Shown here: positions 1 through 35,911 of the stretch, piece after piece
Position numbering within the stretch: the first letter of the stretch is position 1
Layout of the letters: each line of letters begins with the position of its first letter
Assembly: GCA_002011115.2 (NCBI GenBank)
Contig: MTME02000096.1
Span: 1 to 35,911, forward strand
DNA length: 35,911 nucleotides
From: Candidatus Pyrohabitans sp. JdFR-17
GTDB lineage: Archaea > Hydrothermarchaeota > Hydrothermarchaeia > Hydrothermarchaeales > BMS3B
Reading direction: 5' to 3'
Made by a program: the position numbers and the translations under genes
The notes under the pieces: generated by a model
The model's input: the letters and a program-made list of their open reading frames with translations, nothing else
What the model was told of the DNA's origin: nothing
Databases searched by the model: none

Positions 1-445
1 CCATCTTTTTCAGATTTCTGACCTCTATCTCCTTTGCGATGCCAAGCCGGTACCATCTCTCCAAAGCGTCGGCAAATCTTTGGTTATAGGGAGCCTGCTG
101 AAGGCTCTCTATGTACCACTCCCTGAGTTCCCTTAGGCTCCTCAGCAGCTCCTTGTCCTCCTCTTCAAGCCCTTCCAGTTCTTCCTCGGCAAAACCACCG
201 TCCGGCAAGTACACTACACCTGCACTCTCAGGCAGGGTCTTCTGAGTTTTTATCAGCACACCCATCAGTGAAAGTATGGACGCACCAGAGGCTAGGTAAA
301 GTATAAACCACGTCGCCAGGCCACCATCTTCATCAAGCACAGCATCGACAGGTAGCAGGAGTAACATTCCCACAAATATAATGCTCCACCCAAGGAAAAC
401 TCGCTTCTGGAATTCCTTTCTTCTCAAATGGTTTTCGTAATTCAC
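1..445 (-). CDS. Membrane protein of unknown function, C-terminus cut off by the window edge
   Basis: The reading frame is open from the left edge to a GTG at 443-445, giving 148 codons without a stop. A GGGG stretch lies about 9 bases before the GTG, and no ATG exists in the upstream open frame. The N-terminus is basic (NYENHLRRKEFQKR) and is followed by two hydrophobic stretches, near residues 19-32 (WSIIFVGMLLLLPV) and 47-63 (WFILYLASGASILSLMG). These would form two membrane helices joined by a short acidic loop. After them comes a charged, Glu-rich region predicted to be helical. I do not recognise the family. The real protein continues beyond the window, so its length and function are open. 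The gene is transcribed away from the rest of the window, with a 159-base AT-rich gap separating it from the next gene. Confidence 0.7.
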   Translation of the reverse strand, partial: MNYENHLRRKEFQKRVFLGWSIIFVGMLLLLPVDAVLDEDGGLATWFILYLASGASILSLMGVLIKTQKTLPESAGVVYLPDGGFAEEELEGLEEEDKELLRSLRELREWYIESLQQAPYNQRFADALERWYRLGIAKEIEVRNLKKM

Positions 446-604
446 CTTTTTAAACCCCTCTGAGTTTTTCAGAGCTGTTGCAGGAGTTGATGGTTAAATA
501 TGTTAATTTTCATTCACTAATTCTAACTATAGAGGGTGATTTCCACATAAGCAGCCATATTTGTATTCTTTTAAAAATTTATTTTAAAATTAAACAAATT
601 AAAA
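446..604. other. AT-rich intergenic gap between two minus-strand genes
   Basis: This stretch is very AT-rich around 560-604, with runs such as aaaaatttattttaaaat. It probably contains the promoter of the truncated membrane-protein gene and the transcription end of the TIM-barrel gene. I see no open reading frame or RNA structure in it. Confidence 0.5.
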
Positions 605-1381
605 TTAAATAAGGCATCTTTCGAGCTTCTCCCTGCTCCGGAACACATCCTCCTCGCGATGGCACTCTATTATGTACTTTCCGCTGTAATTTCTCAGACG
701 GGAGAAGATAGCTTTAAAGTCTATGATACCGTCACCCACCGCTAGGTGCTCATCTCCGTCTCCGCGATTGTCATGGAGGTGGATGTTCACAAGGCGATGG
801 TTGAGCGCCTCTATGTAATCCACGACATTACCACAGGTTGCGGCATGCCCCACGTCCAAGGTAATACCAAGTTCGTCCTTCGAAAACTCGCCTATAAGCG
901 CCTCCAGCTCCTCAACCTGGCTGAGAAGCGCACCCTCGTAACGCGGCATGTTCTCAAGGCAGAGAAGAATGCCGTACTCCTGCGCATGAGCTGCAAGCTC
1001 CCTGATGCTTGCCAGGTTGACTTCCTTCGCTTCGTTGGGAAACCACATGCTGTATGGCGATAGCCTGCCTGAGTGCACAGTCACAAGCTTAGCTCCAAGC
1101 TGGTACCCCGCCTCAATTGCAGCTTTTATCTGTGCAAGACTCTCCTCTCTAATTTTCTCGTTCATACTGGCTATGTTCAGGTCTGCGAAGGGGGCGTGGA
1201 TGCTTACATCAAGGGAGTAGCTGTCAAGAAGCTCCCTCCAGCGGGAATAGTCGCTGCGAAGGTGGTGCCCCTCCAGAATAACCTCCCAGGCGGAGAAGCC
1301 AGCCTCGCCTACTATTTTTATTATCTCCTCACTCTTCCGCTTAAAGAATGCAAGCGAGGAAGCACCCAGCTTGGCCTTCAT
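605..1381 (-). CDS. Sugar phosphate isomerase/epimerase-like TIM-barrel protein (AP endonuclease 2 family)
   Basis: The 258-residue protein has the pattern of the xylose isomerase-like TIM-barrel superfamily (AP endonuclease family 2). Visible metal-ligand motifs, in order, are HAPF near residue 62, VTVHSGR near 101, LENMP near 142 with the key Glu, TLDVGHA near 174, HLHDN near 201, and IIECH near 238. These residues normally bind two or three divalent metals. Members include endonuclease IV, sugar isomerases and many uncharacterised archaeal proteins, so the substrate cannot be named. Its ATG overlaps the stop of the upstream UPF0201 gene by four bases (ATGA), so the two are translationally coupled. 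Length is normal for the family. Confidence 0.8.
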   Translation of the reverse strand: MKAKLGASSLAFFKRKSEEIIKIVGEAGFSAWEVILEGHHLRSDYSRWRELLDSYSLDVSIHAPFADLNIASMNEKIREESLAQIKAAIEAGYQLGAKLVTVHSGRLSPYSMWFPNEAKEVNLASIRELAAHAQEYGILLCLENMPRYEGALLSQVEELEALIGEFSKDELGITLDVGHAATCGNVVDYIEALNHRLVNIHLHDNRGDGDEHLAVGDGIIDFKAIFSRLRNYSGKYIIECHREEDVFRSREKLERCLI

Positions 1382-1776
1382 ACCTCTCTCCCCTCTATTG
1401 TGCGAGGCGCAAGCCAGTCGACTATACTCGCTACCTCCTCATCCTCAATCTCCACCTCAATTGCGCCGAGGGGCGACTCTTTGCTGAAATTCACATAACC
1501 TGCGAAGGCAGCCTGCTTGTTGAGGTGGAAGCTCACCTTATTCCCCTGCAGAGAGGATAACATTACTCCGCGGGCGGCGTCGAGGATGCGCTGCTCTCTC
1601 AAGCGAAGGTGGAGCTTTTCCAGGCACTCTTTACCTTTCCCTATGGCGGTTAGGTACCGCTCCTCTCCGCGTTCCTCCACCTCATACTCCAGGCATGAGA
1701 AGAGGTTTTCAATCGCAGCCTTAACCTTCTCCATACTCTCTGTAGGGTAAACTCTTGCTCTGATTAAAACTCGCAT
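1378..1776 (-). CDS. UPF0201 family RNA-binding-like protein
   Basis: The 132-residue protein begins MRVLIRARVYPTES and has the alternating strand/helix pattern of the archaeal UPF0201 family (older name DUF54), whose fold resembles ribosomal protein L5. The family is nearly universal in archaea and its members are annotated as putative RNA-binding proteins without a proven role. Features that fit are the N-terminal strand 'VYPTE', the central 'LREQRILDAARGVML', and the C-terminal 'SPLGAIEVEIEDEE'. It is the first gene of a two-gene operon with the TIM-barrel gene. It is divergent from the DUF1512 gene across a 52-base gap. A sequence resembling a TATA box for this direction (taatttatta read on the minus strand, about 1802-1811) suggests a very short leader. 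Confidence 0.8.
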   Translation of the reverse strand: MRVLIRARVYPTESMEKVKAAIENLFSCLEYEVEERGEERYLTAIGKGKECLEKLHLRLREQRILDAARGVMLSSLQGNKVSFHLNKQAAFAGYVNFSKESPLGAIEVEIEDEEVASIVDWLAPRTIEGREV

Positions 1777-1782
1777 GATAGA

Positions 1783-1790
1783 TTTATAAA
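1783..1790 (+). promoter_or_regulatory. TATA box for the DUF1512 gene
   Basis: The octamer TTTATAAA lies 39 bases upstream of the ATG. That spacing places transcription start near 1812-1816, just before the ribosome binding site GGAGGAG. The box is too close to the divergent UPF0201 start to serve that gene. Confidence 0.5.
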
Positions 1791-1828
1791 GGGTAACGTA
1801 ATAAATTAGACTCTCAAGGAGGAGAAAG

Positions 1829-3100
1829 ATGCTGCCTCAGGCTCAGATCTGGCAGGGTTTTCAGGTTGTCTTCACCCTATTGTTTTTTCTTCTGATAATA
1901 TTCTATCCGCGCTACCTCTTTTATCGCCTGGTCGCGGATATGGAGGAGGTTGCTGAAACCCTCGAGGGCTACGCTAACGAGGCGGTGGATATAATAACTA
2001 AAGTATGCCTGGAGAAAGGTGGCATACGTGCTGGAATTAAGGAAAAGGTGCAGAAGACCCTGGACTTCTTTCTCATCCCCCCGGTTGATTTGGACCCCTA
2101 CGGCATACTCAAGAAGCTGGAGCACCTTTTCGACAAAGCTGAGGACAAGTTTCACCTCGTTGCTAAGGAGATATCCCCTGGCTGCGACGCCGTGTGGCAG
2201 GCAAATATAATTTCTCTGCTCAAGGGCGGCGTTGGGATAAACACCATGGCGAAGGTGGTGCGCCACTACGTGGAGCTTGTGAAAAAAACGAACAACATCC
2301 AGCTTGCCATGATTTTACAGATGAATATGCCCATAATTAAGAAGATAGCAGAGGCTCACATGGCCGGGATAAAGGCGATATCGCGGGGAGAGCCCATAGG
2401 GGACAGCGTAGGTCCTCTCGTAGCTGCCCGCCTCATGAAGGGTGAGGCAAAGGAAATAGCACGCGACGTGGTTTACTCCGAGGAGGTAATCAGGGGTAGG
2501 GATGTGTTTGTGGTTAAGGCTCGCGGTCCAGGCGCTGCCCTGGGCAAGATTGGCGACGCCGTAAAGAGGCTCGCTGAGGCCAACGATGTGGCGAAGATAA
2601 TAACAATCGACGCCAGCTTGAAGATGGAGGGTGAGCCTACCGGTAAGGTGAGCGAAGGTATAGGCGCTGCGATAGGCGACCCTGGACCAGAGAAGGCGAA
2701 GATAGAGGAAGCGGCGGTTGCCAAGAATGTACCCCTTGAGGCGATAGCGATAAAGATGTCCATCGAAGAGGCGATCTCGCCCATGATAGAGGAGATTTAC
2801 AACGCTGTACCAGAGGCGATACGCAGGATTGAGGAGAGCATAGCTGCTGTGCCAGAGGGTAAGAAGGTAATCGTCGTGGGCGTCGGCAACACATGCGGAA
2901 TTGGAAACAGCGCCAGCGAGGTGGAGGAGGTAGCCTATAAGGAGAGGGAGAAGGAAGAGGAGGAGCTGCCAGCGATAGACAGGTTTGTCAAAAAGCTGGT
3001 GGAGCGCCAGAAACGCGCGGAAAAGCGCGCCCGCGAGCGGGAGGAGGAGATGAAACGCCGCGCAAAGGCGCAGGCCAGAGCAAAGGCTAAGGCGAAGTAG
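1829..3100 (+). CDS. DUF1512 family archaeal membrane protein
   Basis: A strong GGAGGAG ribosome binding site sits just before the ATG. The 423-residue protein starts with one clear membrane helix (about residues 13-34, VVFTLLFFLLIIFYPRYLFY). It continues as a long soluble region matching the archaeal DUF1512 family: 'PPVDLDPYGILKKLEHL', glycine-rich 'GPGAALGKIGDAVKRLAE', and 'KKVIVVGVGNTCGIGNS'. The last 50 or so residues are a highly charged Lys/Arg/Glu/Ala tail (for example EKRAREREEEMKRRAKAQAR) likely to form a coiled coil or bind nucleic acid. The function of the family is unknown. The gene ends one base before the convergent XPD gene, so no room is left for a separate terminator. Confidence 0.8.
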   Translation: MLPQAQIWQGFQVVFTLLFFLLIIFYPRYLFYRLVADMEEVAETLEGYANEAVDIITKVCLEKGGIRAGIKEKVQKTLDFFLIPPVDLDPYGILKKLEHLFDKAEDKFHLVAKEISPGCDAVWQANIISLLKGGVGINTMAKVVRHYVELVKKTNNIQLAMILQMNMPIIKKIAEAHMAGIKAISRGEPIGDSVGPLVAARLMKGEAKEIARDVVYSEEVIRGRDVFVVKARGPGAALGKIGDAVKRLAEANDVAKIITIDASLKMEGEPTGKVSEGIGAAIGDPGPEKAKIEEAAVAKNVPLEAIAIKMSIEEAISPMIEEIYNAVPEAIRRIEESIAAVPEGKKVIVVGVGNTCGIGNSASEVEEVAYKEREKEEEELPAIDRFVKKLVERQKRAEKRAREREEEMKRRAKAQARAKAKAK

Positions 3101-4867
3101 CTACTCTGCCTGAGAGTGGAACCACCTCACCTCTTCGCCGACATCGCTGAGCTCCACGAGCTTTATCTCATACCTTATGTCCTCTGGAAAGTGCCTGAAA
3201 TGCTCTATGCGGTCGTCCAGGAAAATAACGCAGGCTCTGTCGCGGGAGCTTCTCACTGCCCTGCCCGCGCTCTGCAGCACGCGGTTCATCATTGGCAGGA
3301 GGGAGAGGAACATGAAGGCCCGAGCGGGCCCGAAGCGTTTTTCAAACAGGCTGCGCCTGAGCTCCATCTCAAAGTCTGGGACAGGGAAGGGGAAGCCAGC
3401 GATAACCACACTCCCCACAACGCTCTCTTTTCCTCCTTTCCCCTCAACTGTGTACTCCACACCCTCGCTGAGCTTACCGCCTGCGACGGCGAATATAGCT
3501 AGCTTTCCCCCATGCCTCGCCTGCATAATGAACTCCTCCGCTTGCTTTGCGCTTCTGGGCTCCGCCAGCGCCGCGAAATACTTCCTCACGCTCTCGAGCA
3601 CGTCGTAGGAGGGGAAAAAGACGAGGGTTACCCTGGGCGTGGCTTCATAAATCTCCCTGATAACGCGGGCGTAGCTCTTCCACAGTTCCTCACCTCTGCG
3701 CTGCCTCTCTGCCAGAGAGGTGCTTAACCCTGAGCTTATCCCCAGGTAATAGAGGTTGTTCCTGTATATGTTGGGCAGGGAGTATGTCTCAGCATGCTCA
3801 AGCCCAAACATCGCCCTGTACATCTCCACCGGCTCCAGAGTGCCGCTCATGAGCAGTAGCTTCCTGGCATCACTAAGCGGCTCCACCAGCTCCGAGGGGA
3901 ATAGAGGCTTCAGGTGGAGTTTTCCGCTCTGGCGGAAGAATATCCAGTTCTCGTCGCTGCTCAGCTTCAGCGCAGCATTCAGGAAGCTCGCCACGCGGTA
4001 GGTGTAGGAGACCTTCCTGCCCCTGCGGAGCTTCCTTTCCAGCACCTCAATGCCCCGCTGATACAGGAACTCCGCCTCCCTTGCTGAGATAAGCTCCTCT
4101 GCGCGGAGCAGTTCGTCTTTGCCTTCGAAGAGTTCAAGGATGCGGGAGAAATCGTAGTTTATCTCCCTGGCAGCGAGTTCCACACTGCGTCTGCTCAGGC
4201 TCTTGCTAAGCATGTCCATGCTCTGGAGGTTGTGAGCTTCGTCCACTATAAGGAGAATCTCCTGCATGCTCACGCCAAGCTTTCCCAGAAAAGTGCTCCT
4301 CAGGAAGGGGTTGAGCAGGTACTGGTAGCTTGCAATAACCACGTCCGCGAAGCGTGCCAGCTCCATGGCAACGGCATGGGGGCACCCGTACTCCAGAAGC
4401 TTGGGGTAGCTCAGCCCCTCTCCCGGAGCCATGTTCTCCTGTCCAAGCTGAGCAGCGAGCATGGCAATGTCCTCCACCTTTGCTCTGAACCTCCTGCGGT
4501 GCTCGCATCTCTGGTTAAGCTTGCACAGCTGGAGAAACTCCTCATAGCCCACCTCCTCCTGCGAAAAAACAGGGCAAACCTCCTGCTTTGAGCGCAGGTG
4601 CACCGCAAGAAGGGGCTTTTTCGTATGCCTCGCAATTGCGCGGGTTTCCTCGAGAAAAATTCTCGCCTGGGATTTGGTGCGAGTGAGCACCACTATTTTC
4701 TCTCCCGGCAGGCGATCAGCAAAGAAGGAACAGAGTGCGGCGATGGTTTTGCCCACGCCTGTTGGCACGCACGCAAGCATGGCATCGCTGGTGAAGATTC
4801 GGTGCATGAGCTCATCCTGAAACTGTCTTGCCTTGGGGTAGGGGAATAGGTCCATAGGAGTGGGCAT
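3101..4867 (-). CDS. xpd: XPD/Rad3-like 5'-3' DNA helicase with iron-sulfur cluster
   Basis: The 588-residue superfamily 2 helicase has Walker A 'CVPTGVGKT' (residues 33-41) and a DEAH box (209-212) in 'LLIVDEAHNLQ'. It also has the late motifs 'GKLSEGVEY' and 'QSAGRAVRSSRDRACVIFLDDR'. Four cysteines between Walker A and the DEAH box (98, 115, 121, 162) match the [4Fe-4S] domain of archaeal XPD, which couples ATP hydrolysis to 5'-3' unwinding. Length fits archaeal XPD (about 550-620 residues). In archaea this protein is linked to DNA repair, though a full nucleotide-excision pathway is not proven. An alternative start at Met5 is possible. The gene is convergent with the DUF1512 gene. Confidence 0.9.
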   Translation of the reverse strand: MPTPMDLFPYPKARQFQDELMHRIFTSDAMLACVPTGVGKTIAALCSFFADRLPGEKIVVLTRTKSQARIFLEETRAIARHTKKPLLAVHLRSKQEVCPVFSQEEVGYEEFLQLCKLNQRCEHRRRFRAKVEDIAMLAAQLGQENMAPGEGLSYPKLLEYGCPHAVAMELARFADVVIASYQYLLNPFLRSTFLGKLGVSMQEILLIVDEAHNLQSMDMLSKSLSRRSVELAAREINYDFSRILELFEGKDELLRAEELISAREAEFLYQRGIEVLERKLRRGRKVSYTYRVASFLNAALKLSSDENWIFFRQSGKLHLKPLFPSELVEPLSDARKLLLMSGTLEPVEMYRAMFGLEHAETYSLPNIYRNNLYYLGISSGLSTSLAERQRRGEELWKSYARVIREIYEATPRVTLVFFPSYDVLESVRKYFAALAEPRSAKQAEEFIMQARHGGKLAIFAVAGGKLSEGVEYTVEGKGGKESVVGSVVIAGFPFPVPDFEMELRRSLFEKRFGPARAFMFLSLLPMMNRVLQSAGRAVRSSRDRACVIFLDDRIEHFRHFPEDIRYEIKLVELSDVGEEVRWFHSQAE

Positions 4868-5063
4868 GATGATTTTTCAATAAATAGTCCCGACTCTAAC
4901 CTTATATGCTATCCCATGGTTTGCGCTAAATGCGTGGGGTTATTAATCACTGCTTCTTAAAGCACATCTCATCTCTTGTAAAGAAAATTCTGGCGTAAGA
5001 TTTATTTATTTGGTAAATAAAGAGTTCCTGGCTAAAAAAGAAGAGTGCAGTAATGTGAGAGTT

Positions 5064-6665
5064 ATGAGACGATATATCTGTGTTGCTACTTTATTGCTGA
5101 TGATGATTACAGCAGGAGTGAGAGCGGATTCAAACGTCACCACGGTAGAGGAGCCTGCAGCCTCGCTGAGGCGGGTGGAGGTCTCATCTTTTTCTGTGAT
5201 GCCCAGGACAATAACTCAGAATCAGATAGTTGATTTTGTGCTGGAGGTTAAAAACACTGGCAGCGTGGCGACCACAATAAAGCCGGAGATAGAGATCTAC
5301 TCAGACTCATCGCCTGTGGAAAAGGTAAACTTCGTACCTCTGGTGCTGGCTGCAGGGCAAAATGTTAGCCTTATCAGGAACTATCTTGTTACCCTAGAGG
5401 TGGGAGAGTATCGCGTTGTGGCGAAGGTGTACTACGACAACCACTCTTCTTACGCCTCAGAAGTGGGCACGCTGAGCGTTGTAGCTAAGCGCGAAAGGGT
5501 GGAAGGAGGTCTCAAGAACGAGACACCTCACCTCAGGTTCAGGTTCTTTCCTGTCCTGATAGAAGGTAAACCTGGCGATGCTACCGCAGTGTCCTTTGAG
5601 CTGGAGAATCCCTCCAGCGAAGATGTGAGCGACTTAAAGGTTGGTATTGAAGGCATTCCAAGAGGCTGGGTGACACTTAATCCAGAGGAGTTAACCCTCA
5701 GGGGCAACGAGAGCGCGGGTGTGAACATTGCAATAAGCGTACCCCAGAGTGCGCTGCCAGGAGACCACAGAGCTGTGCTCAGAGTGGAGAGCGTAAAAGA
5801 GGAGGCAATCGCCAGCTTCATATTCAGAATTAGGCCCTATCCCCCAGGCTATGAGAAGCCAGCGGTGCTCAGGAGGGTCTATCTGGACGAAAAGGAGGGT
5901 AGAGCCCTTGTGAGCCTGGAGGTTGAAAACTCAGGCACGGAGGCGGAAAGTATTGAAATCCTGGAGGAGATTCCAAAGGAGATTTCAACCACAGTGGAGG
6001 ATATAAATTTTAAAATCCCTGTGGCTGTGCTTGAGGCTGACCCACTTGTTGCGTGGCGTCTGAACGAGGTTGATCCGTATGAGTTATACACCTTAGAGTA
6101 TGAGGTGGGAAGCATAGCGGCCAGGTACTCGCCCTACATATACTGGCCCCTACGACAGGTGAATGTGTTTTACACCAGCGTCGGTGGCATTGAACTTCTC
6201 CAGTTCTCGGGCGCTCTCGCTACGTATGCGGTGCCAGGTAAGGTGTCAGAGGTTAAGCTGAAGATAACCAATCCCACACTGGAGGCGATGAATATCACCT
6301 TAAGATTGTTGGCACCATCCGGCTGGGAAGTCTCACCGCAGGAGATTACGAAGCTGCTTCTCCCTGGTTATTCCCAGGAAATGGTTTTTACAGTTAAACC
6401 TCCCTTGGAAGCTTCGCCTGGAAGCTACACCCTAATTGCGACTGTGGTTGGTGAAAACGGTGAGGTTTCACAGCCGCTAACGCTTGTTCTCCAGCAGGAA
6501 AATAAAAAGCTGAACCTCAGGAAGTTTCTAATCCCATTGGCGAGCCTTTTGACGGTGAGTTTATTAGTGTATGCAGCTATATTTATATATCGTAAGAAGA
6601 GGGTTTATCGCAGAGAAGTGGTTGAGGCGGTAGGAAGGATAAAAAGCAGTATGGAGGAAGAGTAG
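5064..6665 (+). CDS. Exported, membrane-anchored NEW3/CARDB-like domain protein
   Basis: I place the start at the ATG at 5064, because a signal peptide (MRRYICVATLLLMMITAGVRA) begins exactly there. A GTG at 5055 is also possible, while the longer TTG frame from 5010 would bury the signal. The 533-residue product has a CARDB-like beta domain (about 40-140). A NEW3 domain follows (about 172-242, containing 'FELENPSSEDVSDLKVG' and 'IPRGWV'). A second NEW3-like repeat lies near 395-475 ('KITNPTLEAMNITLRLLAP'). A C-terminal membrane helix (about 487-507) then leads to a basic cytoplasmic tail. NEW3 domains are extracellular adhesion or scaffold modules. The stop overlaps the GTG start of the MinD-like ATPase, so the two are coupled. 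A TTTATTTATT box at 5001-5010 could be the promoter. Confidence 0.8.
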   Translation: MRRYICVATLLLMMITAGVRADSNVTTVEEPAASLRRVEVSSFSVMPRTITQNQIVDFVLEVKNTGSVATTIKPEIEIYSDSSPVEKVNFVPLVLAAGQNVSLIRNYLVTLEVGEYRVVAKVYYDNHSSYASEVGTLSVVAKRERVEGGLKNETPHLRFRFFPVLIEGKPGDATAVSFELENPSSEDVSDLKVGIEGIPRGWVTLNPEELTLRGNESAGVNIAISVPQSALPGDHRAVLRVESVKEEAIASFIFRIRPYPPGYEKPAVLRRVYLDEKEGRALVSLEVENSGTEAESIEILEEIPKEISTTVEDINFKIPVAVLEADPLVAWRLNEVDPYELYTLEYEVGSIAARYSPYIYWPLRQVNVFYTSVGGIELLQFSGALATYAVPGKVSEVKLKITNPTLEAMNITLRLLAPSGWEVSPQEITKLLLPGYSQEMVFTVKPPLEASPGSYTLIATVVGENGEVSQPLTLVLQQENKKLNLRKFLIPLASLLTVSLLVYAAIFIYRKKRVYRREVVEAVGRIKSSMEEE

Positions 6666-7393
6666 TGCCCGGTTCAGAAAGCAGGGGAAGAGTAATAGGG
6701 ATAATATCAGCTAAGGGTGGGGTGGGGAAGACGGCGGTGGCTCTGAATCTCGCTCTCAGCTTAATGCTTGACTTCAAAAAACGGGTACTCGCCATAGACG
6801 CGCATTCCATCTCGCCCAATCTAAGCCTCTACTTGGGGATAATCGATGTGGTTCCGCCTGGGATAAGCTATGCTCTTAAAGACCCATCCTTTGCAAAGGA
6901 GAGTGTTTACATCCACTCTGGCACAGGTCTGCACCTGCTCGCTGGCTCAATAACCAGTGTCAAGGAGATGGACCTTGGCAACCTAAAGCAGGTGGTTGAT
7001 AGTCTGCGCGATGAGTATGATTATATTATTATAGACACCTCCCCCAGCCTGGGCGAAAGCCTGAGGAATATTCTCAGAGCGTGCGATGAGGTGCTGCTTG
7101 TTGTTAATCCGTGGCTGCCCATAGTTATAACTAATTTGAAGGCGGTAAAAATAGTAGAGGAGATGAATAAACCTCTGCGGATAGTGCTCAACAAAGTGGG
7201 AAGGGGTATGGGAGAGATGAGCGTTAAAGAGGTGGAAGACAGCCTGGGGCACAAGGTAATTGTCACAATACCGGTGGACCTAGAAGTTTATCATGGCGTA
7301 GAGGAGCGCAAACCTGTGATGCTGTCTAACCCGAGATCACCGGGGAGCGTAGCCATAAAGAAACTCGCAAACCTGCTTGTGGGTGAGGAATGA
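6665..7393 (+). CDS. MinD/ParA-type P-loop ATPase
   Basis: The deviant Walker A motif KGGVGKT (residues 17-23) and the switch-like 'VLAIDAH' and 'YDYIIIDTSP' mark the 242-residue protein as a MinD/ParA/Mrp-class ATPase. These proteins dimerise on ATP and position or load partners on membranes or DNA. The C-terminal end (VAIKKLANLLVGEE) is a short amphipathic helix that could act as a membrane-targeting sequence like that of MinD. The gene starts with GTG overlapping the stop of the exported NEW3 protein by one base, and its end overlaps the next gene by four bases. The coupling suggests it works with the membrane protein and the receiver protein, perhaps positioning a surface structure. That role is inferred. 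Confidence 0.85.
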   Translation: MPGSESRGRVIGIISAKGGVGKTAVALNLALSLMLDFKKRVLAIDAHSISPNLSLYLGIIDVVPPGISYALKDPSFAKESVYIHSGTGLHLLAGSITSVKEMDLGNLKQVVDSLRDEYDYIIIDTSPSLGESLRNILRACDEVLLVVNPWLPIVITNLKAVKIVEEMNKPLRIVLNKVGRGMGEMSVKEVEDSLGHKVIVTIPVDLEVYHGVEERKPVMLSNPRSPGSVAIKKLANLLVGEE

Positions 7394-7767
7394 ATATGAC
7401 GAAAATAATGGTTGTGGATGATGAGCCAGATATTCTGGCTATGGTTGAGATGATTCTAAACCGGAAGGGGTATGAAACAATACTCGCTGAGGGCGGCGAA
7501 GAGGCTCTTAAGCTTCTCGGGGAGACAAAGCCTGACCTTATTCTTCTGGACCTTATGATGCCCCGCATGGACGGCACGGAGTTTCTGCGCAGACTTCGCT
7601 CCGACGAGAACCTCAGGGATATACCAGTTATAGTGGTTAGTGTGCGCTCGACCATAGAAAAAGAAAGCCGCGAAGCGATGGAGCTGGCTGACGACTACAT
7701 CACAAAGCCTATAGACATCCCCACCCTCTATGCTACAATAGAAGAAAAGCTAAAAGAGAAAAAATAG
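7390..7767 (+). CDS. Stand-alone CheY-like response regulator receiver
   Basis: The 125 residues form a single receiver domain. The acidic pair is Asp10-Asp11, the phosphoacceptor is Asp54 in 'LILLDLMMPRMDG', Ser84 replaces the usual Thr, and the conserved Lys106 sits in 'ITKPID'. No output domain follows, so the protein must signal by binding a partner. No histidine kinase is present in the window. The start ATG overlaps the MinD-like gene by four bases (ATGA). The likely partners are therefore the adjacent ATPase and exported protein. This three-gene arrangement is an unusual context for a receiver. Confidence 0.9.
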   Translation: MNMTKIMVVDDEPDILAMVEMILNRKGYETILAEGGEEALKLLGETKPDLILLDLMMPRMDGTEFLRRLRSDENLRDIPVIVVSVRSTIEKESREAMELADDYITKPIDIPTLYATIEEKLKEKK

Positions 7768-7774
7768 AGGGGGT

Positions 7775-9118
7775 TTAGAGGATTTTGTAGTACCTCTGAA
7801 TCTCCCAAGGATGCACCTGCACGCGGTACTCGTCCCACTCCTCGCGCTTGAGCTTCAGTAGATTCTCGTACACATGGTCGCCGAGGGCGCGGCGCATTAG
7901 CTCAGAGTTCTCAAACTCTACTATAGCCTCGCCTAAGTTGGCGGGGAGGCTCTCAATGCCCAGCTCCTTTCTGCGCCTCTCGCTCATGTGGAAGATGTCC
8001 TCTTCAATTGGGTCTGGAATCTCCAGCTGCTCCTCTATACCTGCCAGACCAGCGGCGAGCATGGCAGAGAAAGCGAGATACGGGTTGCACGCGGGGTCTG
8101 GGGCACGGTACTCTATTCGTGTTGCCTTCTCCTTGCCTGGCTTGTAAAGGGGCACGCGTATCATTGCGGAGCGATTGCGGCGTGCCCAGCTCACATACAC
8201 AGGAGCCTCATAACCCGGAACAAGGCGCTTGTAGGAGTTCACCCACTGAGCGAGCACCATTGTAATTTGCCGGGCATACTTCAGGCAGCCGGCAATGTAC
8301 TGCTTTGCAATCTTTGACAGGTACCAGCCATCCGGATCGTTGGCGTCGAAGAAGGCATTCTGCCCATTTAGGGTAAAGAGGCTCTGGTGTGTGTGCATAC
8401 CCGAGCCATTCTCACCGAAGAGCGGCTTGGGCATGAACGTGGCGTACAGACCATTCTGCCTGGCTATTGCTTTAACCGCCATCTTGTATGCCAGGGCATA
8501 ATCAGCCATACGGAGCGCATCGGCATAGCGCAGATCTATTTCATGCTGACTCGGCGCCACCTCGTGGTGGGAGTACTCTACGGGTATGCCCATAGCCTCA
8601 AGGGCGAAGATTATCTGCCTGCGAACATCCTCAGCTTCGTCCAGTGGTAGAAGGTCGAAGTAGCCGCCCAGGTCAGTGGTCTCTGGGCACTCCATGGATT
8701 TGAAAAGGAAGAACTCCAGTTCAGGACCAACGTTCATCACAAACCCCTTCTTCTTCGCCTCTTCGAGGTTGCGCTTAAGCACATAGCGCGGGTCACCCTC
8801 GAAGGGCTTGCCATCAGGGGTAAGTACGTCGCAGACTATGCGGGCAACACGCTTCTCCTGGGGGCGCCACGGAAGAATCGTAAAGGTATCTGGGTCAGGC
8901 ATTGCCACCATGTCGCTCTCATGGATTGGAGTATAGCCGAGAATCGACGAACCGTCGAAGCCCATACCCTCTTCAAGGGCGGTCTCAAGCTCACGGGCAG
9001 GTATGGCGAAGCTCTTTAGTATTCCCAGAATATCTGTAAATTGAAACTTAACGAAGGCCACGTCCTGCTCTTCAACCACCTGAAGAATCTTTGTTATTTT
9101 CTCGCTTCTCTCGCCCAT
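7775..9118 (-). CDS. glnA: Glutamine synthetase type I
   Basis: The enzyme makes glutamine from glutamate, ammonia and ATP. The 447-residue product carries the GS signatures: 'GFDGSSI' near the N-terminus, 'VGPELEFFLF', the ATP/metal segment 'APSQHEIDLRYADA', 'NGSGMHTHQSL' with the substrate-binding Asn/Gly/His, 'NSYKRLVPGYEAP', and 'RIEYRAPDPACNPYLA'. The C-terminal part reads 'ERRRKELGIESLPANLGEA' and lacks the adenylylation-site tyrosine motif, as in the GSI-alpha type. I choose the ATG at 9118 because GGTGAT sits 6 bases upstream; the frame extends to tandem GTGs at 9130 and 9127. A TATA-like sequence and a symmetric repeat array lie upstream, suggesting nitrogen control. Confidence 0.95.
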   Translation of the reverse strand: MGERSEKITKILQVVEEQDVAFVKFQFTDILGILKSFAIPARELETALEEGMGFDGSSILGYTPIHESDMVAMPDPDTFTILPWRPQEKRVARIVCDVLTPDGKPFEGDPRYVLKRNLEEAKKKGFVMNVGPELEFFLFKSMECPETTDLGGYFDLLPLDEAEDVRRQIIFALEAMGIPVEYSHHEVAPSQHEIDLRYADALRMADYALAYKMAVKAIARQNGLYATFMPKPLFGENGSGMHTHQSLFTLNGQNAFFDANDPDGWYLSKIAKQYIAGCLKYARQITMVLAQWVNSYKRLVPGYEAPVYVSWARRNRSAMIRVPLYKPGKEKATRIEYRAPDPACNPYLAFSAMLAAGLAGIEEQLEIPDPIEEDIFHMSERRRKELGIESLPANLGEAIVEFENSELMRRALGDHVYENLLKLKREEWDEYRVQVHPWEIQRYYKIL

Positions 9119-9146
9119 GTATATCACCACAAATTTCTAAGATTCT

Positions 9147-9213
9147 TATAATATATAAAAGCTTGTTTGAGAATCTTTATGAAATTTTATGAAATTTTCA
9201 TAATTTTTCATAA
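9147..9213 (-). promoter_or_regulatory. glnA promoter with a four-half-site palindromic operator
   Basis: Read on the minus strand, a TATA-like box (TTTATATATTATA, about 9148-9160) lies 30-40 bases before the glnA start. Immediately upstream is an almost perfect 37-base palindrome (9177-9213) made of four copies of the half-site TTATGAAA/TTTCATAA at 9177, 9187, 9196 and 9206. Each neighbouring pair in the same orientation is spaced by exactly 10 bases, one helical turn. The symmetry centre is 9195. This is the architecture expected for cooperative binding of a dimeric or tetrameric regulator. NrpR operators of methanogens (GGAA-N6-TTCC) are similar in idea but not in sequence. Confidence 0.6.
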
Positions 9214-9255
9214 CAGCAAGGGCATCGCTCCGTAAGGCAAAGGTAATGTGGGTTC

Positions 9256-9435
9256 CTATTCGCACAGCTTGCCAGCGATTGCCCAGTCTTCTTTCTCCAC
9301 ATCTTCGAAGATTATGTGTACATGTTCCGGCGCCGTACCGGCGATGTCCACCATTGCTTTTGTAATTGCCTCCGCAAGCTTTGCCTTCTGCTCTTTGCTT
9401 CTTCCCTTCCACATGGTTATCCTAACTACCGGCAT
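9256..9435 (-). CDS. 4-oxalocrotonate tautomerase family protein
   Basis: This short gene encodes 59 residues beginning MPVVRITMWKGRSKEQKAKL. After removal of Met the N-terminal Pro1, the catalytic base of the tautomerase superfamily, is exposed, and Arg11 (in KGRS) is also conserved. The middle 'HVHIIFEDVEKEDWAIAG' is typical of small 4-OT-like subunits, which assemble as hexamers. A GGTGAG ribosome binding site precedes the ATG by three bases. The natural substrate is unknown; such proteins occur widely in organisms without aromatic meta-cleavage. It lies between TFB and glnA on the same strand, with gaps of about 120-140 bases on either side. Confidence 0.85.
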   Translation of the reverse strand: MPVVRITMWKGRSKEQKAKLAEAITKAMVDIAGTAPEHVHIIFEDVEKEDWAIAGKLCE

Positions 9436-9554
9436 ACTCTCACCTCTTTTTAGTATAATATTGGTTATGAAAAAATGTTGCGTTATGTCACTAATACTAG
9501 AGTTGGACTTTCTGGAAAGCCAGAAGGAGCCATACTCGCGTTACAGCTGCAGGG

Positions 9555-10487
9555 CTACATCGTAATCTCAATCTCGAGCTTCTCTGCAATCTCCTTGTAG
9601 CGGTTGCGTATGGTAACCTCAGTAACGCCCGCTACCTCGCTTATCTCCTGCTGCGTCCTGCGCTCGCCTACCAGCACAGAGGCGATGTAAATCGCAGCCG
9701 CGCTAACGCCAGTGGGACCACGCCCAGAGGTTAGCTGCAGATTCATGGCTTTGTTCAGTATATCCATCGCCTTCATCTGCACCTCTCGAGATAAGCCAAG
9801 AGAGGAGCAGAAGCGGGGGATATAATCCAGAGGCGTTGTTGGCGAGAGGTTTATACCAAGCTCGCGCAGAATGAAGCGGTAGATGCGCCCTATCTCCTTG
9901 CGGTCCATCATGCTCGCTTCGGCTATTTCATCGAGGGTGCGGGGCACAGAGCAGCGGCGGCACGCGATGTAGATGCACGCTGCAACCACGCCCTCGATGC
10001 TGCGCCCACGAATCAAGCCCTTATCCACAGCCTTGCGGTATACCACCGCTGCAGATTCGCGCACATTCTTGGGCAGGTCGAGCTTTGACGCTATCTTGTT
10101 TAACTCGGTTAGCGCTATGGTGAGGTTGCGCTCTTTGGCGTTGCTCACGCGTATGCGCTGCTGCCACTTGCGCATGCGGTAAAGCTGGGCGCGCTGTTGG
10201 GAGGGTATATCGCGCCCTGAAGAATCTTTATTGCGCCAGTCTATAGTTGTGCTTAAGCCCATGTCATGGATGAGGTACGTCATCGGCGCACCTGTGCGTG
10301 AGCGCTTCTCAGCCTGCTCATTATCAAAGGCGCGCCACTCTGGGCCTTCATCTACGATGTCTTCATCCACAACTAAGCCGCACTGATTGCAGATAATTTC
10401 CGCCCTCTCATAGTCATGGTACAGGTCGGTGCTTCCGCACTCCGGGCACTTCGCAACATATTCGCCTGTTCCTATCTTATTCACCAC
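9555..10487 (-). CDS. tfb: Transcription initiation factor IIB (TFB)
   Basis: TFB recruits RNA polymerase to TBP-bound promoters. The 310-residue protein has an N-terminal zinc ribbon with Cys14, Cys17, Cys33 and Cys36 and the B-reader region '[20 protein letters not shown]'. Two cyclin-like repeats follow (about 115-200 and 210-305) with typical '[10 protein letters not shown]' and '[11 protein letters not shown]'. The C-terminal '[17 protein letters not shown]' is the helix-turn-helix that contacts the BRE element. Two GTG codons (10487 and 10484) compete as start; no ATG is available. TATA-like sequence (taaataaatatag, about 10573-10586 on the plus strand) lies in the divergent gap shared with cdhC. 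Confidence 0.95.
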
Positions 10488-10664
10488 CCTTGGGTGTTCT
10501 CAGCTCTCTGCAAAAAAAGTCTGATATAGCCAACGATTCTAACATGTAACCTAAATTCCTGAAATTCCCGAGTTAAATAAATATAGATTTATGTTGTTAA
10601 GAAGTGCTGACAGGTCAACCTCCCTTAGAGGGGTTGCAAATGCTTGGCAAGACGTTACCAAAAA

Positions 10665-10690
10665 AGATATATATCATGAAAAATCATGAA
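10665..10690 (+). promoter_or_regulatory. cdhC promoter with paired TCATGA motif
   Basis: The TATA-like run gatatatat (about 10666-10673) stands 40-48 bases before the cdhC start. It is followed directly by two copies of the palindrome TCATGA at 10674-10679 and 10684-10689, spaced exactly 10 bases apart (as direct repeats, ATCATGAA). Lying between the TATA box and the expected transcription start, this is a plausible repressor site for the ACDS operon. Confidence 0.45.
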
Positions 10691-10713
10691 CTTTAAGCGA
10701 GAGGTGCTAGGTG

Positions 10714-12108
10714 ATGGATGAGGAAATCCCCGTTGATGTTGGATTAATCTATGAGGGCGAGAGGATAAGGAAGTCCAACATGTACGTTGACCTCGCTGGG
10801 CCTAAGAGCAAAGGTGCAGAACTACTGCTGGTAGTGCCAAAGGACGAGGTGGAGGATGGCAAAGTTGAGGTTATTGGCCCTGATGTAGACGAGATGGAGG
10901 AGGGTGGACGCTACCCTCTTGGCATATTTGTAAAGGTTGCTGGCGATAAGCTGGAAGAGGATCTAGAAGGTGTTTTTGAGCGCAAATTGCACTACTTCTG
11001 CAACTACATCCAGGGTTTCATGCACCTCAACTCCAGAGATATAATATGGTGCAGGATTAGCAAGGATTCTGCGAAAAAAGGTTTGAAGCTGTACCACGTG
11101 GGTAAGGCACTCATAAAACTCTACAAAACCGAGTTCGATGTTATTGAGAAGATACAGATAACCTTTTACACCGATGATAAAGCTGTTGACGAGCACATCG
11201 CTAGGGCGAGGGAGGTTTATGAGAAGCGAGATGCGAGAGCCTCAGCCTTAAAGGATGAGGATGTGGATGTATTTTACAGCTGCCTCCTCTGCCAGAGCTT
11301 TGCCCCAACCCACGTATGTGCGATTACACCCAGCAGGAGTGGCGGTTGTGGTGCGGTTACCTGGTTTGAAGGTAGGGCAGCGGTTAAAGTGGACCCCAAT
11401 GGCCCAATTACCGAAATCCCCAAGGGCGAGGTAATAGACCCTATAAAGGGAGAGTTTTCTGGTATAAATGAGTTTGTAAAAGAGAAGAGCAACGGCGCAA
11501 TTGAGCGGGTTTACCTCCACAGCATCTTTGATTATCCCCACACCTCCTGCGGATGCTTTGAGGCTATCGCTTTCTACATACCGGAGGTGGATGGCATAGG
11601 CATAGTGCATCGCGATTTCCAGGGCGTTACCCCCTTTGGTATCCCCTTCTCCACCATGGCGGGACAGGTGGGCGGAGGCGTACAGAGCCAGGGCTTCCTG
11701 GGAATTTCAATAGCCTACCTGCGCTCTCCCAAATTCCTCCAGGCTGACGGCGGCTGGAATCGCATTGTGTGGATGCCCTCACAGCTTAAGGAACGCGTGC
11801 GTGAGGCTATACCGGAGGAGATGTATGAGAAGATTGCGACAGAACTCGAGGCTTCTGACTTAGAGTCGCTAAAAGATTGGCTTAAACAGAAGCAGCACCC
11901 AGTACTGGAGCGCCTTGATGAGGAGGCTGAAGAAGAGGCAGCAGAAGAGGAGACGCGCGAGCAGGAGGCGCAGCCCGTAGCAACGCTGCCAGAACTCACG
12001 CTGCCAGCGCAGGGTATGCCTATCGCAGGGGCTCCCACTGAGTTTACAATCACCTTTAAGAATGCCAAGATATACGCAGAAAAGGTAATAATAAGGAGAA
12101 AGGGATGA
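10714..12108 (+). CDS. cdhC: ACDS complex beta subunit, acetyl-CoA synthase
   Basis: CdhC makes or cleaves acetyl-CoA at the nickel-iron A cluster. The A-cluster cysteines are visible at about 190, 193, 202 and 212 ('CLLCQSFAPTHVC', 'GGCGAVTW') and 279 and 281 ('PHTSCGCFE'), in the expected arrangement. The conserved 'GVTPFGIPFSTMAGQVGGG' follows. At about 464 residues it has the normal archaeal length; the bacterial enzyme has an extra N-terminal domain that is absent here. A Glu-rich linker (about 408-425) leads to a small C-terminal domain. I choose ATG 10714 over GTG 10711, since GAGGTG lies 7 bases before it. It is the first gene of a five-gene operon and overlaps cooC by four bases. Confidence 0.95.
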   Translation: MDEEIPVDVGLIYEGERIRKSNMYVDLAGPKSKGAELLLVVPKDEVEDGKVEVIGPDVDEMEEGGRYPLGIFVKVAGDKLEEDLEGVFERKLHYFCNYIQGFMHLNSRDIIWCRISKDSAKKGLKLYHVGKALIKLYKTEFDVIEKIQITFYTDDKAVDEHIARAREVYEKRDARASALKDEDVDVFYSCLLCQSFAPTHVCAITPSRSGGCGAVTWFEGRAAVKVDPNGPITEIPKGEVIDPIKGEFSGINEFVKEKSNGAIERVYLHSIFDYPHTSCGCFEAIAFYIPEVDGIGIVHRDFQGVTPFGIPFSTMAGQVGGGVQSQGFLGISIAYLRSPKFLQADGGWNRIVWMPSQLKERVREAIPEEMYEKIATELEASDLESLKDWLKQKQHPVLERLDEEAEEEAAEEETREQEAQPVATLPELTLPAQGMPIAGAPTEFTITFKNAKIYAEKVIIRRKG

Positions 12109-12854
12109 TAATCGCTGTCTCTGGTAAGGGTGGCACCGGTAAAACTGTTATAGCAAGCTTACTTGTGCGCTCTCTTGCAGAGCGTAACGCCTACAATATC
12201 CTGGCCATAGACAGCGACCCTGACTCCAACCTCCCTGAGGCTCTCGGCGTAAGCGTGGAGCGCACTATAGGTGATATACGCGAGGATTTGCTTGAGAAGC
12301 GAGACAACTTACCGCCAGGAGTGAGCTGGCGCTCACAGCTGGAGTACGAGGCAATGCGCGCAATAGTGGAAACTCAGGCATTCGATCTGCTCAGCATGGG
12401 TCGCCCCGAGGGGCCAGGGTGCTACTGCGCCGCCAACCATGTACTTCGCGAGATAATTGACACCTTCGCCAAGAATTACGACTACGTGGTGATAGACACA
12501 GAGGCAGGGCTGGAGCACCTTTCGCGCAGGACCACGCAGAACGTGGATGTGATGCTGGTGGTAACAGACACCTCAAGGCGGGGCATAACCACTGCTGCGC
12601 GCATAAAAGAGCTCGCTGAGGAGCTTAAGATAAAGTTTAAGCACATATACGTGGTAATAAACCGCGCAACCGCCGAGACAAAGGAGAGGCTCGAAGAGTA
12701 TGCCCGCGAAATAGGCTTAGAGGTTATAGGCGTTGTGCCTGAGGATGAAAATGTCAGGCGCTATGATCACGAAGGGAAGCCACTTGTAGAGCTTCCTCCT
12801 GATACGCCTGCGCTTAAAGCAGTGCGCGAGATAGCAGAAAAGATCGTGAGGTAG
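12105..12854 (+). CDS. cooC: CooC/AcsF-type nickel-insertion ATPase
   Basis: This 249-residue MRP/MinD-class ATPase has Walker A 'GKGGTGKT' (residues 7-14). It also carries the CxC motif Cys106-Tyr-Cys108 in 'GPGCYCAANHVLR', which marks the CooC/AcsF family. CooC dimers bind nickel between the two CxC motifs and mature the metal clusters of CO dehydrogenase or acetyl-CoA synthase. Its place between cdhC and cdhD, overlapping cdhC by four bases, supports a role in maturing the A cluster of the neighbouring CdhC. Confidence 0.9.
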   Translation: MIIAVSGKGGTGKTVIASLLVRSLAERNAYNILAIDSDPDSNLPEALGVSVERTIGDIREDLLEKRDNLPPGVSWRSQLEYEAMRAIVETQAFDLLSMGRPEGPGCYCAANHVLREIIDTFAKNYDYVVIDTEAGLEHLSRRTTQNVDVMLVVTDTSRRGITTAARIKELAEELKIKFKHIYVVINRATAETKERLEEYAREIGLEVIGVVPEDENVRRYDHEGKPLVELPPDTPALKAVREIAEKIVR

Positions 12855-12858
12855 GAGC

Positions 12859-14049
12859 ATGAAACTCAACCTTGAGGACATAATAAAAAGCCTGGTGGAC
12901 ATGGAGAGCATAGAGCTGGAGAATGTGGAGCTGGATGTGGAGGAGCTTGTGATACAGGCAAAGCAGGCGATGCTGATGCCAATTCTTCAGCAGCTTCAGC
13001 CGCAGGCGGCAGCTACGCTGGAGGCGAAGCCGGAGCAGAAGCTTGAAGCGCTACCTGAGATAACCTTTGAGAAGCCCATAAAGGAGTACCGCGGGCAGGT
13101 TGAAGAGATTACGCTTGGCGCTACGAGAAGTGAAGGTGGAAGCAGGGGCAAGGTGTTGAAGATAGGCGGGCAGCGCACCCTCTACCACTTTGAGGGAGGG
13201 TGGATAAACAAGCCCGTGGTGAGCTTTGACGTTTTCGATATCCCTCAGCCCCAGTTCCCCAAGGCTCTGCGCGAGGCGTGGAGTGAGGTGTGGGATTCGC
13301 CCGCGGAGTGGGCGCGCGAGGCTGTGAAGCGGGGTGCGGACCTGGTTACCATTCACCTGGTCTCAACCGACCCCAAGGTTAAGGATACGCCAATAAACGA
13401 GGCAGCAAAGACCGTCGAAGAGGTGCTCCAGGCGGTAGACGTGCCTATTGTGATAGGTGGCTCTGGCAACCCGGAGAAGGATCCTGCGCTCTTTGAGAAG
13501 GTTGCTGCTGTAGCTGAGAATGAGCGCTGTCTGCTTGCGAGCGCAAATTTGGACCTCGACCACAAGCGCATCGTGGATGCTGCAGTCAAGTACAACCACA
13601 ATGTGCTGAGCTGGGTTTCTCTAGACATAAACGATCAGAAGACGCTGAACAAGCTGCTTCTTGAGGAGGGCTTACCTCGCGAGAAGCTTGTACAGGACCC
13701 GACTACCGCTGCCTTAGGCTATGGTCTGGAGTACACCTATACCATGATAGAGCGCATTAAACTCAACGCCCTCAAGGGCGAGAAGGAACTCGCCTTCCCT
13801 GTAAGCTGCGGCGTTACCAACGCCTGGGCGGCGCGCGAGGCATGGATGAACGTCGCAGAGTGGGGTCCCCGTGAGTACCGCGGTCCCCTCTGGGAGACTG
13901 TCAATGCTCTCGCGGTGATGCTCGCGGGCGCAGATATAATGATGATGCTCCACCCAGGCGCTGTGCAGGCTATCAAGACCATAATCGACTCCATCTTCGG
14001 CGACTACCAGGGAGTGGAGATAAAGTACGAGGACTGGCTGAAGGTCTAG
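12859..14049 (+). CDS. cdhD: ACDS complex delta subunit of the corrinoid methyltransferase
   Basis: CdhD pairs with CdhE to form the corrinoid iron-sulfur protein that passes the methyl group between tetrahydropterin and acetyl-CoA synthase. The 396-residue protein has an N-terminal helical segment and linker (1-75). A TIM barrel follows with family motifs 'SFDVFDIPQPQFPKALREAW', 'VPIVIGGSGNPEKDP', 'ASANLDLDHK' and 'VQDPTTAALGYGLEYTYTMIERI'. Length is close to the archaeal norm. It begins four bases after cooC and ends two bases before the Fe-S protein gene. Confidence 0.93.
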   Translation: MKLNLEDIIKSLVDMESIELENVELDVEELVIQAKQAMLMPILQQLQPQAAATLEAKPEQKLEALPEITFEKPIKEYRGQVEEITLGATRSEGGSRGKVLKIGGQRTLYHFEGGWINKPVVSFDVFDIPQPQFPKALREAWSEVWDSPAEWAREAVKRGADLVTIHLVSTDPKVKDTPINEAAKTVEEVLQAVDVPIVIGGSGNPEKDPALFEKVAAVAENERCLLASANLDLDHKRIVDAAVKYNHNVLSWVSLDINDQKTLNKLLLEEGLPREKLVQDPTTAALGYGLEYTYTMIERIKLNALKGEKELAFPVSCGVTNAWAAREAWMNVAEWGPREYRGPLWETVNALAVMLAGADIMMMLHPGAVQAIKTIIDSIFGDYQGVEIKYEDWLKV

Positions 14050-14051
14050 GC

Positions 14052-14522
14052 ATGGCAAAGCTCTCACCTATTGAAGTTCACAAACTCCTGCCACGAACAA
14101 ACTGCAAGAAGTGCGGTAACGCCAGCTGCATGGCATTTGCCGTAAAGCTTGTGAGTGGAAAAGCTTACCTGGAGGATTGTCCGGAGATAAACAATGCACG
14201 CTATCTGCGCCAGAAGCTCGCCCTAAAGGAGCTTCTGAGCAAGGCGCTTGCAGCGACGTCCACAAAATTCGTGATTCACGAGGATAAGTGCACAGGATGC
14301 GGAAATTGCGTCGATGCGTGCCCTGCGAACGTGGCTGTTAGCCTTGAGGTGAGCGGAGGCAAGGGCAGCGCCAGCGAGGACGTGGTGCTCAAGATAGAGG
14401 ATGGCGTGGTGAAAGTGATGAATGTCAAGGCGTGCCGACGCTTCGAAGAGCAGGGAAGCGAGTCACGCCCGTGCAGCGTGTGCGTGGACTCATGCCCCTT
14501 CAAGGCGATTGAGTTTATGTAG
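14052..14522 (+). CDS. Iron-sulfur protein: CdhE-type Fe-S domain fused to a 2[4Fe-4S] ferredoxin
   Basis: The first 46 residues are a close paralogue of the N-terminus of CdhE, encoded two genes further on. Both start MAK-SP, and both have Cys at 18, 21, 26 and 43, the single [4Fe-4S] 'Fes' domain that serves corrinoid activation in the gamma subunit. A ferredoxin domain follows, with Cys80, 83, 86 and 90 ('CTGCGNCVDACP') and Cys128, 141, 144 and 148 ('CSVCVDSCPF'). That makes up to three [4Fe-4S] clusters in 156 residues. No corrinoid-binding or TIM-barrel part is present. Its position between cdhD and cdhE suggests an electron carrier for reductive activation of the corrinoid or for the ACDS complex. 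That role is inferred. Confidence 0.85.
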   Translation: MAKLSPIEVHKLLPRTNCKKCGNASCMAFAVKLVSGKAYLEDCPEINNARYLRQKLALKELLSKALAATSTKFVIHEDKCTGCGNCVDACPANVAVSLEVSGGKGSASEDVVLKIEDGVVKVMNVKACRRFEEQGSESRPCSVCVDSCPFKAIEFM

Positions 14523-14543
14523 AATTTCGTGAGGCGATGAAAC

Positions 14544-15956
14544 ATGGCAAAGGTATCACCCCTCGAAATATACAAGTACTTACCCGGGTTGAACTGCAAG
14601 GAGTGTGGTGAAGACTCCTGCATGGCTTTTGCGAGCGCGCTCATAGAGCGCAGCAAGAGCTATGAGGACTGCTCGCCTTTGGTTAAAGATGAGAAGTACA
14701 AGAAGAAGCTGGAGAAGCTTATAGAGCTCGTGACCCCGCCGGTTAAGGAAGTGGTGATAGGCACAGGTGAGCGCGCATGCACAATAGGCGGGGAAGAGGT
14801 GATGTACCGCCACGAGCTTACCTTCTTTAATCCAACGGCGCTGTTTATAGACGTGAGTGACGACTTACCAGCAGATGAACTTGCGGACCGCGTTGCCAGG
14901 ATAAGCAGGTTTGCTATAGAGCGTGTGGGGCAGAAGCTTCGTCTTGACGGCATTGCTATTCGTGCAAAGAGCGGCGACGCAGCCAAATTTGGCGAAGCAG
15001 TCGTGACTGCGGTGGAAAATTCGGACATGCCTTTAATGCTGTGCTCCTTTGATCCAGAACAATTAGAGGTTGGCCTTGAGATAGCCATAGAGCGGCGACC
15101 GCTAATCTACGCCGCCACCAAGGAGAATGTCGACGCGGTAGCCGAGCTTGCAGCCAAGTACGGCGCACCGGTCGTAGCCCATTCGCCGGGTGATATTCAG
15201 GGCTTATTTGAGCTCGTGGCTAAGCTGCGCAGTAAGGGCGTGGAGGATATTGTTCTCGACATTGGCACCTATCCAATGGATGAGAAGTTCGGCTCAAGCT
15301 TAGAGAACATGGTGATGCTTCGCAGGCTCGCTATCGAGAAGGGGGAGAAGTTAGCGGGCTATCCTATAATGGGCGTGCCCCTTGTCGCTTGGTTAAATGG
15401 CAACGACCCTGCCAAAGCCGCGATGCAGGAGTGCATCATAGCGAGCGCCCAGCTTCTGCGCTACGCAGACCTGCTGGTGCTCCACTCTATGGACATGTTC
15501 TCTCTGCTTCCACTGCTCACCCTGAGGCAGAACATATACACCGACCCGAGAGTGCCGATTCAGGTGGATGCGAAGCTGTATGAGATTGGTAAGCCCGACG
15601 AGAACTCGCCAGTGCTTCTGACAACGAACTTCGCCCTCACCTACTACACCGTCGCCTCTGACATAGAGGCTGGCAAGGTGGACTGCTACCTTCTCGTTGT
15701 GAACACAGAGGGTTTAGCGGTCGAACCAGCGATGGCGGGTGCAAAGCTTACGGGCAGCCTTGTTAAGGAGGCAATAGAGGAGAGCGGCGTCGAGAGCAAG
15801 GTGAAGCACCGCAAGCTGATAATCCCGGGAATGGCAGCGCGCATAAGCGGCGAGATCGAAGACCTCACTGGCTGGGAGGTGCTCGTGGGCCCAATAGACT
15901 CCTCCCGCATCCCTGCCTTTATAGAGCAGAAGTGGAAGTCTGATGGACAGGGTTAG
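14544..15956 (+). CDS. cdhE: ACDS complex gamma subunit, corrinoid iron-sulfur protein
   Basis: The 470-residue CdhE carries the methyl group on its corrinoid. The N-terminal [4Fe-4S] domain has Cys18, 21, 26 and 43 ('LNCKECGEDSCMAFA'). A TIM-barrel domain follows, with 'ERACTIGGEEVMYRHELTF' and 'PLMLCSFDPEQL'. The C-terminal corrinoid-binding part has 'LLTTNFALTYYTVASDIEAG' and ends with 'LIIPGMAARISGEIEDLTGW'. It is the last gene of the operon. T-rich stretches directly after the stop probably end transcription. No cdhA or cdhB (CO dehydrogenase subunits) lie in the window. Confidence 0.95.
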   Translation: MAKVSPLEIYKYLPGLNCKECGEDSCMAFASALIERSKSYEDCSPLVKDEKYKKKLEKLIELVTPPVKEVVIGTGERACTIGGEEVMYRHELTFFNPTALFIDVSDDLPADELADRVARISRFAIERVGQKLRLDGIAIRAKSGDAAKFGEAVVTAVENSDMPLMLCSFDPEQLEVGLEIAIERRPLIYAATKENVDAVAELAAKYGAPVVAHSPGDIQGLFELVAKLRSKGVEDIVLDIGTYPMDEKFGSSLENMVMLRRLAIEKGEKLAGYPIMGVPLVAWLNGNDPAKAAMQECIIASAQLLRYADLLVLHSMDMFSLLPLLTLRQNIYTDPRVPIQVDAKLYEIGKPDENSPVLLTTNFALTYYTVASDIEAGKVDCYLLVVNTEGLAVEPAMAGAKLTGSLVKEAIEESGVESKVKHRKLIIPGMAARISGEIEDLTGWEVLVGPIDSSRIPAFIEQKWKSDGQG

Positions 15957-15990
15957 TTTTTTATGCCATTTTCCAGTCTTTTTATTTCTA
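15955..15990 (+). terminator. Probable T-tract terminator of the cdh operon
   Basis: The stop codon of cdhE runs straight into TTTTTT, and a second tract (ctttttatttct) lies about 20 bases later. Archaeal RNA polymerase terminates at such oligo-T runs without a hairpin. The AT-rich insert begins right here. Confidence 0.4.
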
Positions 15991-16152
15991 TTACATGGGC
16001 AAACATAGTTTTATAACGGATAAATTATTAATAACATCACTAGGTGGACTTTTCGGTGTACGGTCCCACGCTTATATTAGATAGATGAAGCATGATAGTT
16101 TTTTATATGTTTATTAAGAATACCACATGTAACCACAAAGCAGGTGAGGATT

Positions 16153-16362
16153 ATGAGAGAAATTTTAATTAGAGTTCCTGAGTGGATAGATGAAGATTTT
16201 ATTAAGCTGCAGATTGAGAGAATAATCAGCATAGAAAAAAGAAGAAGAGAATTAATAGAAGAAACTCTGAAAAAATTATCGATTGATGAGGAAGATTTAA
16301 AAGAGCTTGAGAGGGTGAGGGAGGATGTATGGAAGGAGGAGAAGAAAAGGTTGGGGCTGTAG
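16153..16362 (+). CDS. VapB-like antitoxin candidate
   Basis: The 69-residue protein starts at the ATG after an AGGTGAGG ribosome binding site (a GTG nine bases earlier is in frame but lies inside that site). It has a short strand (REILIRVPEW) followed by a long charged helical region with many Lys, Arg and Glu. This resembles the small partner proteins that precede PIN-domain toxins. It overlaps the following PIN gene by 34 bases, a typical toxin-antitoxin layout. Both genes are much more AT-rich than the cdh operon before them, which suggests transfer. I cannot place it in a named family. Confidence 0.65.
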   Translation: MREILIRVPEWIDEDFIKLQIERIISIEKRRRELIEETLKKLSIDEEDLKELERVREDVWKEEKKRLGL

Positions 16363-17294
16363 TTGTAGACACAAACATTATTATTTCTGCCTTAATCCCG
16401 CAAAATTCAAAACTCAGAGATATTATCCTTTCAGGTAAACTCAAACTCTACGCTCCAGAATATCTACTTAAAGAACTTGAGAAATACTGGGAATTAATTA
16501 TAGCCAAAGCTGAGAGAAGAGGTGTTAGCAGATCCAATCTCGAACTTGTTAAGGAAGAATTGCTTTCAAAAATTATATTTGAGCCTGAAAAATTATATCT
16601 TGCCAAAATCCATGAAGCATACGCCATCTGTAAAAATTTTGATGAAAAAGATACTCCATTTGTAGCGTTATCTTTGGTGTTGAGAATTCCAATACTCACA
16701 GGAGACAGAAGCCTTCTGAAAAATGCTGGAAATTATAGTGTAATGGGCTTGGAAGAATTATTTGAAATGCTTATGAGCCTCAGGAACAGGGTAAGCGTTG
16801 TGAGGGGCGACATAACTCAGGTAGAGGCAGACGCCATAGTGAATCCGTCCAACAGCTATGGCGTAATGGGCGGAGGCGTGGCTCTGGCAATCAAGCGCAG
16901 CGGCGGCGAGGAGATAGAGCGCGAGGCAGTGGCGAAAGCGCCTATTAACGTTGGCAGCGCCGCGGTAACGACGGCAGGCAAGCTTAAAGCAAAGGCGGTG
17001 ATTCACGCCAGCACAATGCAAAAGCCAGCGCAGAGAATAGGCGTAAACGAGGTTCGCCTGGCAACAAGGGCAGCGATGAGAGAAGCTTCAAAGCATGGCT
17101 TCAAAAGCATAGCTTTCCCGGGCATGGGCACAGGCGTTGGCGGCGTACCAAAAGACGAAGCAGCAAGGGCAATGCTTGAAGAGATTAAAGCGCACCTTGC
17201 CAGAGAAGCGCTGCCGGAGAGGGTGATTCTCGTTGCCTTCGATGAGGAGCTTTTCTCAGCCTTCCAGCGAGCGCTGGCTGAGGAGGGAGAATAG
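16329..17294 (+). CDS. PIN-domain nuclease fused in frame to a macro domain
   Basis: Residues 1 to about 145 form a PIN domain, with acidic positions Asp14 ('VVDTNIIISAL'), Glu49, Asp108 ('FDEKDTPFVALSL') and Asp126 ('ILTGDRSLL'). PIN toxins cut RNA. Residues from about 152 to 321 form a macro domain: 'GDITQVEADAIVNPSNS', 'VMGGGVALAIKRSGG' and 'FPGMGTGVGGVPKDEA', which in this fold bind or hydrolyse ADP-ribose. The two halves differ sharply in base composition: the PIN part is AT-rich, the macro part GC-rich like the chromosome. Met149 (16773) begins 'MSLRNRVSVVRGDI', which looks like the natural start of a stand-alone macro protein. The fusion may thus be recent, or translation may restart there. 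Confidence 0.8.
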   Translation: MEGGEEKVGAVVVDTNIIISALIPQNSKLRDIILSGKLKLYAPEYLLKELEKYWELIIAKAERRGVSRSNLELVKEELLSKIIFEPEKLYLAKIHEAYAICKNFDEKDTPFVALSLVLRIPILTGDRSLLKNAGNYSVMGLEELFEMLMSLRNRVSVVRGDITQVEADAIVNPSNSYGVMGGGVALAIKRSGGEEIEREAVAKAPINVGSAAVTTAGKLKAKAVIHASTMQKPAQRIGVNEVRLATRAAMREASKHGFKSIAFPGMGTGVGGVPKDEAARAMLEEIKAHLAREALPERVILVAFDEELFSAFQRALAEEGE

Positions 17295-17305
17295 GTACAT
17301 GAGCG

Positions 17306-17791
17306 CTATTCCCTGAAATCCACTCTACCTTTACACACTCCGCCTACGTTGAGGGGATACTCCTGGCACACCTCTGGCTTTGTCTTATGGATAGCGCATG
17401 CATAAGCGCCGTCGATTTTAGTAAGAAAGACGCACCGCCCGCTCTCGTCGCCCATCTCAAGAGTCCCGTCGGTGATTAAAGCACCACCGTTCTCCTCCAT
17501 CTTAAGGTAGCGGAGCACCTCCTCCCTGCCTTCGCGAATCCAGCGCTCCACATCGCTTGGCGAAGCCTGAATTTTGCTTCCCAGGGTGAGGCAGCACTCG
17601 CCGCAGCGCCTGCACTTCTCCGCGCTGGCGACTTTTTTACCAAGCCTGAAGAATCTGCCGGCAATGACCAAGCCGGCGACCTCAACTTCGCCCAGGTCAG
17701 CGTTTCCCTCCTCCTCTTCATCCTGAGGCGGGGGCAGGATGTACTTTAGAGTCCTACCTCCGTAGGAGTAGAGGATTGCATCCTCTTCCAT
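17306..17791 (-). CDS. YkgJ/UPF0153-type cysteine cluster protein
   Basis: The motif 'CRRCGECCLTLGSKI' (Cys60, 63, 66, 67), later single cysteines in 'GRCVFLTK' and 'YACAIHKTKPEVCQEYP', and the final 'GGVCKG' match the YkgJ family (CxxCxxCC zinc or iron-sulfur binding). The N-terminal 55 residues before the cluster are acidic and strand-rich. The function of the family is not established; Fe-S or zinc binding is assumed from the cysteines. At 161 residues it is of usual length. It is convergent with the PIN-macro gene and divergent from the methyltransferase gene across a 60-base gap. Confidence 0.8.
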   Translation of the reverse strand: MEEDAILYSYGGRTLKYILPPPQDEEEEGNADLGEVEVAGLVIAGRFFRLGKKVASAEKCRRCGECCLTLGSKIQASPSDVERWIREGREEVLRYLKMEENGGALITDGTLEMGDESGRCVFLTKIDGAYACAIHKTKPEVCQEYPLNVGGVCKGRVDFRE

Positions 17792-17851
17792 ACTGCGCCA
17801 CCTTCCAAAAGCCCAGAAATTATTTTAGCCTCATAGCCTAAGTATTTTTTG

Positions 17852-18337
17852 ATGGCGACCTGCGATTACGTGCCCACAAGCGAAGCCAGGGCGAGAGAGA
17901 TGCTCAGCTTGGCGAATGTGAAGGAGGGCGAAGTGGTCTATGACCTTGGGTGTGGCACTGGGGAGATACTCATAGTCGCCGCAGAGGAGTTTGGGGCGAA
18001 GTGCTTTGGCATAGAGGTGAATTCCCGCCTGGTGGAATGGGCGAGGGAGGAAGTAGAGAAGCGCGGCCTCGGCGACAGGATAAAAATCTTCCACGGTAAC
18101 ATCTTTGAGCCCCGCTTCTGGCTCCACCTCGGCGGCGACCCGAGCATTGCTATCGCCAATGCAGATGTGGTTACCTACTACCTCACACTGTGGGTGCAGG
18201 AGGAGCTTAAGCCCCTGATTGAGAGGGAGCTTGCGCAGGGCGCTCGCGTTGTCTCGAGGGAGTTCAAGGTGATGGGCTGGACGCCTGTGAAGGTGAATAA
18301 CGGCATATACCTCTTTGAGAAGGGGAGGAGTTTTTGA
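17852..18337 (+). CDS. aKMT-like SAM-dependent methyltransferase
   Basis: The 161-residue protein is a compact class I methyltransferase: 'VVYDLGCGTGEILIVAAEEFGA' (SAM-binding motif I, about residues 28-49), 'GIEVNSRLVEWA', 'HGNIFE' and 'ADVVTYYLTLWVQEELKP'. The end 'GARVVSREFKVMGWTPVKV' and the overall length resemble the archaeal protein lysine methyltransferase aKMT, a relative of Dot1 that modifies chromatin and other proteins in Sulfolobus. The start is the ATG at 17852, since no ribosome binding site is seen and the upstream TTG adds only one codon. A leaderless mRNA is likely. Confidence 0.75.
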   Translation: MATCDYVPTSEARAREMLSLANVKEGEVVYDLGCGTGEILIVAAEEFGAKCFGIEVNSRLVEWAREEVEKRGLGDRIKIFHGNIFEPRFWLHLGGDPSIAIANADVVTYYLTLWVQEELKPLIERELAQGARVVSREFKVMGWTPVKVNNGIYLFEKGRSF

Positions 18338-18406
18338 GAGGCAAGCTCTTTCATAGATGTTAGGATATTGTGTTACAGCTAACCTACTAATGCAGGTGAT
18401 TCAAAG

Positions 18407-19990
18407 GTGGAGGCACAAGCTAAAGCTGCGCGCAGGATAATTGCAAGGCTGCTTGAAACAAAGCCTTCGAGAAGAAGCGAGGTTCAGCGCATTAAGGCTC
18501 AGGTAGCTAGGGAGCTCGGGCTCAGCAGGCTGCCATCCAACGCCGAAATCCTGGGCTATGCAAGCCAGGAAGAGCGCGAGGCTCTGCTCCCCCTGCTAAA
18601 GCGTAAGCCGGTGCGCACCCTTTCTGGTATCGCTGTCGTGGCTGTGATGGCAAGGCCAGCGCCCTGCCCTGGAGAGTGCATCTATTGCCCCCGCGGCGAG
18701 GATGCGCCCCAGAGCTACACCGGCTTTGAGCCAGCTGCTCTGCGTGCAAAGGCGAGCGACTACGACGCCTTCACCCAGGTTTACTCCCGTTTGGAGCAGC
18801 TCTCCACCATCGGGCACAGTGTGGATAAGGTGGAGCTCATTGTGATGGGGGGCACCTTCCCGGCGCTGCCCTGGGAGTACCAGCACAGTTTTGTTAGAGA
18901 CTGCATCGACGCTATGAACAGCTTTCCCGGTGAGCGCGTGCGCAGCTCGAGCTTCGAAGAAGCGGCGCGTCGAAACGAAACTGCGAGGGTAAGAAATGTG
19001 GGGATAACCTTCGAGACCCGCCCCGACTTTTGCAGGGAGGAGCACGTGGATGCGATGCTCAGTCTGGGTGTAACTCGAGTTGAGCTCGGCGTGCAGACGC
19101 TCAGCGACGAGGTATACCGCAGGGTTAGGCGGGAGCACACCGTCGAGGATGTCGTTGAAGCCACGCGGGTGCTTAAGGACGCTGGCATAAAAGTGGGGTA
19201 CCACATGATGCCCGGCTTGTTCTCAGGCTTTGAGGAAGACCTGGCGATGTTCCGCGAGCTGTTTGAAAACCCAAGCTATCGCCCAGATACGCTGAAGATA
19301 TACCCCACGCTTGTAGTGGCAGGCACAGAACTTTACGAGATATGGAAGCGTGGTGAGTTCCGCCCTTACACCGACGAGGAGGCTGCGCAGCTTATCGCCG
19401 AGGTGAAGCGCTTGCTGCCGCGCTGGGTGCGCACCATGAGGATTCAGCGCGATATACCTGCGCAGCTTATTATCGCTGGCGTCAAGCACGGCAACCTCGC
19501 TGAGATGGTGCAGCGCAAGCTAAAGGAGATGAACGCCCGCTGCCAGTGCATACGCTGCCGCGACGCTGGGCACCTCGCCTACAAGGAGGGCATAGAGATA
19601 AGGGAGGAGAACCTTGCCTTTGAGATGGAAAGCTACGACGCTTCTTCGGGCGAAGAGCACTTCCTTAGCATCGTGGACAGAGTAAGCGACGCGCTGGTAG
19701 CCTACCTGAGGCTGCGCTTCCCCTCTGAGCGAGCGCACCGCAGGGAGGTTAAAAACGCTGCGATAGTGCGTGAACTCCGCGTGCTGGGCGAGGCTCTGCC
19801 TCTGGGAAGGCGTGTTTCGCGAGCAGAGCAGCACCGCGGCTACGGCAGCCTGCTGCTTGAGAAAGCGGCAGAGTTCGCCCGCGAAGCTGGCTTTAAGCGT
19901 GTGCTCGTGACAAGCGCCATAGGTACGCGCCCATACTACCGCCGCAGGGGTTACTCCCGCTTAGGCCCCTACATGGCGAAGGAGTTGTAA
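18407..19990 (+). CDS. elp3: Archaeal Elp3, tRNA U34 carboxymethylation enzyme
   Basis: Elp3 combines a radical SAM domain and an acetyltransferase domain to build the 5-carboxymethyl group on wobble uridine 34 of tRNAs. The 527-residue protein has the radical SAM cysteines at 87, 91 and 94 ('APCPGECIYCPRG'), then 'PQSYTGFEPAALRA', 'RVELGVQTLSDEVY' and 'GYHMMPGL'. It ends with a GNAT domain ('HRGYGSLLLEKAAEFAREAGF', 'YYRRRGY'). It is a single-chain archaeal form without other Elongator subunits nearby. The GTG start is supported by AGGTGAT six bases upstream. The tRNA-Leu gene follows 44 bases after its stop. Confidence 0.95.
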   Translation: MEAQAKAARRIIARLLETKPSRRSEVQRIKAQVARELGLSRLPSNAEILGYASQEEREALLPLLKRKPVRTLSGIAVVAVMARPAPCPGECIYCPRGEDAPQSYTGFEPAALRAKASDYDAFTQVYSRLEQLSTIGHSVDKVELIVMGGTFPALPWEYQHSFVRDCIDAMNSFPGERVRSSSFEEAARRNETARVRNVGITFETRPDFCREEHVDAMLSLGVTRVELGVQTLSDEVYRRVRREHTVEDVVEATRVLKDAGIKVGYHMMPGLFSGFEEDLAMFRELFENPSYRPDTLKIYPTLVVAGTELYEIWKRGEFRPYTDEEAAQLIAEVKRLLPRWVRTMRIQRDIPAQLIIAGVKHGNLAEMVQRKLKEMNARCQCIRCRDAGHLAYKEGIEIREENLAFEMESYDASSGEEHFLSIVDRVSDALVAYLRLRFPSERAHRREVKNAAIVRELRVLGEALPLGRRVSRAEQHRGYGSLLLEKAAEFAREAGFKRVLVTSAIGTRPYYRRRGYSRLGPYMAKEL

Positions 19991-20034
19991 TCATTATTTT
20001 TAAACTCGCTACTCTCTGACCTAATCATTAGCAT

Positions 20035-20118
20035 GCAGGGGTGGCCGAGCGGCTAAGGCGGCAGACTCAAGATCTGCTGGGCGTAGGCCCGTCGGGGGTT
20101 CGAATCCCTTCCCCTGCA
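20035..20118 (+). tRNA. tRNA-Leu (anticodon CAA)
   Basis: The 84-base sequence folds as a class II tRNA. The acceptor stem GCAGGGG pairs with CCCCTGC and the discriminator is A. The D arm contains GCCGAGCGGCTAAGGC. The anticodon stem GCAGA/TCTGC closes the loop CTCAAGA (anticodon CAA, reading TTG). The long variable arm has GGGC/GCCC, and the T loop is TTCGAAT. CCA is not encoded. A TTTTTAAA box about 30 bases upstream is its likely promoter. No intron is present. Confidence 0.95.
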
Positions 20119-20203
20119 TCATAACCAATCGTGAATATCCATCCTCACTTTTCCCGTGCTCCCCCGTAAATCGCATAGATACAAAAGAGTACCCACTTTT
20201 TTC

Positions 20204-20338
20204 ATGGCAAGCCACTACTGTTTATCCTGCGGTGCTCAGGTTGAGTCGGAAAGGTACCTCTGCGATACCTGCGAAGCCTCGCTTCTTGAGAACCTCTGCG
20301 AGGCGCAACGCTTCTACATTAATGGTGAGGCGGATTGA
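20204..20338 (+). CDS. Small zinc-ribbon protein
   Basis: A 44-residue reading frame starts at the ATG in 'ttcatggc' and carries two CxxC knuckles, 'YCLSCGAQ' and 'YLCDTCEA', that would bind one zinc ion. A short acidic helical tail follows. Its TGA stop overlaps the TTG start of the next gene (TTGA), so it appears to be the first gene of the polymerase operon. There is no clear ribosome binding site and the mRNA may be leaderless. In relatives this ribbon could be part of the RecA-like protein; that is a guess. Confidence 0.6.
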   Translation: MASHYCLSCGAQVESERYLCDTCEASLLENLCEAQRFYINGEAD

Positions 20339-21057
20339 GCTATCGCGACTTAACCTTCGCTGGGGTGTGCCCACCGCTCCATTCCTGGGGAGCAGAATCC
20401 CGCTGCACCACCGGCTCGCCCGTAATTGATTTCACGCTGGGCGGACTTGCCCCTCGAGGAGCTTACCTGATTGAGGCAGACGCAGGTCAGCTGGACGAGC
20501 TGGTGTACCGCATGCTGGTTGAGCTCACAGGCAGGCACGCGCTCACCTCCTTGGTCATGGAGTGCGGCTCCAGCTTCAACCCCTACCGCGTGGCTGAGAT
20601 TGCAAGGTCGCAGGGCTACAGCGCAGGCTTTGTGCTTGAGAACACCCTCATCGTGCGCCCCTTCACAGCCTACCAGCTCAACACCTTTTTCTCTGAGAGG
20701 CTGCCAGAGCTTGCGGGCAAGGCTGGTGCCGTGATCTTCTCCCATTTAACCCACCTCTTCCGCGGCAGAGACGCTCCCATAAGCGACGCGCTCATAATCC
20801 TCGACGAAGCGCTGCGAGAGCTTTCTACGCTGAAAAAGGAGAAGCTCCTCATAATCACCGCTCGCGTTGAAGATAAGGTGAAGAGGGTGGTGAGGGCAAA
20901 GCTCGCTGGCTTCGTGGACACCTGGCTGAGTTTTTCTCTTCGCAGGGGCTCAGCCAGGGTTAAGCTGCACAAGAGCCGCGAGCTTCCACTTGGAGAGGTG
21001 GAGATTCCCTTAACTCAGGCCAGCCAGCTGACTCTTGAAGAGTTCATCAGGAGGTGA
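20335..21057 (+). CDS. RecA/RadA-fold protein lacking a functional P-loop
   Basis: The segment 'GSPVIDFTLGGLAPRGAYLIEADAGQLDEL' aligns by eye with the start of the RadA/RadB ATPase core ('LD-LLGGGI-RG-...-GxxGxGKT'). Where the Walker A GKT should stand, this protein has EADAGQLD (47-54), with no Lys or Thr. The Walker B region reads 'AGAVIFSHLTHLF' with no Asp. The 240-residue protein is therefore predicted to keep the fold but not to hydrolyse ATP. It starts with TTG overlapping the previous stop and is followed by the small archaeal protein and PolB2. Inactivated RecA-like genes next to PolB2 genes have, as far as I recall, been noted in other archaea. Confidence 0.65.
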   Translation: MSYRDLTFAGVCPPLHSWGAESRCTTGSPVIDFTLGGLAPRGAYLIEADAGQLDELVYRMLVELTGRHALTSLVMECGSSFNPYRVAEIARSQGYSAGFVLENTLIVRPFTAYQLNTFFSERLPELAGKAGAVIFSHLTHLFRGRDAPISDALIILDEALRELSTLKKEKLLIITARVEDKVKRVVRAKLAGFVDTWLSFSLRRGSARVKLHKSRELPLGEVEIPLTQASQLTLEEFIRR

Positions 21058-21061
21058 CGCC

Positions 21062-21286
21062 TTGGGCAGGGTTGTGCCGAGCTATCGACAGTGGTTAGAG
21101 AGCGAGCTGAGAGAGCTCCAGAAGTTCCGCCGTGCCCTGAGGGGTAAAGACAGGAAAGCCTTCGATCGCGTAGTTGAGCTTGCACGCAAGCATGCGAGTG
21201 CCGCCAGCTACCTCGCCGGTGATGACCCGTACAGAGCTTTCATGCTTGCGGTGCTCATTGAGCTTGTGAAGGAGATGGAAAGATGA
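21062..21286 (+). CDS. Conserved small archaeal protein, possibly DUF8156
   Basis: The start is the TTG at 21062, because GAGGTGA lies five bases upstream. The 74-residue protein then begins MGRVVPSYRQWLESEL. The pattern 'LQKFRRALRGKDRKAFDRVVELARKHASAA' and a hydrophobic C-terminal helix match a small archaeal family that I recall as DUF8156, of unknown function. It is predicted to be all-helical. Its stop overlaps the polymerase ATG by four bases, so it is translated together with PolB2 and may be an accessory factor. Confidence 0.7.
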   Translation: MGRVVPSYRQWLESELRELQKFRRALRGKDRKAFDRVVELARKHASAASYLAGDDPYRAFMLAVLIELVKEMER

Positions 21287-23505
21287 GGGGCTGGGTGCTC
21301 GATGCATACCCGGCGAGCAGCACCACTATCAAGCTTTGGCTGAAGGACGAGAGCGGAAGGGTGCATAGCATAGAGGAAGAGTACTCGCCCTACTTCTACC
21401 TCATCGCGAGAGATGATGAAACCATTGAGATGCTTGCCTCTCTGGGCGGCGTCGCTCTCGAGGCTGAGACGCTGAGAGAACTCTCCGGAGAGAGGAAAGA
21501 AGTGCTGAAGGTAACTGTTCGCGGCTTCTCCAGATTCTTCGATGTTGCGGAGAAACTCCTCCATCATGGCAGGTTCAGGCACAACCTTCTGTACAACGTG
21601 GACATCCCCCTTACCACGCGCTTCTTTTTCGAGCGCGGAATACACCCGCTGGTGAAGCTTGAGGTTCGCGGACATGGATACACGCTGCTCGAGGAGCCCT
21701 ACTCGCTGAGCTACTCTCTGCCTGAGCTGAGGATTGCCACGCTTGATGTTATCCCGGAAGGTGGGATGTACACGAGGCACGCCGGGATCAAAGAGGTGAG
21801 ACTCAGCACAGATAACGAGAGATTCGTGCTCACAGGCAGCGAGGAGCATGTGCTTGAGGAGCTTTCCTCACTCATGGCTGAGCTTGACCCGGACATAATC
21901 CTCACCGAAAGAGGCGACTCAAAGCTGTTCCCCTACCTCAACACCCACGTGAAAGAGCTGGGGATAGAGGATTTTTACCTTGGCAGAGAGCCCGGCTACA
22001 ACGGCCTTGAGAAGGAGCGCTCGTACTTCAGCTATGGCAGGGTTTACTTCAAGCCCGTGCCCTACATGCTCAACGGCAGGGTGCACCTCTCCGCCAAAGA
22101 TTCCTTCCTTTTCAGAGAGGCGGATGTGGAAGGTATAGCCGAGCTTTCGCGGATAGCGTGCATCCCCCTGCAGCGCGTGGCGCGCGTAACGCCGGGGAAT
22201 GTGATAACCACGCTTCAGCTGAAATACTGCTATGAAAATAGGATACTCATCCCCTGGAAGAGGCAGCGCTGCGAGCGGGAGAAGAGCCTCCGCGATTTAA
22301 TACTCGCCGACCGCGGTGGATTCATCTTTGAGCCCCGCGCAGGGCTCCACGAAGGCGTAGTAGAGCTGGACTTCGCCTCAATGTTCCCCAACATAATGCG
22401 CAGGTACAACATCTCGCCCGAAACCATGCTCTGCGACTGTTGCAGCGACTCGCGAATACGCGTGCCGGAGCTGGGATACCACATATGCGAGCGACGTTCT
22501 GGGATGATCCCAGCGGTGGTGGGCATGCTCATCGACCGCCGCCAGGCTTATAAGCGCGCGCTGAAGCACAGGAGAAGTGAAGCTTTAGAAAGACGCCAGA
22601 AGGCGCTGAAATGGCTCCTCGTAACGAGCTTCGGCTACATGGGCTACCGCAACGCTCGCTTTGGGAGAATAGAGTGCCACGAGGCGATAACCGCCTTCGG
22701 CAGGGAAATTCTGCTCGAAGCGGCTGCTCTGGCTGAGCATCTCGGCTTTGAGGTGCTCCACGGTATCGTCGATTCCCTGTGGGTGAGGAAAGAGGCAGAG
22801 CTCTGGGAGTTCGAGGAGCTTGCAAATGCGCTGGAGCAGGAGTTCGGGATACCTGTGGATGTGGAGGGAAGGTACAGGTGGATAGTGTTTCTGCCCAGCA
22901 GAGAGAAGCGCGTAGGTGTGATGAACCGCTACTACGGCCTCTTCGAGAGCGGCGAACTCAAGGTTCGCGGAATAGAGCTGAGGAGGAGCGATTCGCCGGA
23001 GCTGGTCAAGAAGGCGCAGCAGGCGATGCTCTGCGAGCTTGCCAGGGCATCTAACGCTGAGGAGTTCTACGACAGAATACCCGAAGCAATAAACGCACTT
23101 AAAGGCTTTGTCCGGCGAACGCTTGCCGGTGATTTAAACATCGACGACCTTATGCTCACCATAAGGGTATCCCAACCTCTGGAGGAGTACAGGACGAGAA
23201 GCTTAACCTACGCGGCGCTGCGCCAGCTCAAGAGCGCTGGCATAAGCGTTCGTCCAGGCGAGCACGTGCGCTTCCTGGTGAGGGACAGCAAGGCGAGGAG
23301 GCTGGCGAGCAGAGTCGTGGTGGCAGAGTTTGCTGCAGAGGGTGAGAGCTACGACCGCGAGTACTATGCTGAGCTTTTGTTGCGCGCCGGTGAGAGTCTG
23401 CTTTTACCCTTTGGGTACGATAGGGATGTGCTCAGGGAGCTTATCCTTGGGCGGGGGAAGCAGAGGCTCATAGTGGAGTACGCCTCAGGGAGTGCGCTGC
23501 AATGA
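21283..23505 (+). CDS. Family B DNA polymerase, PolB2-like with degenerate active-site motifs
   Basis: The 740-residue protein has family B motif A 'ELDFASMFPNIMRRYNISPE' (Asp363) and motif B 'KWLLVTSFGYMGYRNARFG' (Lys443). In motif C, HGIVDS replaces the usual YGDTDS: the first Asp is Ile495, while Asp497 is kept. The exonuclease domain looks dead, with 'ATLDVIPEGG' in place of DIE and 'ERGDSKLFPYL' in place of the NGDNFDFPYL type. This fits the archaeal PolB2 group, once thought inactive; Sulfolobus Dpo2 has since been linked to lesion bypass. Cys384, 386, 387 and 402 form a possible metal site between motif A and the fingers. Both ends overlap neighbours by four bases. Confidence 0.85.
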   Translation: MRGWVLDAYPASSTTIKLWLKDESGRVHSIEEEYSPYFYLIARDDETIEMLASLGGVALEAETLRELSGERKEVLKVTVRGFSRFFDVAEKLLHHGRFRHNLLYNVDIPLTTRFFFERGIHPLVKLEVRGHGYTLLEEPYSLSYSLPELRIATLDVIPEGGMYTRHAGIKEVRLSTDNERFVLTGSEEHVLEELSSLMAELDPDIILTERGDSKLFPYLNTHVKELGIEDFYLGREPGYNGLEKERSYFSYGRVYFKPVPYMLNGRVHLSAKDSFLFREADVEGIAELSRIACIPLQRVARVTPGNVITTLQLKYCYENRILIPWKRQRCEREKSLRDLILADRGGFIFEPRAGLHEGVVELDFASMFPNIMRRYNISPETMLCDCCSDSRIRVPELGYHICERRSGMIPAVVGMLIDRRQAYKRALKHRRSEALERRQKALKWLLVTSFGYMGYRNARFGRIECHEAITAFGREILLEAAALAEHLGFEVLHGIVDSLWVRKEAELWEFEELANALEQEFGIPVDVEGRYRWIVFLPSREKRVGVMNRYYGLFESGELKVRGIELRRSDSPELVKKAQQAMLCELARASNAEEFYDRIPEAINALKGFVRRTLAGDLNIDDLMLTIRVSQPLEEYRTRSLTYAALRQLKSAGISVRPGEHVRFLVRDSKARRLASRVVVAEFAAEGESYDREYYAELLLRAGESLLLPFGYDRDVLRELILGRGKQRLIVEYASGSALQ

Positions 23506-23966
23506 TGTACAACCTGCTCGCAAGCAATAAGCTGAAGGGCGAGATAGGCGAGCTATTAGTCGCTCACATCCTCAGACGTAAGGGATTCATAATATACCGT
23601 CCGGCAAAACTGCTCACAAAGATTGATCAGCTCAGGCTCCCCAGAAGCTATGAGGTGGAGTTTCTTGAAAAGTACGGCAAGACCATGGACTTCTTCGCCA
23701 TATTCCCAGAGAGAGCTGCTATGGACCCGCGGGAAGTGGTATGCCAGCTTTTCTCAGGCGTCGGACTTAACAGATATCTGGAGAAGCCGCCCCACCAGGG
23801 ATTCGTGGTGGAGGTTAAGTCCGGAAGTGCTGAACTTTCATCAAGGCAGAGAAGGATGCTTGAGCTGGCGCAAAGGCTTGGCTTTAAGGCGCTTATCGCG
23901 AGGGTAATATTCACCGGAAACTACTGGGCAGACGTATCTTTTAGAGTGCTGGAGGGAGGAGATTGA
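23502..23966 (+). CDS. PD-(D/E)XK nuclease-fold protein, Holliday-resolvase-like
   Basis: The 154-residue protein shows the layout of a small PD-(D/E)XK nuclease. An N-terminal helix 'KLKGEIGELLVAHILRRKGF' has Glu14 and Glu17, followed by Asp63 in 'TMDFFAIFP'. The catalytic strand 'GFVVEVKSG' has Glu104 and Lys106, and a helix follows with 'SSRQRRMLELAQRLGFKALIARV'. This is the active-site pattern of archaeal Holliday junction resolvases and related repair nucleases. The ATG overlaps the polymerase stop, and its own stop overlaps the TTG of the exonuclease gene. A role in processing DNA next to PolB2 is inferred from this coupling. Confidence 0.75.
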   Translation: MMYNLLASNKLKGEIGELLVAHILRRKGFIIYRPAKLLTKIDQLRLPRSYEVEFLEKYGKTMDFFAIFPERAAMDPREVVCQLFSGVGLNRYLEKPPHQGFVVEVKSGSAELSSRQRRMLELAQRLGFKALIARVIFTGNYWADVSFRVLEGGD

Positions 23967-24733
23967 TACGCCACAGCTTCATATTCCTCAGTGGAATTGG
24001 AGAGATAAAAGAGAGGCGACTCTGGGAAAGCGGAATTCTAAGCTGGGGAGACTTTCTGGAAAGGGAGAGGATAAAGGGCATACCGGAGAGGAGGAAACCC
24101 CTGTTAGATAGGGAGATAGAAGAAGCTAAGCTCAACCTTGAGCTTCACCTACCCTATTTTTTCGCCTACCGCATGCCCAGGCGTGAGCACTGGCGTCTTT
24201 ATGAAGAGTTCAAGCACAGCATCTGCTTCCTGGATATCGAAACTACAGGGCTTAGCCCAAGTAGAAGCGAGGTAACTATGGTTGGGGTGTACGACGGCAG
24301 GGAGTATAAAGCCTTTATCAGAGGGATAAATCTAAACGAGGAGGTGCTCAAAAGGGAGTTGGAGAGATACTCCCTTCTCGTCACCTTCTACGGCTCGGGC
24401 TTCGACGTACCATTTCTTAAGGCATGCTTCCCGAGTATAAGCCTTGAGAAACCTCACATCGACCTGTGCTTCACCTCAAAAAGGCTTGGATTAAGAGGCG
24501 GGCTAAAGAAGATTGAGGAGATGCTGGGCTTAGAGAGAGAAGAAGAGGTTAAAAACATAGACGGGTTCGAGGCGGTGAGGCTCTGGAGAAGATGGGAAAT
24601 TTATGGCGATGAGGACGCGCTGGAAACTCTGGTGGAGTACAACCGCGCGGATGTGGTTAACTTAAAGCCTTTGGCTGAGTACGTTTATTCAAGACTTAGA
24701 GATGATGTGGTGAACATTTTCCGTGAGATATGA
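23963..24733 (+). CDS. DEDD-type 3'-5' exonuclease (YprB/RNase_H_2-like) with HhH-like N-terminus
   Basis: The exonuclease motifs are intact: ExoI 'FLDIETTG' (Asp91, Glu93), ExoII 'FYGSGFDVPFL' (Asp148) and ExoIII 'YNRADVVNL' (Asp230 with Tyr226, the DEDDy type). The N-terminal 'LSGIGEIKERRLWESGILSWGDFL' resembles a helix-hairpin-helix module that binds DNA. The start is TTG, overlapping the previous stop (TTGA), behind a strong GGAGGGAGGAG ribosome binding site. It is the last gene of the polymerase operon. Because PolB2 has lost its own proofreading site, this enzyme could supply 3'-5' exonuclease activity in trans; that is an inference. AT-rich accessory DNA begins just after its stop. Confidence 0.85.
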   Translation: MIRHSFIFLSGIGEIKERRLWESGILSWGDFLERERIKGIPERRKPLLDREIEEAKLNLELHLPYFFAYRMPRREHWRLYEEFKHSICFLDIETTGLSPSRSEVTMVGVYDGREYKAFIRGINLNEEVLKRELERYSLLVTFYGSGFDVPFLKACFPSISLEKPHIDLCFTSKRLGLRGGLKKIEEMLGLEREEEVKNIDGFEAVRLWRRWEIYGDEDALETLVEYNRADVVNLKPLAEYVYSRLRDDVVNIFREI

Positions 24734-24778
24734 GTTAATTGATTGTTTAAATCTTTAGTTTTTTGTCTGTAGAATTCT

Positions 24779-25852
24779 CTAATAATTAAACTCACTTTTT
24801 ACAAGTTCCAATTTTTCAATGCTCTTTATTACCTCTGAGAGTTTTTCATGGGTTTGCTCAACTTCATAAGCATCCCAAAAGGAAAGAGCTCTGATAAAAT
24901 CATCTGGTAGCCCCTGCACCTCTTTTTTAATTTTCTCCAACTGTTCTTTATCAGAAACAGCAATTACCTTTTGCACTGTTGGATTACGTATCGCTTTTTG
25001 TAGATTAAGAACGAGGCTGTCAATTGAACCGCTTTTGTGCACTTCAAATACGTAGGTGACAACTCCCAAATTTGCTATTTTAGCCCGCCAAATTACATCA
25101 ACCCTCGCCCCATGGCCTATTGTTTTTTCAGTTTCAGCTTCAAAACCCAGGGAGAGCCCAATATCTCGAATAAAATCCCTTATTTCGTCATGGTCAAACA
25201 CATACTTTTTTGGTTCTTTTTCAATTTGCTTTAACTCTCCAACACGCCAGACCTCATACAAAAAATAATCGAGCATTAGCAGGTCGGCATCTTTAAATCC
25301 TGCCTCTCTCAGCTCTTCTGCAATATTCTTTACTACTTGGTTAAACTTAATGTAATCCCTACCAGAGATTTGATACTTCTTTAGTGGGAGGACATTCTCA
25401 AATCCAAGTATTTTCAGGGCTTTTCTTGCCTTGTCATTCCATATACCATACTCTTTGGGATTAAAGAAACATAGAATTTCCGTTATAGATGCGGGCCCCA
25501 ATCCTTTGACATTTCTAACAAATCTATCAAATCTTTTCTCAAAAGGCTCCTGCCCGTATAAAAGGTCATTTAATCTCTCTTTTATCTTATCCAGACCATT
25601 ATCGTTTATTATCTTTTGAATTAAATACTCCTTATTGGCCCACATACCAGCTGCCCATAGTTTAGAGATAATCTCTCCAAAATCGAATTCAGTCATAGAT
25701 TCTATCCTGTCCTTTCTTAGGGCTTCTGACAGGAACTTTTCCCTTGCTTTCCTCTCTTCTAAGTCCCTCTGATATTCTTCCGACTCAGAGTATTTCTTGA
25801 AAAGTTTTATATATTCTCTGATATTTTTTCTTTGTTCCTCATTAAGGCTCAT
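24779..25852 (-). CDS. HhH domain plus PD-(D/E)XK-like nuclease domain protein
   Basis: The 357-residue protein has a charged helical N-terminus. A segment 'NVKGLGPASITEILCFFNP' (about 114-132) follows, typical of a helix-hairpin-helix as in DNA glycosylases. The C-terminal domain contains 'GHGARVDVIWRAK' (Asp252) and 'VTYVFEVHKSGSIDSLVLNLQKA' (Glu270, with His272 and Lys273 where ExK would stand). That is the layout of a restriction-endonuclease fold with a shifted Lys. It opens the AT-rich island and its codon use is unlike the operon before it. A defence or repair role is likely, but the family is not recognised. A single minus-strand transcript with the genes further right is possible but not shown. 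Confidence 0.65.
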   Translation of the reverse strand: MSLNEEQRKNIREYIKLFKKYSESEEYQRDLEERKAREKFLSEALRKDRIESMTEFDFGEIISKLWAAGMWANKEYLIQKIINDNGLDKIKERLNDLLYGQEPFEKRFDRFVRNVKGLGPASITEILCFFNPKEYGIWNDKARKALKILGFENVLPLKKYQISGRDYIKFNQVVKNIAEELREAGFKDADLLMLDYFLYEVWRVGELKQIEKEPKKYVFDHDEIRDFIRDIGLSLGFEAETEKTIGHGARVDVIWRAKIANLGVVTYVFEVHKSGSIDSLVLNLQKAIRNPTVQKVIAVSDKEQLEKIKKEVQGLPDDFIRALSFWDAYEVEQTHEKLSEVIKSIEKLELVKSEFNY

Positions 25853-25888
25853 TCAACCCCATCTCCTCGATTAAGGTAATCCCATAAC

Positions 25889-26328
25889 TTATGCTCTACT
25901 CGTAATTACCTGAAAATCCTCCTCCGGAATCTCCCTCATCGCCTTGCCCATGAGGTGCCCAGACCACCTCTTTTTGTTGGTGATGAACTTAAGCTCGGGT
26001 ATGAGCGATTTGAAGTCCACCGGCTTTGTGAAGATTTTCAGCGGCTTCAGCTTTATCCTGTAGGGGAAGCTCTCAGAACCCATTCCAGGTGGAGTTTTGA
26101 ATATTTTCCTTGCATCTCTGAATACCTCTGAAGCCACCTCGTAGGCTCCCACCACTCTTGGCTCTACTATCTCGTCCTTTCTCCTCTCCTGCTTGACGTA
26201 GATTAGCACCTTATCCCCCGGCTTACCCTTGCGATTGTGTTCTTGTGTCTCTCAGCCACTCCCCAGATGTTTTTCTCTTTAATTACTTTCCAGTTTTCCT
26301 CGGTGGTTATGCAGAGCCAGTGGGTCAT
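25889..26328 (-). pseudogene. EVE-domain protein, frameshifted copy
   Basis: This is a second copy of the intact EVE gene at 31,471. Reading from the ATG at 26328 gives [20 protein letters not shown] and so on through 'NTIARV'. There a single T missing from a TTT run (at about 26223; the intact copy has ttt) shifts the frame into a stop. The remaining 106 codons stay open to the end. EVE domains have the PUA/YTH-like fold and are thought to bind modified bases in DNA or RNA. Protein identity to the intact copy is very high, and many base differences are silent changes toward A or T. The frameshift is therefore recent, or a sequencing error. Confidence 0.8.
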
Positions 26329-26349
26329 AGTAATTCACCACGCAGAGCT

Positions 26350-26418
26350 TTAGTTTACTCTTTCCTCCTTAGAATAGATAAAAGTTCCCTTTTCAAGGAA
26401 CCTCTCAGCCTCATCCAA
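26350..26418 (-). other. Possible HEPN remnant after the nucleotidyltransferase
   Basis: A 22-codon frame starts at a TTG overlapping the nucleotidyltransferase stop, behind AAGGTG. It reads MDEAERFLEKGTFIYSKEERVN. The first ten residues resemble the start of HEPN proteins, which normally follow MNT genes as toxin partners. The frame then stops before the EVE pseudogene. This is weak evidence from length and position only. Confidence 0.25.
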
Positions 26419-26745
26419 TCACTACACCTTCCCTTTCGATATTCTCATAGAACCCTGCCCTGAGCCTCTTCATGAACTCATACTCTTCTACATTCACAGC
26501 CTTTGCAGAGATGTACTCCCCCGTTTCAAGCAGAAATTCTACAATCACCTCCGATAGCCTTTTCTGCATATCATACCAGTCAGAGGAGGTTATAACCAGA
26601 AGGTCAATGTCGCTTTTTGCGGTAGCTTCGCCCCTCGCAAGGCTGCCGAAGAGGATAACCTCCCTAATCTCACCCCCATACCTGCTTTTTACCTCTTGAC
26701 GAATTTTTCTATGAGTTTTTGTTTGTTCTTGGTTATCGCTGCCAT
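26411..26745 (-). pseudogene. MNT-type nucleotidyltransferase with an N-terminal frameshift
   Basis: The catalytic pattern 'ILFGSLARGEATAKSDIDLLVI' (GS followed by DxD) marks the minimal nucleotidyltransferase family. Its members are antitoxins that AMPylate HEPN toxins, or orphan enzymes. The longer open frame to 26848 carries an unlikely N-terminus. A better start is the ATG at 26745, giving 'MAAITKNKQKLIEKFVK', a typical MNT beginning. That frame ends about 17 codons later, where one missing base near 26695 would join it smoothly to 'EVKSRYGGEIREVILFGS'. I therefore read the gene as frameshifted. If the other start is used it would still make the catalytic core. Confidence 0.65.
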
Positions 26746-26906
26746 ATCTCTCTGTGAGTAAGTTGAATGTTAACACATAATAAGGTATCTTTTTGTGAGG
26801 AGTTTGTAGCCCTCCTCTTGGTATCATGAGATTGCTTGAGAATTTCAAAAATTAGTGAGTAAATATTTCTATGGCGATAATTCCATATTTATTGCCTCAT
26901 TTGGTT

Positions 26907-27350
26907 TCACATGTATTCACTCTCAATTTCATCAAAAAATTCTTCTGGTTTCAATATCTTAAATTCGTGTTCCTTAATTTGGAATTTTCTGTTTGAGTCT
27001 CTCAAGTCTAACAAATCTTTATCAAGAGTCAGCAGATATTCTGCCTTTGAAGCATACACCACCTCAAGGAACTTATTATCAGCCCTGTCTCTGCAGAGCT
27101 TGAATTCTTCCTTAGACTGAACAAGAGTAGAGCGGGACTTCACCAGGTAGTAGAACTCCTGCTGGAATTCTACAGGAAGAAGTTTGCTAAATTTTGTAAG
27201 AAGTACTCTAAGAAACTCATCCAGTATTTCATCATTAATGTAATTTTTCACCTTACCTTCAAGCAAAAGCTTAATAAATCTGAAAGAATCTCCTTTTTTA
27301 GATAGGATAGCAGAAACAAGAACGGAAGTGTCTGCTACTACTCTCTCCAT
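26907..27350 (-). CDS. PIN-domain toxin-like ribonuclease
   Basis: The 147-residue protein has the PIN layout: Asp7 in 'VVADTSVLVSAIL', Glu near 45 in 'DEILDEFLRVL', the acidic stretch 'CRDRADNKFLEVVYASKAEYLLTLDKDLLDL', and a C-terminal 'KILKPEEFFDEI'. This is the subgroup usually annotated as 'putative toxin-antitoxin system toxin component, PIN family'. The gene overlaps the upstream 73-residue protein by 13 bases, as in VapBC-like pairs, with the antitoxin candidate first. It has the AT-rich composition of the island. Confidence 0.85.
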   Translation of the reverse strand: MERVVADTSVLVSAILSKKGDSFRFIKLLLEGKVKNYINDEILDEFLRVLLTKFSKLLPVEFQQEFYYLVKSRSTLVQSKEEFKLCRDRADNKFLEVVYASKAEYLLTLDKDLLDLRDSNRKFQIKEHEFKILKPEEFFDEIESEYM

Positions 27351-27559
27351 TCTTTTCTAGCCTCTTTGATTATTCCCACTATCTTATCATCCGAGAGAAG
27401 CATTTTTTTGCTTTTCAGAGTATTTCTTATTTCTTCTGCTTTTTTAATAAATTTGCCAGAGTCTAACTTTTTGATGACCATATAATCGTCTATCCTCCAC
27501 ACAATTACATCCTCTTCAGGATTTATAATCTCCTTCAACTTGCTTATTTCCATAGCCAT
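27338..27559 (-). CDS. Antitoxin candidate for the adjacent PIN protein
   Basis: A GGAGAGGTG ribosome binding site eight bases before the ATG supports the start. The 73-residue protein has an N-terminal part with short strands ('EEDVIVWRIDDYMVIKKL') that could be a SpoVT/AbrB-like or similar DNA-binding segment. It is followed by a charged helix ending in 'GIIKEARKEWRE'. The size, the overlap with the PIN gene and the gene order fit an antitoxin. I cannot name its family with certainty. Confidence 0.7.
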   Translation of the reverse strand: MAMEISKLKEIINPEEDVIVWRIDDYMVIKKLDSGKFIKKAEEIRNTLKSKKMLLSDDKIVGIIKEARKEWRE

Positions 27560-27787
27560 GTTGCAGACACCTCTCCGCTTTATTAGTAGATATTAACCTT
27601 AGTCATATTATACGTATTGTCAGTTAGCATGGCACCCATTCTGAATGTGGATGATGATACTTATTTATTGGATTTGTGAAAATAAAGATTTTTGCATTTG
27701 CTTCTTATCCTCATATATCTTTAAATCTTAATTCTTTTTTTAAAATTTAAAAAATGATAAGATTGGTTTTAAAAATGGGGGCAATGC

Positions 27788-28388
27788 ATGCCGCCGCAGG
27801 CGATAAAAACAGTTGTAGACTTGATATACTGGCAATATGCAAAAATAATCGCCGACTCTGCTGGTTTTGGTAAAAGACACTGGCGCTTTGTGATGAGCAG
27901 ATTCAAAAAGTTTCAGCAGGGAGAAATATTCTGGAACGAAATCAGAGAATACGTAAAGGAGAGGGAAAAGAGGGACGAGTGCATATTCTGCGGCAGTAAA
28001 TCCTCCCTAACCCTGGAGCACATGTTTCCAAAAGCTTTGGGCGGTCCGGATGACGAGAAGAATGTTGTGTGGGTGTGCCGTGCCTGCAACTCTTCGAAGA
28101 GGGACAGGAGGTTGTATGGATATTATGCTCTCAGGGGGAGGGCTGAAGACCGCAAAGTACGACGTGCCGAGAATCGCCGAGGGAAAATACCTGAAGTTCC
28201 TCTACGAAATGTTTAGAGATAAGGGTTTGCTTGATGCTGATATAGAGTACCTGAAAGAAAAAGTGTGCCCTGTCTGTGATTTAAGAGAAATATGCGCCAG
28301 AGAGAAGAGCGAGGGGAAACTCTCTCCCCTCTGTCTGGACGGCCTGGCTACGCTGTGCTTGATGGGGAATAATGCATCGTTAGTGTAG
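27788..28388 (+). pseudogene. HNH endonuclease split by a frameshift
   Basis: The first frame (27788-28216) has 'CIFCGSKSSLTLEHMFPKALGG' and 'VWVCRACNSSKRDRR', an HNH nuclease with two zinc-binding CxxC knuckles. After 'GYYALRG' it loses sense and stops. The other frame carries the natural continuation: 'LKTAKYDVPRIAEGKYLKFL', 'DIEYLKEKVCPVCDLREICA' and 'GKLSPLCLDGLATL', ending at 28388. Removing one G from the ggggg run near 28133-28137 would join the parts into one protein of about 200 residues. It is the only plus-strand gene of the island. The break may be real decay or an error in the G run. HNH nucleases cut DNA in restriction and mobile elements. Confidence 0.8.
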
Positions 28389-28426
28389 AAAAAGCAACCT
28401 GTATTCAGGATTAAAAGAAAAGATAT

Positions 28427-29383
28427 TTAAAAAAGCTGCAGCTGTCTTCCCCTATAAATATCAATCAGCCTTCTAATTTCATCTTCCGTTATATTTTCTA
28501 CCTTATTTTTTACCCGCTCAACGGCACTTATCCAGCGTTGAGTACCTTTAGTTTTCCTTATTCCTACAATCATGTGGTAGTGAAAACCTCCAATTCCTCT
28601 AACTATTATGGGGATGGACTTTTCCCTAAATTCTTTCACGCGGTTAAAATAGACATCAAAAAGACATTCCGCGCAACCCTCGGGCGGAGGCGGACAATTC
28701 TTCCATTCATCGGTTCCAAAGAATTCATCCATGGTCTTTGATATCGACTCTTTGGTAGATTCCTTCGTCGAAGAGCTATGAACATTTCCCCAGATCCTTC
28801 CCACTCCTCCACACATATAGTTGATTACTATATCTCCATTCATCTCCAAAAATGTCTTAATTGTGCTCCACTTTAATTCTAAACCCTCCGGGTCTGCTAC
28901 AGCAAGAAAGTGAGTCCTTGGTAGTTCTCCAATAATCTTTTTTATTTTCTCTATGACTCTCAAACTATTGCAATCTCCCGGGATAACGCAAGCTTCTGGA
29001 ATTAAATTTTCCAAAATTTCTGCATTTTCAGAATCGCTTTCAACCAATATAATTTTATCAAACTCTTTACCATTTCTTGGAATCTTTTTTGCTAAAAGTG
29101 CGGATCCCATAACAATTTCTTCTACATCTCCAATTTTTATTTTGTTAAGTCCACAACCGGCAAATAGATCAACATAAACGATCCTGTTGAAGTTGCTCTT
29201 TGCAATTACTGTGTAAACATCAATATAGTATGCTAAAATTGACAGTTTAAGTAACGCCCAGTAGCCCGGGGTGTATGCCTTACCCGCCTTTTTGTAGAGT
29301 TCTCTTGCCTCATCTTTGTAGCCGGTTAATGTTTTTATTCTATCCCTCCACCATTCAAAGGGTGTTTTCTTTCTTGATGGCAT
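28427..29383 (-). CDS. tcmP: TcmP, three-Cys-motif partner protein
   Basis: The 318-residue protein has the features of the TcmP family: 'NRIVYVDLFAGCGLN' (about 66-80), then 'VMGSALLAKKIP', 'DKIILVESDSENAEIL', 'PGDCNSL', 'FLAVADPEGLELKWSTI' and 'DIVINYMCGG'. The fold is Rossmann-like and recalls a methyltransferase, but without a clear SAM-binding glycine motif. TcmP was named for its regular occurrence next to radical SAM proteins with a three-cysteine motif, and its activity is unknown. Here it lies 43 bases downstream of exactly such a gene. The C-terminus ends in 'IYRGRQLQLF'. Confidence 0.8.
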   Translation of the reverse strand: MPSRKKTPFEWWRDRIKTLTGYKDEARELYKKAGKAYTPGYWALLKLSILAYYIDVYTVIAKSNFNRIVYVDLFAGCGLNKIKIGDVEEIVMGSALLAKKIPRNGKEFDKIILVESDSENAEILENLIPEACVIPGDCNSLRVIEKIKKIIGELPRTHFLAVADPEGLELKWSTIKTFLEMNGDIVINYMCGGVGRIWGNVHSSSTKESTKESISKTMDEFFGTDEWKNCPPPPEGCAECLFDVYFNRVKEFREKSIPIIVRGIGGFHYHMIVGIRKTKGTQRWISAVERVKNKVENITEDEIRRLIDIYRGRQLQLF

Positions 29384-29426
29384 TTATTCCCCCCTCACCG
29401 TAAATTGCACTATCTTAGGTTGTACT

Positions 29427-30476
29427 TCATAGGACACAGTTACATTTAATGTCTCTCCAGCTCAGACCAAGCCTCTCCCACATCTCCATCGTTTCTTTGC
29501 AGAGCGCAACCCTGCTGTAATCATAATTCTCCTTCAGGTAATTGATAACTGTGGAGTACATTTCGTATCTGGTGTTGAAATCAATCTTCTTCCCCCAGTT
29601 GGACTTCTCAGAGAGATAAACTGTCCATGACCTGTCCTTGGCGTTATTGATTGTAGAAGCGAGTCCCCTCAACGAACCTATTGTTATTCTTTCAGGCTCG
29701 AAACTGGAGAATATGTCATCAATCAGCTGGAGGTAGTGCTTCCTCCAGTTTTCTACCGGAACCATTGGATCTATGCGCACCCGCGTGGCATAGCCAGCGT
29801 CATAAACCCTTTTAGCAGCCTTTATGCGTTCTTTCACTGGTGGAGCACCCCGCTCCCACCGCTCGGCAACAGGATAGGCATTCAGACTGAAACTCATTAT
29901 AATCCTGTCGGGCCTCTTCATCTCCAGGATATTCTTTACATATACGGACTTCGTCAGAAACAGAACTTTATGCTTCCTGTCTTTGTCATATTTATCAAGT
30001 ACGCCGACAATAAACCTGGAAAACGGAAGTTTTTTGCTTTCAGCTAATAAAGAATCAGAAAGCTCACCCGAGTTTAATATCTCCGGATCAGTACCGTTGT
30101 TTTTAACAAAGGCGGCGATGTGCTTTTCTATCAAGTTGAAGTCTTTGATATTTGGCTTGCCATTCTTCCACTCTGGGTGAAAGCGGTACGTGCCCTGCAG
30201 GTAGCACCATGCACAATCGAAGTAGCAGCCGTTCGCCCACTTCAGTTCAAGGAAGTGGGGGCAAACCACATCCTTTGGCTTTTCAGGTGGAGGAGTTTTT
30301 TCAAATCTGCAGATTATAATACCACTGCCAACCCTACTTATGCCGCTTTTTGCACGACCCCAAAAATCAACATAAGTTTTACGGTAAACTTTCGGCATAT
30401 CACCCTTTAGTTTAACATTGGTGCTTATAAGGCTTTCTTCGCCGTACAGCAAAGCCTGAATTGTCCTGTATCCCAT
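29427..30476 (-). CDS. Radical SAM protein, spore-photoproduct-lyase-like, partner of TcmP
   Basis: The CxxxCxxC radical SAM motif is 'GCYFDCAWCYLQGTYR' (Cys84, 88, 91). Further motifs 'VLFLTKSVYVKNIL', 'IIMSFSLNAYPVAERWERG', 'RIKAAKRVYDAGYATRVRIDPM' and 'SLRGLAST' follow the plan of spore photoproduct lyase and its relatives, which act on DNA. Most TcmP partners that I know of are the Gp37/Gp68 type (DUF5131); this one looks more like the SPL group. The 349-residue protein ends in CNCVL, two further cysteines that could bind an extra cluster or metal. It is the upstream gene of a two-gene operon with tcmP. Confidence 0.8.
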   Translation of the reverse strand: MGYRTIQALLYGEESLISTNVKLKGDMPKVYRKTYVDFWGRAKSGISRVGSGIIICRFEKTPPPEKPKDVVCPHFLELKWANGCYFDCAWCYLQGTYRFHPEWKNGKPNIKDFNLIEKHIAAFVKNNGTDPEILNSGELSDSLLAESKKLPFSRFIVGVLDKYDKDRKHKVLFLTKSVYVKNILEMKRPDRIIMSFSLNAYPVAERWERGAPPVKERIKAAKRVYDAGYATRVRIDPMVPVENWRKHYLQLIDDIFSSFEPERITIGSLRGLASTINNAKDRSWTVYLSEKSNWGKKIDFNTRYEMYSTVINYLKENYDYSRVALCKETMEMWERLGLSWRDIKCNCVL

Positions 30477-30607
30477 GCTTTTTAGCTTTTAAAATGCAGA
30501 TTTATGTCTTGTGTTAGAGTGTGGGAAAAGTGAAAGCTGACTTTACTACCGAAAAATTTATCCGCCATTTAGGGGGTTAAAAAGTTGTGATGGCTAAAAT
30601 ATTATTT

Positions 30608-30838
30608 TTATACCTCTTTTAGTAGTTTTATCAACTCTTCACGGGATATTTCTGCATCCCTCATAATTTTCCTAAGCAAACCCCTTCCTATTTTTCTGCC
30701 GGGGTGTATCGGCACTGTTACCCTCCTCCCTTCATTGTCTTCAAGTTGGATATGGCTCCCCTTTCGCCTCTTTATCTCGAAATTTTTCTTAATAAGGATT
30801 TTTATTATCTTCTCAGCGGTTAATGCTGGTAATTTCAT
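30608..30838 (-). CDS. hicA: HicA toxin
   Basis: The 76-residue protein has the HicA double-stranded-RNA-binding-like fold: 'LPALTAEKIIKILIKKNFEIKRRKGSHIQLE' with the catalytic His in GSH, then 'VTVPIHPGRKIGRGLLRKIMRD'. HicA cleaves mRNA when free of HicB. The ATG overlaps the last base of the hicB stop (TAATG), so expression is coupled. The order antitoxin-toxin is the reverse of the common hicA-hicB order but also well known. Confidence 0.92.
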   Translation of the reverse strand: MKLPALTAEKIIKILIKKNFEIKRRKGSHIQLEDNEGRRVTVPIHPGRKIGRGLLRKIMRDAEISREELIKLLKEV

Positions 30839-31059
30839 TACACTTCAACTTCTACCTTCTGCACAGCCACAATTTCCTTCCTTACCGGTTCAATATCTCC
30901 CTCAGCCTCCAGGCAGAGCTCTATCACTTCTTTTATATTCTCCAGAGCCTCTTCGATGGTTTCCCCCTGGGTGTAACAGCCCTTCAAATCAGGAACTTCT
31001 GCAACATAAAAACCATCTTCATCCTTTTCCACTATTACCGTGAAACTGTATTTCTTCAT
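30838..31059 (-). CDS. hicB: HicB antitoxin
   Basis: The 73-residue protein starts with 'YSFTVIVEKDEDGFYVAEVPDLKGCYTQGETIEEALENIKEVIELCLE', the partial RNase H-like fold of HicB. This short form lacks a C-terminal DNA-binding domain, so autoregulation would need another factor. It directly precedes and overlaps hicA. The pair is complete and apparently functional. Confidence 0.92.
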   Translation of the reverse strand: MKKYSFTVIVEKDEDGFYVAEVPDLKGCYTQGETIEEALENIKEVIELCLEAEGDIEPVRKEIVAVQKVEVEV

Positions 31060-31223
31060 ATTAAGCTATAAGTATGTTAACCCGTAAAAATTTTTCCTAC
31101 CCTACTATTGGACGTGCTGTCAAGTTAAGACATTCTCACCCCAGGAAGTTGCAGAATCTCTCAAACTCTGTTTTCCACAAGAAATGTGTCAATAAGGAAG
31201 CTCAAAATAATCTCCATCACTTT

Positions 31224-31403
31224 TCAAAATTCTATGTCAAAAAGGTTTTTGCCAAATCTTTCTTCAAAAATCTCCTCTGCAAGCTCTCTAAATTCTGGAA
31301 ATTCCTCAATAAACCTGATAAAGAGCTTCTGTGCACAGTATAAACAGCCTCCGTCCGCGGTGACCATTATTTTAAGTACTTCCTCTGCTTCTTGCCTGTT
31401 CAT
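31224..31403 (-). CDS. Small cysteine-motif protein of unknown function
   Basis: The start is the ATG at 31403, supported by AGGAGAGG a few bases upstream; the longer frame to 31466 has no such site. The 59-residue product begins MNRQEAEEVLKIMVTADGG. It contains a single CxxC ('CLYCAQKLF') between two predicted helices, and a C-terminal helix with 'FRELAEEIFEERFG'. It may bind a metal as a dimer. It lies in the gap between hicB and the intact EVE gene on the same strand. I do not recognise the family. Confidence 0.65.
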   Translation of the reverse strand: MNRQEAEEVLKIMVTADGGCLYCAQKLFIRFIEEFPEFRELAEEIFEERFGKNLFDIEF

Positions 31404-31470
31404 GTGTATTCCTCTCCTGTTTATGTTGTTAATTTGCAATACATTGCAAACTAATCTTCTGTCCAACCCC

Positions 31471-31914
31471 TCAAGCTTCTTTATTAATTATCAGCTCAAA
31501 GTCCTCCTCCGGAATCTCCCTCATCGCCTTGCCCATGAGGTGCCCGCTCCACCTCTTTTTGTTGGTTATAAACTTCAGCTCGGGTATCAGCGCCTTGAAG
31601 TCCACAGGCTTGGCGAAGATTTTAAGCGGCTTCAGCTTTATCCTGTAGGGGAAGCTCTCGGAGCCCATCCCGGGCGGAGTTTTGAATATCCTCCTCGCGT
31701 CCCTGAACACCTCCGAAGCCACCTCGTAGGCTGCCACCACCCTGGGCTCCACCACCTCGTCCTTCCTCCTCTCCTGCTTGACGTAGATGAGCACCTTATC
31801 GCCTGGCTTTACCCTCGCTATGGTGTTCTTATGCCTCTCAGCCACGCCCCAGATGTTTTTCTCCTTGATTACCTTCCAGTTTTCTTCCGTGGTTATGCAG
31901 AGCCAGTGGGTCAT
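31471..31914 (-). CDS. EVE-domain (PUA/YTH-like fold) protein
   Basis: The 147-residue protein begins [20 protein letters not shown] and continues '[26 protein letters not shown]', the start of an EVE domain. Later comes '[16 protein letters not shown]' and '[20 protein letters not shown]'. The fold is related to YTH and PUA and has a pocket for a modified base; EVE proteins are often found near restriction or defence genes. This copy is intact. A second copy about 5.6 kb to the left carries a single-base deletion. It starts 28 bases after the stop of the three-gene module to its right and could be cotranscribed with it. Confidence 0.88.
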
Positions 31915-31941
31915 GATGCAGCCTCCATATTTTAATGTAAC

Positions 31942-33216
31942 CTATATAAAGTCAAATAATCCTCTATCTTTTCTTTCAGGTACCTTTTCAGATTTTGCTA
32001 ACTCCTCAAGCAATGACGCGCCTTCATTTTTAAAGAAGTCTTTGTTTCCTACGTAATCCGGTATCTTTCCTTCTCGCTCTATTTCACTTTTTATCTGATT
32101 TATTTCATTAAATGTAATTATTCCACTAACAGAATAACTTAATTTTTCTGCTTTATGTCGATATCTGAAAGGAATATTTAGAATAGCCCTCCTGATAAAC
32201 TCTAAATGTCTATTTCTAAATTTTAATCGTTCCGGTGGAATGTAGTAGTAAGAAGAATTATCAAAAATGCTGCTTTCTCTCCTGAATAAATCTCTATAGT
32301 AATTTTCTTCGCTTGTATATCCCTTTTTCAACCAGAAATCCGGGTCATCTGTATAACCCATAATACCTCTGAAAGGCGCTCCCACAAAATCACCATATGT
32401 AAAAACTCCCAGAAAATCGGATGGTGCCAATCTAATGTCACCCAGCCCCCTTCTCGGCACTTTTCTTATATTTGTCATATATATTATTACGTCTTTTGAA
32501 TCTTTTCCAAAAATTTTGTTTGAAACTCTCCAGAATGTACGTATTTTTCTAATTAAACCCTTATTAAGAGATTTGCCTTTGAGATCCGCCCATATATTTG
32601 TATATCCCCTTTTTGCATAATGCATAAGGATTTCATCTCTTGTTTTCTGAGGATAGTCAACATCAAATGGAACAAAAATTGGTTTTGTATTCTTTTCATT
32701 TAAGACATTTACAGCAAAATCGACATGTTTGCAAAAAGATTTTGCATCATATTCTATCGCTGTTTTTGCTGTTTTGCTGTATCTTACATGTGGTACAAAT
32801 AGAATATTAGAAAATTCATGAATTGAATCTAACAACTCCTCAAAATTGCGTCCAAGCCTATGTTCTGGAAAATCTGAAAAGGAAAATGTTATTGAAAATT
32901 TCTCACTTGAGATTCTTTCATTTGTCCTTAATATATTTTTTATTCTTTGGTCATCATTTTCAGCTATTGCAGTCCTGATTGCTTTATACTGCTTTTCTCT
33001 ATGTATTACTCTGTTTGCCTCAAATAAACTTTGCCCTGTTTTTAGCTCCAATATACTATTTCTGATATCCGCCGGAATTTCCGTACTGAGGTAAACGCTC
33101 CTGATGGGTGTCCAGAAGTAATCCCTGCCTATGTTTACCTTTTTGATTGTAATGCCCGGGATGTCTTCACACTCTACTATCTCTTCCACCGAGGTGTGTA
33201 GTTCTAATTTTGACAC
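31942..33216 (-). CDS. Unrecognised 424-residue alpha/beta protein, third gene of a coupled trio
   Basis: I do not recognise this protein. The centre alternates strands and helices: 'ILFVPHVRYSKTAKTAIEYD', 'PIFVPFDVDYPQKTRDEILM', 'YTNIWADLKGKS', 'DVIIYMTNI' and 'DFLGVFTYGDFVG'. This suggests a TIM barrel, possibly of the tRNA-guanine transglycosylase type, though no catalytic motif is certain. The C-terminal third is Arg- and Tyr-rich. The GTG start overlaps the upstream PIN-like gene by 13 bases, with AGGTGG four bases before it. The coupling to a PIN-like protein and a winged-helix-like protein suggests one system. Composition is AT-rich like its neighbours. Confidence 0.7.
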   Translation of the reverse strand: MSKLELHTSVEEIVECEDIPGITIKKVNIGRDYFWTPIRSVYLSTEIPADIRNSILELKTGQSLFEANRVIHREKQYKAIRTAIAENDDQRIKNILRTNERISSEKFSITFSFSDFPEHRLGRNFEELLDSIHEFSNILFVPHVRYSKTAKTAIEYDAKSFCKHVDFAVNVLNEKNTKPIFVPFDVDYPQKTRDEILMHYAKRGYTNIWADLKGKSLNKGLIRKIRTFWRVSNKIFGKDSKDVIIYMTNIRKVPRRGLGDIRLAPSDFLGVFTYGDFVGAPFRGIMGYTDDPDFWLKKGYTSEENYYRDLFRRESSIFDNSSYYYIPPERLKFRNRHLEFIRRAILNIPFRYRHKAEKLSYSVSGIITFNEINQIKSEIEREGKIPDYVGNKDFFKNEGASLLEELAKSEKVPERKDRGLFDFI

Positions 33217-33782
33217 CCGTCCACCTCATCTAAAAGTTGATCAACCACATAGATATTCCTTTCTGTCAGGTTAAAAGGTCTCCTTCCCATTCGTATTGCC
33301 AGAACAACTTTATTCAGAATAGCGTTTACTTTTTCCTCAGAAAGCTTGCCATCTGAGCAGCAGCAATTCACAATAAATCTCAAACTGTACCTTACGAATT
33401 TACTTAGCTCCGGAATGTTGTTATTTACCCACCTGCGTGCTGATTTATCATCCAGGATTAGTGAGTGGAGACCCGATTTCCTGTATAGGAAATATGCTAT
33501 CGCCATGCACTCATATTCACCTTTTTCAAATACTTTGTTCCCAATAATGCTGAGCAGAGAGGAGTAGTCATAATTTTCCAGAATTTTAACCATGCCGTTA
33601 AACCCAATATCATTAACAATATCGCCGTGCTTTTCTGAAATCTCATCTAACACTACCCTTCCGATGAAAAATCTATATTTTTTAAGAATTTCCACAAGTG
33701 TCTCTGGGTCGCCAATTTCATGTGGTGATAAAAACGCTATATAAAAGGAGCTATCGCTTACAACAGAATCTTCAGAATTCAC
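33204..33782 (-). CDS. PIN-like (DUF3368-type) nucleic acid-binding protein, second gene of the trio
   Basis: The motif 'VVSDSSFYIAFLSP' near the N-terminus, 'FFIGRVVLDEISEKHG', and 'KGEYECMAIAYFLYRKSGLHSLILDDKSARRWV' are those of PIN-like proteins of the DUF3368 type. There the acidic residues line a nuclease site and 'ILDDKSAR' is highly conserved. About 60 residues of unknown type follow. I prefer the GTG at 33782, which overlaps the upstream stop by four bases (GTGA) and has AGGTGG just before it, over the GTG at 33791. It may be a toxin RNase controlled by the upstream protein. Confidence 0.75.
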   Translation of the reverse strand: MNSEDSVVSDSSFYIAFLSPHEIGDPETLVEILKKYRFFIGRVVLDEISEKHGDIVNDIGFNGMVKILENYDYSSLLSIIGNKVFEKGEYECMAIAYFLYRKSGLHSLILDDKSARRWVNNNIPELSKFVRYSLRFIVNCCCSDGKLSEEKVNAILNKVVLAIRMGRRPFNLTERNIYVVDQLLDEVDGCQN

Positions 33783-34411
33783 ACTATCCACCTTGCACTC
33801 TTTATCCTTTTCATAAAAGACTCCCTCTTTTCTTCAGGTATTACACCCTTTTTTATTAATCTGTCAACAATTTTTTCAGAATTTTTTATTATATCCCTGG
33901 ATAGTTCTGATTTTTCGGAGTATTCTTTAAAATTCTCGTCAGTGTATAGCAGGAGCAGAAGCTCATCCCACTCCAGGCGGGTGTACAGCGACACTATAAG
34001 GTCAACAGCAGAAATCAACGCAAAGGCATCCTCATCCTCCTTTGCCTTTTCATTTAACCCATCCACAATTTTTCTGTAAATCTCCTCTCCTTTTTCAGTT
34101 ATCTCTAAATATCCGCCCTTTACCCTCTCAGCCTCTGACCTCCTTCTGGGTGGTATATACTCCCAGCAGTCAACCACATAGGTGGGATTTTTTACAATAT
34201 CGTCCAGGTCAGAAGAATAGGGACCCCTCAGGTGTGGCACAAAATCCACCAGCCTCCTCACCTGCGGGTGAAACTTCCATAAGGTAAAGAAGATCTTCTG
34301 GAGGTGCAGTATGCTTATCCTTCCACCTGCCTTGCCGAGGATTAGCAGGACTAAGAGTTCAGCGTCTTTTAGCTCTTTGTCTTCCACCAGTTGGTAGTTC
34401 GCTCTGCTCAA
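33779..34411 (-). CDS. Winged-helix-like regulator or antitoxin candidate, first gene of the trio
   Basis: The start is TTG, supported by a perfect AGGAGG seven bases upstream. The 210-residue protein begins with 'ELLVLLILGKAGGRISILHLQKIFFTLWKF' and 'FVPHLRGPYSSDLDDIV'. This recalls the winged-helix antitoxins of the Panacea/SocA kind (pattern LQK..F..., then GPYS). A linker with 'GYLEITEKGEEIYRKIV' (a winged-helix-like wing) precedes a helical C-terminus. The likeness is by pattern only. Gene order, overlap with the PIN-like gene and the strong ribosome binding site fit an antitoxin made before and in excess of its toxin. Confidence 0.65.
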   Translation of the reverse strand: MSRANYQLVEDKELKDAELLVLLILGKAGGRISILHLQKIFFTLWKFHPQVRRLVDFVPHLRGPYSSDLDDIVKNPTYVVDCWEYIPPRRRSEAERVKGGYLEITEKGEEIYRKIVDGLNEKAKEDEDAFALISAVDLIVSLYTRLEWDELLLLLYTDENFKEYSEKSELSRDIIKNSEKIVDRLIKKGVIPEEKRESFMKRIKSARWIV

Positions 34412-34445
34412 TTGTTTTCCTCCTTACACTCATTTATTTTTATTA

Positions 34446-35408
34446 TTAATATTTATTTAGAATTTTACTAATTTTTTCACTCTGACTTGCCATTGAGTTT
34501 AGAATATTCTTAAAACGATTTTCTATATCTGTTTCACTAATTTGATAAGATTCTTTACCAAAAATTATCAAAAATTCATTCTCTCTGTAGTCTGGCAATC
34601 CAATATTCTTTTTTAGAACACTAAATATGGTCTCAACGTCAAGTTTGTGAAGGTCAACTACCCTTTTAATATTGAGCAGATTCCTTATATTTGAATCGTT
34701 ATCAACAAAATAGATTCTTTCAGATTCCGTTAAAGGTGGTGACAGGTCACCACATAGAATATTTAATGGAAATGTATGCAAAATAAGCTCTTCTGAAAGG
34801 AAATATATTATGTCATCACTTCTTATTCCTCTAAATAACTCTGATAAAATGTTCTTAGCTATCTTAGTATACCCTTTTAACATTTCACTTTTCGGTAACT
34901 CTATTTCTTTAAATCCATCTACATTAATAGGTGCTATTGCTAAAAATCCATAATAATCATCGGGAAAATTCTCTTTTTCAATTTTTTCAGCCATAAACAT
35001 ATAATTTTCAGGCTTAAGAAGGTATGCACCAAGATGTATATCCATAGCTTTACCATCAATTACAACATCTGGGATTTTTATTGTCCCTATCAATATGCTC
35101 AATTTAGTTAATATACCTTTTAATTTTTCTGTTCCTCGCTTTTCAATTTTAAATACTAAGAAATATCTTGTATTATATTTTTTATAAGTTTCAATTAATT
35201 TTTTCAAATGCTTATCAGGTATTTCTGCCTTAGTTACCCAAATTTTAAGCGTTTCTATAACTTCATTCTTTATTTTTAGATTATCTTTAAGTCTGGATAT
35301 TTTCTTATAGTATTTATTAACAAACTCTTTTTCAAGTTCTTCTTTCGCAGAGTCTAATATTTGTTCATCGATATTGATTTTGTTCTCCCAAAAGTAATAC
35401 ACATACAA
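34446..35408 (-). CDS. Unrecognised 320-residue protein
   Basis: I recognise no family. The protein is Lys- and Ile-rich and has a helical N-terminal third ('DEQILDSAKEELEKEFVNKYYKKI'). A mixed middle part follows with 'VVIDGKAMDIHLGAYLLKP' and 'YYGFLAIAPINVDG'. The C-terminal part has 'SDDIIYFLSEELILHTFPLN' and 'ERIYFVDNDSNIRNLLN'. No signal peptide or membrane helix is visible. The start is TTG two bases after the stop of the upstream membrane protein, so the two are coupled. Base composition is the most AT-rich of the window. Thirty-four bases downstream the three-gene module begins. Confidence 0.6.
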   Translation of the reverse strand: MYVYYFWENKINIDEQILDSAKEELEKEFVNKYYKKISRLKDNLKIKNEVIETLKIWVTKAEIPDKHLKKLIETYKKYNTRYFLVFKIEKRGTEKLKGILTKLSILIGTIKIPDVVIDGKAMDIHLGAYLLKPENYMFMAEKIEKENFPDDYYGFLAIAPINVDGFKEIELPKSEMLKGYTKIAKNILSELFRGIRSDDIIYFLSEELILHTFPLNILCGDLSPPLTESERIYFVDNDSNIRNLLNIKRVVDLHKLDVETIFSVLKKNIGLPDYRENEFLIIFGKESYQISETDIENRFKNILNSMASQSEKISKILNKY

Positions 35409-35410
35409 CT

Positions 35411-35886
35411 CTAAAATTCTCTATTGTTTAATAATCCACTTTCTAATTTTTCCTTTATAAAAATAAAAATTTCAGGATTTTCGTCTGATCTGTATTTTTT
35501 AATTAGATATACATAATATGACAGTCTATAATCTGAAATTAAATTACTTACTCCGCTTTTTTTGGCAACTTTCAAGAATAAACTTTCTTTTTGATCCTGT
35601 ATTAAATTATTGATTAACTCTTTTTCCTCTTCGAGAATGTCCTCTACTACTTTATTTTTATCTATTTTAATATTTCCAAACAAGATTTTAAGGAATTCTA
35701 AGTAATCATCAATTTTTTTATAAATTAAATTTTTAATTTTTATTTCGCTGTGAGTTTTCTTTACGTAATCATATAAATATGGTGTAAAAAGGGCAAATAG
35801 AGATCCGACAAATGAATATGGATATGGTAATAAATTAGATATTAAAATTACAAAAGCGATAGCGTTTCATCAATTGTGTCACTCAA
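35411..35886 (-). CDS. Small membrane-anchored protein with a probable N-terminal frameshift
   Basis: The C-terminal part (from TTG 35683) has an open frame that actually extends upstream to 35866. It includes a hydrophobic segment 'IAFVILISNLLPYPYSFVGS' and 'LFALFTPYLYDYVKK', which would form one or two membrane helices. No start codon exists in that extension. In the neighbouring frame, however, a TTG at 35884-35886 stands behind a perfect GGAGGT and reads 'LSDTIDET', directly before the membrane segment. One missing base near 35866 would join the two into a protein of about 158 residues. Either a frameshift mutation or an assembly error near the window end is likely. It is the upstream partner of the 320-residue unknown. 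Confidence 0.55.
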
Positions 35887-35911
35887 GGCAACCTACCTCC
35901 CTTACCAAAGA

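Follow-up and report, generated by a model that had tools for sequence, protein, structure and literature searches.

Does an archaeal operon in which six genes abut or overlap around a family B polymerase encode one complete repair machine, or a known polymerase complex to which other genes have been joined? The initial annotation of the window, i.e., of the whole 35,911-nucleotide stretch of DNA analyzed here, had favored the former. ORF reading of the window found six plus-strand genes running head to tail from 20204 to 24733, tightly packed as that annotation had described, behind a tRNA gene:

20034..20120, plus strand: tRNA-Leu (CAA), upstream of the operon.
20204..20338, plus strand: ZnR, a 44-aa zinc-ribbon ORF with CxxC-x9-CxxC, which opens the operon 84 nt past tRNA-Leu.
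20335..21057, plus strand: iRadA, 240 aa, a RadA/Rad51-like core that has neither Walker A nor the Asp of Walker B and whose C-terminus carries a PIP-like QLTLEEF.
21062..21286, plus strand: PPB2 (arCOG07300), 74 aa, TTG start, N-terminus MGRVVPSYR.
21283..23505, plus strand: PolB2, 740 aa, motif A DFASMFP, motif C GIVDS, decayed exonuclease motifs.
23502..23966, plus strand: NUC, 154 aa, a PD-(D/E)XK-type nuclease with residues E17, D63, E104, and K106.
23963..24733, plus strand: DEDD, 256 aa, RNase_H_2, of a 3'-5' exonuclease family, with DIETT / FYGSGFD / YNRAD intact.

The first junction is a 4-nt overlap, the second a 4-nt gap, and the remaining three are 4-nt overlaps (TTGA/ATGA type). 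The tight packing first reported was correct, but the count of "five of six junctions" was not, as six genes have five junctions, all of which are tight. The packing and the combination of families are far beyond chance: for five of the six proteins, either the gene order or the sequence is conserved in relatives elsewhere. The TTG start of PPB2 is preceded by a strong ribosome site, GGAGGTGA, and is supported by homology (MGR..R9 N-terminus), as is the start of DEDD, whose relatives open with M-I-R/K-x-S-F and which also has a ribosome site ahead of it. The start of iRadA is uncertain: residues 1-18 of its model are of low confidence, and a GTG at 20365 is a possible start.

The core of this operon, consisting of iRadA, PPB2, and PolB2, is the known PolB2 translesion mutasome. 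Makarova et al. 2014 reported an operon of PolB2, inactive RadA, and arCOG07300 (PMC4104785). A PolB2-iRadA-(PPB2)3 mutasome, in which the PIP motif is often located on iRadA, was modeled by Timinskas et al. 2025 (PMC11791011). The initial annotation was thus right that PolB2 with an inactivated RecA-like neighbor is known from other archaea. We sampled the neighborhoods of 80 PolB2 loci in named archaeal and bacterial genomes and of 32 further loci from a spread of archaea, and found iRadA and PPB2 upstream of PolB2 in most of them; homologues of the iRadA in the window preceded PolB2 at about 60 loci. The same-direction adjacency of iRadA, PPB2, and PolB2 is present in the window, and the same order occurs in most of the 80 loci.

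The proposed inactivated RecA fold was confirmed at the level of structure. While iRadA is nearly unseen by Pfam (Rad51, E 0.09), its AlphaFold model (pLDDT 87, 50-sequence alignment) matched RadA/Rad51 in Foldseek (5jec, E 3e-15, TM 0.72), as a RadA core without the N-terminal domain and without the ATPase residues. As read from the sequence, its P-loop is ADAGQLDE, which leaves it unable to bind ATP in the usual way; the Walker B Asp is replaced by Ser. The QLTLEEF at its C-terminus is a predicted PCNA-binding motif that lies at the same position in other iRadA proteins, many of which share the pattern QxxLxxF/Y at this end. PPB2 shares 53% identity with its counterpart in an ANME-1 genome, with G2 and R9 conserved and the MGRV arm present.

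PolB2 matched Pfam DNA_pol_B (2.5e-31) as well as NCBIfam type B polymerase models, and it is 35-44% identical to PolB2s across archaea. The catalytic Asp of motif A is retained (DFASMFP), motif C reads GIVDS rather than DTDS so that its first Asp is gone, and an alignment to Pyrococcus PolB showed that the Exo residues are lost. The assignment as PolB2-like thus held, but the description of the polymerase as "impaired" was misleading and is dropped here, because the S. islandicus Dpo2/PolB2, which carries IID in place of DxD and has no exonuclease, is active and efficiently extends mismatched and lesion termini (PMC8764526). That enzyme is also damage-inducible and required for targeted mutagenesis (PMC7390963); damage-induced expression and TLS activity of PolB2 are known for Sulfolobales only (PMC7390963, PMC8764526). 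The D(K/R) motif, through which PolB2 contacts PPB2, is absent from the window, where the aligned position reads SA(K), and the PPB2 contact may therefore differ here. This motif is a reported conserved contact and not a defining catalytic feature, and it is inexact elsewhere too (DI in L038, DG in G016).

Compared with the described PolB2 (Dpo2) mutasome (PMC11791011, PMC4104785), the window thus shares the iRadA-PPB2-PolB2 order, the inactive RadA core with its PIP-like motif, the MGR arm of PPB2, a DxD motif without its first Asp, and the decayed exonuclease. It differs in that D(K/R) is not conserved, in that no orc1/cdc6, SRAP, or DUF72 genes were seen adjoining the operon, and in its three added genes, for a zinc ribbon, a PD-(D/E)XK nuclease, and a DEDD exonuclease. 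The LexA-linked PolB2 operons of bacteria and the Pol V and ImuA-ImuB mutasomes likewise pair a translesion polymerase with an inactive partner of the RecA/RadA fold, and in bacterial PolB2 loci, too, the genes run iRadA-PPB2-PolB2. Unlike these systems, the window is archaeal, lacks LexA, and has a nuclease attached, and its polymerase belongs to a different family from Pol V and ImuB.

The gene that sets this operon apart is NUC. Its PD-(D/E)XK assignment was upheld: the residues E17, D63, and E104-V-K106 are all conserved in its one relative, in genome G016, and its model (pLDDT 72) consistently matched Hjc-type and EndA-like tRNA-splicing endonuclease folds in Foldseek; the probabilities reached 0.99, but the E-values were weak (0.03 and up). 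NUC thus resembles Hjc and EndA-type proteins in predicted fold and catalytic residue pattern, but a PDB sequence search returned no similarity to solved structures, and junction resolution is not implied. An identification as an Hjc Holliday junction resolvase was rejected, as neither Pfam nor the PDB sequence search gave a match to Hjc.

A two-sequence profile placed the NUC family in 2 of 394 archaeal genomes, the window and G016, in each case directly 3' of polB2. In G016 (JALUUU010000182.1, locus L040), which belongs to another family of the archaeal order that also includes the source of the window, NUC lies 8 bp behind polB2, and it is the sole NUC among the 80 other PolB2 loci. The two PolB2s are 43% identical and the two NUCs 41%, an equal divergence, and the PolB2s are sisters (SH-aLRT 95.5) in a tree from which the longest-branch rows were left out; with long branches included, the placement of the window and L040 was unresolved. 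The G016 locus reads iRadA-PolB2-NUC, without PPB2 and ZnR, and occupies a different genomic place; an orphan PPB2 gene lies on another contig (L246:8887-9123, plus strand), while NUC was kept at polB2. Of the 49 other genomes that carry PolB2, 48 had no NUC relative, and one gave a 32-residue match (E 4e-4). A viral origin of NUC was rejected, as the viral contigs of IMG/VR held no relative. Since NUC sits directly behind polB2 across such a large divergence, a joint function with the polymerase is most likely, for which the conserved linkage is good though two-genome evidence; with NUC in two genomes only, the functional link depends on one conserved adjacency. We found no earlier description of this linkage in the literature.

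Other nuclease-like genes occur beside polB2 as well. A short gene with PD-(D/E)XK motifs follows polB2 with a 4-nt overlap in L045 (Theionarchaea), another lies 3' of polB2 in L078 (Thermoplasmatales), with a weak Mrr_cat match and a SRAP-like gene after it, and a third is found two genes down from polB2 in L043. Homology of NUC to the genes in L045 and L078 was rejected by a negative profile comparison, and their PD-(D/E)XK status therefore relies on motifs only. No such neighbors were seen in the 32 broader PolB2 loci. Nuclease capture beside PolB2 would accordingly be uncommon and, judging from these motifs, possibly recurrent.

The first gene, ZnR, has the CxxC-x9-CxxC pattern of the zinc ribbon first proposed, but its DZR_2 match (E 2.4e-4) is below the Pfam cut-off and is the weakest domain call of the six. 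The 80 other PolB2 loci contained no ZnR homologue. In three Nitrososphaerota PolB2 operons (L114, L097, and L116), however, CxxC...CxxC modules are fused to the iRadA N-terminus, and the iRadA proteins of L114 and L097 match Pfam Rad51 above the cut-off. Such ZnR-like fusions make a split ZnR-iRadA unit plausible, and ZnR may be a split domain of iRadA. Timinskas et al. 2025 do not mention zinc-ribbon fusions of iRadA in their main text (PMC11791011).

Taken together, these data point to a locus that is probably a PolB2 translesion-synthesis mutasome to which a lineage-specific nuclease, NUC, has been added. The strongest competitor, which we nevertheless consider unlikely, is that the six genes together make up a single dedicated repair machine, in which NUC would cut, DEDD would trim or proofread in trans in place of PolB2's own dead proofreading domain, PolB2 would resynthesize, and iRadA, PPB2, and ZnR would load it. 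The tight junctions and 4-nt overlaps through the operon fit this idea, as do the intact catalytic motifs of DEDD next to a decayed PolB2 exonuclease. DEDD is a confident RNase_H_2 member (PF13482, E 6.5e-40, above the cut-off) with the D/E/D/D residues present (DEDDy), in line with the first assignment. Across archaea, DEDD and PolB2 are also found together more often than expected: of the 38 genomes with PolB2, 17 have DEDD, versus 47 of the 356 without it (P = 1e-5, 394 genomes, phylogeny not controlled) and, counted by family, in 11 of 19 versus 17 of 119 (P = 1e-4, phylogeny likewise not controlled). This co-occurrence argues for some functional relation, and a role of DEDD with PolB2 is possible.

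The neighborhoods speak against the six-gene machine, however. DEDD lies beside PolB2 in none of the 80 other loci (0/80), so that the placement seen in the window is peculiar to this genome. Its orthologues, found across archaea, are 52-66% identical within the same family and order (G005, G007, G012, G014, G016, and G018), where they stand alone among varied neighbors, including the sister genus, and a conserved neighbor relation with PolB2 was rejected on these grounds. In G016, which has NUC at PolB2, DEDD lies on a different contig and in a different context, and 47 of the 64 DEDD-bearing genomes have no PolB2. DEDD is thus a clear member of the free-standing RNase_H_2 (PF13482, YprB-like) exonucleases, differing from them in that it sits in a PolB2 operon, where its 5' end overlaps the 3' end of NUC. 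In three small genomes of one archaeal family (f27; loci L166, L169, and L170 in G080, G039, and G060), a DEDD gene is divergent from another B-family polymerase, at a distance of about 0.3-1.2 kb. The initial annotation had named unlinked nucleases as the result that would speak against its proposal, and the comparison split the two: NUC is tied to PolB2 (2/394, both 3' of polB2), whereas DEDD is not. The "complete repair machine" was thus overstated and is only partly supported.

A second alternative, which we regard as quite improbable, is that only iRadA, PPB2, and PolB2 function together, whereas rearrangement near the tRNA-Leu gene and a low-GC island placed ZnR, NUC, and DEDD beside them as mere bystanders. 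The surroundings give some reason for this. Congener G001 shares the stretch from Elp3 to tRNA-Leu at 87% DNA identity, but synteny breaks 5 nt past tRNA-Leu(CAA) (20120-20204 region), where an unrelated phosphoribosyltransferase gene comes next in G001. PolB2 is absent from all four sequenced congeners searched, a low-GC island (0.38; HNH, PIN, EVE, and TcmP-like genes) starts right 3' of DEDD, and at most PolB2 loci a nuclease is missing. Against this stands the adjacency of NUC and polB2, kept in another family at ~42% identity and in another genomic place, which drift would not preserve. Furthermore, the GC content of the operon is host-like (0.57 for PolB2, down to 0.48 in DEDD), and no att-type repeat of the tRNA-Leu 3' end was found in the window.

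Very unlikely, finally, is a cargo of an integrated mobile element or defense island with tRNA-Leu as attachment site: the operon does lie just 3' of the tRNA, HNH, PIN, EVE, and PADLOC PDC-M41A-like genes do follow downstream, and presence within the genus is patchy, but the window lacks the tRNA 3' end repeat (so that integration at tRNA-Leu was rejected), no integrase was noticed among the genes examined, GC resembles the host, viral contigs hold no NUC relative, and PADLOC was uninformative for the operon (its PolB2 match is an intein-type model and its DEDD match covers 25 residues), for which a defense system was likewise rejected.

Several features of the surrounding DNA were recorded in their own right. 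The low-GC island opens with a minus-strand gene at 24779-25852, convergent with DEDD, for an OGG-like/HhH protein (PF21790, E 5.5e-4, below the cut-off), whose C-terminal part includes a PD-(D/E)XK-like stretch (GARVDVIW...VFEVHKSG). A direct repeat (25894-26328 and 31479-31914; 300 + 106 nt, 86-90% identical, 5.6 kb apart) spans two EVE-domain genes, the first truncated, and encloses nucleotidyltransferase, PIN, HNH, TcmP-like, and radical SAM genes. The PADLOC PDC-M41A match at 28427-30476 (minus strand) lies beside a radical SAM / SPL-like gene (a three-Cys-motif partner pair by eye), and upstream of the operon, at 16329-17294 (plus strand), a PIN and a Macro domain are fused in a single protein.

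Returning to the mutasome with an added nuclease, homology to the S. islandicus complex and the published models suggest how it might operate. PolB2 would extend primers beyond lesions or mismatches, with iRadA docked onto it in the place of a RadA protomer and reaching PCNA via its C-terminal PIP-like QLTLEEF, while the MGR arm of a PPB2 trimer would insert between PolB2 and iRadA. NUC would be a small single-domain accessory endonuclease, translationally coupled to PolB2, that may process a DNA end or stalled-fork structure where the polymerase loads. ZnR is probably an iRadA module for DNA or protein binding that has become detached from the N-terminus, and DEDD would be an ordinary stand-alone exonuclease that came to lie at the operon end recently, possibly co-expressed but not a conserved part. 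Complex formation, lesion bypass in the source organism, and damage induction are expected by analogy with these relatives.

What was already known is the iRadA-PPB2-PolB2 core; what appears to be new is NUC directly behind polB2 in two distantly related members of the order. These findings touch on the question of how archaeal PolB2 receives its damaged substrate, for which assays so far have been of the polymerase only. That NUC stays coupled to PolB2 even where PPB2 has moved suggests that lesion bypass in archaea involves a step of end processing, and iRadA, PPB2, PolB2, and NUC form a defined four-protein set to model and purify, with the zinc-ribbon fusions of iRadA as a second testable architectural hint. 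We tentatively suggest that the PolB2 mutasomes of this lineage have a built-in NUC subunit and an iRadA zinc ribbon, and that genes with PD-(D/E)XK motifs were captured independently in L045, L078, and L043. If true, this would be a polymerase-nuclease translesion complex without previous description.

Follow-up and report, generated by a model that had tools for sequence, protein, structure and literature searches.

A coupled archaeal gene trio of a Panacea-like protein, a predicted PIN nuclease and an orphan protein, a candidate toxin-antitoxin-like module

Layout and setting of the trio

The window, by which we mean the whole stretch of DNA that was analysed (35,911 nucleotides), is an entire contig of a draft archaeal genome. 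Genes for a TFIIB-like protein and for the acetyl-CoA pathway were recognized by eye to the left. Three overlapping genes at 31942–34411, proposed in a first-pass annotation of this DNA, were confirmed on the minus strand. The first, g1 (34411..33779), has a TTG start and encodes a Panacea-like protein of 210 residues, a putative antitoxin or regulator. The second, g2 (33791..33204, GTG start), encodes 195 residues with a predicted PIN nuclease domain (DUF3368-like) and is the putative toxin. The third, g3 (33216..31942, also with a GTG start), encodes an orphan protein of 424 residues. All three are found again, in the same order, on a second contig, L003, which is described below.

A perfect ribosome binding site had been noted for the trio, and AAGGAGG indeed precedes g1 at normal spacing and is kept in L003. 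The ribosome binding site region, AAGGAGGAAAACAA (34412..34425, minus strand), also marks precisely where, on the 5' side, the sequence shared with L003 begins. Genes g2 and g3 overlap by 13 bp. The overlap between g1 and g2 is likewise 13 bp when counted from the first GTG of g2; an alternative start at 33782 (the fourth codon, also GTG) gives a 4 bp GTGA overlap. Of the overlaps of 4 and 13 bases annotated initially, the latter stands and the former applies to one of two valid g2 starts. The chance of 424 open codons at the composition found here is about 1e-16; because of this probability and of the purifying selection seen in comparison with L003, we consider the open reading frames of the trio to be real and not due to chance.

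The trio has a GC content of 37% (GC3 0.36), in contrast to 56% (GC3 0.68) in neighbouring core genes. GC declines along it, from 43% in g1 to 38% in g2 and 34% in g3, and the gene upstream of g1 has 27%. The low-GC island to which the trio belongs spans the window from about 24.8 kb onward. It had been called defence-rich, a description that agrees with its genes for an MNT-type nucleotidyltransferase (PDC-S09), a TIGR00305 PIN protein, an HNH protein, TcmP (PDC-M41A), HicB/HicA and an EVE-domain protein; a radical SAM gene is present in addition. The EVE gene (PRK00809 subfamily; 31471..31914, minus strand; PF01878 with E 1.5e-23, NF002008 with E 2.9e-64) immediately follows g3 in the same orientation.

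Several other features of the window were recorded. Directly upstream of the trio, at 34446–35683 (minus strand), lie two genes of 320 and 90 codons with a GC content of about 27%, possibly on the same transcript, for which HMM scans gave no family match. A second, broken EVE copy (25892–26328, minus strand), with an in-frame TGA and a frame break, is about 88% identical, at the DNA level, to the intact copy of L003 and adjoins the same 357-residue gene that neighbours EVE in genome G005. The HNH protein (27788–28216, plus strand; 142 residues) has the HNH region of IscB as its best NCBIfam match (E 2.7e-13, well under the family cut-off) and could be a stand-alone HNH protein or an IscB remnant. 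At 28427–30476 (minus strand), TcmP, the three-Cys-motif partner protein (TIGR04474, also PDC-M41A), is found beside the radical SAM protein, which is spore-photoproduct-lyase-like. An open reading frame of 321 codons at 16329–17294 (plus strand) has, by eye only, a PIN-like N-terminal half and a macro-domain-like C-terminal half. Scans of the locus for bacterial promoters and terminators gave results near chance; the models are bacterial and the host is an archaeon.

Identity of the three proteins

Plain HMM scans of g2 revealed nothing above chance and no direct Pfam match. Profile comparison by hhalign against 18 DUF3368 proteins from the phylum of the window gave a probability of 82% (E 1.1e-5, 139 columns), where control comparisons of unrelated pairs gave about 0.1–1.2%. 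Asp-13 of g2 is at the first-aspartate position of the DUF3368 alignment, Glu-50 and Gly-91–Glu-92 fall in invariant columns, and Asp-114 and Arg-119 in nearly invariant ones. An AlphaFold (AF2) model computed on a mixed g2/DUF3368 alignment reached a pLDDT of 88 and a pTM of 0.85; as the alignment included DUF3368 proteins, the model depends partly on the profile hypothesis. A Foldseek search with this model gave, as its nine best PDB structures, archaeal proteins that are of PIN/VapC type or unnamed ones of that size class, including VapC4 of Pyrococcus horikoshii (probability 0.99–1.00, with modest E values, the lowest 0.009, and TM scores, normalised to the target, of 0.48–0.67). Used as a profile, the mixed alignment retrieved VapC6 and another archaeal PIN protein from the PDB. 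Profile, structure and active-site residues thus agree with the DUF3368-type PIN assignment made on first reading. From sequence and model, g2 is a DUF3368-like PIN-domain nuclease with intact acidic active-site residues, and RNase activity is predicted for it.

Other matches of g2 carry no weight. The PDC-S70 profile gave E 0.02–0.04, which is below any reliable level, and tblastn matches in an Aeromonas record (E 0.04; an unannotated stretch covered by a DnaA/Hda-like open reading frame) and in an Enterobacter phage primase/helicase (E 0.4) were discarded as chance.

The first-pass annotation had compared g1 with Panacea/SocA antitoxins. Neither g1 nor its L003 copy matches the Panacea family PF13274, and the support for the comparison is indirect. 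Among the PADLOC profiles, g1 matches PDC-M19A (E 6e-5; L003 copy 3e-5) and DarG (E 0.002; L003 copy 0.001). Two genuine PF13274 proteins of related genomes match PDC-M19A over the same columns as g1, and one of them also matches DarG. The motifs LQKIFF and RGPYS of g1 correspond to LVKLLF or LLKLIF and to YGPFS or NGPFS in genuine Panacea proteins of relatives. Direct hhalign comparison of g1 with two Panacea proteins was not significant (<1%). We therefore call g1 Panacea-like but no formal member of PF13274; as a sequence resemblance, this is supported but not proven. Weak g1 matches in genomes G005, G016, G021 and G022 lie inside long, unrelated-looking open reading frames and were rejected.

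For g3, no match beyond chance was obtained in Pfam, NCBIfam, PHROGs, PADLOC or solved structures. This agrees with its initial description as unrecognised, and no housekeeping family is found among the families searched. Matches to the PADLOC profiles RT-DUF3800 and PDC-S02 (E 0.003–0.02) were attributed to chance, being gone with the L003 copy, and a match to the PDB structure 1kyt (E 0.13) was not reproduced with a profile. AF2 applied to three near-identical g3 sequences gave a pLDDT of 37 and no usable fold. The best-conserved stretch of the protein is TNIRKVPRR...RLAPSDFLGVFTYGDF-GAPF. Judged by these comparisons, g3 is a new and very narrow protein family.

A second copy of the trio

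Relatives of g3 were sought by peptide patterns across the genomes of 84,980 species. The scan identified one, on L003, a 6.9 kb contig with a coverage of 2.1 that is binned as Thermodesulfovibrio. This contig, the sole complete second copy, is where the gene order of the trio is conserved. The full-length proteins of the window and L003 are 90% (g1), 91% (g2) and 81% (g3) identical, and dN/dS values of 0.088, 0.142 and 0.163, respectively, indicate purifying selection on all three. The gene junctions are almost letter-identical in the two copies, and the EVE protein of the window is 92% identical to the one that neighbours the trio in L003. Because g3 is missing from the rest of the 396 genomes in the phylum of the bin, the contig could be archaeal and misbinned, or could stem from a horizontal transfer. 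As only one complete second copy was found, the conservation of the trio rests on two loci.

The block common to the window and L003 has its ends at 34425, where the g1 ribosome binding site lies, and at about 31297, and takes in the trio and the EVE gene. In L003, the 5' edge of the block coincides with the stop codon of a 1015-residue SNF2 helicase with a NOV_C/DUF3883 tail; in the window, the gene upstream of the block is a different, unrecognised one. The edge being exactly at the ribosome binding site, with different upstream genes in each copy, the block is therefore moved or recombined as one unit.

Two observations concern the helicase. In L003 it is preceded by an open reading frame of 167 codons (positions 1–601) that weakly resembles the C-terminus of a DUF1156 methyltransferase (E 0.001) and is possibly a truncated remnant. 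A homologous DUF3883 helicase is encoded on the Geminocystis plasmid pGM02 (locus L085, 8767–19542) near genes for DUF1156, a VapC toxin and DUF499; there, another PIN toxin gene is embedded in a restriction-type locus resembling the COG1743-DUF499-SNF2 systems.

Within the phylum of the window (23 genomes), g3 was found elsewhere only in G002, a genome of the same family, as a piece of 57 residues that we regard as a relic. It is bounded by a neighbouring gene on one side and by the contig edge on the other. Neither g1 nor g2 was detected in G002; as the g3 piece ends at a contig edge, their absence is weak evidence. Five scans of viral contigs gave no relative, and plasmids and phages gave none of g1 or g3. 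The sole pattern match in viral contigs (L083) sits among phage-structural-looking open reading frames and was rejected as a relative. All these searches depend on short exact words or on BLAST-level similarity, by which distant relatives could be missed.

Proposed function, alternatives and relation to known systems

We favour the reading that the trio is a three-gene toxin-antitoxin-like module, a PanA/PIN pair of type II-like character with g3 coupled to it, probably of the island-defence sort, and give this about an even chance (roughly 50%). The order of g1 and g2, with the antitoxin-like gene first and the nuclease second, their overlap and the low-GC island are the arrangement of a type II toxin-antitoxin pair. 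The two genes are adjacent and overlap with a conserved junction, and co-transcription is predicted from the layout. The module is further supported by the joint conservation of the three proteins (90, 91 and 81%), the near-identical junctions and dN/dS values of 0.09–0.16, by the intact acidic residues of g2 and the profile matches that g1 has in common with true Panacea proteins, by the island itself, which holds other toxin-antitoxin and defence-type genes, and by the movement of the block as a unit. On the other side, g1 fails PF13274 and gave no significant match to two Panacea proteins when aligned with them directly, and with a single complete second copy known the conservation is that of two loci. 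Many unrelated toxins are kept in check by Panacea antitoxins, and third, 'accessory' genes accompany some of the pairs (PMC8832971); it counts against the module that each of these occurs in a minority of genomes and that, in general, they are believed to be dispensable (PMC8832971). The NetFlax network includes both Panacea and PIN-type toxins (PMC10440598).

In such a module, the Panacea-like g1 protein would be translated first and would bind directly to the PIN ribonuclease g2 and so block its activity. Were this balance disturbed, as might happen when a virus or plasmid interferes and g1 is titrated or altered, g2 would be freed, and could then cut cellular RNA and halt growth. The g3 protein, translationally coupled to g2, would most likely be an accessory that provides the trigger, the target specificity or a modification of the substrate for g1 and g2. 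We infer the toxin and antitoxin roles, the RNA target and the defence function by analogy with known Panacea and PIN systems; the role given to g3 is a guess from its operon position only.

The function of g3 is also the point at which the best-surviving alternative departs. It holds that g1 and g2 by themselves form a conventional Panacea/PIN toxin-antitoxin pair, which serves to stabilise the island, with g3 as an overlapped passenger without a role in toxicity or neutralisation. On paper g1 and g2 do make a complete pair, g3 is the fastest-evolving and lowest-GC gene of the trio, as a separately acquired gene might be, and where Panacea pairs have an accessory third gene, its occurrence is usually sporadic (PMC8832971). 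The truncated g3 piece in G002, where g1 and g2 were undetected, points the same way, although it stops at a contig edge and the absence counts for little. The purifying selection on g3 argues against a passenger, as do the 13 bp overlap of g2 and g3 and the identical junction in both complete copies. Since g3 is coupled and conserved in both of them, we consider an accessory role somewhat likelier and the passenger possible but rather doubtful.

It is distinctly improbable that the trio and EVE belong, as a fragment or a module, to a larger restriction-type system of archaea (COG1743 methyltransferase, DUF499, SNF2 helicase and EVE) in which the PIN protein would be one nuclease. Standalone EVE proteins of archaea are recurrent partners of COG1743-DUF499-SNF2 systems (PMC7641849), the L003 trio sits between the SNF2-DUF3883 helicase and EVE, and the Geminocystis plasmid has a homologous helicase near DUF1156, VapC and DUF499 genes. 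However, helicase, methyltransferase and DUF499 are all absent from the window, the L003 helicase has no protein match elsewhere in genome G000, and the common block starts only after the helicase stop codon. Moreover, EVE is present without the trio in G005 and G020, and the L003 gene before the helicase matches DUF1156 weakly (E 0.001). Of the COG1743-DUF499-SNF2-EVE set, L003 shows just the helicase and this weak DUF1156-like remnant. We regard EVE as a conserved neighbour of the trio and not necessarily as part of the system.

Least of all survives the first-pass idea that g3 is a TIM barrel of the tRNA-guanine transglycosylase (TGT) type, a base-exchange enzyme that would make the trio a combination of nuclease and base modification: residues 105–275 alternate, by eye, between strand-like and helix-like stretches and the adjoining EVE gene encodes a modified-base reader, but hhalign against two archaeal TGT alignments of the same phylum gave 0.2% over 15–24 columns, no better than controls, hmmscan gave no TGT (PF01702) or Dpd/DpdA profile match, and g3, with two cysteines in total, has neither CxCxxC (the Zn triad) nor DSGGF, so that with profile and motif tests both negative we reject this identity.

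The g1–g2 pair is of a known toxin-antitoxin kind, though divergent, and the claim to novelty stands or falls with g3. With no housekeeping family matched by g3, and with the trio preserved in L003, the results leave room for the original proposal of a new kind of defence system, which is an inference. In its strongest form, g3 would found a new family and be indispensable, as sensor or enzyme, to an archaeal immune module of three components, in which it would control when or where a PIN nuclease restrained by Panacea is set free; we consider this unlikely. If true, the switch would have three parts rather than two. Should g3 be a passenger, what remains is a toxin-antitoxin pair that is divergent but otherwise ordinary. 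Panacea antitoxins have a known tendency to exchange their toxin partners, and an archaeal Panacea-like/PIN pair with a strictly coupled, family-less protein of 424 residues would extend the Panacea network and provide a tractable orphan component.

Among known systems, Panacea (PanA/PanT; DUF4065/SocA) is similar in that a Panacea-like first gene overlaps a nuclease gene and that the same PADLOC profiles are matched by g1. In place of GPV, g1 carries a GP-aromatic-S sequence, as do the genuine Panacea proteins of relatives. The g1 protein differs from Panacea by the missing PF13274 match and by a longer C-terminal part; a coupled third gene like g3 is not described for Panacea systems as far as we have searched. 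With the VapC/DUF3368 PIN toxins, g2 has in common the PIN fold, the D/E/E/D residues, the DUF3368-like GE motif and DD-x-x-x-R. It is about 14–26% identical to DUF3368 proteins, from which it differs by extra sequence inserted behind the GE helix and by a C-terminus longer by 30 residues, and, unlike in VapC systems, the typical small DNA-binding antitoxin of VapB type is missing beside it. The COG1743-DUF499-SNF2 systems with standalone EVE (PMC7641849) resemble L003 in its order of helicase, trio and EVE, and the window likewise has EVE after the trio; the trio is not part of the described system, and the window is devoid of its helicase and methyltransferase. Finally, the PIN-domain candidate defence system PDC-S70, like g2 a PIN nuclease, is unusually common in archaea (PMC12988326); it is a single-gene candidate, whereas g2 is embedded in a coupled trio.
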